Translations under genes and position numbers: made by a program
Notes under the pieces: model-generated
Databases searched by the model: none
The model's input: only the letters and a program-made list of their open reading frames with translations
What the model was told of the DNA's origin: nothing
NCBI GenBank assembly: GCA_946537255.1
Contig: CAMNFS010000007.1
Coordinates: 1 to 56,096 of the forward strand
Direction: 5' to 3'
DNA length: 56,096 nucleotides
DNA from: an uncultured Erysipelotrichaceae bacterium
GTDB lineage: Bacteria; Bacillota_I; Bacilli_A; Erysipelotrichales; Erysipelotrichaceae
In this document: one piece after another, positions 1 to 56,096 of the stretch
Layout of the letters: the number at the start of each line of letters is the position of its first letter
How positions within the stretch are numbered: the stretch's first letter is position 1

Positions 1-60
1 TACATCGATCTGAATGTCCTGAACAGGGAGAAGAAACTGGAAGACCTGATCATTAGGTAG
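1..60 (+). CDS. C-terminal end of an unidentified upstream gene
   Basis: Frame 1 is open from the window edge to a TAG at 58-60 and encodes 19 residues ending in KLEDLIIR. The fragment is charged and probably helical. It is too short to assign to a family. It may belong with the relics that follow rather than to an intact gene, which cannot be decided without the sequence to the left. Confidence 0.3.
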   Translation, partial: YIDLNVLNREKKLEDLIIR

Positions 61-149
61 AAACAGTCTGTTGCGGAACGGATCATTTTACACTGGTACT
101 GCCGGATCTTTCCTTTTCAGAAGGAATAAGCAGTAATCTTCTTCCAGCA

Positions 150-383
150 TTGGAATTTCCTCCGGTGCCGGGCGGATCGAGATTTGATGAAGAAATTCTG
201 TCATTCTGTTATGGAAAAGCCAGAAAATCTTCTGAAATTGCAGACCACCTTGGTATTAGTAATTCTACACATCTGAAGGAAAAGATACTCGGAGCCTTGG
301 TTACTGGCGGTTATTTATCAAAAGAAAAAGTTTCCAGATCATTTTTCTTCAAAACAAATCCGGATATGGTTCGAGTGAAATAA
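150..383 (+). pseudogene. Winged-helix C-terminal fragment (AlbA_2/AAA_4-type helicase-like protein relic)
   Basis: A 77-residue open frame starting at TTG. The core (residues 14-75) reads as one winged helix, with a helix-turn-helix around EIADHLGISNST and a wing around GGYLSKEKVSRSFFFKTNP. This resembles the C-terminal domain of large AlbA_2/AAA_4 'ATP-binding' regulators, which are normally 400-600 residues long. The N-terminal domain is absent here and there is no convincing ribosome binding site. I read it as a decayed 3' end. A free-standing small DNA-binding protein is the alternative. Confidence 0.4.
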
Positions 384-400
384 GAGGGAAGAAAACATAG

Positions 401-532
401 GTGGATCAGTTTGCCGCTACTGCACATGTCGAGTGCGTCTGCCTCTTGAGCAACAAAAATGCTAAGCGGAAAGAATATGTTGAAATTGGCGTGGACGCTG
501 ACGATTACTATAGAATAAAAGATTCTGAGTAA
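401..532 (+). pseudogene. Relic resembling the C-terminal tail of a 23S rRNA (uracil-5-)-methyltransferase
   Basis: The open frame follows directly on an in-frame stop and has no proper start. It contains HVECVCLLSNKNAKRK and then a DADDYYRIKDSE ending. From memory of the family, this looks like the tail found in RlmD-like methyltransferase fragments of clostridia, often annotated next to mobile DNA. Only 43 residues remain, with no SAM-binding or catalytic Cys motif. It is non-functional as an enzyme. The family call is tentative. Confidence 0.35.
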
Positions 533-627
533 GTGTCACCCGTTCTGCCGGGATTCGCCATCTGTGAGGAATACAAAGCACTTTATCTGTGATAGTTTGA
601 AGACATCAGATAAGGAGGTGCACAGAT

Positions 628-821
628 ATGGATCAATACAAGATCGGCAGGTTCATAGCCAAAACAAGAAAACAGAAGAACATGACGCAGGAATCATTCT
701 TGGTGTGGTATATGCTCCGGATACCACAAAGAAAGCAATATGCGTCGGATTTGGATTAGCCCTGCTATGTGCGGGCTGGTTCTTGCGATATAAAATAGAT
801 CAGACCGTTTTCGGCAGATGA
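628..821 (+). pseudogene. XRE-family regulator with an internal deletion
   Basis: After a good ribosome site (taaggaggtg, 611-620), an ATG at 628 opens a typical XRE/HTH_3 beginning: MDQYKIGRFIAKTRKQKNMT. The frame then loses similarity and stops at 757-759. In another frame, positions about 700-821 encode a hydrophobic segment (KAICVGFGLALLCAGWFLRY, then KID) like the membrane-anchored C-terminus of the same regulator type. The simplest reading is one gene of perhaps 200-350 residues that lost its middle, leaving its two ends in different frames. Confidence 0.5.
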
Positions 822-847
822 GTTGATGATATAAAAGGAACTCTGAA

Positions 848-901
848 CAGAGGCAAAATCGAACGAAAAAATATACGTTCGGTTTTGCGTCTGTTTTTGT
901 T
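848..901 (+). terminator. Long hairpin terminator after the XRE relic
   Basis: CAGAGGCAAAATCGAACG pairs with CGTTCGGTTTTGCGTCTG across an A-rich 10-base loop, with only a G-T and one mismatch. A T-rich run follows. This is a strong intrinsic terminator that closes the relic region before the azlCD promoter. Confidence 0.75.
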
Positions 902-1046
902 TATACATATCCTGAATTCTTTCTAACCGCGCTTTTTGTCATTGAAATGCTGAACCAGACGGGAGATCTGTTAAGCCGCTATTAATGTGTTTTTGCTGTA
1001 TGCAGTATATCTTTGCGGAAGTATCTGTCTCCCTTTGCGTTTGGAA

Positions 1047-1052
1047 TATAAT
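1047..1052 (+). promoter_or_regulatory. -10 element of the azlC promoter
   Basis: A perfect TATAAT lies about 65 bases upstream of the azlC start in an otherwise empty stretch (902-1116). No good -35 box is visible at the usual distance. The rest of the stretch shows no other structure I can name. Confidence 0.4.
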
Positions 1053-1116
1053 CTGTCACTCTCCTGAAAAAAACTGTGTCAGAATAATACCGGTACATCA
1101 GAAAGAGGAGTCGGTC

Positions 1117-1797
1117 ATGGATATTCAGACAGTCAGAGCGGCATTCTATAAATCCATTCCGGTATTTGCCGGATATGCTGTGCTCGGGATCGGGTTTGGG
1201 ATTCTCATGCGGAATGCCGGATACGGTGTATTATGGGCAGCTGCCATGAGTATTTTTATTTATGCGGGTTCTCTGCAGTATGTAGGCGTGAGCCTGCTTA
1301 CCGGAGGCGCTTCTGTCCTTACAACTGCCATTACAACGGTTATGGTAAATGGCAGGCATCTTTTTTACAGTATCTCCATGATTGACAGATACAAGGATGC
1401 CGGAAAATACAAACCTTACCTTATTTTTGCACTTACAGACGAAACCTATTCCCTGCTCTGTGACGGAACGGTTCCGGAAGGCGCGGATCCGCATCAGTAT
1501 CGGTTTTTCGTTTCCCTGTTCAATCACATCTACTGGGTTTTCGGCAGTGTTCTTGGGAACCTGCTCGGAGGAGTGATTCCGTTTTCCGTCACCGGCATCG
1601 AGTTTTCCATGACAGCTCTGTTTGCGGCTTCATTTACAGAACAATGGCTTTCCTCAGAGGATCATGTGCCGGCTCTGACCGGACTGATCAGCACGCTGAT
1701 CTGTCTGCTGGTATTCGGAAAAGAACAGTTCCTGATTCCTTCGATGATAATGATCACCGGAATTCTGACGGTGCGGAAGGGAGCTGAAAAGAAATGA
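1117..1797 (+). CDS. azlC: AzlC family branched-chain amino acid exporter, large subunit
   Basis: AzlC is the larger membrane subunit of a two-part exporter for branched-chain amino acids and analogues. The 226-residue protein is hydrophobic throughout and carries the family's FIYAGSLQYV segment about 50 residues in, in the place of the usual FAGS-x-Q motif. The frame is open further upstream, but the ATG at 1117 is chosen because gaaagaggag sits just before it and the protein then begins like its relatives. The stop overlaps the azlD start by four bases, so the two subunits are probably translated in step. Confidence 0.9.
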   Translation: MDIQTVRAAFYKSIPVFAGYAVLGIGFGILMRNAGYGVLWAAAMSIFIYAGSLQYVGVSLLTGGASVLTTAITTVMVNGRHLFYSISMIDRYKDAGKYKPYLIFALTDETYSLLCDGTVPEGADPHQYRFFVSLFNHIYWVFGSVLGNLLGGVIPFSVTGIEFSMTALFAASFTEQWLSSEDHVPALTGLISTLICLLVFGKEQFLIPSMIMITGILTVRKGAEKK

Positions 1798-2099
1798 AAT
1801 CCGCTGTTCTGATTCTCACAATGTCGCTCTTTACCATTCTGCTCCGTTTTCTGCCTTTTCTTGTGTTCCGGAAGCGGACGCCGGAATATGTTGTGTATCT
1901 TGGAAAAGTGCTTCCTCCGGCTGTGATCGGAATGCTGGTGATCTACTGTCTGAAAGATATGAATATGACGCGTTCACCATATGGCATACCGGAAGTGCTG
2001 GCGCTTCTTTCGGTTGTATGCATTCAGAAATGGAAGCGAAGTTCTCTTTTCAGTATCCTTGCCGGTACCGCTGTATATATGGTGCTGATCCGGCTTTGA
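1794..2099 (+). CDS. azlD: AzlD family small subunit of the branched-chain amino acid exporter
   Basis: A 101-residue protein with about four hydrophobic segments and the family's RFLPFLVF and GKVLPPAVIGMLVIYCLKD stretches. AzlD is the partner AzlC needs for export. Its ATG overlaps the azlC stop (ATGA). The next gene starts shortly after, and its alternative upstream ATG at 2099 would overlap the azlD stop, suggesting that all three genes are on one transcript. Confidence 0.88.
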   Translation: MKSAVLILTMSLFTILLRFLPFLVFRKRTPEYVVYLGKVLPPAVIGMLVIYCLKDMNMTRSPYGIPEVLALLSVVCIQKWKRSSLFSILAGTAVYMVLIRL

Positions 2100-2134
2100 T
2101 GATGAAGTCTGATGAAAAGAAAGGAACAACAGGA

Positions 2135-2746
2135 ATGAGTGAATATGAACGTATGGTGAGCGGACTGATATATGACCCCAATGACCCGGAAATCATGAAG
2201 GAACAGGTACCGTTCCAGAAGCGTCTTTGGGAGTTCAACATGCTGAGGCCGGGAGATAATGAAAAGAAGCAGGCATACATGCATGAAGTATTTGCGGAAT
2301 GCGGTGAGAATAACTATATTGAACTGCCGCTGCGGGCAAACTGGGGTGGCCGTCATCTGCACCTTGGGTCCAATATCTATATCAATTTCAACCTGACGCT
2401 GGTAGATGACGGACACATCCATGTCAGCGACAGGGTGATGTTCGGTCCGAATGTTACTGTCACAACCGCGAATCACCCCATTGACCCGCAGCTGAGAGAA
2501 CGCGGGCTTCAGTATAACAGGGATGTATGGATTGGCAGAAATGCATGGATCGGTGCGGGAGCCATTATTCTTCCAGGCGTTCATATCGGCGAAAACACCG
2601 TAATCGGAGCAGGGAGTATTGTAACGAAGGATATTCCTGATCATGTGGTCGCGGTCGGAAATCCCTGCCGTATTCTGAGGCCGGTTTCTGAACATGATCG
2701 AATGTATTACTTCAAAAATGAAAGGATTGACTGGGAAAATCTCTGA
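2135..2746 (+). CDS. Maltose/galactoside O-acetyltransferase family protein
   Basis: A 203-residue left-handed beta-helix acetyltransferase of the Maa/LacA type, which moves acetyl from acetyl-CoA to a sugar hydroxyl. An N-terminal Mac helix region (residues 1-60) precedes hexapeptide repeats (about 65-190) such as IGRNAWIGAGAIILPGVHIG. The expected catalytic His lies in TANHPID. The ATG at 2135 fits the family start and has aaagga upstream. An in-frame ATG at 2099 would add 12 residues and overlap the azlD stop. The sugar substrate cannot be told from sequence. Confidence 0.85.
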   Translation: MSEYERMVSGLIYDPNDPEIMKEQVPFQKRLWEFNMLRPGDNEKKQAYMHEVFAECGENNYIELPLRANWGGRHLHLGSNIYINFNLTLVDDGHIHVSDRVMFGPNVTVTTANHPIDPQLRERGLQYNRDVWIGRNAWIGAGAIILPGVHIGENTVIGAGSIVTKDIPDHVVAVGNPCRILRPVSEHDRMYYFKNERIDWENL

Positions 2747-2810
2747 GCATCCCTTGAAGCAGGACACCTGCGTGCATGGTTCTGAATCAGGGTCTCTTGT
2801 GATGAGCTGA

Positions 2811-3758
2811 GTGAAAAACGTTATGACGGATGTGATGAAAAAGAACAGACGTTTCTATGAGGAAGCGGTCAGAGAAATGATTCACAGGAAGTTTCCGGAA
2901 TATGAAACCCGGATTGCGGCAGGTATCTGCGGCGAAGGATCGGACTGTTTTGGATATGATGATGAAATATCCAGAGATCATGATTTCGGAACAGGGGTAT
3001 GCCTCTGGCTGACGGATGAAGACATGGATCGTTTTGGATATCAGCTTTCCATTGCGTACAACGAGCTGGTTGACCGTGTCGAGCGCTCCTTTTATACCGA
3101 ACGGCTTCGGGAAAGAAGAGGGGTCATGACAATTCATGATTTCTATTCGGATATCCTTCATATTGACTGTGATACGGAAAACTGCACGATGAGTGAAAAG
3201 GACTGGTATGATCTCGATCATTCCTGTCTGAAAACAGCGGTGAACGGTGAGGTGTACCGGGATGATCCTGGAAAGTTTACGGCTTTCCGGAACCTGCTGC
3301 TGGGATATTATCCGGACAGGATCTGGAGAATCCGGATTTCCGAGCAGCTTCATGCATATGCTTCTTCCCTGCAGGTAAACTATGCCCGATGCATGACGCG
3401 GAAAGATACTGTGGCAGCGGAACTCTGCAGGGCGGAAGGGATTCGTTCCGCCATGGAACTGTTTTTCCTGCTTCAGAGAGAATTCCCGCCCTACTATAAG
3501 TGGACATTCCGCGCTCTGAAGGATCTTGATCAGGAGGGTGTGTTTTCCGCGAAGATACAGGAGCTTGCGGAGGAAAGAATCCGGACAGAGTGCTGGCAGG
3601 GAAGTGGCTATCATCCAAACCGGCTGAATTTCAAGGACCGGATTGTAGCGCTGTCTGAAGAAATCGCTTCTCTTCTGGAAGAGATTCTGACAGAAAAGCA
3701 GCTGATCCGGAAGCGGAGCAGGTATCTTGAAATACATGTGGATGAAGTGCTTCTCTGA
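2811..3758 (+). CDS. DUF4037 domain protein (nucleotidyltransferase-fold)
   Basis: A 315-residue protein with a nucleotidyltransferase-like signature near the N-terminus: GEGSDCFGYDDEISRDHDFG (residues 41-60), giving the GS pair followed by D-x-D. The rest is helical and matches what I know of DUF4037, whose substrate is not established. The start is uncertain: GTG at 2811 or ATG at 2823 or 2835, none with a strong ribosome site. The next gene lies 85 bases downstream on the same strand and may be a functional neighbour. Confidence 0.75.
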   Translation: MKNVMTDVMKKNRRFYEEAVREMIHRKFPEYETRIAAGICGEGSDCFGYDDEISRDHDFGTGVCLWLTDEDMDRFGYQLSIAYNELVDRVERSFYTERLRERRGVMTIHDFYSDILHIDCDTENCTMSEKDWYDLDHSCLKTAVNGEVYRDDPGKFTAFRNLLLGYYPDRIWRIRISEQLHAYASSLQVNYARCMTRKDTVAAELCRAEGIRSAMELFFLLQREFPPYYKWTFRALKDLDQEGVFSAKIQELAEERIRTECWQGSGYHPNRLNFKDRIVALSEEIASLLEEILTEKQLIRKRSRYLEIHVDEVLL

Positions 3759-3843
3759 CTCAGCCAGGACAAAAGGCGGCAGTAACTGCGGAAGAAGGAA
3801 GGGCGGAGCACATGAGATCAAAACAGAATGAGAAAAAGACATT

Positions 3844-4245
3844 ATGAAAAAACCGATTGAAGAGCTTCTGGAGAAGCCATGCTGGATCATTGATATTCTC
3901 CCCATGCAGGTTCCATCTGAAAGCGGCGGCCAGTTCTTTGCGGTGGAACGCTGGTTTCTGAGAAAAGAGGAGATGGACAGAATCAAGCAGAAACACATCC
4001 GTCTGATTCTGAAACTGAACTGTTTTCATTCTTTGAGTCTGGACGATGAAGAGGAAGTGAATCCGGCACCGGATAGAATTGCGGCGGAGATGAAACGCCG
4101 GTATCTGTACATCCGGATCAGGGATTCCATCATTCTTTCGGAACCCGACGATACCCATATGACGGTGTTCGATCCGGACAGCGAACTGCTTCAGCTGATT
4201 CAGAAGACTGCCCCATCAGAGGGACTGTATGTCTGGAAGCCATAA
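3844..4245 (+). CDS. Conserved-looking protein of unknown function, 133 aa
   Basis: I do not recognise the family. The protein is soluble, mixed alpha/beta and acidic in the middle (LDDEEEVNP), with no signal peptide or membrane segment. It opens with a hydrophobic strand (CWIIDILPMQVP) and ends in GLYVWKP. It lies 85 bases after the DUF4037 gene with no terminator between, so the two are probably co-transcribed. The following 187 bases show no gene. Confidence 0.6.
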   Translation: MKKPIEELLEKPCWIIDILPMQVPSESGGQFFAVERWFLRKEEMDRIKQKHIRLILKLNCFHSLSLDDEEEVNPAPDRIAAEMKRRYLYIRIRDSIILSEPDDTHMTVFDPDSELLQLIQKTAPSEGLYVWKP

Positions 4246-4432
4246 GAGTTCCATGGAAAGGCGCAGTCGCCGGTAAAAACCGGAACATGGCAGAATGTCT
4301 TTCCTGAAAGAAAGAAACATGGGTAAAAAACGGAAGCCTCCGTCCGGAATGAGTTGTTCTGGACAAGAAGTGTTTTGCGGATGGAACCTGTGCTCTTCAG
4401 GAAGGTGAATAAAAAACAGAAAGGAGGAGGAA

Positions 4433-5404
4433 ATGTCAGACAGAAAGAAAAAAAGACGGATCCTGGTTCTTATGGTATTGACAGGCATCCTTCTGTGTAC
4501 TGGATGCAAAGACTGGCGGAAAGAGGGGGATGCGTCTTCTTTCATTCAGACAGTCGTTCCGCTTTCACGGACCGGAATTTCTCTTCATCTTTCCTGCCTC
4601 AGAAAAAAGGATGCCGGAGGGAATCGCAGTATTCTTCTCATCCATGGATCAAGTTATTCTTCCCATGAGTTTGATATCGACTACAGGGACTACAGTCCTG
4701 TGCGCTTTCTTGCGGAAAACGGTTATTCCGTATGGCTGCTGGATATAGCCGGATATGGACAGTCAGGGGAAGTGGCTGATCCCATGCGGCCGGACACGGC
4801 ATGGGCTGCGGAGGATATTCATGCCGCTGTGGAAAAGATTGTACAGGAGACAGGACAGGATCAGATTGATCTTCTCGGATGGAGCTGGGGAACGATGACT
4901 GCGGCCGCATGCGCAGTGAAGCATCCGGAACATATTGGGAAGCTGGTGCTGTACGGACCGATTCTTTCGGGTCTGGGAGAAATGGAGATAGAAAATGACT
5001 ACAGTCATAATACCTGGGAAAGTGCTGCCGAGGATTTTCAGAAGAAAGAGGATGGATCCTTCGATCTCGATACAGCAGATCCGGTTCTGATCGGATTATG
5101 GTGTTCCAGCTGCTGGAAGTATGATAAAGATACCAGTCCTGCAGGATGGAAAAAGGATGTCTTTGTGGACAGAAATACCAGCCTGATCCATCTGGATGAG
5201 ATCTCGGTTCCGACTCTGGTGATCTGCGGAGACCGGGATCCCTATCTGAATTATGATCTGGTTCATGGTGCGCTGAATCATCTGCCCAAAGGATCAGAGC
5301 TTCAGATCATTCCCGGCGGATCCCATATAGTAATGTATGAGAAACCGTATTATCGAAGCTTTCAGAACCATCTGATTTCCTTTCTGAAGAAGCAGGATGA
5401 CTGA
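4433..5404 (+). CDS. Alpha/beta hydrolase lipoprotein
   Basis: A 323-residue exported esterase/lipase-type hydrolase. Residues 1-25 form a lipoprotein signal (basic start, hydrophobic core, lipobox ending at Cys25), so it should be tethered outside the membrane. The fold's landmarks are present: oxyanion-hole HG at 71-72, nucleophile elbow GWSWG with Ser151, acid in CGDRDPY (Asp267 or Asp269) and His298 in GGSH. The substrate is unknown. The start has an excellent ribosome site (aaaggaggagg). Confidence 0.82.
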   Translation: MSDRKKKRRILVLMVLTGILLCTGCKDWRKEGDASSFIQTVVPLSRTGISLHLSCLRKKDAGGNRSILLIHGSSYSSHEFDIDYRDYSPVRFLAENGYSVWLLDIAGYGQSGEVADPMRPDTAWAAEDIHAAVEKIVQETGQDQIDLLGWSWGTMTAAACAVKHPEHIGKLVLYGPILSGLGEMEIENDYSHNTWESAAEDFQKKEDGSFDLDTADPVLIGLWCSSCWKYDKDTSPAGWKKDVFVDRNTSLIHLDEISVPTLVICGDRDPYLNYDLVHGALNHLPKGSELQIIPGGSHIVMYEKPYYRSFQNHLISFLKKQDD

Positions 5405-5588
5405 ATGAGGCGATCGGATCCTGTGAAGGAAGCTTTGAACGCCGCTTCTGATCAGGGCTTTCAGAAAAGATTCCAAAAGAGGAAACGCGGATTCTTTTCG
5501 CGGTGGATAAAGAACAACATACAGGAATGCGGGTAAGCTGTGAGAAATCCATCAGTCATGGTATGCATGGAAGAAACGGAGGGTGCAT

Positions 5589-6512
5589 TTGAAAATTGCG
5601 GTAATCGGGCCTGGGGCCATGGGACTTCTGTTCGGCGCAAAGCTTTCTGCAAATGCGGATACAGTGCTGATCGGACACAATCCTTCTCATGTCAGGGAGA
5701 TTCAGGAAAAGGGAGTCACTGTCAGGGAAGGAGAACGGACGCTTCACTATGCAATGAAAGCAGCGGTCAATGGAGAATGCCATGAGCCTGCGGACCTGAT
5801 CATCCTTTTTACAAAAGCCTATCAGAACGATGACGCGCTGAAGGACAGCAGAGATCTTATCGGTGAGAACACTTATGTGCTGACCCTTCAGAATGGAATG
5901 GGACATGAAGGCGTGCTCAGCAGACATGTACGCATGGATCATGTGCTGATCGGTATGACAGAGCAGGGAAGCTCGAAGGAAGGCATCTGCTCGATTGTTC
6001 ACAGCGGTACCGGAACCACTTCTTTCGCACGGGCGCAGGGGACGAAAGGATCTGAAACAGATTCAGAACGTCTGAACGAGTTCTGCCGGGTTTTTGAGGC
6101 ATCGGGCTTTCCATGTTCCATCAGTGAAAATATCCGGTACATGATCTGGAACAAACTGATGATCAACGCTTCTTCCAGCGTGCTGTCAGGCGTCCTTCAG
6201 AAGCCTCAGGGATATGTGGCGGAGAATGAATGGGCCTGGTCCATCTGCAGAGATCTGATCCGGGAAATCTGCGAGACGGCTTCCGGAGAGGAATTTGAAT
6301 TTGATGTTCAGGAACAGACAGAGCGGATTTACCGGCATCTGAACCGAGCGAAGAACGGATATACAAGTGTATATGCGGATCTGAAATACGGTCGGAAAAC
6401 GGAAGCGGATTATATCAGCGGCGCGGTTGTGAAAGCGGCAGAAGCACAGGGAAAAACCGTTCCGGCTCAGAGTCTGATCCTGCGGCTTCTGCATGCCATG
6501 GAACAGCAGTAA
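5589..6512 (+). CDS. panE: Ketopantoate reductase family protein (PanE/ApbA)
   Basis: Ketopantoate reductase reduces 2-dehydropantoate with NADPH in pantothenate and coenzyme A synthesis. The protein (307 aa) starts with a Rossmann loop, VIGPGAMG, and has the C-terminal domain with WNKLMINAS, whose Lys is expected to be catalytic. The start is decided by the ribosome site: GGAGG at 5578-5582 touches a GTG at 5583 but stands six bases before the TTG at 5589. TTG is therefore the likely start. Some relatives act on other 2-oxo acids, so the exact substrate is inferred. Confidence 0.85.
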   Translation: MKIAVIGPGAMGLLFGAKLSANADTVLIGHNPSHVREIQEKGVTVREGERTLHYAMKAAVNGECHEPADLIILFTKAYQNDDALKDSRDLIGENTYVLTLQNGMGHEGVLSRHVRMDHVLIGMTEQGSSKEGICSIVHSGTGTTSFARAQGTKGSETDSERLNEFCRVFEASGFPCSISENIRYMIWNKLMINASSSVLSGVLQKPQGYVAENEWAWSICRDLIREICETASGEEFEFDVQEQTERIYRHLNRAKNGYTSVYADLKYGRKTEADYISGAVVKAAEAQGKTVPAQSLILRLLHAMEQQ

Positions 6513-6549
6513 TAATGAACAGGATGATCTGTAACAGCATGCCGGAGGG

Positions 6550-6555
6550 TATAAT
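6550..6555 (+). promoter_or_regulatory. -10 element upstream of the 158-aa gene
   Basis: TATAAT lies 70 bases before the next start codon, in the gap after panE. No clear -35 box is present. Confidence 0.3.
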
Positions 6556-6625
6556 CTGACTGATTGGAAAAGCAGAGCGCGAAATGCGGATGAACAGAAT
6601 GACGCAATGAAACAAGGAGGAGAGA

Positions 6626-7102
6626 ATGAACAGACTGAACTGGAATGACGAATTTTTTATGGAACTCCCGGAAGGTTTTGTCCTGATGAGTGAAGAGGAC
6701 CTGAAGGCGGCGGGGCTTAAGACAGGAGGAAACATTCTTGGCGCAAGAAATCAGGAAAGGCATTTTCTTATTTCCGGAGGATGGAAAAACGCCGGGCTTC
6801 TGGGAATGCTGCTGAATGAAAAAGACGCCGAAGAAAACTCGGAAAGAGAGATTCTGAAGGCAATGAAACCGTATGGCGGAACGCTGTCCGAGCGACTGAG
6901 GCGGGAAATCGGCGGTCTGAACGCGGAGGGGTTCAGTTATGGCTATACGGCCCAGGATATTCCAATGACCGCAGAGATGTATGTGATCAAATCCGGGAGC
7001 ACCTTCTGCTATTTCTATGGCTATTATCGGACCGAAGGCAAAGCAGAAGGTCATGCACTCTGGAATGAGATGCTGGACAGCGTAATCCATGAAAAACACT
7101 GA
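6626..7102 (+). CDS. Uncharacterised protein, 158 aa
   Basis: I do not recognise the family. The protein is soluble, with no signal peptide. It begins with FFMELPEGFVLMSEEDLKAA and has a C-terminal half rich in aromatic residues (MYVIKSGSTFCYFYGYYR), suggesting a small beta-sheet domain. The start is firm (aaggaggagag before ATG). Its 3' end overlaps the 5' end of rdgB by 14 bases, so it may be translationally linked to that housekeeping enzyme. Confidence 0.6.
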   Translation: MNRLNWNDEFFMELPEGFVLMSEEDLKAAGLKTGGNILGARNQERHFLISGGWKNAGLLGMLLNEKDAEENSEREILKAMKPYGGTLSERLRREIGGLNAEGFSYGYTAQDIPMTAEMYVIKSGSTFCYFYGYYRTEGKAEGHALWNEMLDSVIHEKH

Positions 7103-7697
7103 AAAAATGCGGAATATGAAAGTGATCATCGCTTCCGGAAATGCCGGGAAAATCAAGGAATACCGGGATATTCTTGAACCGCTTGGGTGGGAAGTGATAT
7201 CCCGGCATGAGGCAGGGATTGACGCGGATCCGGAGGAAACCGGCACAACATTTGAAGAGAACGCGCTGATAAAAGCCAGGGCGATTCATGATCTTGCCCA
7301 TACATGTGTCATAGCTGATGACAGCGGCCTTCAGGTAAAGGCACTCGGCAATGAACCGGGAATTTATTCCGCAAGATATAAAGGGCTTACCGATGAGCAC
7401 GCCCGCAGAATGGCGGTTCTGCAGGGCCTTGAAGGGGCCGCTGACAGAGAAGCTCAGTTTGTCTGCTGTATCTGTTTTATGGAAGAAAACGGGGCGCATC
7501 ATCTTTTTACCGGGATCTGGAATGGAACGGTTGCCATGAAGGAAGAGGGAGAAAACGGGTTTGGATATGATCCGATCTTTATCTCTGAAGACAGCGGCGG
7601 AAAGACGACAGCTTCACTTCCGATCACCTTTAAAGAACAGTATTCTCATCGCGCGAAAGCGGTGAGACTGCTGCTGGAGTATCTTCAGAATCAGTAG
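7089..7697 (+). CDS. rdgB: XTP/dITP diphosphatase (RdgB/HAM1 family)
   Basis: This enzyme removes non-canonical purine triphosphates (XTP, dITP, ITP) by cutting them to monophosphates. Family motifs are clear: SGNAGKIKEYRDIL near the start, DDSGLQV and GFGYDPIF. The ATG at 7089 gives 202 residues. An ATG at 7116 would give the more usual short N-terminus (KVIIASGN), and neither start has a strong ribosome site. The last 68 bases overlap the diguanylate cyclase gene on the opposite strand, tail to tail. Confidence 0.9.
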   Translation: MKNTEKMRNMKVIIASGNAGKIKEYRDILEPLGWEVISRHEAGIDADPEETGTTFEENALIKARAIHDLAHTCVIADDSGLQVKALGNEPGIYSARYKGLTDEHARRMAVLQGLEGAADREAQFVCCICFMEENGAHHLFTGIWNGTVAMKEEGENGFGYDPIFISEDSGGKTTASLPITFKEQYSHRAKAVRLLLEYLQNQ

Positions 7698-8802
7698 CGC
7701 GTTTTCTGCGGTCATAGCCGCCGTATTCCGGCGTATGTGTCCGCTTTTTTACTGCGTAAAGCGCCTTGTCCGCTTTTGAGATCATCCGGAACAGATCCTG
7801 TCTGGACGCTGCTGTGCCTTCTGATGTACCGATGCTGAGAAGAATGGTTCTGGTTTCCTTTTCGCCGTGATAATCAAAACGATAGATATCATCCGGTCCC
7901 TGATTATGATCCATATTCTCGTGGATCACCAGAAATTCATCTCCGCCATATCGGTAAATCCGGCTGTCCGGGTAGTTTGTCCGAAGATGAACGGCAACTT
8001 CCTTCAGGATTTCATCCCCGGCAAGATGACCAAGTGAGTCATTGATTTCCTTGAAATAATTGATATCAATCATCCGGATCTTCAGAGGTTTCTGAATCAG
8101 ATGATCCGCGTCTTCTTCCAGAGCAGTCCGGTTTCTGAGTCCCGTAAGTCCGTCATGACGGGCAGAGTATTCCAGCTTCTGATTGGTTTCCTGCAGGGCA
8201 ACTGTTTTGGTAGACAGATAGAGCTGGGTATGAAACCGGAAAATCATGGCCGTGATGGAAATGAGCACCAGAAGAAAATAGTTGTGCGGCTGAACCAGAG
8301 CTGCCTTGTCCGTAACATACAGAATTCCATATTGCAGCAGATAGACAAAGCTGACCAGAATCACGCTCATAAGCGGCTTGAAGACGATGAAACAGGCAAT
8401 GATCATCTGTACGGTAAAAAACACCATCATCTGTTCATGGGCGATGTAATGACGATAATCGGTCACGATTCCCCAGATGGAGAAAGCGATGAAGAACACC
8501 GTTTTGAAGATAACAACATATCGGTGATTCATGGTTCTGTCCGCGAGCATTCTTCTGGAAAAGATGAATGTCACAAGACACAGGATCAGCCCGATGGAGA
8601 CCATGGAAAAAACGATATTGAAATCGGGATCCTTTCCGTAAGAGGTAATCGTATAAAAAATAAAAGTTATGAGGTCCGCGATCAGGACTGCCAGAGAGAT
8701 CTGGTAGATATTGCGCATGCTGGACCAGTCTATATCATTCTGAATCTTCGTGCTGATTGGATCAGGGAAGAGATAATACTTCAGTTTTTCAAGCCAGTTC
8801 AT
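7630..8802 (-). CDS. Membrane-bound diguanylate cyclase (GGDEF domain)
   Basis: Makes cyclic di-GMP from two GTP. Residues about 32-190 form five or six membrane segments with no recognised sensor domain. A short linker leads to DGLTGLRNR (about 217-225) and the intact active loop RYGGDEF (GGDEF at 286-290). The usual RxxD inhibitory site before GGDEF is missing (YPDS in its place), so product feedback may be absent. The ATG at 8802 is chosen over earlier starts because AGGAGGTGG precedes it. No EAL or HD-GYP phosphodiesterase or PilZ receptor is seen in the window. Confidence 0.9.
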   Translation of the reverse strand: MNWLEKLKYYLFPDPISTKIQNDIDWSSMRNIYQISLAVLIADLITFIFYTITSYGKDPDFNIVFSMVSIGLILCLVTFIFSRRMLADRTMNHRYVVIFKTVFFIAFSIWGIVTDYRHYIAHEQMMVFFTVQMIIACFIVFKPLMSVILVSFVYLLQYGILYVTDKAALVQPHNYFLLVLISITAMIFRFHTQLYLSTKTVALQETNQKLEYSARHDGLTGLRNRTALEEDADHLIQKPLKIRMIDINYFKEINDSLGHLAGDEILKEVAVHLRTNYPDSRIYRYGGDEFLVIHENMDHNQGPDDIYRFDYHGEKETRTILLSIGTSEGTAASRQDLFRMISKADKALYAVKKRTHTPEYGGYDRRKRATDSEDTPAAVSPLSRDENTVL

Positions 8803-8935
8803 TTCCACCTCCTGAGATCTGATACTGCCATAAACAGCAAAGCAGTCATTTGGGCACAGGCTTACAATATAATTAACACAGAGAAAGCCATAAAAATGGC
8901 AGACAGAGTGTGAATTATGAAAAAAACAGAAAAAA

Positions 8936-9472
8936 ATGATATGGTGGATCCCATGGATGATTCTGTGCGCCGCGATGCTTGCGGGATGTTCCGGAACAGC
9001 GGCATCCTCTTCTGCTAGGCCGGAAGACAACAGATCTCTGATTGTTCCAAGACATACCTATTTTCTGAAGGACAGCCATGAAGTGAAAGGACGTCAGGGA
9101 GTCTGTACAGATGGTACATATTATTATGTCAGCGGCAGCACATCCCTGACAAAGTATGACAGGGACTGGAATGTAATCGCTGAAAACAGGGATCCTTTTT
9201 CGGGCTATGAAGCAGAAGTGAATCATATCGGAGATATCGATATTCATGATCATCATCTGTATATCAGCGCTGAATACTTCATGGACGGAGAGGGAAAGAA
9301 TATTCAGATTGCGCTGTATGATCCAGAAACCCTGACCCTGGAGAGAACCTTCCCTTTTGAAGCGGAAAGCGGCCAGCTGGAATGTTCGGGCATTGCGGTG
9401 GATCCGGATGGCAGTTATGTATACCTCTGTTCATGGGTGGGCGAAGAAAGCGGCAGATATCAGTACCGATAA
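8936..9472 (+). CDS. Lipoprotein with beta-propeller-like repeats, probably truncated
   Basis: The 178-residue product has a lipoprotein signal (lipobox LAGC) and then repeated blade-like strands (DGTYYYVSGSTSLTKYDRDW; HHLYISAEYF; DGSYVYLCSW). This suggests a YncE-like propeller fragment. It stops in the middle of a blade, so a longer ancestor of about 300 residues is likely to have lost its 3' part. The ribosome site is weak. The 133-base gap to the divergent cyclase gene holds a TATAAT at 8868-8873 that could serve this gene. Confidence 0.55.
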   Translation: MIWWIPWMILCAAMLAGCSGTAASSSARPEDNRSLIVPRHTYFLKDSHEVKGRQGVCTDGTYYYVSGSTSLTKYDRDWNVIAENRDPFSGYEAEVNHIGDIDIHDHHLYISAEYFMDGEGKNIQIALYDPETLTLERTFPFEAESGQLECSGIAVDPDGSYVYLCSWVGEESGRYQYR

Positions 9473-9476
9473 AAGA

Positions 9477-9526
9477 CCCCGGAAGGAAAGTATCCTGCTT
9501 CAGGCAGATAAAGATATTTTCCGGGG
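9477..9526. repeat. Inverted repeat after the truncated lipoprotein gene
   Basis: CCCCGGAA (9477-9484) and TTCCGGGG (9519-9526) are perfect inverted copies 34 bases apart, with a small hairpin (CCTGCTTCAGG) between them. No T-run follows, so it is not a standard terminator. It could be an RNA structure, or the scar of the event that shortened the gene. Confidence 0.45.
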
Positions 9527-9574
9527 ATAATTGATATAGAATGGAATGGTCAGAAAAAAGGGGGGGTTAATAAG

Positions 9575-10015
9575 ATGAAGACAGTTAAAGCATGCCTTCT
9601 GTCTGTCTGCGCAGTTCTTGTATTCTTACTGGCCGGATGCGGATCTTCCGGCAAGGAAAAAGAAAAAATCGTCGGAACCTGGAAACAGGACCGTGTGCTG
9701 GCATCAGAAGCGGGCGGAGAGATGACCGAGCGAAGCAGAGAGAATGCGGCGTCTCTTTATGAAAGCGAGCAGTCAAACTATACATTCAGCGCGGATGGAA
9801 AACTGATCCATCATGTGGAAGACGGAGGAGGATCCTTTGATACGGAAGGGACGTGGACTCTGTCCGCGAAGGATACCTACGCGATTACAGAAGGCGATTC
9901 AATCACTGATACGCTTACCTATGACAGTTCTGATGACACTCTGCACAGACACTGGAAGTCGGCAAACAGTGATGATATGTATACGGAAATCGACTTTGTC
10001 TATATCCGTAAATAA
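9575..10015 (+). CDS. Small lipoprotein with lipocalin-like domain
   Basis: A 146-residue exported protein. Residues 1-22 form a lipoprotein signal (FLLAGC). The mature part has a GTWKQDRVL opening, a central YTFSADGKLIHHV strand pair and EGTWTLSAKDTYAI. This is the pattern of Bacillota lipoproteins with a small lipocalin-like beta barrel and often no known ligand. The upstream leader has a run of seven G (9560-9566) as its ribosome site. A UUCG-capped terminator follows directly. Confidence 0.65.
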   Translation: MKTVKACLLSVCAVLVFLLAGCGSSGKEKEKIVGTWKQDRVLASEAGGEMTERSRENAASLYESEQSNYTFSADGKLIHHVEDGGGSFDTEGTWTLSAKDTYAITEGDSITDTLTYDSSDDTLHRHWKSANSDDMYTEIDFVYIRK

Positions 10016-10027
10016 GGATTCGGAATG

Positions 10028-10054
10028 AAAAACTCTTCTTCGGGAGAGTTTTTT
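10028..10054 (+). terminator. Intrinsic terminator with UUCG loop
   Basis: AACTCTTC-TTCG-GGAGAGTT forms an eight-pair stem (one G-T) closed by a UUCG tetraloop and followed by a T-run. It ends the lipoprotein transcript. Confidence 0.85.
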
Positions 10055-10318
10055 GATGAGTTCGTCTTTTGCCAGGCAATGGTGTTCCCTCAGGCAGTCA
10101 GCTCTTTTTGGAAAACGTTGACTGCCGCGTGCATCACTTGCGTGTTCCGTTTCTTTCTTTTCAGGATGCGGGATTTCATACCGGCCTGAGATCGGGAGGG
10201 AAAAGACTCTGATCCATAAAAAAGAAAAAAGGGCGGTCAGCCCGCCTGGAGCAAATCAGTTGCGTGAAGGCGCAGCCGTTCACTACTATTGACTCAGAAG
10301 AAAAAGGAGAGACAGATT
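10055..10318. other. Non-coding stretch with two inverted repeats
   Basis: No gene is seen here. GGCAGTCA (10093-10100) and TGACTGCC (10119-10126) are perfect inverted copies around an 18-base loop. GGCGG and CCGCC (10232-10246) form a short hairpin after an A-rich run. Neither is a clear terminator. A small RNA or an operator is possible but unsupported. Confidence 0.3.
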
Positions 10319-10711
10319 ATGGAAAAAGTATGTCAGTTTCTGAAGGAATGCGGGACCTACTATCTTGCGACGATGGATGGAGACCAGCCCCGTGTCCGTC
10401 CTTTCGGAACGATTCATGTGTTCGAAGGCCGTCTTTACATTCAGACTGGAAAGGTGAAGTCTGTGTCGAGACAGATAGCCGCAAATCCAAAAGTTGAAAT
10501 CTGCGGATTCAAGGACGGACAGTGGCTCAGAGTTTCCGGGACACTTGTGGAAGATGATCGTTATGAGGCAAAGAAATCCATGCTGGACGCGTATCCTTCC
10601 CTTCAGTCCATGTACAGCGCGGAAGATGAAAACACACAGGTGTTCTACTTCAGGGACGCAGAAGCGGTATTCAGTTCGTTTACCTCAGCTCCTGAAACCA
10701 TTCATTTCTGA
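10319..10711 (+). CDS. Pyridoxamine 5'-phosphate oxidase-fold flavoprotein
   Basis: A 130-residue single-domain protein of the PPOX split-barrel group, which usually binds FMN or a related cofactor and reduces small molecules. Typical features are TYYLATMDGDQPRVRPFGTI at the start, LYIQTGKVKSVSRQIAANPK in the middle and WLRVSGTLV. True pyridoxamine phosphate oxidases are longer, so its job is likely different and unknown. The start at 10319 has AGGAGA eight bases upstream. Confidence 0.85.
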   Translation: MEKVCQFLKECGTYYLATMDGDQPRVRPFGTIHVFEGRLYIQTGKVKSVSRQIAANPKVEICGFKDGQWLRVSGTLVEDDRYEAKKSMLDAYPSLQSMYSAEDENTQVFYFRDAEAVFSSFTSAPETIHF

Positions 10712-10712
10712 G

Positions 10713-10749
10713 AAAAAAGGCTCTGATCTTCCGGATCAGGCTTTTTTTT
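10713..10749. terminator. Bidirectional terminator between the PPOX and STAS genes
   Basis: The arms A-run-GGCTCTGATC and GATCAGGCT-run form a stem with T-runs on both strands. The STAS stop codon lies inside the downstream arm, so that gene ends within its own terminator. Confidence 0.8.
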
Positions 10750-11035
10750 CGATCGAGATAAAGTTTGTGAATCCTGAGACCTCGAAGATATCATAGACAG
10801 TCTGGCTGACGTTGACTACGCTGACCGACTTTTCGCGTTTGACTACCTTGATAATAATCCGCAGACCGGCACTGGAAATATACTCCAGCTGATCAGCGTC
10901 AAAAACAACAATCTGATCGGATGTCGGATCATTTATCCCTTCAATCTCCTGCTCCACGGCTGACGCATTGGACGCGTCAATCCGCGGTGGCAGAATAATT
11001 GTCAGAATTCCGTTTTCATTTTTTGACTCAATCAT
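10736..11035 (-). CDS. Single-domain STAS protein (anti-sigma factor antagonist type)
   Basis: A 99-residue protein that is all STAS domain: ILTIILPPRIDASNAS, VVFDADQLEYISSAGLRIII and a final helix. Members such as SpoIIAA and RsbV are switched by phosphorylation of a Ser in this same loop (Ser54 or Ser55 here) by an RsbW-type kinase. No such kinase is in the window. It lies 27 bases after the CARF-HEPN gene on the same strand, so the two are almost certainly one transcript. It may be a partner or regulator of that protein. Confidence 0.88.
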   Translation of the reverse strand: MIESKNENGILTIILPPRIDASNASAVEQEIEGINDPTSDQIVVFDADQLEYISSAGLRIIIKVVKREKSVSVVNVSQTVYDIFEVSGFTNFISIEKKA

Positions 11036-11062
11036 TCGAATGTTCTCCTTTGCGCACGGAAT

Positions 11063-13321
11063 TTACTCTTCAATATTAATCGTAATTTTAAGAAGATGTC
11101 TTCCGGGTTTACTGTTTCCGACAGATACATTGACCGTCTGATCCTTTGGACCGTGCGGTCTGCCGTTATTGCCAAAGGACCGACTGCTGTTATTCTGCCG
11201 GTAGTTGTTATACGGCCGCCTGTTGCTGTATGAACGGTCGCTGTTGTTGAAACGGCCGGAATCCGAGGTGCGCCTGCTGTCTCCCGCATGGAAATCCGCT
11301 TTTTCCGGTGCTTTCTTTGCGGTATCCGAATGGACTGGCTGATCCGCTGCCGGCGGAGCTGCGTTTTCCGGGAAATCCGTTTTCAGGGCAGCGTTTTCTG
11401 CCGTGACTGCCGGGGAATTCACGGGTTCCGCGGGTCTCTCATTCCGTCTGTGATTTTCCTGACGGTAATCATTCTTGTAGATCTTATGCGTATTTGCATA
11501 GTCTTTGAATTCCTGCGGGTCAATCTCAATGACGTGATATTCGTCATTCAGCTTACTCAGATATTCCGCTGTCTCATCCATGGCGTCAACGAATGCCTTG
11601 ATGCCGTTTTTCAGAAGCGTCATGTTCTCACTCTCTGAGCGGATATCATAGGTATTGATCTGTTCACTGGGGGATGTGGCCTCTGCGTGATTGATGCGAT
11701 TTCTGATTTCACCAAGTTTATAAAGCGTATAGAGTACCCGGGCCAGAAGTTCCTGGTTATCCGACATGCGGGAATGTGCCTTCAGAAGAAGGGTGTTCTC
11801 TCCGGTAATGGATGCGATTCGGAAATCAGTGTATTCCTTTGAACGGTCGGATCCGGGAGGCGTTTTTTTCATGCGGTCTCTTCCGTAGTATTTGAAGAAG
11901 TAATGACCGATTTCGGAGTACTGCCAGCGGTCTTTCGGAAGCGCATTCCAGTATATCTGGTTCAGCTCATCCATGAACGCCTGCTTTGATTCCTCGCTGT
12001 CGGCATAATAGAAAATCCCTTTTCTGACAATGTAGTCGGGAAGTCTCGATTCCAGGATCGTCAGAGCCTGCTGATAGAATCCCTTTCGGACAGACCATTT
12101 CACAAGATCCAGCTCATCGATTTCATCTCCGTTCAGAAGCGGTCCGTAATCCATACGGATGGTCTGCTCGAGAATCCGGAAAATATTGGTCTCCACCTCA
12201 TGCAGTTCTTCCTCCGGCGTTGAACTGAAAACCTCTTTCAGAAGATTGATTCCATTCACAAGATCGGGGATATTGCAGAGGCTGATGCCTTCATCGACTC
12301 GTCCCATTGCATACAGAAGCTTGTTGATATGCTTGTTTTCTATATTCCGGGAGATCCAGTAATCCTTGACATCATCAACCTTTCCATAACGGATGAAGGC
12401 ACTCATTCCGGAAACAAGAAGATTGATATCATAATACTGCATTTCCTTGTTGTCGATCGGGGAAGCGACATATTTCGGATCATAGCGGGAGGTGACAATT
12501 TCCTTTACATGAATCCTGCTGTAGATATCCTTGCCGAGCATGTTCAGCACTGCCAGAAAAATCAGCCCTTCCGTATTGGCAAGACCCTGCATATCCATGT
12601 AGATATCGATATTCCGGGCATCCACATCTTCGAGGGCCTTAATCACCTGGGTAACATTCCCGGCCGGAACATAAATGCGGGATCCGGGATTTTTCTCGGT
12701 TGGAATAAAACAGATCTTCAGCCCTTCATTATCCTGACGCGGGAAGAATTTCATGGAGTTGGACAGCTGGGTATAGATGACGCGCTTGATCCAGAGGTGT
12801 TCCTCCCTGGACAGATCCGGAAGGTATTCCATGAGTTTCTGATACAGGCTGTCATCGATTGCGAGCATATGGAAAACCCGGTCAGGACGGTATTCCGGAA
12901 GGGTAGACGCATAAGTGAGAAAATCCTGAAATCCTTTCATGATTTCCGTTTTTCTGTCTGCGTCGATGTTTTCAAGAACATCCACCGCTTCAAGATCCAG
13001 TCCGTCCAGATACTGGGAGATACGGTACTGAAAGAAACTGTATTCAGAAAGAGAGGCTGTGTCTTCCGCCTTGAAATTCGACCATTCCTTCAGAACGAGC
13101 GGCTTCATCTCTTCCCCGGGATTAAATGTACTTCCGGCACCGAGGACAATGATTTCTTCAAAAGGCACACGGGAAAGAAGATATTTCGTTCCGGCTTCCG
13201 CCACACTCAGTCCGTCACAGTACTGAATGATTCCGTTTTCTTCGTAATAGAAATACCGATGGGATTTCCGGTCAAACTGACTTGAAAGGGATGTAATAAG
13301 AATGTTGCAGGTATCTTTCAT
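11063..13321 (-). CDS. CARF-like plus HEPN protein (TM1812/Csx1-like), without CRISPR genes
   Basis: The 752-residue protein starts with a Rossmann-like region: NILITSLSS (residues 6-14), IIVLGAGSTF (about 57-66) and IYMDMQGLANTEG (about 240-252). This is the layout of CARF domains that sense cyclic oligonucleotides in type III CRISPR immunity. A helical part ends in EIRNRINHAE, whose RNRINH (540-545) is an exact R-N-x3-H HEPN RNase motif. Residues about 617-740 are a disordered tail rich in Asn, Arg and Ser, ending in KPGRHLLKITINIEE. ATG at 13321 has GGAGGA upstream. The fold assignment is inference from motifs; the RNase activity is untested. Confidence 0.72.
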   Translation of the reverse strand: MKDTCNILITSLSSQFDRKSHRYFYYEENGIIQYCDGLSVAEAGTKYLLSRVPFEEIIVLGAGSTFNPGEEMKPLVLKEWSNFKAEDTASLSEYSFFQYRISQYLDGLDLEAVDVLENIDADRKTEIMKGFQDFLTYASTLPEYRPDRVFHMLAIDDSLYQKLMEYLPDLSREEHLWIKRVIYTQLSNSMKFFPRQDNEGLKICFIPTEKNPGSRIYVPAGNVTQVIKALEDVDARNIDIYMDMQGLANTEGLIFLAVLNMLGKDIYSRIHVKEIVTSRYDPKYVASPIDNKEMQYYDINLLVSGMSAFIRYGKVDDVKDYWISRNIENKHINKLLYAMGRVDEGISLCNIPDLVNGINLLKEVFSSTPEEELHEVETNIFRILEQTIRMDYGPLLNGDEIDELDLVKWSVRKGFYQQALTILESRLPDYIVRKGIFYYADSEESKQAFMDELNQIYWNALPKDRWQYSEIGHYFFKYYGRDRMKKTPPGSDRSKEYTDFRIASITGENTLLLKAHSRMSDNQELLARVLYTLYKLGEIRNRINHAEATSPSEQINTYDIRSESENMTLLKNGIKAFVDAMDETAEYLSKLNDEYHVIEIDPQEFKDYANTHKIYKNDYRQENHRRNERPAEPVNSPAVTAENAALKTDFPENAAPPAADQPVHSDTAKKAPEKADFHAGDSRRTSDSGRFNNSDRSYSNRRPYNNYRQNNSSRSFGNNGRPHGPKDQTVNVSVGNSKPGRHLLKITINIEE

Positions 13322-13371
13322 ATCTTCCTCCGATCCTGCCCCTTTGAGTGTCACTGCTCTTCATCAGCAGG

Positions 13372-13464
13372 AATGCTTTTTCATTATAATATCGAAATCC
13401 ATATGCTACTGTCCAAAATAGCCTGACTTCAGTAAGAACGGAATTGGCTGGAAGAAAAAGCATT
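13372..13464. repeat. Inverted repeat in the divergent CARF-HEPN / cell-wall protein region
   Basis: AATGCTTTTTC (13372-13382) and GAAAAAGCATT (13454-13464) are perfect inverted copies flanking the likely promoter area of the minus-strand CARF-HEPN gene. They could be operator halves or pair in RNA. Chance cannot be excluded in A/T-rich DNA. Confidence 0.35.
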
Positions 13465-13497
13465 GAAAAAAGTGAATGCACAATATGAACGAATTCT

Positions 13498-13626
13498 CTG
13501 AAAAAATCATGAAAAAGGTTAATTTTTCAGTGAAAATAAGGGCACTTTTTTTGCGCTAATCAATGGACAAATGGAAAAGGAAGAGTAAAATGGACATTGT
13601 AAATCAGTCGATCGTCTTAAAAGACG
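13498..13626 (+). promoter_or_regulatory. Structured leader of the cell-wall protein gene
   Basis: Two inverted repeats precede the gene: CTGAAAAA/TTTTTCAG (13498-13505, 13523-13530) and CGTCTT/AAGACG (13613-13626). Between them is a GGGCAC-T7 stretch. The leader is long for this genome and may control transcription or mRNA stability. No riboswitch class is recognised. Confidence 0.35.
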
Positions 13627-13649
13627 AAATTTCAAACAGGGGGATTCTT

Positions 13650-14060
13650 ATGAAAAAAGTTGTTACTATCGCAGCGTCACTTCTTCTTGCGGCAACACCG
13701 GTTACTGTTCTGGCTGGCAAAGGCAGCTCCAAGTCCGGTGATGATGATCAGCCCGCAAAGGTCTATGATCCGTGCGCAACAAGCAACCCTGCACTTGCTG
13801 GCAAGGGATGCCTGTTCTATGTAAACGGACAGATCGTTACAGCAAACGGTGACGGCACATTCACAACAGCAGCTGGAAACATCTTTGATGCAAACGGCAA
13901 GCTCGTTGGAACAGTCGGCGGACACGCAGCTGCAACAGCAGCCAAGAGCGGTGTTCCTAACACTGGTGAAGCTGACAACACAGCTTACTATGTCATGATG
14001 GGCGGAGCTCTCATCGTTATGGCTGGAGCTGGTTACGTTCTCGCTACAAACAAGAAGTAA
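13650..14060 (+). CDS. Small cell-wall-anchored protein with VPNTG sorting signal
   Basis: The protein is 136 residues: signal peptide (1-22, ending VLAGKG), a Gly/Ala-rich body with two Cys (42 and 54) and a DANGKLVGTVGG repeat-like centre. The sorting signal is VPNTG (102-106), a membrane segment (113-132) and a final NKK. A sortase would cut after Thr105 and link it to peptidoglycan. The codon use is more biased than in its neighbours, which suggests high expression. The ATG at 13650 is set by the gggggattctt ribosome site and the signal peptide. I do not recognise the body. Confidence 0.72.
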   Translation: MKKVVTIAASLLLAATPVTVLAGKGSSKSGDDDQPAKVYDPCATSNPALAGKGCLFYVNGQIVTANGDGTFTTAAGNIFDANGKLVGTVGGHAAATAAKSGVPNTGEADNTAYYVMMGGALIVMAGAGYVLATNKK

Positions 14061-14109
14061 TCTCTTCTCTCATTACGTGGTTTTCTGAATAGTCGGAAAC
14101 AACCATAAC

Positions 14110-14142
14110 AAAGCATGGATCTGATGATCTGTGCTTTTTTTT
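14110..14142 (+). terminator. Terminator of the cell-wall protein gene
   Basis: AAAGCA-tg-GATC-tgat-GATC-tg-TGCTTT folds into a near-perfect hairpin followed by a long T-run. Confidence 0.82.
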
Positions 14143-14380
14143 CTTTGATCCTGTTCTGAGCATATGAAACGGGGATTCCTGTCGAGGTCCGATTACCGGT
14201 CTGAAAAAAAGAGACAGAAAGAAAGGATTCCCGAATCTTCGGAAAACCGCAGGAAGCTTTTCTCTGCATGCATGTCACACCCCCGTAAGTCCTTTCGGAA
14301 CGGTTCCGGTTCTCAGTAAAAGAACCTGTGACAATGAATATCTCTGTCCGAGTACCCGGACAGCTGAAAGACAGCAGTAT
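14143..14380. other. Non-coding stretch before the radical SAM gene's 3' end
   Basis: No gene or clear signal is seen. A short inverted repeat, CTGTCCG/CGGACAG (14344-14363), lies just beyond the stop of the minus-strand radical SAM gene and might act as a weak terminator, but it lacks a T-run. Confidence 0.3.
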
Positions 14381-15253
14381 CTAGTGGGAGGAGCTGATCC
14401 GGTGAGTGATTGCGTTCATGACCCGTTTTTTATGAAGCGTCCATTCCGGGGCGATCAGCAGACTGCGGGGCGGATCTCCGGTCATGCGGTGAATCACGGT
14501 GTCCTTCGGCAGAATGGCAAATGCCTCTGCGACAAGGTCAGCGTATTCTTCCATGGAAAGAAGCGGAAAAGGATGGGATGCATATTCTTCGGCGAGAGAA
14601 GTTCCCTTCAGAATCTGAAGCATGGTGATTTTTACTCCGTCCGGTTTCCGTTCGGCCAGCCAGCGGATGCTTTCCAGCATGTCGGTTCTGCTTTCCCCGG
14701 GAAGGCCGAAGATCATATGGACGATGACAGGAAGTCCGGCTTCTTTCAGCTTTCGGAAGGATTCTTCAAATACCGGAAGCGGATAGCCGCGGTTGATTCG
14801 TCTCGCAGTACGTTCATGAACTGTCTGCAGACCGAGCTCAATCCATACCGGTTTGATGCGGTTCAGCTTCCGGATCATGTTCATGACGTCTTCACCCAGG
14901 CAGTCCGGGCGTGTCGCAAGATCAAGAATCAGGATATCGTCTCTGCGGATTGTTTCCTGATACAGGGCAGAGAGTCTGTCGATATCTCCATAGGTATTGG
15001 TGAACGACTGATAGTAGGCAATAAACCCCTTGCTATCCTCGGGTATTTTCAGAAGCTGTTTGGCAAGACGGATCTGCGTGTCGACATCGACTGCCGGGGA
15101 GGCGAATTCTCCGGATCCTCCCTCTGAGCAGAAGGTACATCCGCCATTTCCGCAGGTGCCATCCCGGTTGGGACAGGTACATCCGCTGCTGAGACAAAGC
15201 CTTCGGATTCTTTTTCCATACTGCTGTTTCAGAACATCTGAAAGTTTTCTCAT
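14381..15253 (-). CDS. TIGR01212 family radical SAM protein (YtqA-like)
   Basis: A 290-residue Elp3-like radical SAM enzyme. The cysteine-rich cluster region is at residues 20-42 (SSGCTCPNRDGTCGNGGCTF, then C), followed by the family's CSEGGSGEF. Further motifs (GLQTVHERTARRINRGYP; MIFGLPGESRTDML) match the same group. Its substrate is not established; a role in tRNA modification has been suggested for relatives. ATG at 15253 has AAAGGA upstream. It lies 34 bases after the WYL regulator, so they form one unit. Confidence 0.85.
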   Translation of the reverse strand: MRKLSDVLKQQYGKRIRRLCLSSGCTCPNRDGTCGNGGCTFCSEGGSGEFASPAVDVDTQIRLAKQLLKIPEDSKGFIAYYQSFTNTYGDIDRLSALYQETIRRDDILILDLATRPDCLGEDVMNMIRKLNRIKPVWIELGLQTVHERTARRINRGYPLPVFEESFRKLKEAGLPVIVHMIFGLPGESRTDMLESIRWLAERKPDGVKITMLQILKGTSLAEEYASHPFPLLSMEEYADLVAEAFAILPKDTVIHRMTGDPPRSLLIAPEWTLHKKRVMNAITHRISSSH

Positions 15254-15287
15254 AACGTCCTTTCGCAAAAAATCAGCCGGAGGCTGA

Positions 15288-16256
15288 TCATTCGTATTCC
15301 TTTAAGGAGTTCCGGATCCGTTCCCGGACCTTTTCCCGGAGTTCTTCCGGTTCCAGAACCGTGACAGAATCCAGAAACTGCTGTGCCAGAAGCAGAAGAC
15401 CGTCCGCGCTTCCGCGCACATGCATATCGAAATGCTCTTCATCCACAGGAATGATAATCAGATCTGTTCCAAACAGGTCAATCATATGGTCAAGAACACT
15501 TCGCCTGCAGCGGAAGGAAGCGGAGACTGTTTCTCCGGTATACATATAGAATTTACCGGAAGCATACTGATACGCATCCATCGGAGAACGCAGCGGGGCA
15601 AATGAGGTATCCGTTATCTGCACGTTTTTCATCCGGTCAATCCGGTAGTGCCCGTATCCTTCATGATGATCGCTGGTGACGACTACGTATGCGCGTGTGT
15701 CCATGAACACGAAAAACCTCGGTTCGACGGTGTATGGTTTTTCCCGCCGGGGCTCCAGCTTTTTCCGGTTGTTATAATGCAGATAGGTAAACTGAACCGC
15801 ATGTCTTTCCTCGATTGCCGCAGAAAGAATATCCATATTTCTCAGAAGCGTGCGATTGTCTGTCTTTTTGGGATTCGGCATATAGACGCTGTCCCGGAAA
15901 GAATGCTGGTCATAAACGCTCTGTGTTTCCAGCAGTTTGCGGATGATTGTATTGCTTTCCGAAGATGAAATGAAATGCGATGCATGTACGGCATTGCAGA
16001 GAAGAACAACTTCCGACCTGCTGAACTGGTGTCTGGAGAGATAGTATCCGGCCCCGTTGTCATGCCAGTCACTGATCTGATATCCGTATTTTTTCAATAG
16101 TTCGATGTTTGCGTATAAAGTGCGCCGTTCCAGAGTAACATCATGGATCTGCGCCATTTTTTCTATAATCTGGCTCGTGGTAAGAATGTGATTCTCATCG
16201 GTATGCCGGATGAGAATATTCAGCAGCGCGAGCGGTATTTCCTTTTTATCTCCCAT
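15288..16256 (-). CDS. WYL-domain transcriptional regulator
   Basis: A 322-residue regulator with an N-terminal HTH_11-like helix-turn-helix (residues about 1-60, ending LLKKYGYQI) and a WYL domain (about 135-235: VQFTYLHYNN, YTVEPRFFVFMDTRAYVVVT, YRIDRMKNV). WYL domains bind nucleic acid or nucleotide ligands and often control stress or defence genes. A WCX-like C-terminal part follows. It is first in a two-gene unit with the radical SAM protein and is divergent from dtd. Confidence 0.85.
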   Translation of the reverse strand: MGDKKEIPLALLNILIRHTDENHILTTSQIIEKMAQIHDVTLERRTLYANIELLKKYGYQISDWHDNGAGYYLSRHQFSRSEVVLLCNAVHASHFISSSESNTIIRKLLETQSVYDQHSFRDSVYMPNPKKTDNRTLLRNMDILSAAIEERHAVQFTYLHYNNRKKLEPRREKPYTVEPRFFVFMDTRAYVVVTSDHHEGYGHYRIDRMKNVQITDTSFAPLRSPMDAYQYASGKFYMYTGETVSASFRCRRSVLDHMIDLFGTDLIIIPVDEEHFDMHVRGSADGLLLLAQQFLDSVTVLEPEELREKVRERIRNSLKEYE

Positions 16257-16416
16257 ATTGTCTGACCTGTGAATTAATCATTGCAAGACAGAAGATGAAA
16301 TTCAAGAAGAGAAAACTGAAGATTATGTGAAATAGTCTGACCCTCTGTTTTCATCCCGTTCAGGCGGATTCTCTGTCCTGTCGCTTTTTCCTTTCAGACA
16401 GTTCATGGGTATGGTG

Positions 16417-16422
16417 TATACT
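16417..16422 (+). promoter_or_regulatory. -10 element immediately upstream of dtd
   Basis: TATACT ends only ten bases before the dtd ATG. Transcription would start three to five bases before the codon, leaving no room for a ribosome site. No Shine-Dalgarno sequence is visible here. Confidence 0.5.
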
Positions 16423-16432
16423 GTTGCTTGTT

Positions 16433-16879
16433 ATGAAAACAGTGATACAGAGAGTGCTTGAGGCTTCTGTGGAGATCGATGGAAGAGTGCATGGATCCTG
16501 CGGACCCGGATATCTGATTCTGGTCGGAATCAATGATGAGGATGATGAAAACACGGTTGACGCGATGGCCGGCAAGATCAGCCGGCTCCGGATTTTCAGT
16601 GATGAAGCCGGAAAAATGAACCGTTCGATTCTTGATGTCGGAGGGTCTGTTCTTTCCATCTCACAGTTTACCCTGTATGCAGACTGTCACAAGGGAAACC
16701 GGCCTTCGTTTACCAAAGCCGGAAAGCCTGCGCACGCTGAAAAAATGTATCTTCTGTTCAATGAAACGCTTCGCGGATACGGCATTCCGGTTGATGAGGG
16801 TATTTTCGGGGCGGATATGAAGGTTTCTCTCGTCAATGACGGCCCTGTGACGATTATTCTGGATTCAAAGGAGATTTAA
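16433..16879 (+). CDS. dtd: D-aminoacyl-tRNA deacylase
   Basis: Frees tRNA from wrongly attached D-amino acids (and Gly from tRNA-Ala). At 148 residues it is full length for the family, with SISQFTLYADCHKGNRPSF (the SQxTLY motif) and the C-terminal NDGPVTI (the GP motif that enforces chirality). The ATG at 16433 begins the conserved MKTVIQRV. There is no ribosome site and a -10 box ends ten bases upstream, so the mRNA may be leaderless. It heads the dtd-folD-DUF951-ychF unit. Confidence 0.92.
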   Translation: MKTVIQRVLEASVEIDGRVHGSCGPGYLILVGINDEDDENTVDAMAGKISRLRIFSDEAGKMNRSILDVGGSVLSISQFTLYADCHKGNRPSFTKAGKPAHAEKMYLLFNETLRGYGIPVDEGIFGADMKVSLVNDGPVTIILDSKEI

Positions 16880-16883
16880 TGAT

Positions 16884-17747
16884 ATGGCAGAAATTGTTTA
16901 TGGAAGTGAGCTTTCAGAAGAACTGAAGGCGGCGATGAAGAAAAAGATTGAAAAAATCCGGGAATCCGGGCTGCGGGCACCGTGTCTTGCGGTTGTACTG
17001 GTAGGAGACAATCCGGCATCGGTTTCCTATGTGCGGGGCAAGGAAAAGGCCTGTGCCGCCATCGGTATGACCAGCCGTCATATCGGTCTTCCGGCTGAGA
17101 CAGACATGGAAGAGCTCAGGAAAACGGTGGAAGAGCTGAACAGGGATGATACAGTAGACGGCATTCTTGTGCAGTTCCCGCTTCCCTCGCATCTGGATCA
17201 GAATGAAATTATTCAGACAATCAGTCCGGATAAGGATGTGGATGGTCTCCATCCGGTCAATGTCGGAAAGCTGTACATGGGAGAGGACGGCTTCAGGCCG
17301 TGTACACCGCTTGGAATCATGGAGATTCTGAAGCGGATGAACTGTCATCCGGAAGGGCTGAACGCTGTGGTTGTAGGAAGATCTCAGCTGGTCGGCAATC
17401 CGGTTGCCAGGCTTCTGCAGGATGCCAACGCGACTGTGACGATCTGTCATTCCCGGACCAGGAATCTTGCGGAAATCTGTGCGCGGGCGGATATTCTGAT
17501 TGCGGCAATAGGCAGACCCGAGTTTTTTACAGCGGAATATGTCAAACCCGGAGCTTATGTCATCGATGTCGGAATCAACCGTACGGAGGATGGCAGACTT
17601 GTCGGAGATGTGGATTTTGACAGTGTGAAGGATAAGGCGGGTTATATTACTCCGGTTCCGAAAGGAGTAGGACCCATGACGATCACGATGCTGCTGGATA
17701 ATACGCTCAGAGCATTTGAGGTGAAGCATGACAATACCGGATTATGA
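16884..17747 (+). CDS. folD: Bifunctional methylenetetrahydrofolate dehydrogenase/cyclohydrolase
   Basis: FolD interconverts 5,10-methylene- and 10-formyl-tetrahydrofolate using NADP, feeding purine and formyl-Met synthesis. The 287-residue protein has the substrate-binding motifs SYVRGKEKACAAIGM (with Tyr and Lys) and DGILVQFPLPSHLD, PDKDVDGLHP, the Rossmann stretch VVVGRSQLVGNPVA and the terminal TPVPKGVGPMTITMLL. It starts four bases after dtd ends and overlaps the next gene by 20 bases. Confidence 0.96.
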   Translation: MAEIVYGSELSEELKAAMKKKIEKIRESGLRAPCLAVVLVGDNPASVSYVRGKEKACAAIGMTSRHIGLPAETDMEELRKTVEELNRDDTVDGILVQFPLPSHLDQNEIIQTISPDKDVDGLHPVNVGKLYMGEDGFRPCTPLGIMEILKRMNCHPEGLNAVVVGRSQLVGNPVARLLQDANATVTICHSRTRNLAEICARADILIAAIGRPEFFTAEYVKPGAYVIDVGINRTEDGRLVGDVDFDSVKDKAGYITPVPKGVGPMTITMLLDNTLRAFEVKHDNTGL

Positions 17748-17943
17748 TCTGAACGATATTGTTGAAATGAAAAAGGAACACCCGTGCCGGAAATCAAAAT
17801 ACTGGAAAGTGATCCGTATGGGAGCGGATATCAAGATCAAATGTCAGGGCTGCGGAACGGTGGTCATGTTTCCGCGTCATGAATTCGAACGGAAGCTCAA
17901 GCGTGTGATTGAAAAAGCACCGGCTTGCCCTGCGACAGAATAA
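17728..17943 (+). CDS. DUF951 domain protein
   Basis: A 71-residue small protein of the DUF951 family, common in Bacillota and often next to ychF. It shows the family's YDLNDIVEMKKEHPC opening, IRMGADIKIKCQGCGTVVMF and R-x-x-FE-x-KLK ending. Three Cys in the two halves could bind a metal. Function is unknown; an RNA-binding role would suit its basic KH-like shape, but this is inference. It overlaps folD and ends 14 bases before the ychF start. Confidence 0.85.
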   Translation: MTIPDYDLNDIVEMKKEHPCRKSKYWKVIRMGADIKIKCQGCGTVVMFPRHEFERKLKRVIEKAPACPATE

Positions 17944-17957
17944 CGGAGGAACTATCA

Positions 17958-19058
17958 ATGTCACTTACAGCTGGAATTGTCGGCCTGCCGAATGTCGGAA
18001 AGTCGACTCTGTTCAATGCAATTACCAACAGCAGTGTGCTGGCGGAAAACTATCCATTCGCAACAATTCAGCCCAATGTCGGAGTGGTTGAAGTGCCGGA
18101 TGAGAGAATGGAACATCTGACAGAACTGTTTCATCCGAAAAAGGTAATCTATACAACCTTTGAATTCACGGATATCGCGGGTCTTGTCAAGGGGGCTTCC
18201 AAGGGGGAAGGACTCGGAAATCAGTTTCTCGCGAATATCCGCAATACGGATGCGATTGTACATGTCGTACGCTGTTTCGATGACGCCAATATTGAGCATG
18301 TGGAAGGGTCTGTGGATCCGGTCCGTGATATTGAGGAAATCAATCTGGAACTCTGTCTGGCGGATCTGGATACCGTGGAAAACCGGATCTCAAAGGTAGA
18401 GCGGCGGGCGCAGACCAAGGAAAAAGGGGCCGCGGAGGAATACAGCGCGCTCTGTCGGTTCCGCGAGTATCTTCTGGAAGGAAAGCCGGTCCGTCTTCTG
18501 GAACTTTCAGAAGGGGAAAAGGCCATCATGAAGAATTTTTCTCTTCTGACCGCAAAGCCTGTGATCTATGTAGCAAACATGAGTGAGGATGAGGTCAGTG
18601 ATCCTTCGGACAATGCGTATTTTCAGAGTGTCAAGCAGTTTGCGGAGTCAGAAGGCAGTGAGTGCATTGCGATTTCCGCAAAAATGGAGGAAGAACTCTC
18701 CGGCATGGAAAAAGAGGAGAAGGAAGCCTTCCTTCAGGAACTCGGCATTCAGACAGCCGGTCTTGATCAGATCATTCAGGCTGCCTATCATCTGCTTGGA
18801 TTACGCACGTTCTTTACAGTCGGTGAACCGGAGAACAGAGCCTGGACATTCCGTGAAGGCATGAAAGCACCTCAGTGTGCCGGAATAATCCATACCGACT
18901 TTGAAAAGGGATTCATCAAGGCGGAAGTCTACAGCTATGATGACATCATGGAATACAAGACAGAGGCGGCGCTCAGGGAACATGGAAAGATCCGGATGGA
19001 AGGCAAGGAGTATCTTATGAAAGACGGGGATATTGTCTTCTTCCGCTTCAATGTCTGA
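17958..19058 (+). CDS. ychF: Ribosome-associated ATPase YchF (Obg family)
   Basis: YchF is a P-loop NTPase of the translation-factor class that binds ribosomes and hydrolyses ATP rather than GTP. The 366-residue protein has the G1 loop GLPNVGKST, G3 DIAGLVKGASKG and, in place of the GTP-specific NKxD, NMSE within VIYVANMSEDE, which explains the ATP preference. The TGS-like end is intact. The ATG at 17958 follows CGGAGGA; longer readings overlap the previous gene for no reason. Confidence 0.96.
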   Translation: MSLTAGIVGLPNVGKSTLFNAITNSSVLAENYPFATIQPNVGVVEVPDERMEHLTELFHPKKVIYTTFEFTDIAGLVKGASKGEGLGNQFLANIRNTDAIVHVVRCFDDANIEHVEGSVDPVRDIEEINLELCLADLDTVENRISKVERRAQTKEKGAAEEYSALCRFREYLLEGKPVRLLELSEGEKAIMKNFSLLTAKPVIYVANMSEDEVSDPSDNAYFQSVKQFAESEGSECIAISAKMEEELSGMEKEEKEAFLQELGIQTAGLDQIIQAAYHLLGLRTFFTVGEPENRAWTFREGMKAPQCAGIIHTDFEKGFIKAEVYSYDDIMEYKTEAALREHGKIRMEGKEYLMKDGDIVFFRFNV

Positions 19059-19067
19059 TTGAAAAAT

Positions 19068-19076
19068 GTTAAGATG
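19068..19076 (+). promoter_or_regulatory. Extended -10 promoter of darA
   Basis: TGTTAAGAT has the TGn extension ahead of a TAAGAT -10 box, about 35 bases before the darA start, in the short gap after ychF. Confidence 0.35.
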
Positions 19077-19111
19077 AATTCAGATGTAACAAAGTCTGGA
19101 GGTATCATTTC

Positions 19112-19435
19112 ATGAAGCTGATTCTTGCGATTGTTTCTAATGATGACGCATCAGCAGTCAGTGCTGCGCTGACTGCGGAAAACTACTCTGTGACCCGTCT
19201 TGCGACCACAGGAGGATTCCTCAGAGCCGGCAATACAACGATGATTGTCGGTACGGATGATGACAAGGTTGACCATTGCATTGAACTGATCGGCAGTGAG
19301 TCCAAGCGGCGCACGGAAATCGTTCCCTCAACGGCGAGCTATGATATCGGAAGATATGCATCCTTTCCCGTCGAAGTTCAGGTGGGCGGTGCGACGATCT
19401 TTGTTCTGGATGTGGAACAGTTTCACAAACTCTGA
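19112..19435 (+). CDS. darA: Cyclic-di-AMP receptor, PII-like (DarA/PstA)
   Basis: A 107-residue PII-like protein that binds cyclic di-AMP as a trimer. Family residues are present in MKLILAIVSNDDA, the T-loop region TRLATTGGFLRAGNTT and RTEIVPSTASYDIGRYASFP. Its downstream partner is not known in general. Its presence implies that the host makes cyclic di-AMP, though no cyclase lies in the window. It has its own ribosome site (TCTGGAGG) and ends in a UUCG terminator, so it is probably transcribed alone. Confidence 0.93.
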   Translation: MKLILAIVSNDDASAVSAALTAENYSVTRLATTGGFLRAGNTTMIVGTDDDKVDHCIELIGSESKRRTEIVPSTASYDIGRYASFPVEVQVGGATIFVLDVEQFHKL

Positions 19436-19442
19436 TTTCTGG

Positions 19443-19466
19443 AAAAGCAGCTTCGGCTGCTTTTTA
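19443..19466 (+). terminator. Terminator of darA with UUCG loop
   Basis: AAAAGCAGC-TTCG-GCTGCTTTT is a perfect nine-pair hairpin with a UUCG tetraloop and a T-run. Confidence 0.92.
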
Positions 19467-19494
19467 AATAGAAGAAATGCTGTTCTTCCGGTTC

Positions 19495-19522
19495 TTTGAA
19501 AAGGAGAAGGATCTGATACGAT
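19495..19522 (+). promoter_or_regulatory. Promoter of the flavin-dependent oxidase gene
   Basis: TTTGAA (19495-19500), 16 bases, then TACGAT (19517-19522) with the TGn extension (TGATACGAT). The same -10 form recurs before tilS. Confidence 0.5.
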
Positions 19523-19558
19523 GATTCATGGGAAACTGTCTTTCCTGGAGGAAATGGT

Positions 19559-20596
19559 ATGAACCTTGCGGAGGTAATGGAAAACGCCCGGAAAAGAATA
19601 GGACCGAAGTGTCATGTCTGTCCGGTATGCGATGGCCGGGCGTGCGGCAATGTGACACCGGGACCGGGGTCAAAAGGCCCGGGCAACGGGGCATATGTCA
19701 ACTATATGGGCTGGCAGAATCTGCGGATCAACATGGATACGATTACGGATGGAGGAAATCCGGATCTTTCTGCTGAACTGTTTGGACGGAAGCTTTCCTT
19801 TCCTCTTCTGACGGCTCCGATCGGATCCATCCGGCTTCAGTTCAATCCGGAGGATGATGTCTGCGACTTCAATGATGACTGCATGGCGGCATGTTATGAA
19901 ACAGGAATCCTGCATGCGTACGGAGCCGGGATGGAACGGCGGGTATGGCATCGGGCAATCGAAGGTTCCGAACGGTTTGGCAATACGGGCATTCCGGTTT
20001 ACAATCCGGATCCGGAAGAAGAACTGTTTGAACTGATGGATCTGTATCAGGGACATGAAAAACCTGCGGCCATCGGAGCAGTGATTGACAGTGCCGGACT
20101 TCCTCATTACCGTACGCTGATGAGCGGGCAGGGCGGATTTCGTTCCGTATCCGATCTTCGCAGGCTGAAGGAACATGCCGGACTGCCGTTTATGATCAAG
20201 GGAATCATGACCGTAAAGGGCGCTCTCAAGGCGATTGACGCCGGCGCGGACGCGATCATCGTATCCAACCACGGCGGCCGGGTATTATCTGACACACCGG
20301 CTACCGCGGAGGTTCTTCCGGAAATTGCGGATGCGGTTCAGGGAAGAGTGAAGGTATTGGTGGACGGCGGAATCCGTTCCGGACTGGATGTATTCAAGGC
20401 AATTGCCCTTGGCGCGGACGCGTGCCTGATCTGCCGGCCGGTTCTGATTTCCTGGTATGGAGGCGGAAAAGAAGGCATTGTCTGCTATCTGGAAAAAATC
20501 CGGGCGGAGCTGGAAGACACCATGCGGATGTGCGGCGCCCACAGCATAGCGGAAATCGAAAGAGATATGGTGCGGATGACATCCATCCGTCTGTGA
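19559..20596 (+). CDS. FMN-dependent alpha-hydroxy-acid oxidizing protein
   Basis: A 345-residue TIM-barrel flavoprotein of the lactate oxidase/glycolate oxidase group. The FMN and substrate features are seen in MIKGIMTVKGALKAIDAGAD, the catalytic His in IVSNHGGR and the phosphate-binding VLVDGGIRSGLDVFKAIALG. The N-terminus has a Cys-rich stretch (CHVCPVCDGRACGN) typical of the Bacillota version, whose true substrate is not settled. The start follows CTGGAGG. The MBL-fold gene begins 15 bases later, so the two are co-transcribed. Confidence 0.85.
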   Translation: MNLAEVMENARKRIGPKCHVCPVCDGRACGNVTPGPGSKGPGNGAYVNYMGWQNLRINMDTITDGGNPDLSAELFGRKLSFPLLTAPIGSIRLQFNPEDDVCDFNDDCMAACYETGILHAYGAGMERRVWHRAIEGSERFGNTGIPVYNPDPEEELFELMDLYQGHEKPAAIGAVIDSAGLPHYRTLMSGQGGFRSVSDLRRLKEHAGLPFMIKGIMTVKGALKAIDAGADAIIVSNHGGRVLSDTPATAEVLPEIADAVQGRVKVLVDGGIRSGLDVFKAIALGADACLICRPVLISWYGGGKEGIVCYLEKIRAELEDTMRMCGAHSIAEIERDMVRMTSIRL

Positions 20597-20611
20597 CAGA
20601 GAGGCTGCAAG

Positions 20612-21427
20612 ATGAAACTGACAGTGCTGTGTGACAATCATACGGTCATTGACCGATATCTGCTGGGTGAGCCGGCTCTGAGCATCTATATTGAAAACGG
20701 AAGAGACCGTATTCTGTTTGACACCGGGTATTCCGATGTATTCATTCAGAATGCCATGACGCTTGGCATTGATCTCAGCCATCTGAGCGCGATCGTCATC
20801 TCCCATGGTCATAATGATCACACCGGAGGTCTCTTTCATCTTCTGAACCGGTTTGATCTTTCCGGTACGAGACTGATCGCTCATCCGGACATCTTTCAGA
20901 AACGGATTTATGACGGGCTCGATGTCGGCTGTCCCATCAGCCGTGCATTCTGCGAGGAAAAAGGGCTGATCATAACCGAGACAAGAGACCCGGTGAAACT
21001 CTCGGAAAACCTGTATTATCTTGGCGAAATCCCGCGGCAGACTGCATTTGAATCCCGCTTTCCGACAGGAGAAATCATCGGCAGGGGAAACAGAATACCT
21101 GATTATGTCATGGATGATTCTGCTCTGGCATATCTGAGCGAGGAAGGTCCGTTTGTCATTACCGGCTGTTCCCACAGCGGCATCTGCAATATTCTGCTTG
21201 CGGCTGTTTCTCTGTATGACAGGCGCGTGAAAGCTTCCGGCATCATCGGGGGATTTCATCTGCTTCAGGAATCGGATCCCCTGGAAGAGACGGTCCGCTT
21301 TCTGAAGGACCATACATGCGGAACTCTGTATCCGTGTCACTGTGTTTCACTGCGTGCGAAATGCCGGTTGATGCAGGAACTGCCGGTGCGGGAGATCGGT
21401 ACAGGCGAAGTGATCGAAGTACAGTGA
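20612..21427 (+). CDS. MBL-fold metallo-hydrolase
   Basis: A 271-residue metallo-beta-lactamase-fold enzyme with the metal motif SHGHNDHTGG and further His in TGCSHSGICN and GGFHL. It resembles the group annotated as RFA-P (pterin) synthase-like hydrolases, where the real substrate is usually unknown. It lies 15 bases after the flavin oxidase and ends at a strong terminator. A joint role with that oxidase is possible but not shown. Confidence 0.85.
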   Translation: MKLTVLCDNHTVIDRYLLGEPALSIYIENGRDRILFDTGYSDVFIQNAMTLGIDLSHLSAIVISHGHNDHTGGLFHLLNRFDLSGTRLIAHPDIFQKRIYDGLDVGCPISRAFCEEKGLIITETRDPVKLSENLYYLGEIPRQTAFESRFPTGEIIGRGNRIPDYVMDDSALAYLSEEGPFVITGCSHSGICNILLAAVSLYDRRVKASGIIGGFHLLQESDPLEETVRFLKDHTCGTLYPCHCVSLRAKCRLMQELPVREIGTGEVIEVQ

Positions 21428-21458
21428 TCTGAGTTTCAAGGATCAGACGACAGAAATA

Positions 21459-21479
21459 AAACGGCGGATTCCGCCGTTT
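21459..21479. terminator. Bidirectional terminator
   Basis: AAACGGCGG-att-CCGCCGTTT is a perfect nine-pair hairpin with A and T at the ends. It separates the plus-strand MBL gene from the minus-strand HD gene. Confidence 0.78.
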
Positions 21480-21487
21480 CAAGCAGT

Positions 21488-21979
21488 TCAGATGGGCTTT
21501 TCATCCACCATGTCAGTGGTAAGACCGAATTCTCTGATCAGGGCATTGAAGCGTTTCGCTTCCTTGGTTTTTACCGGCTTGGAGAGATCCTGGAAGCAGT
21601 GGTGGAAGACATCTGCGTCTTTCAGCACTTCGTCCATATCGCTGTCCACGGCTGCCTTGTCATCATGGTGATAAATCATGGAGCAGATGATTTTGTTTTC
21701 TTCATCACTGGTCGCGTTCAGCTCCTGGAGCAGATCCTCTGCGACCTTTGCGCCGCGGTGGGCGTGGTCATCATAGGTACCGTAGAGATATGCCCCGAGA
21801 TCATGCAGGACGCCTGCCATGCATGCAAGCTCGCTGTTCAGTCCTCTTTTTTCCGCGATCATTGCCGCGGCGAGGGAAACGCCATGAAGATGAATCAGAG
21901 CGCTGTCGCGTTCCTTACGGTCTTCCATGACCATCAGTTTTTGATTGACGAGGCGGTTCAGATCCTTTACTCTTCCCAT
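21488..21979 (-). CDS. HD-domain protein
   Basis: A 163-residue HD phosphohydrolase domain. The metal-binding residues are visible in HLHGVSLAAAMIA, GVLHDLGAY and SMIYHHDD. Such small HD proteins act on nucleotides or phosphorylated compounds; the substrate is unknown here. It follows cca on the same strand after 47 bases, so it is probably co-transcribed with it. Confidence 0.8.
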   Translation of the reverse strand: MGRVKDLNRLVNQKLMVMEDRKERDSALIHLHGVSLAAAMIAEKRGLNSELACMAGVLHDLGAYLYGTYDDHAHRGAKVAEDLLQELNATSDEENKIICSMIYHHDDKAAVDSDMDEVLKDADVFHHCFQDLSKPVKTKEAKRFNALIREFGLTTDMVDEKPI

Positions 21980-22026
21980 ATCTTTTGAAACTCTCCTTCT
22001 CCCTGGGAGTGATTTTTTTCGGGAAC

Positions 22027-23238
22027 TCAGCTGCTGAGACTGCGGAGATAACTGATCAGCGCATCCCGCTGATTGGAAACTTTGTTCTCCATGACAGCAT
22101 TCAGCAGGGTATGCATGCCTACGGAAATGGCGGATCCTTTCAGACCGAGATTCTGAAGATCCTTGCCGGAGACATCGAGCTGCTTGAGGGTATAGCAGTC
22201 GTCATCGCGGATGACTGCCTGATAATGCCTGAGAAGTTCCGTCTTGCTGAGACGGGAGTCTCTTGCGCAGCGGAAGTCCAGATAAAGCAGGAACGGAACC
22301 GAAACGCGGTTCATTGCCTTCCGGATATCAATCCGGTCAGAAAGCGGAATGTTCCGGTTTTTCAGAAAGCTGAGGACTGCTTCCCGGTCGCTGTTGGAAA
22401 ACTTCAGCCGGCGAAGAATTTCATCGCTGCGTTCACTGTCATTCAGCGGATCGAGAAGAATTGCCATGCGCAGGGAGGAATCAGAAGACGGACAGAGGGA
22501 CAGATTCATATAGATTCCGCTCCACTGCGGTTCCTGATATTCCTGAAGTTCCGGGATGATCTGTTCAAAAACAGGACGGAATTCCTTGAGCACGACTTTG
22601 AAATACGGCGCGCTGACGGTCTTGATCAGTTCAGCGGTAATCCGCTCCTGACTGACGAGACTGATCGTCGGCGTCAGCTGCAGCAGGGATTTCTCCGTTT
22701 CTTCTTCCACGCGGAAGCCAAGCTGAGAGGCGAAGCGGACAGCCCGGCAGATGCGAAGGGCATCTTCCTGGAACCGGTCGGACGGATTTCCGACGGTGCG
22801 GATGAGAAAATTCTGCAGATCCTGTACACCCCCGAAGTAATCGATGATACCCTGCTTGGGATGATAGCACAGGGCGTTGATGGTGAAATCACGCCGGGCG
22901 GTATCCTCCTTCAGGGAACGGGTGAAGCTGACCTGATCCGGATGACGGTGATCGGAGTATCCGGTTTCCGTGCGGTATGTGGTGATTTCCACCGGTTTCC
23001 TGCGGAATATGATGGTAACGGTTCCGTGTCTGATTCCGGTTTCTATGATTTTGAATTCATTGAAAACCTGCTTCATTTCCTCCGGGGTGGCGGAAGTCGT
23101 CAGATCATAGTCATGAATCTCTGTTCCAAGAAGCCATGAGCGAACGGCTCCGCCTACAACATAAGCTTCATAACCTGCTTCATTCAGCATGCGGATGGCA
23201 TTTTTGATATACGCTGGCAGCGGCATTGTCCGTTTCAT
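22027..23238 (-). CDS. cca: CCA tRNA nucleotidyltransferase
   Basis: Adds or repairs the CCA end of tRNAs. The 403-residue protein has the class II head YVVGGAVRSWLLG, the metal pair in HDYDLTTSATP, the RRDFTINAL motif and the helical C-terminal RNA-binding part. One point is unusual: the family motif is GGxVRD, but here the last residue is Ser (GGAVRS). The gene is divergent from ispF, and its likely promoter overlaps a cre-like sequence. Confidence 0.93.
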   Translation of the reverse strand: MKRTMPLPAYIKNAIRMLNEAGYEAYVVGGAVRSWLLGTEIHDYDLTTSATPEEMKQVFNEFKIIETGIRHGTVTIIFRRKPVEITTYRTETGYSDHRHPDQVSFTRSLKEDTARRDFTINALCYHPKQGIIDYFGGVQDLQNFLIRTVGNPSDRFQEDALRICRAVRFASQLGFRVEEETEKSLLQLTPTISLVSQERITAELIKTVSAPYFKVVLKEFRPVFEQIIPELQEYQEPQWSGIYMNLSLCPSSDSSLRMAILLDPLNDSERSDEILRRLKFSNSDREAVLSFLKNRNIPLSDRIDIRKAMNRVSVPFLLYLDFRCARDSRLSKTELLRHYQAVIRDDDCYTLKQLDVSGKDLQNLGLKGSAISVGMHTLLNAVMENKVSNQRDALISYLRSLSS

Positions 23239-23249
23239 AACAACATCAT

Positions 23250-23277
23250 TTTATATGAAAGTCGTAAACGTTTCCAA
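23250..23277 (-). promoter_or_regulatory. Promoter of cca
   Basis: On the minus strand TTGGAA (23277-23272), 16 bases, then TATAAA (23255-23250), just ahead of the cca start at 23238. A sequence close to the CcpA cre consensus (23263-23276) overlaps the -35 box. Confidence 0.5.
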
Positions 23278-23283
23278 ATTATT

Positions 23284-23312
23284 TTGTTTTTTCGCGGAAT
23301 ATGTCCTATTCT
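23284..23312 (+). promoter_or_regulatory. Promoter of the ispF unit
   Basis: TTGTTT, 17 bases, TATTCT, followed about 45 bases later by ispF and its ribosome site (agggagga). An overlapping GATAAT (23314-23319) is an alternative -10. Confidence 0.4.
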
Positions 23313-23357
23313 AGATAATCGTAGACTGACTCTAACGCAGATCAGGGAGGAATCAAT

Positions 23358-23843
23358 ATGAGAATCGGACAGTCAACAGACATTCATCGGATGGCAGAGG
23401 GAAGAAGACTTGTGCTTGGCGGAGTTGAGATTCCGTATGAGAAAGGGCTGGTCGGTCACAGCGACGCGGACGCGCTGACACACGCACTTGCGGAAGCGAT
23501 TCTCGGCGCGCTGGCGCTCGGAGATCTTGGCCGCTGGTTTCCGGACACGGATCCGAAATGGGAAGGTGTCAACTCCCTTCTGATTCTGAAGGAATGCGGC
23601 CGGATGATGAAGGAGAGGGGATACCGCATCGGCAATGCGGACTGTCTGGTTCTGATTGAAAAACCGAAAATGGCTCCGCATATCATGAACATGCGGAAAA
23701 ACTTCGCGGAAATGCTGGAAACGGATCTGGATCGGATCAGTGTGAAGGCAACCCGGGGTGAGGGACTTGGTTTTGTCGGACGGGGAGAAGGCGTAATGGC
23801 TCAGGCGGTCGTACTTCTGGAGAAGGCGGATGAAGGCGTTTGA
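23358..23843 (+). CDS. ispF: 2-C-methyl-D-erythritol 2,4-cyclodiphosphate synthase
   Basis: IspF catalyses the cyclisation step of the MEP isoprenoid pathway. The 161-residue protein has the metal ligands Asp8 and His10 (QSTDIHR) and His in VGHSDADALTHALAEAI, the DLGRWFPDTDPKW segment and the C-terminal KATRGEGLGFVGRGEG. It is usually found next to ispD, which is absent here. It overlaps the HD dNTPase gene by 14 bases, so the three genes from here to 25451 form a unit. Confidence 0.96.
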   Translation: MRIGQSTDIHRMAEGRRLVLGGVEIPYEKGLVGHSDADALTHALAEAILGALALGDLGRWFPDTDPKWEGVNSLLILKECGRMMKERGYRIGNADCLVLIEKPKMAPHIMNMRKNFAEMLETDLDRISVKATRGEGLGFVGRGEGVMAQAVVLLEKADEGV

Positions 23844-25059
23844 GAAAACTGATGAGGTCAAGGTCCTGCGGGATCCGGTACACCGCTATATTCACATTGA
23901 ATACGAGGTGATCTGGAATCTTCTGAATTCCCGGTGGGTTCAGAGGATGCGGCGGATCCGGCAGCTGGGCGGCGCGTTTTCTGTTTATCCCGGAGCGGAT
24001 CATACCCGGTTTTCGCATTCTGTCGGGGTCTATGAGATTGTCCGAAGAATGATTACGGAAATACCGGATATCTGTGAGGCGCTTTCCGAACGGGAAAAAA
24101 TCACGGTAATGGCAGCCGCTCTGCTTCATGATCTGGGGCATGCCCCGTTTTCCCACGCGTTCGAAGCGATTCTTCAGGAATCACATGAGACCTATACATG
24201 CCGGATCATAGAAGAGGATCCGGAAATCCGCGGAATTCTGGAAGCGGCAGCGGAAGGACTTGCGAAACAGACCGCGGATGTCATCCGCCATCAGAGCGCA
24301 AATCCGCTTCTGAGTCAGCTGATCAGCGGACAGCTGGACGCTGACAGGATGGATTATCTGCTGCGGGACGCGTATTTTACCGGTACGAAATACGGTGAAT
24401 TCGACATGGAGCGGATTTTCCGGACGATGCGGGTGGAAAACGGAAGGGTTGTGATCAAGGAAAGCGGTATCTATGCCGTGGAAAATTATGTCATGGCAAG
24501 ATATCACAGCTACTGGCAGATTTATTATCATCCGGGTGCGAGAAGCTATGAAGCTCTGCTGAGATGCCTGTTCCGACGGCTGAGGGATCTCGCACAGGAG
24601 GGAAGGCTTCCGGAGTCCATTCCGGAGTTTGAACCTCTGATGAAGCAGGAAACGCTTACTCTCGATCAGTATTTCGCGCTGGATGAGTATGCCTGCAGCT
24701 ATGCCTTTGAACGGCTCAGTCATGGGGATGATCCGATTGCGGCAGACCTTTCGGCACGGCTGCTGAACCGGGGTGTGTTTGATTACATCGCTGCGACTGC
24801 GGATAATATCAGGCATGTCCGTGCGTGTCTTGAGAAGGCAGGCTTTGATCCGCGGTACTATCAGGCTAAGGATGATGTGATGCAGAAGGTATATGTTCCG
24901 TATCACGGAGATTCCAACAACGCAATCTGGATCCGGCTTCACGGCGGCAGGATACTTGAACTTTCCGAGGCATCCAGTATCGTTTCCTGTCTGGTTCAGG
25001 GAAAAACTCTCCGGGATGAGAGAATTTACTATCCCAAGGAGATCAGGAATCTGTTATGA
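23830..25059 (+). CDS. HD-domain dNTP triphosphohydrolase-like protein (YwfO type)
   Basis: A 409-residue HD protein of the SAMHD1/YwfO group, which cleaves dNTPs to deoxynucleoside and triphosphate. Seen are VLRDPVHRYIHIE, GADHTRFSHSVGV, LLHDLGHAPFSHAFE and the second metal site around QLDADRMDYLLRDAYFTG. It overlaps ispF at its start and DUF1934 at its end (ATGA), which is tight translational coupling. Confidence 0.9.
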   Translation: MKAFEKTDEVKVLRDPVHRYIHIEYEVIWNLLNSRWVQRMRRIRQLGGAFSVYPGADHTRFSHSVGVYEIVRRMITEIPDICEALSEREKITVMAAALLHDLGHAPFSHAFEAILQESHETYTCRIIEEDPEIRGILEAAAEGLAKQTADVIRHQSANPLLSQLISGQLDADRMDYLLRDAYFTGTKYGEFDMERIFRTMRVENGRVVIKESGIYAVENYVMARYHSYWQIYYHPGARSYEALLRCLFRRLRDLAQEGRLPESIPEFEPLMKQETLTLDQYFALDEYACSYAFERLSHGDDPIAADLSARLLNRGVFDYIAATADNIRHVRACLEKAGFDPRYYQAKDDVMQKVYVPYHGDSNNAIWIRLHGGRILELSEASSIVSCLVQGKTLRDERIYYPKEIRNLL

Positions 25060-25451
25060 TTATCCGGCTGCGTATTGTTCAGACAGATCTTCTGCAGAAC
25101 GTGACCCAGGTGCTTGCGGATGGCAGGGCGATTCTTCGGAATGACTGTATCCTGTTTCAGGAGGCAGAACCGTTTCAGGGAAAAGGGCGGATCGTATTTT
25201 CGGAAACCGGACTGACTTTGATTCACGAGGGGGAAACAAAGAGCAGAACCGAACTGTGTACGGAAAGAACAGGTACCGCTGAGGCGCTGTCCGCGTTTGG
25301 TGAAATGCGGTTTGAAACGGAGCTTCTCGAATACCGCAGAACCCCTGGCAGCTTCTGCGCAGAATACCAGCTGCGTCAGAGGGAAACGGTCATCGGACAC
25401 TTTCGATTACGGTGCCGGTATGAAACTGAAACAGGAGTAAAACCGTCATGA
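25056..25451 (+). CDS. DUF1934 (YwiB-like) small beta-barrel protein
   Basis: A 131-residue protein of the DUF1934/YwiB family, a lipocalin-like barrel of unknown function. It has the typical strand order starting IRLRIVQTDLLQN and ending RETVIGHFRLRCRYET. In B. subtilis ywiB lies near rpoE, as here, which supports the call. It is the last gene of the ispF unit. Confidence 0.75.
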   Translation: MIIRLRIVQTDLLQNVTQVLADGRAILRNDCILFQEAEPFQGKGRIVFSETGLTLIHEGETKSRTELCTERTGTAEALSAFGEMRFETELLEYRRTPGSFCAEYQLRQRETVIGHFRLRCRYETETGVKPS

Positions 25452-25462
25452 TCTGCCATGCA

Positions 25463-25480
25463 GGAATGCCAGTGCATTCC
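25463..25480 (+). repeat. Perfect hairpin between DUF1934 and the rpoE promoter
   Basis: GGAATGC-CAGT-GCATTCC is a seven-pair perfect hairpin just after the DUF1934 stop. It has no T-run, so it may be an RNA stabiliser or weak terminator. Confidence 0.5.
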
Positions 25481-25495
25481 GGTGTGCATGCAGTA

Positions 25496-25523
25496 TTGAC
25501 AGGCAAAAGAAATCTGTTAAAAC
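25496..25523 (+). promoter_or_regulatory. Promoter of rpoE
   Basis: A consensus TTGACA (25496-25501), 16 bases, then TAAAAC (25518-25523) with the TGn extension. The leader that follows is very G-rich (a run of six G, then GGGG, then CCCGC) and may be structured. Confidence 0.6.
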
Positions 25524-25598
25524 TTAGTAGTGTAACAAGCGGGGGGCAAGAGGGGCACCCGCGGAAGATTATTGATTCATCAGGGAGGGTTTTACGTT

Positions 25599-25928
25599 AT
25601 GAGTACGAAGGTAACAATGACTGATACCGCGTACAACTGCATGATCAAGCGCAAAAAAGAAATTGAGTTTTCCAAACTCTGGCAGGAAGTATCCAAGGCG
25701 ATGAAGATACCCGAGGAAAAACTCAGCCGCAAGAAGCGGCAGTTCTATGCGGAGCTGATGGATGACCGCAGATTTGCATCGCTTTCCGGCAACAAATGGG
25801 ATCTCAGAAGCCGCAGAAGCTACAGTGAAGTTTCCGCGGACGCAATTGTTCTGGATGATGAAGATGATATGGAAGACAGTGATGAACGGGATTCGCTGGA
25901 TCTTCCAAAGGGTGAAGATTCCTATTGA
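25599..25928 (+). CDS. rpoE: DNA-directed RNA polymerase delta subunit
   Basis: The delta subunit is special to Bacillota; it speeds RNA polymerase recycling and sharpens promoter choice. The 109-residue protein has the N-terminal HARE winged-helix domain (residues about 5-75: FSKLWQEVSKAMKIPEEKLS; ASLSGNKWDLRSR) and a shorter than usual acidic tail (DDEDDMEDSDERD). The ATG at 25599 follows gggaggg. It stands alone between its own promoter and terminator. Confidence 0.9.
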   Translation: MSTKVTMTDTAYNCMIKRKKEIEFSKLWQEVSKAMKIPEEKLSRKKRQFYAELMDDRRFASLSGNKWDLRSRRSYSEVSADAIVLDDEDDMEDSDERDSLDLPKGEDSY

Positions 25929-25937
25929 TCAGAAAAC

Positions 25938-25967
25938 GGAGCTGAAACAGCATACAGCTCCTTTTTT
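25938..25967 (+). terminator. Terminator of rpoE
   Basis: GGAGCTG pairs with CAGCTCC around a ten-base loop, followed by six T. Confidence 0.9.
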
Positions 25968-26046
25968 ATGGAATGGCGAATCCTGTAAGAGAAGGATGGA
26001 CCGGGAGTTCTTCTCAATTTCTCAAAAACTAACGGTTCCTTTCTCT

Positions 26047-26074
26047 TTTCAACATGCTGAAAAAGGGATAGAAT
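26047..26074 (+). promoter_or_regulatory. Promoter of fba
   Basis: TTTCAA, 16 bases, TAGAAT, about 40 bases before the fba start, which has its own ribosome site AAGGAGG. Confidence 0.5.
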
Positions 26075-26116
26075 GAAACCGCCAAACATTAGCAGAATAA
26101 GGAGGATAATTGCAAT

Positions 26117-26983
26117 ATGGTAATGGTTTCTGCAACAGAAATGATTCAGAAGGCCCATGAGGGTCATTATGCGATCGGTGCTTTCAACACAAATAATCTG
26201 GAATGGACAAAGTGCATTCTTACGGCGGCTGAGCAGGCAAAGGCTCCGGTCATGATTCAGGCTTCCGAAGGTGCCTCAAAGTACATGGGCGGATACAAGA
26301 TGGTCGTTGATCTTGTCAAGGATCTCCATGACTCCCTGGGCATTACGGTTCCGGTAGCTCTGCATCTCGACCATGGCACCTATGAAGGCGCAAAGGCATG
26401 CATCGAAGCCGGTTTCACATCCGTTATGTTTGACGGCTCCCACTTTGATTTCGAAGAGAATATGGCGAAGTCCAAGGAAATCATCGAACTGGCTCATTCC
26501 AAGGGCGTTTCGGTTGAGTGCGAAGTCGGCGGAATCGGCGGAACAGAAGACGGCGTCACTTCCAATGGCGAACTGGCTGATCCGAAGGAGTGTGCTGCAG
26601 TCGCTGCTCTTGGCGTGGATTTCCTCGCGGCAGGTATCGGAAACATCCATGGCAAGTATCCGGCAAACTGGGCTGGTCTGAACTTCGAACGTCTTGATGA
26701 AATCAACAAGGCAGTTGACGGCAAACCGCTCGTTCTCCATGGCGGCTCCGGTATTCCGTTTGATCAGACCTCCAAGGCAATCTCCATGGGCGTCTCCAAG
26801 ATCAACGTCAACACGGAACTCCAGCTTGTATTCGCGGACGCGACCCGCAAGTACATCGAGGCCGGCAAGGATCTCGAAGGCAAGGGATATGATCCTCGTA
26901 AGCTTCTGAAACCGGGCGCAGACGCAATTATCGCCAAGACTGTTGAACTGATCAAGGCATTCGGTTCTGACAACAAGGCATAA
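26117..26983 (+). CDS. fba: Class II fructose-bisphosphate aldolase
   Basis: The zinc-dependent aldolase splits fructose 1,6-bisphosphate to DHAP and glyceraldehyde 3-phosphate in glycolysis. The 288-residue protein has the zinc motif HLDHG, the EVGGIGGTEDGV loop, HGGSG and INVNTELQ. The codon use is strongly biased (few rare codons, uniform choices), as expected of an abundant enzyme. It is a single-gene unit with its own promoter and terminator. Confidence 0.97.
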   Translation: MVMVSATEMIQKAHEGHYAIGAFNTNNLEWTKCILTAAEQAKAPVMIQASEGASKYMGGYKMVVDLVKDLHDSLGITVPVALHLDHGTYEGAKACIEAGFTSVMFDGSHFDFEENMAKSKEIIELAHSKGVSVECEVGGIGGTEDGVTSNGELADPKECAAVAALGVDFLAAGIGNIHGKYPANWAGLNFERLDEINKAVDGKPLVLHGGSGIPFDQTSKAISMGVSKINVNTELQLVFADATRKYIEAGKDLEGKGYDPRKLLKPGADAIIAKTVELIKAFGSDNKA

Positions 26984-26996
26984 TCTCTGATACATG

Positions 26997-27025
26997 AAAG
27001 GAAGCACTGAGCTGCTTCCTTTTTG
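26997..27025 (+). terminator. Terminator of fba
   Basis: AAAGGAAGCA-ctgagc-TGCTTCCTTT is a ten-pair perfect hairpin followed by T. Confidence 0.92.
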
Positions 27026-27065
27026 TGTCTGCAGAACACATGTCCGGATTGGAGGGAAGATAGGA

Positions 27066-27737
27066 ATGAAAGAGAACCTGCTTGCGGAAGCGCTGATCAA
27101 AATCACTTCGGGCATTTTTCTGATGATGGCGCTTCTGTTTATTCCTGCCGGTGATATCCGCTGGTTCAATGGATGGCTGCTGATGGGGCTGCTTTTTATC
27201 CCCATGGCAGCGGCCGGACTGTTCATGTATTTCAAGGCTCCGGATCTTCTCAGAAGCCGTCTCAGGGCGAAGGAAACAGAGAAAGAGCAGCAGGGGGTCA
27301 TCGCCGCTTCCGGTGTGATGTTTATTCTGTCCTTCCTGCTTGCCGGCCTGAATTACCGGTTCGGATGGATCAGTCTTCCGCCGTCCGTGACAGCGGCAGC
27401 CTGCGTAGTTTTTCTGATCGGCTATGCACTGTTTGCGGAAGTACTGAGGGAGAACAGCTATCTCTCGCGGGTTGTGGAAGTACAGCAGGGGCAGAAGGTC
27501 GTGGATACCGGGCTTTATGGAGTGGTCCGCCACCCGATGTATTTCGCCACGGTTCTTCTCTTTCTTTCCATGCCGCTGATTCTAGGGTCACTTCCTTCCT
27601 TTGTGATCATGCTTTGTTATATCCCGTTGATTATTCTTCGGATCCGCAATGAGGAAAAGGTGCTTGAAGAAAAACTGGATGGCTACCGGGAGTATGAAAA
27701 GAAGGTGAAGTACCGGCTTCTGCCTCTGATTTACTAG
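27066..27737 (+). CDS. Isoprenylcysteine carboxyl methyltransferase-family membrane protein
   Basis: A 223-residue integral membrane protein with five or six membrane segments. The C-terminal motif GLYGVVRHPMYFATVL and a following EEKVLEEKLDGYREY pair are the SAM-binding signature of the ICMT/PEMT superfamily. Bacterial members methylate unknown lipids or small substrates, so the name describes the fold. It follows the fba terminator directly and has GGAGG upstream. Confidence 0.82.
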   Translation: MKENLLAEALIKITSGIFLMMALLFIPAGDIRWFNGWLLMGLLFIPMAAAGLFMYFKAPDLLRSRLRAKETEKEQQGVIAASGVMFILSFLLAGLNYRFGWISLPPSVTAAACVVFLIGYALFAEVLRENSYLSRVVEVQQGQKVVDTGLYGVVRHPMYFATVLLFLSMPLILGSLPSFVIMLCYIPLIILRIRNEEKVLEEKLDGYREYEKKVKYRLLPLIY

Positions 27738-27834
27738 TCATCGCATCTGAGCTTTGACTCCATGTTTTTCTCATTCCTCAAAAATGGTCCCTTCACCCGC
27801 ATTGCATAACTTGGATGGTGCATTTCCTGCGGTA

Positions 27835-27843
27835 TGGTAGAAT
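27835..27843 (+). promoter_or_regulatory. Extended -10 promoter of the HAD-murA unit
   Basis: TGGTAGAAT carries the TGn extension. The start codon comes 17 bases later with a ggaaaagg ribosome site. The same TGGTAGAAT occurs before the sigma factor gene. Confidence 0.5.
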
Positions 27844-27860
27844 AGAGCCCGGAAAAGGCT

Positions 27861-28538
27861 ATGGAAAAAGCGGTATTATTCGACATGGACGGGATCCTTT
27901 ATGACAGTGAACTGCAGTATGCCCGGGTGACAGAACAGGTGATGCGGAATCTTGGCTATACCGGACCTTCGGAAGCACTGTATGATACGATCGGGTGCAC
28001 GGCGGACGGAACATGGCAGATTCTGTATGATCTTCTTGACGGAAACTGCAGCCGGCATGAGATCGAAATGGCATGGAAGGAATACAATCAGTCTCACCCG
28101 ATTGATTACCGGGCGATCATGTTTGATGATATTCCGGAAACGCTGCGTACACTGAAGGAAAACGGCTTCCGTATGGCCTGCTGCTCCAGCAGTTCGAAAC
28201 GCGTGATTCTTGACAGCCTCAGAGATATGGGGATTGAAAACTATTTCGATGTCGTTATTTCCGGAGAAGAAATTGATCACCCCAAGCCGGAGCCGGATAT
28301 CTATCTGCTCGCGGCCAGACAGCTGAACACCCTGCCCGAAAACTGTGTGGTTTATGAGGACAGCCGGATCGGCATCGAAGCAGGCAGAAGAGCGGGCATG
28401 AAAGTGATAGGAAGAAGAGATACCCGTTTCAATCAGAATCAGAGTGCAGCACACTGTCTGGTTGAAAACGCGGGGGAAATGTGCAGAATAGCCTGCCAGG
28501 GGAGGATACCATCCGATGGAAAAAGTTATAAAAATTGA
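27861..28538 (+). CDS. HAD-family phosphatase/phosphomutase (beta-PGM-like)
   Basis: A 225-residue HAD superfamily hydrolase with cap domain. The motifs are LFDMDGILYDSE (nucleophile and acid Asp), CSSSS (Thr/Ser motif), the Lys in DHPKPEPDIYLLA and YEDSRIGIEAG. It looks like the beta-phosphoglucomutase/general sugar phosphatase group; the substrate cannot be called. Its last 23 bases overlap murA, so the two are translationally coupled. Confidence 0.85.
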   Translation: MEKAVLFDMDGILYDSELQYARVTEQVMRNLGYTGPSEALYDTIGCTADGTWQILYDLLDGNCSRHEIEMAWKEYNQSHPIDYRAIMFDDIPETLRTLKENGFRMACCSSSSKRVILDSLRDMGIENYFDVVISGEEIDHPKPEPDIYLLAARQLNTLPENCVVYEDSRIGIEAGRRAGMKVIGRRDTRFNQNQSAAHCLVENAGEMCRIACQGRIPSDGKSYKN

Positions 28539-29775
28539 AGGCGGTCACCGCCTGCAGGGAGAGGTAAAAGTCTCCGGATCCAAGAACGCGACTGTGGCGC
28601 TGATTCCGGCGGCAGTGCTTGCGAACGGACCGGTCACCATCAGCGGGGTACCCGGGATTGCGGATGTGGATTCTCTGTGTGCGATTCTCAGAATCCTGAA
28701 TGTGGAAGTGACAGAAAAAGAGGATCATCTGATCATTGACCCCACCTCCATGAAGAATACCGATCTGACGGCGGATGTTGTCACCAAGCTCAGAGCCTCC
28801 TATTACTTCATGGGAGCTCTGCTTGGAAAATACGGCTATGTCAGAATCCGGATGCCGGGCGGATGTTATCTTGGGCCAAGACCGATCACCCTCCATATCA
28901 AAGGATTTGAAGCGCTCGGAGCTTCTGTGGAATATGAGAAGGGATGTTATACGATTCAGGCAGATCACCTGAAGGGCGCGAAGATCTTCCTGGATATTCC
29001 TTCCGTCGGGGCTACGGTGAATATCATGATGGCAGCGGTCTACGCAAAAGGGCGTACGGTTATTGAAAACGCCGCCAAGGAACCGGAAATCATTGATGTG
29101 GCAACCCTTCTGAACAAGATGGGAGCCAACATCCGCGGAGCCGGCACCAATGTGATAACGATTGAAGGGGTCAGTGAGCTTCAGGGATGTTTCCATGAAA
29201 TCATACCGGATCGGATCGAGGCCGGTACCTATGTGATCATGGGCGCTGCCTGTGCGGATTCCCTGCTTATAAAAAATGTCATTCCGAAGCATATTGAAGC
29301 CCTGACTTCCAAGCTTCAGGAAACCGGCGCGAATCTCGAAATCGGGATTGACAGCATTCTGGTCACAAAAAGTGAAGGGATTCACGGGGTGAATATCACA
29401 ACCAAGCCGTATCCCGGCTTTGCGACAGATCTTCAGCAGCCGATGACAACGTATCTCACCCAGGCGGCCGGTATCAGCGAGGTTCTCGATACGGTATATC
29501 CGGAGCGCTTCAAGCACTGCCACGAACTGCAGCGCATGGGGGCTGATATTGAAATCTCCATGGGCAAGAGTCTGATCAAAGGACCTTCGGCACTGTACGG
29601 GGACAAAGTGACCGCGACGGATCTTCGCTGCGGCGCCGCGCTTGTGATTGCGGGTCTGCTTGCGGAGGGTGTGACGGAAATACACGATGTCTATCACATT
29701 GACCGGGGATATGACAATATTGACGGCAAGCTGGAGGCAATGGGCGGTGTGATCTGGCGGGATACCGTTGACTGA
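28516..29775 (+). CDS. murA: UDP-N-acetylglucosamine 1-carboxyvinyltransferase
   Basis: MurA adds enolpyruvate to UDP-GlcNAc, the first committed step of peptidoglycan synthesis. The 419-residue protein has [16 protein letters not shown] at the start, the active-site Cys in [12 protein letters not shown] (fosfomycin-sensitive type), and the two-fold inside-out barrel repeats through to GGVIWRD. Like the B. subtilis second copy, it lies just upstream of rpmE, though rho, which stands between them there, is missing here. Confidence 0.97.
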
Positions 29776-29789
29776 GTAAAAATCCGCAC

Positions 29790-29818
29790 TTGCCTGAAAA
29801 AAAAGGGCATGTTATAGT
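29790..29818 (+). promoter_or_regulatory. Promoter of rpmE
   Basis: TTGCCT (29790-29795), 17 bases, TATAGT (29813-29818) with the TGn extension. This is the best promoter match in the window, as expected for a ribosomal protein gene. Confidence 0.7.
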
Positions 29819-29830
29819 TGTTAAGCACTT

Positions 29831-29851
29831 TCTTTGAGCACGCATGAGGCT
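29831..29851 (+). promoter_or_regulatory. Leader hairpin of rpmE
   Basis: TTGAGC and GCTCAA form a six-pair stem around a nine-base loop in the 5' leader, about 10 bases before the ribosome site. Ribosomal leader motifs that bind L31 have been described in Bacillota; whether this is one is inference. Confidence 0.35.
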
Positions 29852-29874
29852 CAAGGCATGAAGGGAGAGAGACT

Positions 29875-30078
29875 ATGAAGAAGGACATTCATCCGAAGTA
29901 CTATGAGTGCAAGGTCGTCTGCACCAGCTGCGGCAGCGAGTTCATGACCGGATCCACACTCAAGGAAATCAAGGTCGATACCTGCTCGAACTGTCATCCG
30001 TTCTATACCGGACGTCAGAGATTCGCTCAGGCTCAGGGCCGTGTTGAAAAGTTCAACAAGAAGTACGGATTAAAGTAA
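29875..30078 (+). CDS. rpmE: 50S ribosomal protein L31
   Basis: A 67-residue L31 of the zinc-binding (C+) form, with Cys pairs in VCTSCGSEF and [12 protein letters not shown] and the ending [12 protein letters not shown]31 bridges the two ribosomal subunits. Zinc-free L31 paralogues take over under zinc limitation in many bacteria; none is in the window. It has its own promoter, leader hairpin and terminator. Confidence 0.97.
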
Positions 30079-30091
30079 GGTGCGATGCACG

Positions 30092-30121
30092 GATGCTGTG
30101 GAAACACGGCGTCTTTTTTTT
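30092..30121 (+). terminator. Terminator of rpmE
   Basis: GATGCTGTG-GAAA-CACGGCGTC forms a nine-pair stem (two G-T) with a GNRA loop, followed by eight T. Confidence 0.88.
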
Positions 30122-30171
30122 CCGCAGGAATGTTTCATGGCGGACAGACTGTTCGAACCGGAAATGATTTA

Positions 30172-30180
30172 TGGTAGAAT
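30172..30180 (+). promoter_or_regulatory. Extended -10 promoter of the sigma factor gene
   Basis: TGGTAGAAT, identical to the HAD-murA promoter, lies 36 bases before the start codon. Confidence 0.5.
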
Positions 30181-30216
30181 TGAACCAGTAACTCTCAGGG
30201 AAAGGGAAAGACCTGA

Positions 30217-31389
30217 ATGACAGAAAACAAAGGTTTGGCTCATTCATCTGCCGCCGGGCTTGAGGAACTGAAACAGGAAGTCCTCCGCAAAAACCGCGCC
30301 GGTGAAGAGATCAGTCAGGAGCTTCTGCAGGAACGCGCCCAGAAATTGCATCTTTCCGAAGATGAACTGGATGCGCTTTTTGACTGGTGTACGGAACAGG
30401 ATATTCTGTTTGGAACAGATGATCTGTTTGATGATGATGAAGATGAGGAAGATGGGGATGAGGAGGAATCCGAGGAATCCCTGGAACCTCAGGAAGAGGA
30501 TGTTTCGGAAGACACTGCCGCGGAACCGTATCTTGAATCCGGCCGCAGAATTCCGGTCAGTGACAGTGTGCGGCTCTATCTTCAGGAAATCGGAAAGATT
30601 CCCCTGCTTGATTACGAACAGGAGCGGGAGATCGCAAAACGCACAATGGAAGGGGATGCCGAGGCAAGACAGACCCTGATCAATTCAAATCTCCGTCTGG
30701 TGGTATCGATTGCCAAGAAGTATATCAAACGCGGACTGTCCTTTCAGGATCTGATCCAGGAAGGAAACATGGGACTGATGCGGGCGGTGGATAAGTTTGA
30801 CTACACCAAGGGATTCCGGTTCAGTACCTACGCGACCTGGTGGATCCGCCAGTCCATGATCCGGGCAATTGCGGATCAGTCAAGAGATATCCGCCTTCCG
30901 GTGCATATGGGTGAACAGATCATGAAGGTGCGCCGGGTGGAAAAACAGCTGATTCAGGACCTGGGCCGTGATCCGACCTATAAGGAAATCGCGGACAGGA
31001 TGGAAGGGATGACTCCGGAGAGAGTGGAGGAAATCCTGAAGATTGCCATGGAGCCGGTTTCTCTCGAGACGCCGGCCGGGGAGGAGGAGAACTCCACTCT
31101 GAGTGACTTCATTGAGGATAAGACAACCGTCAACCCCGAGGATTACGCGAACAATTCGTTCCTGAAGGAAGAGGTGGAGCGAATCCTCTTGACGCTGAAC
31201 GAACGGGAGCAGAAAATAATACGTATGCGGTTCGGCCTCGATGACGGCAGACCGAGAACCCTTGAAGAAGTCGGAAAGGAATGCAGCGTAACCAGGGAAA
31301 GAATCCGGCAGATTGAAGCCAAAGCACTTCGGAAACTGAACAGGAGCTACGCAAACAAGCAGGATTTCCGGGACTGGAAAGAGGGCTGA
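30217..31389 (+). CDS. rpoD: RNA polymerase primary-type sigma factor (RpoD/SigA)
   Basis: The 390-residue protein has all the parts of a primary sigma-70: region 1.1-like helices (residues about 10-65), a long acidic linker ([19 protein letters not shown]), region 1.2-2.4 ([25 protein letters not shown]), region 3 ([13 protein letters not shown]) with the 3.2 finger ETPAGEEE, and region 4.2 ([20 protein letters not shown]). Primary sigma genes usually follow dnaG; here it stands between rpmE and prfA. Whether it is the only one cannot be told from this window. Confidence 0.92.
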
Positions 31390-31390
31390 G

Positions 31391-31477
31391 ATGAAAGAAA
31401 AAGATCCTTCTGCGGTTTCATTGTCAGCCGGTTTCTGGTCTGACGGGAAACAGGAGACAGGAGGATTTTTTCTATGA
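31391..31477 (+). CDS. Possible 28-aa leader peptide of prfA
   Basis: A short frame starts just after the sigma factor stop and ends in a TGA that overlaps the prfA ATG (ATGA). It encodes a peptide starting MKEKDPSAVSLSAGFWSDGK. The ribosome site is weak. A coupling or regulatory peptide is possible; an untranslated spacer is equally likely. Confidence 0.25.
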   Translation: MKEKDPSAVSLSAGFWSDGKQETGGFFL

Positions 31478-32553
31478 ATACTGACGCAATGTACCGGCGG
31501 CTGAAGGAACTGTCGGATGAATATGATTCCATCAGCCAGAAGCTGATGTCGGAAACTGTGTTTTCCAATCCGAATGAAGTCGCCAGGCTCTCCCGCCAGC
31601 AGGCCCGGCTTGCCGGATCCAAAGAGGCATGGGAAGCGCTCCGCGGTCTGGATCAGCGGATTCAGGAAGCGAGAATTCTGAAAACGGATGAGGACGGAGA
31701 GATGCGGGAGATGGCGGAAGAGGAGCTTGCGGAATGTGAGCCGGAAAGAGAAGCCCTGCTTGAAAAAATCCAGCGTCTTCTGATCCCGCAGGATCCGGAT
31801 GATGATCATGATGTGATCATGGAAATCCGCGGCGGCGCCGGCGGGGATGAGGGAAATATCTTTGCGGGTGACCTGTATCGGATGTATGTGAAGTACGCGG
31901 AGGGAAATGGCTGGAAGATCAATGTTCTGGAGGCTTCGGAATCAGAGGCAGGCGGTTTCTCTCAGATCATTTTTGAGATTCACGGGCAGAATGTCTACAA
32001 AGCCCTGAAATTCGAAAGCGGAGCACACCGGGTTCAGCGGGTTCCCAGGACAGAGTCCCAGGGCCGTATTCAGACCAGTACTGCGACCGTGCTTTGTCAG
32101 CCGATCGCTGAGGATACCGATATTGAGATTGATCCAAAGGATCTGACCATTGAGACCCACCGGGCCAGCGGGGCCGGCGGACAGCATATTAACAAGACAG
32201 ACAGCGCGGTCCGGATTGTACATGTGCCTACCGGGATTACGGTGAACTGTCAGGAAGGCAGAAGTCAGATAGAAAACCGTGAGACAGCCATGCGGCTGAT
32301 CCGCTCACGTGTATATGAGGAATACCGCCGGCAGCGGGAGGAAGCGGAAGGCAGGGAGCGCCGGGCAAAGATCGGAACCGGTGACCGTTCGGAAAAGATC
32401 CGCACCTACAACTATCCTCAGAACAGAGTGACCGATCATCGGATCGGGTTTACGGTGACCCAGCTTGATCGGATTATGGAAGGAAGGCTGCAGGATGTAG
32501 TAGACGCGCTGCAGCAGGATGAAGAGCGGAGGAAACTGGAGACGGTGGAATGA
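31474..32553 (+). CDS. prfA: Peptide chain release factor 1
   Basis: RF1 reads UAA and UAG and triggers peptide release. The 359-residue protein has the GGQ motif in GAGGQHINKTDSAVR, whose Gln is methylated by PrmC, and the codon-reading PxT loop in VQRVPRTESQGRI. The middle residue of PxT is Arg here; it varies in the family (for example PAT or PET). The ribosome site is strong (acaggagga). The stop overlaps prmC by ATGA, pairing the factor with its modifying enzyme. Confidence 0.97.
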   Translation: MNTDAMYRRLKELSDEYDSISQKLMSETVFSNPNEVARLSRQQARLAGSKEAWEALRGLDQRIQEARILKTDEDGEMREMAEEELAECEPEREALLEKIQRLLIPQDPDDDHDVIMEIRGGAGGDEGNIFAGDLYRMYVKYAEGNGWKINVLEASESEAGGFSQIIFEIHGQNVYKALKFESGAHRVQRVPRTESQGRIQTSTATVLCQPIAEDTDIEIDPKDLTIETHRASGAGGQHINKTDSAVRIVHVPTGITVNCQEGRSQIENRETAMRLIRSRVYEEYRRQREEAEGRERRAKIGTGDRSEKIRTYNYPQNRVTDHRIGFTVTQLDRIMEGRLQDVVDALQQDEERRKLETVE

Positions 32554-33413
32554 GATTCTGTGATATTGTGCGCCTGTATGAAAAAAAGTGCGAAGCAGCG
32601 GATGTGCCGGCAGAGACAGTCCTCGCCTTTCTTGTGGAACTGACGAATCAGGAGCGGTACAGTCTGTATCTTCACTATGAGGATGAAATGCCGGAAGATC
32701 TTCAGAAGACCTTTGAGGAAGGAATGAAGAGAATTCTGAACCAGGAGCCCATGGCCCATGTGCTTGGGTATTCATGGTTCTACGGATACAAGTTCATTGT
32801 CAATCCGGGTGTGCTGATTCCGCGTCCGGAGACGGAGGAACTGTGCGCTGGCATTCTTGCCCGGATCGACCGCCATTTCCCAAAGGGACCCGTGAGCTGT
32901 GTGGATATCGGAACCGGCAGCGGAGCGATCGCGATTACCGTTTCCAAGGAGGAGCCGCGGGTTGTGATGGATGCGACGGATATTTCTGAAAGCGCTCTTG
33001 AAACGGCTGTAAAAAACGCAGAGGTCAATGAAGCGGACATTCATTTCCTTTCGGGAGACATGCTGGAACCACTGAAAAAAGCAGGAAAGAAGTACGACGT
33101 GCTGATTTCCAATCCTCCTTATATTCCGGAACATGAGGTTATGGAAACCTCGGTAGTGGACTTTGAACCGCATGTGGCTCTGTTTGGCGGAGAGGACGGC
33201 CTGAAGTTCTATCGGATGATATTCCATGACTGCCGTGAGGTTCTGAAGGAGAAGGCCTTCATGGCGTTCGAGATGGGATGGAATCAGCGTGAGGCCATGA
33301 GCCGTCTTGTGGAAGAGATTCTGCCGGAAATGAAATATGAAATCGCCGCAGATATGAATGGCAAGGATCGCATGCTGTACGTATACCGCGGCATGGAAAA
33401 AGAGCTAGAATAA
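32550..33413 (+). CDS. prmC: Release factor glutamine methyltransferase
   Basis: PrmC methylates the GGQ glutamine of release factors. The 287-residue protein has a helical N-terminal domain, the SAM-binding loop VDIGTGSGAIAI and the catalytic ISNPPYIPE. It overlaps prfA by four bases. The sortase gene begins 24 bases downstream with its own ribosome site. Confidence 0.95.
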   Translation: MRFCDIVRLYEKKCEAADVPAETVLAFLVELTNQERYSLYLHYEDEMPEDLQKTFEEGMKRILNQEPMAHVLGYSWFYGYKFIVNPGVLIPRPETEELCAGILARIDRHFPKGPVSCVDIGTGSGAIAITVSKEEPRVVMDATDISESALETAVKNAEVNEADIHFLSGDMLEPLKKAGKKYDVLISNPPYIPEHEVMETSVVDFEPHVALFGGEDGLKFYRMIFHDCREVLKEKAFMAFEMGWNQREAMSRLVEEILPEMKYEIAADMNGKDRMLYVYRGMEKELE

Positions 33414-33437
33414 AGAGTCAGGGGGCAGTTACTACTT

Positions 33438-34313
33438 ATGAGCGAAGAACATGATGAAATAGAACTGGCGGAAACAAAGGTCGTGGAGGTGCGGGACGAG
33501 AATGAAACGGAGCCGCATTCCCCGCAGTCTGCTCCGGCAAAGAAGAAAAAGAAACTTTCCAAAGCCGGAGTCATGCTGTTCCGGGTGATTCTGGCAGTTT
33601 CGATCGCTGTTGCGGCATATTCCGGATTTCAGCTGTACAAGGGGCTGAAGGATTATCGGGAAAGTGAAAACACGTATTCCGCGCTGGCTACTGAAACAAG
33701 CACGGAAAAACAGGAAACGGTCGCTGAGGATACGGGAACCACCTATACCTATGACAAGGCGAACTTCACTGCCCTTGCGGAAATCAATCCGGATGTGGCA
33801 GGCTGGCTGAGTCTTGAAAATACCGTTATCAACTATCCGGTTGTTCAGGGAACGGACAACGAATACTATCTGGAACATCTGTTTACCAGGGAGACCAATC
33901 ATACCGGATGCATATTCGTGGATTACCGGAACGCGAAGGACTTCAGTGACCGGAATACTGCAATGTATGCGCATCATATGCGGAACGGATCCATGTTCGC
34001 GGAACTGGAAGGTTACCGGGAACAGGACTACTACGAAACCCATAAGGAACTCATCCTGCAGACACCGTCCGGGGTATATCTGATTCAGCCGTTCTCCGGG
34101 CTGCTTGCGGATGGATACACGGATTATGTTCAGTTTGATTTTCCTACGGATGAGTCATTCATGACCTATATCAATGATCTGATTGCAAAAAGCACCTTTA
34201 AGAGCGATGTGACCGTGACAGCTGAGGACCGCATCGTTACAATGTCAACCTGCCGTTATGATGTGACAAACGGCCGGTATGCGGTGTTCGGAAAGCTGGT
34301 CAAGATCGACTGA
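33438..34313 (+). CDS. srtB: Class B sortase
   Basis: A membrane-anchored transpeptidase that links surface proteins to the cell wall. The order is an acidic cytoplasmic start, a basic KKKKKL stretch, one membrane segment (about 45-63), a linker and the catalytic domain. Class B motifs are MYAHHMRNGSMF (catalytic His) and TMSTCRYDVTNGRYAVFGKL (Cys, and Arg in the last strand). Candidate substrates should carry LPxTG- or NPxTN-like signals; the VPNTG protein at 13650 is the only one in the window. A terminator follows. Confidence 0.9.
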   Translation: MSEEHDEIELAETKVVEVRDENETEPHSPQSAPAKKKKKLSKAGVMLFRVILAVSIAVAAYSGFQLYKGLKDYRESENTYSALATETSTEKQETVAEDTGTTYTYDKANFTALAEINPDVAGWLSLENTVINYPVVQGTDNEYYLEHLFTRETNHTGCIFVDYRNAKDFSDRNTAMYAHHMRNGSMFAELEGYREQDYYETHKELILQTPSGVYLIQPFSGLLADGYTDYVQFDFPTDESFMTYINDLIAKSTFKSDVTVTAEDRIVTMSTCRYDVTNGRYAVFGKLVKID

Positions 34314-34326
34314 TCTCTCCTGCCAG

Positions 34327-34353
34327 ACCGGGTTCATGTGCCCGGTTTTTTTC
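34327..34353 (+). terminator. Terminator of the prfA-prmC-srtB unit
   Basis: ACCGGG-ttcatgtg-CCCGGT with a run of seven T. Confidence 0.9.
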
Positions 34354-34443
34354 TTTTCCCGCGTCTCATCATGCATGTAAGCGGTTACGTCTTCCTCGCG
34401 GCGGGTTTCTTCCTGGATTTCATGAAATATCAATCCGGTTTTC

Positions 34444-34452
34444 TGATACAAT
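34444..34452 (+). promoter_or_regulatory. Extended -10 promoter before the small membrane protein and tsaC
   Basis: TGATACAAT ends ten bases before the small gene's ATG at 34463, so the transcript would have almost no leader. Confidence 0.5.
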
Positions 34453-34462
34453 GATCGTCGTT

Positions 34463-34552
34463 ATGAGCAATAAGAGCAGATGGATACGCAGTTTTATGCT
34501 GGTGATGATTGTCCTGGTCATACTGTCCATGGTTCTTGCCATGTTCAGGTGA
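34463..34552 (+). CDS. Possible 29-aa single-pass membrane protein
   Basis: A short frame encodes a basic start (MSNKSRWIR) followed by about 18 hydrophobic residues (FMLVMIVLVILSMVLAMF) and a final Arg, the shape of DUF4044-like mini membrane proteins. It ends five bases before the tsaC ATG. There is no ribosome site, but a -10 box ends ten bases upstream, which suits a leaderless start. Length makes this tentative. Confidence 0.5.
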   Translation: MSNKSRWIRSFMLVMIVLVILSMVLAMFR

Positions 34553-34556
34553 CGCC

Positions 34557-35159
34557 ATGAGACGATTCAGGAATTCCGATCTCACGGAAATGGTGCGAGT
34601 TCTTCTGAACCATGGATGCATCGCTGTTCCAACAGATACGGTATTTGGACTGTGCGCGGCGGTGAATGATGAGAGCAGGGAAAAACTGTATGAAATCAAG
34701 GATCGGCCGAAAACCAAGGCATTTCCGGTGATGTGCGCGGATATCGGACAGCTGAGGGAAATTGCTGAAACCGATGACCGGGCGGAAACACTGATTGGAG
34801 CTTTGATGCCCGGGCCGCTTACGGTTGTTCTGAGGAAACATCCGGAATGCACATGCATTCATGGTGAAACGGTAGCGGTCAGGATGGCGGACGGTGTACT
34901 GAAAGAGCTGCTTGATGCACTGGGAGGACCGATTTATCTGACAAGCGCGAATCATTCCGGTATGCCGGAATGCCGGACACCGGAAGAGATTGAACGGCAG
35001 TGTCCGGGAATTGATGGAATACTGGAGGGAACTCCGGGGTATGGAAAGGCGAGCACGATATTGGATTTAACGCAGAAGGAAATCCGTATTCTGCGGGAAG
35101 GCCCGGTGGGGATGGAAGAAATCAGCCGGACTGTAAAGGGAGAGAGGAGAGCACTATGA
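34557..35159 (+). CDS. tsaC: L-threonylcarbamoyladenylate synthase (TsaC/Sua5 family)
   Basis: Makes threonylcarbamoyl-AMP, the first intermediate of the t6A tRNA modification. The 200-residue protein is the short TsaC form without the Sua5 C-terminal domain. The YrdC signature is clear: [45 protein letters not shown] and [11 protein letters not shown] at 34557 begins the conserved helix and has AGGTGA upstream. Its stop overlaps the glyA start (ATGA). In B. subtilis ywlC is also upstream of glyA. Confidence 0.92.
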
Positions 35160-36376
35160 TTGAACAGGCATTACTTGACGCTATTGAAAAAGAAACACTT
35201 CGCCAGCGGCACAACATTGAACTGATTGCTTCAGAGAATTTCACTTCAAAGGCAGTCCGTGAACTCTGCGGTTCCATTCTGACCAACAAGTACGCGGAAG
35301 GATATCCTGGCAAGCGGTATTACGGCGGCTGTGAGAATGTGGATGTCATTGAAGAACTCGCCCGCCAGAAGGCCTGCGAACTGTTCGGTGCGGATCACGC
35401 GAACGTTCAGCCCCACAGCGGATCCCAGGCGAATATGGGTGTCTATTTTTCCGTACTGAATCCCGGTGACAAGGTATTCGGAATGGATCTTGCGGCCGGC
35501 GGTCATCTTACCCACGGCGCAAAGGTCAGCTTTTCCGGAAAGCTGTTTGATTTCTGGTCCTATGGTGTGAATCCTGAAACCGAACGGATTGATTATGATG
35601 AACTCCGCAGAAACGCGATGGAACTGAAACCGAAGATGATCGTCGCGGGAGCAAGTGCCTATTCCCGGGAAATTGATTTCAGGGAATTCCGTTCGATCGC
35701 GGATGCGTGCGGCGCGATGCTGATGGTGGATATGGCGCACATTGCCGGCCTTGTTGCGGGAGGCCATCATATGAATCCGGTTCCGTATGCGGATTTTGTC
35801 ACCACAACCACACATAAGACTCTCCGCGGACCCAGAGGCGGAATGATTCTCTGCCGGGAAGAATATGCCAAGGCAGTGGACAAGACGATTTTCCCGGGCA
35901 TCCAGGGCGGACCGCTTTGCCATGTCGTCGCCGCAAAGGCACAGTGCCTTTATGAAGCCAGCACTCCGGAATTCAGAGAATACGGGGCTCAGGTTGTGCG
36001 CAACTGCGCGGCGCTTGCGGAAACCCTTCAGAAAAACGGATTCCGGCTTGTGACCGGGGGAACGGATAATCATCTGATTCTCGTGGATGTCAAGGGCTCC
36101 ATAGGAATGACCGGAAAGGACGCGGAAGCGGCGCTGGATGCGGTAAACATCACCGCCAATAAGAATTCGATTCCGTTTGATCAGGAAAAGCCCGGCAAAA
36201 CGAGCGGGATCCGGCTCGGCAGCGCGGCAATGACGACAAAAGGATTTGATGAGGCGGACTTCCGCAGAGTCGGTGAATGGATTTCAGAAGTTCTGAAAAA
36301 TCCGAATGACACCGCCCGTATGGAAGAAATTCGCAGAGAGGTGATTGCCCTTACGGACGCGCATCCGTTTGAGTGA
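35156..36376 (+). CDS. glyA: Serine hydroxymethyltransferase
   Basis: Converts serine and tetrahydrofolate to glycine and methylene-tetrahydrofolate with PLP, supplying FolD (16884) with substrate. The 406-residue protein has [17 protein letters not shown] at the start, [15 protein letters not shown], and the PLP Lys in [14 protein letters not shown]. It overlaps tsaC by four bases and ends in its own terminator. Confidence 0.97.
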
Positions 36377-36393
36377 ACCCACACGAAATGACG

Positions 36394-36428
36394 AAACACA
36401 GACTGAAAATGTTCTGTGTTTTCTTTTG
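36394..36428 (+). terminator. Terminator of glyA
   Basis: AAACACAGA pairs with TCTGTGTTT around a ten-base loop, followed by a T-rich run. Confidence 0.85.
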
Positions 36429-36460
36429 TTCCTGTATCATGGTGGTAAAGGAAAAGAAGA

Positions 36461-37147
36461 ATGCTGGAAATCTCTCATTTCACAAAACGCTATGGACGGG
36501 TGACTGCATGCGATGATCTGAACTTTGTTCTTCCGGATGGATCGGTGACGATTCTGCTTGGACCCAACGGGGCCGGGAAAAGCACGCTCATGAAGGCGAT
36601 CACCGGATTTCTTCGTCATGAAGGAACGATCCGGATCGACGGGATGGAAAACACACTTCCTTCAAGCCGCCGCAAAATCGGCTATATTCCGGAGATCCCG
36701 TCGTTTTATCCGAATCTGACGGTCGCGGAGCACATGGAATTCATTGCCCGAGCCTACCGTCTGAAGGATTACCGGCAGCGCAGTGAGGAACTGCTGAAGG
36801 CGTTTGAGCTTTACGAGCACCGCCGTAAGTTCGGAGATGAGCTTTCCAAGGGAATGCAGCAGAAACTGAATATCTGCCTTGGCCTTCTGACAGAGCCGTC
36901 ACTGATTCTTCTGGACGAGCCGTTTATCGGTCTTGACCCGCATGCGATTCGAAAGCTGAGAGAAACGATTGAGACGCTCAGAGATCAGGGGAAAACACTT
37001 CTGATTTCCACACATATGATAGATTCCATTGAATCCCTCTGGGATCGGACGATCATTATGAAAAGCGGTACCGTCAGGGCGGATATCAGCCGGGACGATG
37101 AGATCGAATCGCTCGAGGATCTGTTCTTTTCCGTAACGGAGAACTGA
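36461..37147 (+). CDS. ABC transporter ATP-binding protein
   Basis: A 228-residue ATPase subunit: Walker A GPNGAGKS, signature LSKGMQQKLN, Walker B LILLDEPFIGLD and the switch His in LISTHMID. The short length and GMQQ signature suit the ABC-2 type exporters that move lipids, antibiotics or peptides. It lies four bases before the permease-protease gene and clearly works with it. A TATCAT about 20 bases upstream may be its -10. Confidence 0.9.
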   Translation: MLEISHFTKRYGRVTACDDLNFVLPDGSVTILLGPNGAGKSTLMKAITGFLRHEGTIRIDGMENTLPSSRRKIGYIPEIPSFYPNLTVAEHMEFIARAYRLKDYRQRSEELLKAFELYEHRRKFGDELSKGMQQKLNICLGLLTEPSLILLDEPFIGLDPHAIRKLRETIETLRDQGKTLLISTHMIDSIESLWDRTIIMKSGTVRADISRDDEIESLEDLFFSVTEN

Positions 37148-37150
37148 ATC

Positions 37151-39757
37151 ATGCGGCTGGCGTTATACTATTCCATTCACACAACCTGGAATCAGCTGCG
37201 CAAGCTGTTCCGTACCTGGCTGTTTCTGATTGTGCTTTCTCTTTTGCTTGGGGGAGGGCTGATCGGACTGGGGGCGGCACGGTTTTCCAGTGAAGCCCAG
37301 TCTGCTCAGAATCCGGAGTCTTCGGTTCTTCCTGCCGATTTCATGGAATTCTTCGATGCCAGCGGCCTTACAGCGGCGGATGCGGCGGAGCTTGGAGCCG
37401 GGCTTGTCATTCTTTCCGTACTCACCATGCAGATCATCGGGGCTGAGAAAAGCGTGTCCAGGCTGTTTCTTCCTGCCGATGTCAATATTCTGTTTGCGAG
37501 TGACCGGTCTCCTCAGGAGGTACTGTCATTCCGGCTGTTTACCACGCTGGGAACCGCGGCAGTCGCGTCTCTCTATCTGTTTTTTCAGATGCCCTCGCTT
37601 GTGACAAAGTTCGGATTGACTCCGCTTGCGGCTGCCTCCTTCATTCTTTCCTGGATCATGACGCTGGCTTTTTCCATCCAGCTGAAAATACTGACCTTTG
37701 AAATCGCTTCCCGGCATCCGTTTCTGAAAAAGAATCTGCGGATTCTTGTCATGAGCTTTCTTGCCCTGCTGTTTTTCTCTTTCTATTATTCCTATCATGT
37801 GAGTGAAGAACGGGTACTGCTGCTTTCGGCGCATCGGTTCTTCAATGCGCCATGGACCCGCTGGATCCCGATCTGGGGATGGCTGAAGGGCATCATTGCC
37901 TTTTCTCTTCATCAGGAGACTGGCAAGGCAGTTCTGCTTACGGGTTTATCCATTGCATTGCTTGCTCTGTTTACCGTTCTGATTCAGATCATGCCGGTGG
38001 ATTATTACGAAGAAGCGGTGATCCGCTGTGAAGAACTGGCTCTGTTTCTGGAAAACGTGAACAGCGAAACTGCCGGACTGCTTGTCATGCGCGGCCGCAG
38101 GAAGGAAGAAGGGCTGGAAAGGGATGGCTTCCGCTATGGAAAGGGAGCGTCCGTATTTTTCCATAAGACAATGTATAACCGTCTGCGCTTTGCCCGCTTC
38201 GGTATCTTTACGAAAACCATGATCACCTATCTGTTTACAGGAATCGCGGGCGGCCTGTTTGTACGGATGTTCATGGACCGGCCTTCGGTATATCCTCCGG
38301 TTTTTCTGATTGCGGTCATGGCCTTTTTCCGAACCATCACCAGTCCATTGAGTGAGGATGTGCGCCGGGATTCCTTTGTCATGATTCCGGAGAATACATG
38401 GGCGAAGCTGTTTTTCTCACTTCTTGGAGGAACTTTGAACAGCGCATTGGATGCGGCAATTCCGTTAATGGCAGGGGCTGCGGCGGCCGGCGTTTTCTTC
38501 CCGCGCGGGCTTCTGTTTCTGCCGCTGGTGGTTTCCGTAGACTTTTTCGCGACGGCGGTCGGTACGTTTGTCGAAACCGTGATTCCTACTTCCATTGACC
38601 GGACATTCCGGCAGGTGATTCAGATTCTGTTTCTGTATTTCGGAATGATTCCGGATGAAATGATCATCGCCTTCGGGTTTATTTCCAATCACCCCGCCGC
38701 GGGAATTCTTCTGGCCGTGCTGGTCAACCTGCTTGCAGGGACTCTGTTTTCGGCGCTGGCCGGGGTGTGGCTGGATCCCTGTCCCGGCAAAGCTGTAAAA
38801 GACCCCGGATGGAAGGTCTCTCTTTCAGAGGCGCTGTCCTGCTACAGTCAGATCGGGGCGGCACTGTGCGCGATGTATCTTTCCGTCACGGCTCTTCAGT
38901 ATCTGATGACAGCGGTGCTGGAGATCCTGCAGTCAAAGCATGAAGTGATCAACAGTCTTTCGGTAACTCTTCCGGTCTGTGCGGCTGGAATACCGGTGTT
39001 TCTTTTCTGCACCCGGCATATGCGGACCGAACGAAAGGAAGAAAGCAGTCTCAGTGCCTTTTCACTCGTCTGTGCTTTTTCCTGCTGTCTGTTTCTGATG
39101 TATGCCGGCAATGCGGTCGGTCTTTTTCTGAATGGGTTTTTCAGAAGCGTATTCGCCTTTCTTCCTTCCCTTCCGCCAGTCGGCGGAACTCTTCCGCTGA
39201 GCATTCCCACAGGAATGCTTTCTGCCGCGCTGCTGGCTCCGTTTATGGAGGAGTTTGTGTTCCGCAGGTGCGTGATTGACCGTCTTCGGCCATATGGTCA
39301 GCGTACAGCCTGGATTGTATCAGCGCTTGGGTTCTCTCTTTTTCACGGCAATCTTCCACAGGCAGTCTACGCGTTTCTGCTTGGCCTGGTTTTTGGATAT
39401 ATCTATCTGAAAACCGGAAAGCTCCGTTACACCATCGCCCTGCATGCAGGGGTCAATTTCATGGGCTCGATTCTTCTTCCGATACTTCTGCGCCTTGCGG
39501 GTGCTTCCTTGCCGCAGGATGTTCCGCTCTATGATCTGAAGCTCATGGATGTTATTTTCAAACCGGGTTTTCTGGCCTTATTGATCTATATTGCCCTGGT
39601 GATCACCGCTGCCCTGTTTGGGGCTGCTGTTACTGCCTGGGCAGTCCGCAACAATGACCTGCCGCCGGATACCGTTCCCTTTTCCAGCGTGGTGCGGACA
39701 CCGGGACTGTGCGCTTTTATCCTTCTGATGACAGGTGTGATTCTTCTGTCATTGTAA
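37151..39757 (+). CDS. ABC permease fused to a CPBP intramembrane protease
   Basis: An 868-residue protein with about twenty membrane segments. The first 570 residues or so resemble ABC-2 permeases, which fits the ATPase next door. The C-terminal part (about 690-800) carries the CPBP/Abi (CAAX-like) protease motifs: EEFVFRR with Glu700-Glu701, LFHGN and LHAGVNF. CPBP proteases are linked to bacteriocin immunity and prenyl-protein processing. The fusion suggests that cutting and transport are coupled, perhaps peptide maturation and export or immunity; this is inference. Confidence 0.8.
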   Translation: MRLALYYSIHTTWNQLRKLFRTWLFLIVLSLLLGGGLIGLGAARFSSEAQSAQNPESSVLPADFMEFFDASGLTAADAAELGAGLVILSVLTMQIIGAEKSVSRLFLPADVNILFASDRSPQEVLSFRLFTTLGTAAVASLYLFFQMPSLVTKFGLTPLAAASFILSWIMTLAFSIQLKILTFEIASRHPFLKKNLRILVMSFLALLFFSFYYSYHVSEERVLLLSAHRFFNAPWTRWIPIWGWLKGIIAFSLHQETGKAVLLTGLSIALLALFTVLIQIMPVDYYEEAVIRCEELALFLENVNSETAGLLVMRGRRKEEGLERDGFRYGKGASVFFHKTMYNRLRFARFGIFTKTMITYLFTGIAGGLFVRMFMDRPSVYPPVFLIAVMAFFRTITSPLSEDVRRDSFVMIPENTWAKLFFSLLGGTLNSALDAAIPLMAGAAAAGVFFPRGLLFLPLVVSVDFFATAVGTFVETVIPTSIDRTFRQVIQILFLYFGMIPDEMIIAFGFISNHPAAGILLAVLVNLLAGTLFSALAGVWLDPCPGKAVKDPGWKVSLSEALSCYSQIGAALCAMYLSVTALQYLMTAVLEILQSKHEVINSLSVTLPVCAAGIPVFLFCTRHMRTERKEESSLSAFSLVCAFSCCLFLMYAGNAVGLFLNGFFRSVFAFLPSLPPVGGTLPLSIPTGMLSAALLAPFMEEFVFRRCVIDRLRPYGQRTAWIVSALGFSLFHGNLPQAVYAFLLGLVFGYIYLKTGKLRYTIALHAGVNFMGSILLPILLRLAGASLPQDVPLYDLKLMDVIFKPGFLALLIYIALVITAALFGAAVTAWAVRNNDLPPDTVPFSSVVRTPGLCAFILLMTGVILLSL

Positions 39758-39777
39758 AAAAAGCCCGTCCAGCGGGC
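39755..39777 (-). terminator. Terminator of the minus-strand glycosyltransferase gene
   Basis: Read on the minus strand, GCCCG-ctgga-CGGGC is followed by a run of seven T. It overlaps the stop of the plus-strand permease gene. Confidence 0.75.
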
Positions 39778-39804
39778 AGAACAGCTGCAGATTTTCGAAG
39801 CGGT

Positions 39805-40884
39805 TTACCGTGGCAGACAGTTCATGAGACCGCTGAGATCTCCAAGCGCATCCGCTTCCTTCTTCAGGCGCCGGGCGTTTTCCGTGAAGAGATCGTCCGC
39901 GCAGACCTGGCGGTATGTTTCGTAGAGATGTTCCATGGTGAGTTCCGTCTCCGGGATGGCAAGACCTGCTCCGCTGTGACGAAGAGCCGCGGCGTTCCAT
40001 TGCCTCATATAGGAGGAATCGTGGATGATGATCTGCGGAATTCCCAGGGCAATGGCGTACTGCGTCAGCGCGTCCGTACCATCATGAATACAGACGCGGC
40101 TGCCGTTTACAGAAGAAAGCCGGAAGCGGTTCACCGGCCGGATATTCTGCTTCCTTTTCATCTGGGAATCCCTGAGAAAAACAGATACCTCATAGGGAGC
40201 CCCGAGAAAGGCATCCCGGATGATTCTTCTGATCTGAAAAGGAGCCTGTTCGGATTCGGCAAATACAATACTGAGCCGGTTTTCGATCCGGCAGGGAAGC
40301 GGTTCGATACACGGCATCCCGAAACGCACGATTGACTCTGAAGCGGAAAACGGCTGAAACAGATCCGGACCGAACGCAAGACGCAGACTGCTCATGCGGG
40401 AAAGGGCATTCAGACGCAGAACCTGCTCCAGATGATGTTCGGAAAGAAATTCGTTCAGGCCGTTCAGAAGCGACGCATCGAAGATCTGATTCCTGTATTC
40501 CGATACGCTCACGACCGAAAACAGGGGGATATCCGATTCAGCCGCAACCGCATGGGCAGCCGGGCGGCTGATCTCAATCAGCAGATCCGGTTCGAATTTC
40601 CGGACGGCTTCCGAAACAGCCTGATAATCGCTGGATAGATACGTGTGATTCAGTGCCCCGCAGGCTTTCATATATTCTTCATAGGAGCGCCCTGTACCGC
40701 CATAAAGCGAGTAGACCGGCCGTGGGGCGGAATAAAAGGATACCCCATGGAAGCTGGAGGCAGGATCACTGCAGACAGCGCAAGGAATGCCTTCAATCCG
40801 AAAGAGATCAGCGAGGTTTCTGGCAGTCAGAACTGCTGATCCGGATTCGGGCGTACAGAGTGAGGGAAGGATCAGAATCTTCAC
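39805..40884 (-). CDS. GT-B glycosyltransferase (UGT/MGT-like)
   Basis: A 359-residue protein with the two-Rossmann GT-B layout: [20 protein letters not shown] at the N-terminus and, in the C-terminal half, [39 protein letters not shown], the nucleotide-sugar region of UGT/MGT enzymes that glycosylate small lipophilic acceptors. The usual HGG is replaced by HDG. It is single and minus-strand between an exporter and upp. The acceptor is unknown; a lipid or a secondary metabolite would be typical. Confidence 0.7.
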
Positions 40885-40915
40885 AGCCTTCAGTATATCT
40901 CATTCTATCCCGCGG

Positions 40916-40944
40916 TTGAATTCAAAGCCTGTTTTTCGTATGAT
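40916..40944 (+). promoter_or_regulatory. Promoter of upp
   Basis: TTGAAT (40916-40921), 17 bases, TATGAT (40939-40944), about 38 bases before the upp start. Confidence 0.6.
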
Positions 40945-40981
40945 GGTCAGGAGAAAATCAATAGAACAACAGGAGGCTGAC

Positions 40982-41602
40982 ATGCTTGAAGTACTGACAC
41001 ACCCGTTAATTACCCATAAACTCACACAGATGCGGGATCAGAAAACCGGAACCAAGGATTTCCGGGAGAATCTGGATGAGATTGCCGAGCTCATGGCCTA
41101 TGAGGTCTGCCGGGATCTTCCTACCGAACCGGTAAAGATTGAGACACCGGTCAGTCCGTGCATTGGTTATGCCCTGAGCAAGGAAGTTGTCATCGTTCCG
41201 ATTCTGCGGGCAGGAATCGGGCTGCTGGATGGAATCCGCCGGCTTGTTCCGACTGCCAAGGTCGGATTCATCGGTCTGTTCCGGGATGAAAAGACCCTTG
41301 AACCGCATGAGTATTTCGCTAAATTCCCGAAGAACCTCGATCAGTCCATTGTCATGGTGGTGGATCCGATGCTCGCGACCGGCGGAAGCGCAGTGGCTGC
41401 CATCAATATGATCAAGGAGCGCGGCGCAAAGCAGATCAAGCTGGTCTGCCTGGTCGGTGTTCCGGAAGGGGTCAAGGCAGTTCAGAACGCGCATCCGGAT
41501 GTGGACATCTATCTCGCGGCACTGGATGACCATCTGAATGAAAACGGTTATATTGTCCCGGGTCTTGGCGATGCCGGAGACCGTATCTTCGGAACAAAGT
41601 AA
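40982..41602 (+). CDS. upp: Uracil phosphoribosyltransferase
   Basis: Salvages uracil to UMP with PRPP. The 206-residue protein has [34 protein letters not shown], the PRPP loop [12 protein letters not shown] and the uracil-binding [20 protein letters not shown] at 40982 follows CAGGAGG. The stop codon is directly followed by the ATG of the next gene. As in B. subtilis it is downstream of glyA. Confidence 0.97.
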
Positions 41603-41803
41603 ATGAATCTTTCTTCGTTTTTTCTCCGGACAGGAATTTACCTGGCCGCATTCATGCTGAGCTTCTATGGAATGTCCGCTCTGGACTATTCCCGTTTTCT
41701 GAAGCAGGGATATGTTTTTCAGGCCAGAGTGCTTTACTGGATGCTGGTGCTCGCACTGGCGTATCTTGCCGGATCTTTTGTGATTTCATTTCTGTATATC
41801 TGA
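41603..41803 (+). CDS. DUF1146 family small membrane protein (YwzB-like)
   Basis: A 66-residue protein with two membrane segments (about 8-25 and 44-64) joined by ALDYSRFLKQGYVFQARVLY, the DUF1146 pattern. Function is unknown. It starts at the base after the upp stop, so the ribosome probably reinitiates. In B. subtilis ywzB lies beyond the ATP synthase operon in the same region; the atp genes are absent here. Confidence 0.8.
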   Translation: MNLSSFFLRTGIYLAAFMLSFYGMSALDYSRFLKQGYVFQARVLYWMLVLALAYLAGSFVISFLYI

Positions 41804-41805
41804 CA

Positions 41806-41829
41806 AGCGGCAGCCTCAGTGCTGCCGCT
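41806..41829 (+). terminator. Hairpin after DUF1146, possible terminator
   Basis: AGCGGCAG-cctcagtg-CTGCCGCT is an eight-pair perfect stem but has no T-run; the next promoter begins right after it. Confidence 0.5.
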
Positions 41830-41831
41830 GA

Positions 41832-41840
41832 TGATATAAT
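41832..41840 (+). promoter_or_regulatory. Extended -10 promoter of tagO
   Basis: TGATATAAT is a perfect extended -10 (TGn plus TATAAT). The start codon lies 24 bases downstream with cggaggg as ribosome site. Confidence 0.65.
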
Positions 41841-41863
41841 TGGGGCATCGGAGGGCTGCGGAT

Positions 41864-42994
41864 ATGAATCTTGTGATTGGCGCACTACCTTATTTTCTGC
41901 TGCCTTTCATCATTTCTTTTGCGCTGGTTCCAGTCGCCAAGTACATTGGTCTGCGGCTGGGGATCTACGCGGTGGAAAATGCCCGTACGGTACATCACGG
42001 AAAGATTGTCCGGATCGGCGGGGGGGCGATCTATGTAGCCTTTCTGCTGTCCATGACGCTTCTCTGGCGGGCTGACCTCAAGCTCAACGGTATTCTGCTC
42101 GGAGGAGCAGTGATCTTTATCGGCGGTCTGCTTGATGATATCTATGATCTGCCGCCCAAGGTAAAAATGCTTTTTCAGGTATGCGGCGCCCTGATTACGC
42201 TGATGGTCGGCAATCTGTATCTGGACTCCCTGCATATTCTGTCGATTGAAATATCGAATCCGCTGATCGTCAAGGGGATTTCCTTCTTCTGGCTGATCGG
42301 CATCACCAACGCGATCAATCTGATTGACGGTCTGGATGGTCTGTCTTCCGGTATCTGCACGATTGTCACCATGACCATCGGCATTCTGGGTTTCTTTATG
42401 GGAAGAAGGGATATCTGTATTATTTCTCTCTGTCTTTCCGGCGCAATTCTCGGCTTTCTGCCTTATAACTTTCATCCGGCATCCATATTTGTCGGTGACT
42501 GCGGTGCCCAGTTCATGGGCTTCACCATCGCGGCCATGTCTCTGCTTGGGTTCAAGACGACGGCTCTGATTACCCTGGGTCTTCCGATTCTGGTGCTTTT
42601 CATCCCGATCTCCGACACATTGATCGCAATTGTCAGAAGGAAGCTGAAGGGACAGAAGATCATGGAAGCGGACCGCGGTCATCTGCATCATATCCTGATG
42701 CTGAAACTGAAGCTCGGCCACCGCAAAACGGTCATAGTTCTTTATATTGTGACGCTGATGTTTGCCTTCGCTGCGATTCTGACCTGGTTCTATCCAAGAA
42801 AGGGCATGATTCTGGTTCTTCTGCTTGTGTTCGCGGCAGATCTCTTCATAGAAGCGACCGGAATGATCAATCCGAAATGGCATCCGATTCTCTCCATCGT
42901 CAACCGCCTGACCGGCTGGCCGCCGATGTCGCATGGAGAAGATCCGGTCGATACCATCCGTCATCAGGAAAAACAGAAATCGGATTCCGCGTAA
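41864..42994 (+). CDS. tagO: Undecaprenyl-phosphate GlcNAc-1-phosphate transferase (TagO/WecA-type)
   Basis: Starts lipid-linked glycan synthesis (teichoic acid or capsule) by moving GlcNAc-1-phosphate to undecaprenyl phosphate at the inner face of the membrane. The 376-residue protein has about ten membrane segments, the catalytic LLDDIYDLPPK, NAINLIDGLDGL and the C-terminal ADRGHLHHIL (His motif). It is closer to TagO/WecA than MraY by these motifs. The ATG at 41864 is set by its ribosome site. Confidence 0.9.
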   Translation: MNLVIGALPYFLLPFIISFALVPVAKYIGLRLGIYAVENARTVHHGKIVRIGGGAIYVAFLLSMTLLWRADLKLNGILLGGAVIFIGGLLDDIYDLPPKVKMLFQVCGALITLMVGNLYLDSLHILSIEISNPLIVKGISFFWLIGITNAINLIDGLDGLSSGICTIVTMTIGILGFFMGRRDICIISLCLSGAILGFLPYNFHPASIFVGDCGAQFMGFTIAAMSLLGFKTTALITLGLPILVLFIPISDTLIAIVRRKLKGQKIMEADRGHLHHILMLKLKLGHRKTVIVLYIVTLMFAFAAILTWFYPRKGMILVLLLVFAADLFIEATGMINPKWHPILSIVNRLTGWPPMSHGEDPVDTIRHQEKQKSDSA

Positions 42995-43012
42995 AAAAAC
43001 GCGGATTTTTCT
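42986..43012 (+). terminator. Terminator of tagO overlapping its stop codon
   Basis: TCCGCGT and ACGCGGA form a seven-pair stem around an A-rich loop with a T-run; the TAA stop lies at the top of the upstream arm. Confidence 0.8.
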
Positions 43013-43050
43013 TCTGCCTTTCTATCTAAATTACAGGAGGCAGATTGATC

Positions 43051-43629
43051 ATGAGTTTTTATCAGAGTGCAAACGCGCTGCTCGGCACTGACAGAGCAGA
43101 AACCATGGTGGAAACACCGCAGGAATGGAAGACATATATCCATCTGAGAGAAGTCATCTATTCAAGATTTCTTCCCGGCTATGTCGAACATAACCTGAAA
43201 TCGGAAGTCATGTGGGTTCTGAGAGGACGGTACGCCAGCGGGGAAGATATCGGCATCAGAGTGCATCCCGGCGATATCTGCTGGCTGGATTACGGACAGA
43301 GTTTCAATAATGAAATGGGATATCAGCATTTCGGACTGATTCTTTCGATCTCTCATCGGAAAGCTCTGGTGATTCCGCTCACCAGCAATGAGGAGATGTA
43401 CCGCAAAGCCGGTGAATGCAGTCCGCATTATGATCATCTCATGCAGATCGGCATGCCGAAGGGGCTGAGAAAGAATTCCACTCTGTTTCTCAATGACCTG
43501 CGCTATATCAATACCGCGCGGATTCTGCATACAAGAGCACATATAGATGTGGATTCCGAACTGTTTCTGGAAATCCGGAAACGAGTCACGGAAATCCTGT
43601 TTTCCGGAAGCGGACAGAAGAGCAGCTGA
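43051..43629 (+). CDS. PemK/MazF-like protein without an antitoxin gene
   Basis: A 192-residue protein whose residues about 70-180 match the MazF/PemK endoribonuclease fold: HPGDICWLDYGQ, QHFGLILSISHRKALVIPLT and STLFLNDLRYINTARIL. About 65 extra N-terminal residues are not part of that fold. The usual small antitoxin gene upstream is missing; tagO and its terminator are there instead. MazF-like proteins cut mRNA at short motifs. A domesticated RNase or regulatory protein is as likely as a toxin. Confidence 0.72.
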   Translation: MSFYQSANALLGTDRAETMVETPQEWKTYIHLREVIYSRFLPGYVEHNLKSEVMWVLRGRYASGEDIGIRVHPGDICWLDYGQSFNNEMGYQHFGLILSISHRKALVIPLTSNEEMYRKAGECSPHYDHLMQIGMPKGLRKNSTLFLNDLRYINTARILHTRAHIDVDSELFLEIRKRVTEILFSGSGQKSS

Positions 43630-43631
43630 TA

Positions 43632-43640
43632 TGATACGAT
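43632..43640 (+). promoter_or_regulatory. Extended -10 promoter at the tilS start
   Basis: TGATACGAT ends seven bases before the tilS GTG, which puts the expected transcription start on or beside the first base of the codon. Confidence 0.5.
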
Positions 43641-43647
43641 TCCTTCT

Positions 43648-44862
43648 GTGAAACAGACGAATGGAATATGGCTGGCGGCCGTTTCCGGCGGTCCGGATTC
43701 CATGGCACTGCTTGCCTGGTGCATGGAAAAGGGAATTCCCGTTGCCGCGGCGCATGTCAATTATCATCACCGGGCTCAGGCAGAGGAAGAAGAGGCGTAT
43801 GTCCGTACATTCTGCAGGGAGCGCGGTATTGTTCTGCATGTCATGAATGACCCGTTTGAAGCGGAAGGCAACTTCGAGGCCAGGGCCCGTGAACACCGCT
43901 ATGCCTTTTTTGCTCAGACCGTACGGGAGTATGGGTACCGCGGGGTCCTGGTCGGTCATCATCAGGATGACGCGATTGAAACCTATCTCATGCAGAAGGA
44001 AAAAAACCTCGTTCCGGATTATTACGGGCTGCGCAGGGAGCGGATGATAAATGGCGTATGGGTTGTACGTCCTCTGCTTTCCTTTACCAGGAAGGAACTC
44101 CGGCAGTACTGTGACATACACGGCATCCGCTATTATATCGATCATACCAACGCGGATCTTTCCTATGCCCGCAACCGGATCCGGGCGGAACATGTCGAGG
44201 GAATGGATTCCTTCACAAGACAGATGCTGGCGGCGGAAATGGAAAAGGAAAACGCCGTGCTGCAGGAGAGAAGATGCCGGGTGTCCGCCCGTATTCATCA
44301 GGGAGAAGCAGATCTGATGGAGTATCGGAATCTTAAGGAAGAAGACCGCCTGACCCTTCTGCGTCAGCTTGGAAAAGCGGAGCTGGCTCATGCCGGTCTG
44401 GCCTGGATCAGGGAAATCGATTCCGTGATCATGAAAAAACAGGATACGGTGATTCCCTGCGGAAACCATCGGATTGCAGTGGACGGAGAACGGATCTTCC
44501 TGCAGCGGATTCCTGCGCCGTACCGGCATGCATGCAGAAATCCGGAAGAGATTCTGGCGCTGAAAAGTCCGTATTTCCGGACTGAACCAGGAAAGCCGGG
44601 GGTCAACGCGGTGACGGTATCGGAAAAGGACTTTCCGATTATTGTCCGCAGCGTGGAGAACGGAGACAGAATTGCGATGCGTTTTGGCACAAAGCGGGTG
44701 CACCGGTTTTTCATAGACCGCCATATTCCGATCTGCCAGAGGGATACATGGCCCGTTGTTGAGAACGCCGCCGGAGAGATTATCCTTGTTCCGGGGCTTG
44801 GCTGTGATAAGAGTCATTATTCTATAAGGCCGGATTTTTCTGTGATACAATATTCGCATTGA
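43648..44862 (+). CDS. tilS: tRNA(Ile)-lysidine synthetase
   Basis: TilS attaches lysine to the wobble C of tRNA-Ile(CAU) so that it reads AUA; it is essential. The 404-residue protein has the N-type ATP PP-loop SGGPDS, AAHVNYHHRAQAEEE, GHHQDDAIETYLM and a C-terminal TilS domain (FGTKRVHRFFIDRHIP). The GTG start is forced, because no other in-frame start precedes the PP-loop. There is no ribosome site, and a -10 box ends seven bases upstream, so the message may be leaderless. hpt and ftsH follow, as in B. subtilis. Confidence 0.93.
   Translation: MKQTNGIWLAAVSGGPDSMALLAWCMEKGIPVAAAHVNYHHRAQAEEEEAYVRTFCRERGIVLHVMNDPFEAEGNFEARAREHRYAFFAQTVREYGYRGVLVGHHQDDAIETYLMQKEKNLVPDYYGLRRERMINGVWVVRPLLSFTRKELRQYCDIHGIRYYIDHTNADLSYARNRIRAEHVEGMDSFTRQMLAAEMEKENAVLQERRCRVSARIHQGEADLMEYRNLKEEDRLTLLRQLGKAELAHAGLAWIREIDSVIMKKQDTVIPCGNHRIAVDGERIFLQRIPAPYRHACRNPEEILALKSPYFRTEPGKPGVNAVTVSEKDFPIIVRSVENGDRIAMRFGTKRVHRFFIDRHIPICQRDTWPVVENAAGEIILVPGLGCDKSHYSIRPDFSVIQYSH
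44843..44851 (+). promoter_or_regulatory. Internal extended -10 promoter for hpt
   Basis: TGATACAAT lies inside the last codons of tilS, 31 bases before the hpt start, which has its own GGAGG. hpt-ftsH can be made apart from tilS. Confidence 0.5.
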
Positions 44863-44882
44863 ACACTACGGAGGCTATACGA

Positions 44883-45428
44883 ATGTCTTTAAAGCAGGAT
44901 ATTAAGGAAATTCTCGTCAGTGAGGATCAGATCAGAAACCGTGCCCGCGAGCTTGGTGAACAGATCACCGCGGATTATGAGGCAGAGGGCAAAAAGCCGC
45001 TCGCGATTGCTTTGCTTCGAGGATCTGTTCCGTTTCTGGCGGATCTGATCAAGTATATCGATCTGGATATTCAGTATGACTTTATGGATGTTACCAGCTA
45101 CGAGGGAACCCGCAGTACGGGGGATATCAAGATTCTGAAGGATCTCGACACATCCGTGGTCGGAAAGGATATTCTGCTGGTAGAGGATATCGTGGACAGC
45201 GGTTATACGATTCAGGCGGTAAAGGAGCTGCTTCTTGCCAGAGAAGCGGCATCCGTCAAAGTTGTTACACTTCTTGACAAACCAGCCCGGCGGGTAGTGG
45301 ATGTGCAGCCGGAATATGTCGGATATCCGATTGAGGATCTGTTTGTCGTAGGCTACGGCATGGATTTCAATCAGCGGTATCGCTGCCTTCCGTTTATCGG
45401 TGTCTTAAAGGATGAGCTCTATCGCTGA
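44883..45428 (+). CDS. hpt: Hypoxanthine phosphoribosyltransferase
   Basis: Salvages hypoxanthine and guanine to IMP and GMP. The 181-residue protein has the PRPP-binding ILLVEDIVDSGYTIQ, the flexible-loop DVTSYEGTRSTG and VGYGMDFNQRYRCLPFIG. The ATG at 44883 is chosen for its GGAGG and the conserved MSLKQDIKEILVS start; the upstream in-frame ATG at 44859 would overlap tilS. It lies between tilS and ftsH, the widespread Bacillota order. Confidence 0.95.
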   Translation: MSLKQDIKEILVSEDQIRNRARELGEQITADYEAEGKKPLAIALLRGSVPFLADLIKYIDLDIQYDFMDVTSYEGTRSTGDIKILKDLDTSVVGKDILLVEDIVDSGYTIQAVKELLLAREAASVKVVTLLDKPARRVVDVQPEYVGYPIEDLFVVGYGMDFNQRYRCLPFIGVLKDELYR

Positions 45429-45452
45429 ATGTGATTTTGGAGTATAGGTGCA

Positions 45453-47336
45453 ATGCAGAATAACAAAAACAAGAAAAAAGTACTGAATTATCTTCCGTAT
45501 CTGATTGTGCTGGTTGCGGTGATTTCTCTGTTTACCCTGAATCAGTCGGCTCCTTCGCAGTCGCTGAGTTATGATCGGCTGATGCAGATCATTGAAACAG
45601 AGAATATTGATGAATCCACTCTTTCAATCGGACAGAATATTTCCACGGTCAAGGGAAGCTATACGAAGGATGGCAAAAAGGTTTCGTTCAACGCATCCAT
45701 TCCTTCCACCGGCAATTCCATCAATGAGATCGTGGATCAGCTCGACAGCTCCAAGCTGACGATTGTGGACGCGGACGCAAGCAATCTCTTCCTGGAATTC
45801 CTGTATTCCATGTTCCCGCTGATTGTGGTTGTGGTCATGGGAATCTGGATGATGAACCGGATGAACGGAGCCGGAAGCGCGAATGCCCGGGCGTTCGATT
45901 TCGGCAAGTCCCGCGCGAAACTGGAAAACAAATCCAAGGTCAAGTTCGACGACGTTGCCGGATGCGATGAAGAGAAGCAGGAGATGGCCGAGATTATCGA
46001 CTATCTGAAATATCCTTCCAAGTTCAAGAAGATGGGTGCCCGGATTCCCAAGGGTATCCTTTTGAGCGGACACCCGGGAACCGGTAAGACGCTGCTTGCC
46101 AAGGCGGTCGCCGGTGAGGCGAACGTTCCGTTCTACTCCATTTCCGGTTCGGACTTTGTTGAAATGTTCGTCGGTGTCGGCGCGAGCCGTGTGCGTGACA
46201 TGTTCCATCAGGCTCAGCAGACAGCCCCGTGCATCATCTTCATTGATGAAATCGACGCGGTCGGAAGACAGCGCGGAGCCGGCTTCGGCGGCGGTCATGA
46301 TGAGCGGGAACAGACATTGAACCAGCTCCTTGTGGAAATGGACGGAATGCAGGACAACAATGGTGTTGTGGTGATTGCCGCGACCAACCGTCCGGATGTT
46401 CTGGATCCGGCCCTGTTAAGAGCCGGAAGATTTGACCGTCAGATTACCGTAGCGCTGCCGGACAGAAAAGGCCGCTGTGCGATTCTTGGTGTACATGCAA
46501 GAAACAAGCATATTGCCGGTGATGTGGATCTCGATGCTCTGGCGAAGCGTACGCCGGGATTCTCCGGTGCGGATCTTGAGAATGTCCTGAATGAAGCGGC
46601 GATTCTTGCGGTACGGGACAATGTGAATGAGATCGGCATGAAACAGATTGACGAGGCGATCGACCGTGTCATGATGGGTCCTGCCAAGGTCAGCAGAGTA
46701 TATGATGAAAAAACCAAGAAGCTGATCGCCTATCACGAGGCCGGTCATGCGATCATCGGTCTGTTTCTTGAAAACGGACAGGTGGTTCAGAAAGTCACGA
46801 TTATTCCCCGCGGGCAGGCAGGAGGTTATAACCTCATGACACCGAAGGAAGAGAAGATGCTGAATACGAAGAAGGATCTGCTCGCGTCCATTACATCCTT
46901 TATGGGCGGACGTACAGCGGAGGAAATGTTCTTCGATGATGTGACGACCGGCGCGAGCAATGATATCGAACGGGCAACCAATATCGCCAAGGATATGGTT
47001 ACACTGTACGGTATGAGTGATCTTGGCCCGATTAAGTACAACGCGGGCAGTGAGAATGTCTTCCTCGGCCGTGATTACAACAGTCCGAACAATGTCAGCG
47101 GTCAGGTAGCGTTCGAGATTGACCAGGAAGTCCGCAAGATTGTAAATTCCTGTCATGAGAAGGCAAGATCCCTGCTGGAGGAACATCGCAGTGATCTGAT
47201 CAATATCGCCGAATCTCTGATTGAGCGGGAGACGCTGACTTCTGAGGAGATTGAGAAGATCATCCGCGGTGAATCGATTGACGAAGAACCCGGACCGGTG
47301 AATACCGATCAGGGAGCGGCTCCGACAGCAGCCTGA
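45453..47336 (+). CDS. ftsH: ATP-dependent zinc metalloprotease FtsH
   Basis: Membrane AAA+ protease that degrades misplaced membrane and regulatory proteins. The 627-residue protein has two membrane segments (about 11-28 and 112-134) around an extracytoplasmic domain, then Walker A at 206-213, Walker [12 protein letters not shown], the SRH arginine region ([11 protein letters not shown]) and the zinc motif HEAGH (428-432). One oddity is the Walker A, which reads GHPGTGKT where nearly all FtsH proteins have GPPGTGKT. It should still bind ATP. Confidence 0.96.
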
Positions 47337-47349
47337 ATCAGATGATACA

Positions 47350-47383
47350 GAAAACCACCCAGTTTAGACCGGATGGTTTTTTC
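47350..47383. terminator. Bidirectional terminator between ftsH and pepD
   Basis: AAAACCACC and GGATGGTTTT pair with one bulged A and have T-runs on both strands. It ends ftsH on the plus strand and pepD on the minus strand. Confidence 0.75.
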
Positions 47384-48827
47384 ATGTATTGGCGGAAGCC
47401 AGGTCCTCAAGAAGTTCTGTGAGAATCTGATAAGCTTTGTCAAAGGAGGAGAGTTCGAGGCGTTCGGAAGGGGAATGGATGTCTTCGGCAACAGGGCCGA
47501 GCGTAATAATATCCATTTCCGGATCCAGACCTCTGATGACGCCGCATTCAAGGCCCCCGTGTGTGCATCTTTCTTTCAGAACAAGCCCATGACGCCCGCA
47601 GACCCTGCGGTAGTATTCCCGCAGTCTGGATTCAGGCGCATAAGGCCAGCCAGGGTATCCTTCCGGAACATCTGCCTCCAGACCGGTCAGCTCCGCAAGA
47701 AGACGGAGTTTCTGAGCAATCAGGCGGCGCCGGCTGTCGGTATCTGAGCGGACCATGACGGTGAAGATGATTTCTTCTCCGGTATCCGTAATGATGCCGA
47801 GATTCAGCGAAGCAGTGGTAAGACCTTCAATTGCCATGGAATGATGGAGATACCCGTGGGTCATCAGAAACAGATAATTCAGCAGCCGGTCTGACACTTC
47901 CTTTGAAAGAGCCGTTTCTCTTTGTTCCGTTTCAGTGAGTACTGCTCTGAATCCAGGATCGGACGCACTCAGCTCCCTGGTAATGTCCTGTATGGTCTGA
48001 CGCATGACTTCATTCAGTTCTTCCAGAGTGTTGGAAGACTGGAATACAAAGACCGCTTCTCTTGGAATGGCATTTTCCTTCATTCCTCCGGACAAAGAGG
48101 ACAGAACAATGTCACAGCCCTTCAGCTGAGCTTCCTTCAGAATCCGTCCGGCTATGATATTGGCATTGCCCCGTTCAAGATGAATGGCATTGGCGGAATG
48201 ACCGCCCAGAAGACCGCCGACGGACAGCTGACAGGTTTTCCCGGCGCACTTCACCATCTCTTTCTTCTGCCGTATCGTAACAATCATCGATCCGGCAGAG
48301 GACACGGTTGTCTCGCTGACCCCGCCGCCGTCAAGCGAGATGTACTGATGACCATGGAGATCGGAAGCCTTCAGCTCCATTGCGCCAAGCAGTCCGATCT
48401 CTTCCATGACGGTGAAGATACATTCCAGCGGAGGATGTTTCAGGGTATTGTCCTCAAGGATTGCGAGCATATAAGCGACCCCGGTTCCGTCATCCGCCCC
48501 AAGTGTCGTTCCGCGGGCACGCAGCCAGCCGTCTTCCACATAAAGATCCAGAGGATCCGTCTCAAACTGATGATGGGAATCCCGGTTTTTCTCGCATACC
48601 ATGTCGATATGGGCCTGAAGAATAACCGGTTCCGCGGACTCACAGCCGGGACTGGCCGGTTTATCAATGATGACGTTATATACATGATCCTGCCGATAAG
48701 GCAGATGATGTTCTTCCGCGAACCGGCAGATCGCATCACTCAGTGCTTTTTCATTCCGGGATCCATGCGGTATTTCAGAAAGCTTCTTGAAATACCAGCA
48801 CCACCGTTTATTCAGATCAAAGTCCAT
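47382..48827 (-). CDS. pepD: Aminoacyl-histidine dipeptidase (PepD, M20 family)
   Basis: A zinc or cobalt dipeptidase that splits Xaa-His and similar dipeptides. The 481-residue protein has LQAHIDMVCEK (metal His/Asp), GADDGTGVAY (bridging Asp), the catalytic MEEIGLLGA and further ligands in CTHGGLECG. The ATG at 48827 has AGGAGA 11 bases upstream; a longer TTG reading is not supported. A TATAAT on the minus strand lies just upstream. It is inserted between ftsH and hslO, opposite to its neighbours. Confidence 0.92.
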   Translation of the reverse strand: MDFDLNKRWCWYFKKLSEIPHGSRNEKALSDAICRFAEEHHLPYRQDHVYNVIIDKPASPGCESAEPVILQAHIDMVCEKNRDSHHQFETDPLDLYVEDGWLRARGTTLGADDGTGVAYMLAILEDNTLKHPPLECIFTVMEEIGLLGAMELKASDLHGHQYISLDGGGVSETTVSSAGSMIVTIRQKKEMVKCAGKTCQLSVGGLLGGHSANAIHLERGNANIIAGRILKEAQLKGCDIVLSSLSGGMKENAIPREAVFVFQSSNTLEELNEVMRQTIQDITRELSASDPGFRAVLTETEQRETALSKEVSDRLLNYLFLMTHGYLHHSMAIEGLTTASLNLGIITDTGEEIIFTVMVRSDTDSRRRLIAQKLRLLAELTGLEADVPEGYPGWPYAPESRLREYYRRVCGRHGLVLKERCTHGGLECGVIRGLDPEMDIITLGPVAEDIHSPSERLELSSFDKAYQILTELLEDLASANT

Positions 48828-48913
48828 AAATCCAGAAATCTCCTGTCTGAAGTTATTATATGTCTCCAAAACCAGCCGGAAAGAGGAATTAAACCGCTTA
48901 TTATTTCCGGTTA

Positions 48914-48922
48914 TGCTAAAAT
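48914..48922 (+). promoter_or_regulatory. Extended -10 promoter of the membrane protein-GH2-hslO-dusB unit
   Basis: TGCTAAAAT carries the TGn extension and lies 23 bases before the start codon, which has ggaaggagaaggg as ribosome site. Confidence 0.55.
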
Positions 48923-48944
48923 CGGAAGGAGAAGGGAAGAAAAA

Positions 48945-49331
48945 ATGGACAGGAGCTCCGCAGGATTTCGAATGCTTTCATCTGTCGTGATCGGCGCGGC
49001 CGGCGGGGTACTTATGGCCGGCATTCTGCTGTTTCTGTTTCTGGAAACCGGATGGCAGATCAATACCCTGAGTTTCGGCCTGATTGTACTGACTGCGTCC
49101 GCTTTGCCCTGGTGCATGAACTGGATTGAAAAGCGGGGAATGAATGGATATGTCGCAGAAGGGGTAATGACCGCAGTATCTCTGGTGATCTGTCTGCTCT
49201 ATATGCATGAAGCATCCGGAAACAGATCCGCGTCGGAAGCGATGACCAGATCATTTGTGATTGTCCATGCTGTTTCGGCAGTGATAACCCTGATCCGGTT
49301 TCTCATCAACAGGGCAAAGGAGAGTGCATGA
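48945..49331 (+). CDS. Four-pass membrane protein of unknown function, 128 aa
   Basis: I do not recognise the family. Four hydrophobic segments are visible (about 10-32, 38-53, 64-84, 99-118) with short basic or polar loops (NWIEKRGMNGY, RSASEAMTR) and a basic ending INRAKESA. It is the first gene of a plus-strand unit, and its stop overlaps the start of the glycoside hydrolase gene, so the two are translationally coupled. Confidence 0.65.
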   Translation: MDRSSAGFRMLSSVVIGAAGGVLMAGILLFLFLETGWQINTLSFGLIVLTASALPWCMNWIEKRGMNGYVAEGVMTAVSLVICLLYMHEASGNRSASEAMTRSFVIVHAVSAVITLIRFLINRAKESA

Positions 49332-51058
49332 TGCTGAAAAGTCCTTGGTATGATTCTGTCAATCTGGAATCACCGCTCGGTGAATATCCGCGGATGCAGC
49401 TGCAGCGCGGTTCTTTTACATCGCTGAACGGGCCGTGGGAATTTCAGATTACGGATGGAGCAGAACCGGATCTGCTCAGCGGCTGGTCACCGATCAATGT
49501 TCCGTTTGCGCTTGGCTCCCCACTTTCCGGAACGGATCGGAATCTGAAGCCGGATGAAGTGCTCTGGGTCCGCAGGCAGTTCCATTATTATCCGGAAGGA
49601 CCGATGACCGTGCTGAATTTTGAAGCGGTGGATCAGTGCTGCGTGGTCTATCTCAATGGAATGGAAGCGGGAAGACATGAAGGAGGATACACTCCGTTTT
49701 CTCTGGATGTGAGTTCTCTGATCAAGGAACATAATGAAATACTGGTGCGGATTACGGACCGCACGGATACCGGTCTTTATGCCTATGGCAAGCAGCGCCT
49801 TGAAGCCGGCGGGATCTGGTATACGGGCTCGGCCGGGATCTGGCAGACCGTATGGCTGGAGGATCTTCCTGAACATGCGGTTCAGGATATCAAAATCACC
49901 CCCGACTGTGAAAATGACTCGGTCTATCTTCGGATGGCCGGTACCTACTCCCAGGTGGTAATTACGGTTTTTGCGGGAACGGAACTGGTTCACAGGGGAA
50001 TTACAAATAAGAAGGATTATACGATCCCGCTGGAAAACTATCATGCGTGGTCGAATACGGACCCGTTTCTTTATACCCTGTATCTGCAGACGGAGGAGGA
50101 AACGGTCAAGAGTTATTTTGCCATGCGCCGGTTCGGAGCCAAACGGGATCACCATGGCTATCTGAGATTCACCCTGAATGGCGATCCGCTTTTTCTCTCC
50201 GGCATTCTGGATCAGGGATACAACAGTGACGGACTGCTGACATATCCATGTGAAGAGGCAATGATCTGGGAACTGAAGAAGATCCGGGAAATGGGTTTCA
50301 ACATGATCCGCAAGCATGTCAAGGTGGAATGCAGGAGATGGTATTATCTCTGCGATCTTCTGGGGATCCTGGTCATGCAGGATATCCCGAACGGCGGCCA
50401 CCCCTATGACTTCAGACGGACAGCCGTGCTTCCGACGCTCGGATTCCGGAAAGCGGATGATAAGGAATATGATAAAAACGGCAGGGGAAGTCAGGAACTC
50501 AGAGACGCATATTATCAGGAACTGAACGAAATTCTCGACATGCTTTACAACTGCCCGTGTGTCTTTGCGTGGGTTCCGTTTAATGAGGGATGGGGTCAGT
50601 TTGACAGCGCTGAGGTTACCGAACACATCAAACAGTACGATACGACCCGTCTTGTGGATTCGGCAAGCGGCTGGTTTGATCAGGGGGCCGGTGATTTCAA
50701 CAGCCGCCACTGCTACTTCCGGCCGTTCCGTGCCCCGTCAGGGGATGGGAGAATTCTGATTCTGAGTGAATTCGGAGGATATTCCTATGCGGAGGCCGGA
50801 CACAGTGAGGTGAAGGGCAAGCTGTACGGCACAAGGAAATTCTCGGATATGGCAAAATGGAATGATGCCGTGCTGAAGCTTTTTGAACGGGATGTTCTGA
50901 GCAATGTTTCAAAGGGACTTTCCGGAAGCGTATTTACCCAGACGGCAGATGTGCAGGACGAATGCAACGGGCTGTTCTCGGCCGATCGAAGAGTCGTCAA
51001 GGCAGATGAAAGAAAACTGCGCAGGCTGAATGAACGTATTATCAGGAGTATGAAATGA
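49328..51058 (+). CDS. Glycoside hydrolase family 2 protein
   Basis: A 576-residue retaining beta-glycosidase (beta-galactosidase, glucuronidase or mannosidase group). The order is sugar-binding jelly-roll (about 10-180), immunoglobulin-like strand domain, then TIM barrel. The acid/base is in VFAWVPFNEGWGQFD (Glu420) and the nucleophile in ILSEFGGYSY (Glu481). It is short for a beta-galactosidase and has no signal peptide, so it acts inside the cell. The first ATG of ATGATG overlaps the previous stop; hslO overlaps its own stop. The substrate is uncertain. Confidence 0.88.
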   Translation: MMLKSPWYDSVNLESPLGEYPRMQLQRGSFTSLNGPWEFQITDGAEPDLLSGWSPINVPFALGSPLSGTDRNLKPDEVLWVRRQFHYYPEGPMTVLNFEAVDQCCVVYLNGMEAGRHEGGYTPFSLDVSSLIKEHNEILVRITDRTDTGLYAYGKQRLEAGGIWYTGSAGIWQTVWLEDLPEHAVQDIKITPDCENDSVYLRMAGTYSQVVITVFAGTELVHRGITNKKDYTIPLENYHAWSNTDPFLYTLYLQTEEETVKSYFAMRRFGAKRDHHGYLRFTLNGDPLFLSGILDQGYNSDGLLTYPCEEAMIWELKKIREMGFNMIRKHVKVECRRWYYLCDLLGILVMQDIPNGGHPYDFRRTAVLPTLGFRKADDKEYDKNGRGSQELRDAYYQELNEILDMLYNCPCVFAWVPFNEGWGQFDSAEVTEHIKQYDTTRLVDSASGWFDQGAGDFNSRHCYFRPFRAPSGDGRILILSEFGGYSYAEAGHSEVKGKLYGTRKFSDMAKWNDAVLKLFERDVLSNVSKGLSGSVFTQTADVQDECNGLFSADRRVVKADERKLRRLNERIIRSMK

Positions 51059-51954
51059 AAGATGAAACCGTCATTGCGGAAGCGATGAATCAGCAGGTCA
51101 GAATCCATTGTGCAAGATCCACGGATATGGTAAGCGCCGCCCAGAAAGCGCATGACAGCGCCGCGGCATGTACTGCCGCCCTTGGCAGAACCCTGACGGT
51201 TACCGGTCTGCTTGCGAGTGATCTCAAGCAGAAGGAAGAACATGTCCGGGTCAGAATCAGCGGCGGCGGACCGATCGGACGGATCATATGCGAGGGCGAC
51301 GGAGCCGGAAATGTGCGCGGATTCGGCGAAAACATGAATATCTACGCATCCAGACCCGATGGTCATCTGGATGTTGGAAAGGTAGTGGGGACGGAAGGCA
51401 CGCTTCAGGTTTCCCGCGATATGGGACTGAAGGAACCGTTTACCGGAACGGTGGAACTTGTCAGCGGGGAAATCGGAGAGGATTTCGCCCGGTACTTCGC
51501 GGTCAGTGAACAGACGCCGAGCGTGGTTTCAGTAGGCGTTCTCGTCAATACCGATTCTTCGGTGCTGGCGGCAGGCGGTCTGATCATCCAGCTGCTTCCC
51601 GGGGCACAGGAGGAAACCATTTCCGCTTTGGAGGAGATGGTGAAAACCATGCGGCCGATGACGGAATACATGCAGGAAGGAATGGAGGCGGAGGAGCTGA
51701 TTCTGCATCTGTTTCCGGATGCGCGGATTCTTGGACACCGGCAGCTGCGGTGGCACTGTGACTGTTCCAGAGAACGGTTTTCTGATGCGATGATGACCCT
51801 TCGGAAGGAGGATATCGCCTCTATGATCGAAGAGGATCACGGTGCTGAGATTGTCTGTCAGTTCTGCCAGAGAAAATATGTGTTCTCCGAAGAAGATCTG
51901 AGAGAAATTCTGGAGAAGAGACTTCATGTGGAAGATCGGAACCGTACCAGTTGA
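51055..51954 (+). CDS. hslO: Redox-regulated chaperone Hsp33
   Basis: Hsp33 is turned on by oxidation and holds unfolded proteins. The 299-residue protein has the N-terminal chaperone domain and the C-terminal zinc centre of four Cys: WHCDCSRERF (CxC) and VCQFCQRKY (CxxC). It starts inside the GH2 stop (ATGA) and overlaps dusB by 29 bases. The ftsH-hslO-dusB order matches B. subtilis apart from the inserted genes. Confidence 0.95.
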   Translation: MKDETVIAEAMNQQVRIHCARSTDMVSAAQKAHDSAAACTAALGRTLTVTGLLASDLKQKEEHVRVRISGGGPIGRIICEGDGAGNVRGFGENMNIYASRPDGHLDVGKVVGTEGTLQVSRDMGLKEPFTGTVELVSGEIGEDFARYFAVSEQTPSVVSVGVLVNTDSSVLAAGGLIIQLLPGAQEETISALEEMVKTMRPMTEYMQEGMEAEELILHLFPDARILGHRQLRWHCDCSRERFSDAMMTLRKEDIASMIEEDHGAEIVCQFCQRKYVFSEEDLREILEKRLHVEDRNRTS

Positions 51955-52897
51955 AAACCGGATCATTGCCGCGCCGCTGGCGGGGATTTCCAATCCGGTT
52001 TACCGGCTTGAAAACCGTCGGGCAGGAGCCGGGCTGACCGTTTCAGAGATGATTTCGGATAAAGCGCTTCATTATCGGAACCAAAGGACATTTGACATGT
52101 GCGCGGTTCTGGAAGAAGAACATCCGGTTTCCCTGCAGCTGTTCGGCGGGGATCCGGAGACGATGGCGGAAGCGGCGGAATATCTGAGCGAGCATACCGC
52201 CTGTGATGTGATTGACATCAATATGGGCTGTCCGGTTCCGAAGGTGCTGAAAGCCCATGCGGGGTGCTATCTGCTGGCACATCCGGAACTTGCGGTATCC
52301 ATAGCCAGAGCAGTTGTAAACCATACCGACCGGCCGGTTACCGTCAAGATGCGGGCTGGCTGGGATCAGTCCAGCATCAATGCGCCGGAACTGGCCAGAG
52401 CGCTTGAGGACGCGGGGATTTCCGCCATAGCGGTACATGGGCGGACCCGGTCCATGCTCTATCAGGGAAAATGCAATCATGAATGGATCCGGATGGTGAA
52501 GGAAGCCGTCCGTATTCCTGTGATTGGAAACGGCGATCTGAAAAGTCCGGAAGACGTGGACCGGATGTATGAAGATACAGGATGTGATGCGGTAATGATC
52601 GGAAGAGGACTGATGGGCAGGCCTTATTTAATTCAGGAACTGACCGCGCATGAAAAAGGCGAACCATACGCACTGCCTTCCTATGAAGAACGGATAGAAC
52701 TCTGCCGGGGGTTTGGTGACCGGCTCTGTGCGTATGAGGGAGAGCATACCGGTATTTCCATGCTCAGAGGCCAGGCCTGTGCCTATTTTGAGGGAATGCC
52801 GTATGCGGCAGTCCTGCGGGGAAAACTGTCCATGATGAATACCCGGGATGAATTCCATGAGCTTCTGGATGAGTACCGAGACACAATTGGAAAGTAA
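51926..52897 (+). CDS. dusB: tRNA-dihydrouridine synthase
   Basis: Reduces uridines in the tRNA D-loop with FMN and NADPH. The 323-residue protein has APLAGISNPVYR, the catalytic Cys in DINMGCPVPKVLKAHAGC, KMRAGWDQS, VHGRTRSMLYQG and MIGRGLMGRPYL. It begins within hslO, with GGAGA upstream. It ends at a strong two-way hairpin. Confidence 0.95.
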   Translation: MWKIGTVPVENRIIAAPLAGISNPVYRLENRRAGAGLTVSEMISDKALHYRNQRTFDMCAVLEEEHPVSLQLFGGDPETMAEAAEYLSEHTACDVIDINMGCPVPKVLKAHAGCYLLAHPELAVSIARAVVNHTDRPVTVKMRAGWDQSSINAPELARALEDAGISAIAVHGRTRSMLYQGKCNHEWIRMVKEAVRIPVIGNGDLKSPEDVDRMYEDTGCDAVMIGRGLMGRPYLIQELTAHEKGEPYALPSYEERIELCRGFGDRLCAYEGEHTGISMLRGQACAYFEGMPYAAVLRGKLSMMNTRDEFHELLDEYRDTIGK

Positions 52898-52922
52898 AAA
52901 AATACTCCGCGAGGAGTATTTT
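52898..52922. terminator. Bidirectional terminator between dusB and the GlsB gene
   Basis: AAATACTCC-GCGA-GGAGTATTT is a nine-pair perfect stem with a GNRA loop, A-rich on one side and T-rich on the other. Confidence 0.9.
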
Positions 52923-52932
52923 CAGGAGCAGA

Positions 52933-53181
52933 TCAGTGTCTGAGAAATTTACGATAGATCCATATTGCGACGCATGCGCCGATGACAGCCATGATGATGG
53001 ACCCGATGAATCCGCTGGCTTCCAGGCCGATCAGTCTGCCGACAAAGCCGCCGACAAAGGAACCGAGAACGCCGAGGGCAAGATTACTGATGACATCGTT
53101 CGAATCCAGTCCCATCAGGCGGGAAGCGATGAATCCGGCCGCAAGACCTACGAGAACAGAATAAATCATCCAGGAAAACAT
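52933..53181 (-). CDS. GlsB/YeaQ/YmgE family small membrane protein
   Basis: An 82-residue protein with three membrane segments of high Gly and Ala content (GLAAGFIASRLMG; LGVLGSFVGGFVGRLIG; SIIMAVIGACVAIWIYR), as in the transglycosylase-associated/stress envelope family. Its function is not known. It is alone on the minus strand, with AGGAGG upstream of its ATG and the shared terminator at its end. Confidence 0.88.
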   Translation of the reverse strand: MFSWMIYSVLVGLAAGFIASRLMGLDSNDVISNLALGVLGSFVGGFVGRLIGLEASGFIGSIIMAVIGACVAIWIYRKFLRH

Positions 53182-53258
53182 TTCACGATACCTCCTTCCG
53201 GACGTTCTTATGTTAGCATTGACCGACGGTACCGATAATAAACATTTGAATGCAATTG

Positions 53259-53264
53259 TATAAT
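53259..53264 (+). promoter_or_regulatory. -10 element of the alanyl-tRNA editing gene
   Basis: A perfect TATAAT about 37 bases before the chosen start; no -35 box is clear. Confidence 0.4.
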
Positions 53265-53300
53265 GGAAAACGGATGAAAGGATCGTCGGAGAGTTTATCT

Positions 53301-54476
53301 ATGAGTGAGTTTGATACGATTTTTTACAGAGATGCATACTGCCGTGAATTTGACAGCGTGGTAAAGACATGCACGCCTTTTAAAAAGAAATATGCCGTAG
53401 AACTCGAGGATACGGCATTTTATCCCGAGGGCGGAGGCCAGCCGGGAGATACCGGTACCCTGAATGATCAGAAGGTCGAGGATACCCGGAAATCAGACGG
53501 CCGGATCATTCATATTGTTTCAGACCCGATAACAGAAGGAACACCGGTTCATGGCGTCATTGACTGGGAAAGACGGTTTGATCATATGGTAATGCATACT
53601 GGCGAGCATATGGTTTCCGGGCTGATTCATCAGACCTTCGGCTATGACAATGTCGGCTTCCACATGGGCGAGGACGCGGTTACCATTGATTTCAACGGTT
53701 CGATGGACTGGGACGCATGCATGCGGGTGGAAGCGAAGGCAAACGAGCTGGTTCGAAGGAATCTGCCGGTTTCTGCGGGAATACCCGATGAAAAGGAACT
53801 CGCTCGGATGGATTATCGGTCAAAGAAGGAGCTTCATGGTGAGGTGCGGATCGTCACGGTTCCGGAAGCGGATGTATGTGCGTGCTGCGGAACCCATCTG
53901 AAATCCACCGGTGAAATCGGATATGTCAAGCTGATCAGCCTTGCCAATCACCGCGACGGGGTCCGGATTGAAATGCTGGCGGGAAAACGGGCAGAAGAAT
54001 TCATGCGGAAGGTGATGGATCAGAATCTGCGGATTTCCCATCTGCTGAGCGCCAGGGTTCTGGAAACTTCCGACGCGGTGGAAAGACTGCTGAATGGATA
54101 TCAGAACGCGAAAAGAAGTCTGCGCATTGCGGCGGAAGAAAGCATGAAGGAAAAGATCGCGTCACTTGTGCCGGGAGAAAGATACTATATTGCCTTCGCG
54201 CCGAATGCGGATCACGAAATGCTGAGATATTTTGCCAATGCAATCCTGCAGAAAACAGGTGCGGAGTCTGCGGCCGCTTTCAGTGAAGAGGACGGAGAAT
54301 GCCGGTATGTGATTGTTTCTGAAACAGTGGATCTGCGGAAAGAAATACGCGGATTGAATCAGGAACTGAACGGACGCGGCGGGGGAAGTCCGCAGCTGGT
54401 TCAGGGTGTCTTCCGGGCGGATTCGGATACGGTATATGAAACAGTGAACGCGCTGTTTCAGGATCCGGGGAAATAA
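53301..54476 (+). CDS. Alanyl-tRNA editing protein (AlaX-like with DHHA1 domain)
   Basis: A free-standing editing factor that clears wrongly charged tRNA-Ala. The 391-residue protein has a small beta-barrel (DTAFYPEGGGQPGDTG), the zinc editing site (HTGEHMVSGLIH and CACCGTH) and a C-terminal DHHA1 domain with GRGGGSPQLVQG. ATG at 53301 is set by GGAGAG; ATG at 53275 is an alternative. It fits the translation-quality theme of the window (dtd at 16433). Confidence 0.9.
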   Translation: MSEFDTIFYRDAYCREFDSVVKTCTPFKKKYAVELEDTAFYPEGGGQPGDTGTLNDQKVEDTRKSDGRIIHIVSDPITEGTPVHGVIDWERRFDHMVMHTGEHMVSGLIHQTFGYDNVGFHMGEDAVTIDFNGSMDWDACMRVEAKANELVRRNLPVSAGIPDEKELARMDYRSKKELHGEVRIVTVPEADVCACCGTHLKSTGEIGYVKLISLANHRDGVRIEMLAGKRAEEFMRKVMDQNLRISHLLSARVLETSDAVERLLNGYQNAKRSLRIAAEESMKEKIASLVPGERYYIAFAPNADHEMLRYFANAILQKTGAESAAAFSEEDGECRYVIVSETVDLRKEIRGLNQELNGRGGGSPQLVQGVFRADSDTVYETVNALFQDPGK

Positions 54477-54533
54477 GGAATTCATCGTCTGATTGTCCGC
54501 AAAGGACTGCCGCATCTGAGGAGGATACCTGAT

Positions 54534-55919
54534 TTGAGTGATAGGCCGAAAGAGATCGAAAAAGAAGATCGAAGAATTCATACTCTGCGGGATGAGGCTC
54601 CCGCAAAAGCCGTTTTCCGCATGGGGGTTCCGCTGATCGCCGGAATGTTCATCATGGTTCTGTATAATCTCGTGGACACTTTTTTCATCGGCCTTCTGCG
54701 GGATGACTATCAGCTTGCGGCGGTGAATCTTGCCTACCCGGTCATGATGATTACGATAGCGGTATCCAATATGGTCGGAAGCGGATCCGGATCATTGATC
54801 GCAAGGAGTCTTGGCGCGGCGGATCAGGAAAAAGCGGAGCGGACTCTGACGGCAGGCTTTGTACTTACGGCAGTGCACAGTGCGGTTCTTGCCTGCCTTG
54901 GTCTTCTCTTTCTTCCTTCTCTTGTTAGGATGCTTGGGGCGGGGGAACATACGGTGCTTCCTGCCAGCCGGTATATCCGGGTGATTCTGATCGGAAGCCT
55001 GTTTACCATGGGCAACTACACCTTCGGTCAGCTGCTCAGAAGTGAAGGATCCGTGCGTTATTCCATTGTCGGGATGATTCTTGGGACTGTGGTGAATATC
55101 ATTCTGGATCCGATCTTTATTTTTGTTCTGAAACTGGAGATCACTGGCGCGGCAGCCGCGACGATTCTCGGAAATGCGGCAGGCATGGCGGCTTCCCTTT
55201 ATTACTATCAGGCGGGGAAGACCCTTCTGTCTCCATCCGGGCGATATGTGCGTCTCAGGAAGGATATTGTCAGGGAAATCTACTGGATCGGTGTTCCGGC
55301 TTCGCTTGAAACTCTGCTGACATCCGCGGCATATATTGTCAACAACAAGCTGGCGGTGGGATATGGAGAACTGACGGTTGCGGCGATGGGAGTCGCTCAG
55401 AAAATCATGTCCCTTGGAAGCTACATCTATCAGGGCTTCGCGGCCGGAACCCAGCCGATCATGGGTTATAACTACGGAGCCGGTGATTATAAGCGGATGC
55501 TTGCCGTTCTGCGGGCCGGGATTCTTGTGACAAGCGGATGCGAACTGTGTGTGATGGCGGTATATGGCATTTTTGCCCCGCAGCTGATCGCCGTCTTTAC
55601 GGATACGCCTGAGGTGATATCCATAGGGGCGAAAGTACTGCGGGCGCAGATGCTCATCCTGCCGTGTGTCGGCGCGGTTTCCATGTCAAGAATGTCCTTT
55701 CAGGCAATGGGAAAGCCAGGGTATGCCTTCGGTATCACCATGGTCCGGCAGCTGTTTCTCTATGTTCCGCTGCTTCTGCTGCTGAACAGCGTCTTTGGTT
55801 TCTCCGGCATGATCTATGCCCAGCCGCTGACGGAGCTGATTATGATGGCTGTTTCACTCCTTCTTCTCGTTTGTGTGATACAGGAGGAAAGCAGAAAGAA
55901 GGAAACAGTTCATTCGTAA
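54534..55919 (+). CDS. MATE family efflux transporter
   Basis: A 461-residue multidrug or metabolite exporter driven by sodium or protons. It has about twelve membrane segments in two similar halves, with the family stretches GVPLIAGMFIMVLYNLVDTF and, in the second half, GVPASLETLLTSAAYIVNN and GFAAGTQPIMGYNYGA. The TTG at 54534 is the likely start, since gaggagg precedes it and the next Met comes well inside the first membrane region. The substrate is unknown. Confidence 0.92.
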   Translation: MSDRPKEIEKEDRRIHTLRDEAPAKAVFRMGVPLIAGMFIMVLYNLVDTFFIGLLRDDYQLAAVNLAYPVMMITIAVSNMVGSGSGSLIARSLGAADQEKAERTLTAGFVLTAVHSAVLACLGLLFLPSLVRMLGAGEHTVLPASRYIRVILIGSLFTMGNYTFGQLLRSEGSVRYSIVGMILGTVVNIILDPIFIFVLKLEITGAAAATILGNAAGMAASLYYYQAGKTLLSPSGRYVRLRKDIVREIYWIGVPASLETLLTSAAYIVNNKLAVGYGELTVAAMGVAQKIMSLGSYIYQGFAAGTQPIMGYNYGAGDYKRMLAVLRAGILVTSGCELCVMAVYGIFAPQLIAVFTDTPEVISIGAKVLRAQMLILPCVGAVSMSRMSFQAMGKPGYAFGITMVRQLFLYVPLLLLLNSVFGFSGMIYAQPLTELIMMAVSLLLLVCVIQEESRKKETVHS

Positions 55920-55931
55920 CGCGGACATATA

Positions 55932-55957
55932 AAAAACATTGCCGGGGCAATGTTTTT
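55932..55957. terminator. Bidirectional terminator
   Basis: AAAAACATTGCC and GGCAATGTTTTT form an eleven-pair stem with a small G-rich loop. It serves the MATE gene and the minus-strand gene at the window end. Confidence 0.9.
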
Positions 55958-55960
55958 CAG

Positions 55961-56095
55961 TTAATCGCTTAAATCGTTATCGAGAGTGATTCTTATATCA
56001 TAGTCAGGGAACGCGGCTCTGACATCTTTCTGAATGCTCTGGAATATCTCATTCTGGTCTTTCCGGTATTCCATGACCACATCAAATGATATCCG
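55961..56095 (-). CDS. Cation diffusion facilitator family protein, C-terminal part
   Basis: The last 44 residues of a protein that runs off the right edge. The strand-helix-strand pattern ISFDVVMEYRK, DVRAAFPDYDIRITLDNDLSD is that of the cytoplasmic C-terminal domain of CDF metal efflux proteins, where it helps to bind Zn, Fe or Mn. The call rests on this short piece only. Confidence 0.55.
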   Translation of the reverse strand, partial: RISFDVVMEYRKDQNEIFQSIQKDVRAAFPDYDIRITLDNDLSD

Positions 56096-56096
56096 A

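Follow-up and report, generated by a model that had tools for sequence, protein, structure and literature searches.

The window analysed here, a stretch of 56,096 nucleotides from an uncultured Erysipelotrichaceae bacterium, encodes a CARF-HEPN protein that stands alone: like nearly all members of its clade, it occurs in a host with no recognisable type III CRISPR system. Proteins of this kind are usually read as CRISPR parts, and annotation tools list them as defence genes; those of type III CRISPR are triggered by cyclic oligoadenylate. The evidence described below rather favours the view that a Csx1-like CARF-HEPN effector left type III CRISPR and would now work as a stress-gated RNase, answering to a signal other than the cyclic oligoadenylate of Cas10. 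Reported here as new are the clade itself, its loss of a signature residue that the type III-linked sister keeps, and its association with MATE and STAS genes; an earlier mention of the lineage is possible.

Architecture and fold of the protein

The gene lies at 11063-13321 on the minus strand and encodes 752 amino acids, as supported by its translation, ribosome site, PADLOC matches, a 71-sequence alignment and the fold match of an AlphaFold2 model. The frame is open from the ATG at 13321, with GGAGG immediately 5' of it; an alternative GTG start is found 33 nt 5' of this ATG, and the relatives favour the ATG (alignment A1). Searches of Pfam, NCBIfam and PDB sequences with the protein gave no convincing match, and the PADLOC CARF_HEPN and Csx1 models recognised it with a best E of 2.9e-31. 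The AlphaFold2 model, built with the 71 sequences as input, reached a mean pLDDT of 89.8 and a pTM of 0.83, and the top Foldseek matches to it were Csx1-Crn2 and Csm6.

Domain-level structural alignment of the model (VIA-align) resolves a Rossmann-like CARF domain over residues 3-294 (12440-13315, minus strand), broken by a helical insert, with Z scores of 11.9 to Card1 (6xl1) and 10.7 to P. furiosus Csx1 (4eog). It is followed by a helical linker and HEPN domain over residues 296-594 (11540-12436, minus strand), which align with Csx1-Crn2 (8y7f) at Z 12.9, with an rmsd of 3.4 over 217 residues. The first-pass annotation of this DNA had proposed a CARF-like N-terminus from short strings, all of which are present, and had named structure prediction as a check; both folds were recovered. 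It had also pointed to an exact R-N-x3-H motif at residues 540-545, and RNRINH is indeed there (11687-11704, minus strand), its R, N and H invariant in 70 of the 70 relatives with residues at the site. The RN-x3-H pattern arises in about 4% of shuffles of the window protein, and it is the conservation in 70 relatives that rules out a chance motif or a chance open reading frame. Judged by its sequence and by the predicted structure, with the R-x4-6-H type of motif in a C-terminal region of HEPN fold, this is a genuine CARF-HEPN architecture.

Beyond the HEPN domain, residues 641-752 (11066-11401, minus strand) form a low-complexity Arg/Asn-rich tail that finishes in a conserved strand-like LLKITINIEE (alignment A1), an ending found after such a tail in several members of clade A, both with and without STAS neighbours.

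The closest known counterparts are the Csx1/Csm6 RNases of type III systems, such as Marinitoga Csx1-Crn2 and P. furiosus Csx1, which share the CARF-linker-HEPN order, the RN-x3-H motif and the fold over residues 3-594. The window protein differs from them in that its host has no type III locus, its CARF signature lacks the basic residue, its helical insert is longer, its lineage has MATE and STAS neighbours, and it carries no fused ring-nuclease domain.

CRISPR loci, relatives and phylogeny

The first-pass annotation saw no CRISPR-Cas genes near the protein, and this holds well beyond the neighbourhood. No CRISPR-like repeat family was found in the window, and a search of the host genome returned no RAMP (PF03787), no Cas1 and no Cas10 palm domain above cut-off, the single sub-threshold Cas10 match being an ordinary membrane GGDEF protein. 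The Cas10 and RAMP pair that marks a type III system is thus found neither at the locus nor in the genome, and a hidden type III locus is ruled out within the reach of the RAMP, Cas1 and Cas10 searches. The host genome also holds no SMODS cyclase (PF18144), the sign of a CBASS CD-NTase; a CBASS effector was set aside for the lack of SMODS in the protein's own genome.

The same is true of the relatives. In a survey of 70 genomes of the genus, 15 had a match, and for 13 of these, among them the genome of the window, the homologue was strong (E below 1e-60). RAMP is absent from all 13; it occurs in 4 of the 70, none of them a strong carrier. Outside the genus, 3 of 50 carrier genomes have RAMP and 47 do not. 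Carriers are mostly draft MAGs, in which the absence of cas genes may be under-counted. The stand-alone status first claimed for one locus extends, by the absence of RAMP in nearly all carriers, to the whole clade.

The scan of genome contigs kept 80 loci. Named contigs of the same genus are mostly Solobacterium (Erysipelotrichaceae), and the remaining carriers belong chiefly to Lachnospiraceae, Oscillospiraceae and unplaced Clostridia; titles that state a source give rumen or gut. The stand-alone clade comprises about 70 proteins of rumen and gut bacteria, mostly Bacillota. In a tree of 32 representatives, the 24 stand-alone rows are set apart by a branch supported at 98/94, and their neighbours are the proteins of loci L112 and L113; a 79-row tree gives the same pattern. 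Both neighbours adjoin type III-D Cas7 genes. The cas genes placed by the adjacent-gene scan all belong to this type III-linked sister: a Cas10 at L112 and, at L113, a probable Cas6 (L113:9616-10530), so called from its Cas6-like glycine-rich C-terminus. Because L112 and L113 have long branches and pair with one another, their precise placement as sister is less certain than the split that sets the stand-alone group apart. In the same genus, the CARF-HEPN proteins linked to type III (genomes G032, G025 and G047) fall outside the stand-alone clade. All 71 aligned sequences match several PADLOC CARF_HEPN models, and these models (PDLC01829/01830) match type III-linked proteins as well, so that they cannot separate the stand-alone lineage.

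A few observations accompany this survey. The window's genome holds a second CARF-HEPN protein (C6:13656-15449; L017 9054-10940, plus strand), which is 28% identical, belongs to the other main clade and has an HU-like DNA-binding gene upstream. G047 is a 5.2 Mb bin with 10% contamination and several type III loci and CARF-HEPN genes, and is likely a mixed bin. The MAG titles of L056, L077 and L080 read Sphaerochaetaceae, Fibrobacter and Coriobacteriales, which would reflect horizontal transfer or binning error. In L040 the CARF gene is broken into two open frames of 116 and 561 aa, by what is probably a frameshift or stop in that copy. No homologue was found in plasmids, phages or viral contigs, a result that lends no support to a mobile origin and does not exclude it.

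The CARF signature and the neighbouring genes

In CARF domains a signature, [DN]X[ST]XXX[RK], is often present after strand 4; families without the basic residue have been proposed to bind distinct ligands, and in RtcR and RV2818 this residue is mostly absent (PMC4012209). By sequence comparison, the corresponding stretch of the window protein is DMQGLANTEG (residues 243-252; 12566-12595, minus strand), and its D-M-Q-G-L-A-N does not fit the pattern. Since the source calls the signature only "often" present and has these two as exceptions, the mismatch bears on the ligand more than on membership of the fold. Type III relatives read DYTGGYR (in the genus), DTHGGLR, DMQGGAR and DVQGGIR against the DMQGLAN of the window, the last two being those of L112 and L113, which retain the basic residue. 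This residue is missing from 67 of the 69 rows of the stand-alone clade. In alignment A2, K or R within the signature stretch is confined to four rows, the type III-linked L112 and L113 and the stand-alone L052 (R) and L077 (K), where it sits at or beside the signature position.

Two further features of the domain bear mention. The polar end of strand 1 (T10) is kept in 67 of 71 rows. The secondary structure of the model defines a helical insert at residues 77-184 (12770-13093, minus strand), and the spacing that holds it spans 154-180 residues among the stand-alone sequences compared, versus 65-107 in the six sequences of the genus from type III genomes; in the sister sequences it measures 132 (L112) and 275 (L113) residues. 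With so few stand-alone members retaining the basic signature residue, canonical sensing of cyclic oligoadenylate by the clade appears doubtful from the alignment.

Downstream of the CARF-HEPN gene, 27 nt away and on the same strand, lies a STAS-domain gene of the anti-sigma factor antagonist type (10736-11035, minus strand), with its own ribosome site and the SSAGLR motif kept; a terminator-like stem-loop with a T run (10723-10739, minus strand) follows. Its match to PF01740 is above cut-off (E 5.7e-11). Like the partner-switching proteins SpoIIAA and RsbV, it is a single domain with SSAGLR, and the SpoIIAA and TIGR00377 models match it weakly (50.7 bits for the latter, with a cut-off of 53.45); it differs from those systems in that no kinase or phosphatase gene adjoins it. 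RsbW-like kinases are present in the host genome, and they were set aside as proof of a partner switch because HATPase_c_2 kinases occur in 68 of the 70 genus genomes and do not track the CARF gene. At L136, an RsbW-like kinase (7238-7660, minus strand) stands beside a gene (7708-8799, minus strand) whose product looks like a fusion of a STAS domain with a HAD-type phosphatase.

The linkage of these genes across loci is non-random. In 17 of 64 CARF loci the gene directly upstream, on the same strand, is a MATE gene, compared with 5 of 519 control genes (Fisher p 1e-13); for STAS directly downstream the figures are 5 of the 73 loci with room there and 3 of 585 controls (Fisher p 6e-4). The controls are other genes of the same loci, and the p-values ignore shared ancestry. 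At L035 and L045 the STAS gene overlaps the CARF-HEPN gene by 4 nt. Beyond the loci with adjacent STAS, four have it on the far side of MATE; the arrangement STAS-MATE-CARF, in place of CARF-STAS, is seen in four clade-B loci. Between groups, the linked MATE proteins share only 20-40% identity, which, with the clade-B gene order, indicates that the linkage was probably maintained or re-established several times. In the host there are about 19 MATE genes (35 domain matches); the window copy has none adjacent, and STAS is its only neighbour of this kind. In literature searches that did not cover the main CARF census of 2020, nothing relevant on CARF with STAS or MATE was found.

Other neighbours were recorded. 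Downstream of the CARF-HEPN gene in L062, L067, L068 and L069 there is a DnaJ/TPR protein, with an Hsp70-like gene next in the first three. In the window, a divergent gene for a small surface protein with an LPXTG-like anchor (13563-14060, plus strand) has a homologue at the corresponding position next to L035/L003, the closest relative. A GGDEF protein (7630-9030, minus strand; PF00990 E 3e-26) is encoded on the strand of the CARF gene, about 2 kb beyond its end and past several opposite-strand genes. GGDEF genes occur within 6 kb at 16 loci, and this linkage was set aside, being mostly non-adjacent and counted with no control set.

Proposed function and alternatives

Taken together, these observations suggest that the protein was probably repurposed as a stress-triggered RNase. 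Its ancestor would probably have served a type III-D-like locus as an effector activated by cyclic oligoadenylate. The stand-alone lineage kept the catalytic HEPN site, lost the basic signature residue in all but a few members and has a larger helical CARF insert. The present form is most likely a dimeric RNase, as in Csx1/Csm6, and by the same analogy the CARF dimer would relay a signal to the HEPN site. The switch could be a small ligand held in a remodelled CARF pocket or a partner encoded next door, such as STAS. Its output would be the cutting of RNA and a slowing of growth under chemical or envelope stress, the kind of stress to which the STAS and MATE links point, with a MATE exporter alongside in many relatives. 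The suggestion of the first-pass annotation that the protein serves "defence or stress" can be divided accordingly: the recurrence of an exporter and a regulator leans towards stress, and the lack of any homologue in phages, plasmids and viral contigs leans away from defence.

HEPN RNases are thought to leave RNA ends with a 2',3'-cyclic phosphate. RtcR, the sensor of an RNA repair operon, offers a parallel, being like the window protein a CARF protein outside CRISPR, mostly without the basic residue after strand 4 (PMC4012209); it differs in having an AAA+ domain and acting as a sigma-54 activator, where the window protein has a HEPN domain. The CARF domain of RtcR senses RNA ends with a 2',3'-cyclic phosphate (PMC9879122), and if HEPN RNases make such ends, a self-reinforcing loop is possible, by analogy with RtcR. 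The fuller proposal, a domesticated type III effector that would have given up its response to cyclic oligoadenylate, come under the control of a new ligand or protein switch and turned into the RNase component of a STAS/MATE stress module among bacteria of the gut and rumen, a case akin to RtcR, is put forward tentatively, as credible but somewhat short of an even chance.

Other readings have to be weighed against this one. The protein could still be a cyclic oligonucleotide effector, served by a synthase other than Cas10 whose product binds the altered CARF pocket, in an anti-phage defence independent of CRISPR. The retained CARF fold and the widely kept T10 are consistent with this, as are same-strand GGDEF genes close by in L039, L040, L041, L060 and L065; however, genes of this type are frequent in these genomes and their linkage was seen with no control, and the host has no SMODS cyclase, the signature residue is gone and homologues were absent from the phages, plasmids and viral contigs searched, all of which makes this reading unlikely. 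A toxin-like RNase, restrained by the STAS protein or by transcription and with a CARF domain that no longer binds a ligand, would explain the loss of the signature residue and the close spacing or 4-nt overlap of the STAS gene; yet STAS is adjacent in so few loci, even counting the four beyond MATE, and the good conservation of the CARF domain so suggests a working pocket or dimer interface, that this seems more improbable still.

The protein might also be a type III effector acting in trans with a CRISPR locus missed by the assembly, an idea that its architecture and the draft state of the genome (129 contigs) would allow; but the assembly is rated 100% complete, the searches for RAMP, Cas1 and Cas10 came back empty, and RAMP is likewise missing from a further 12 genomes within the genus and from 47 of the 50 outside it, so that this has very little left to recommend it. 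The view of a former type III effector, now gated by stress, accommodates these data best.

The presence of a CARF_HEPN match alone, then, does not prove a type III system. The clade represents a CARF-HEPN protein that lives without CRISPR across many gut bacteria, with a marker residue of nucleotide binding changed relative to its CRISPR-bound sister, and as such it constitutes a natural experiment in the change of ligand of a second-messenger sensor and a set of proteins in which to hunt for a new signal.
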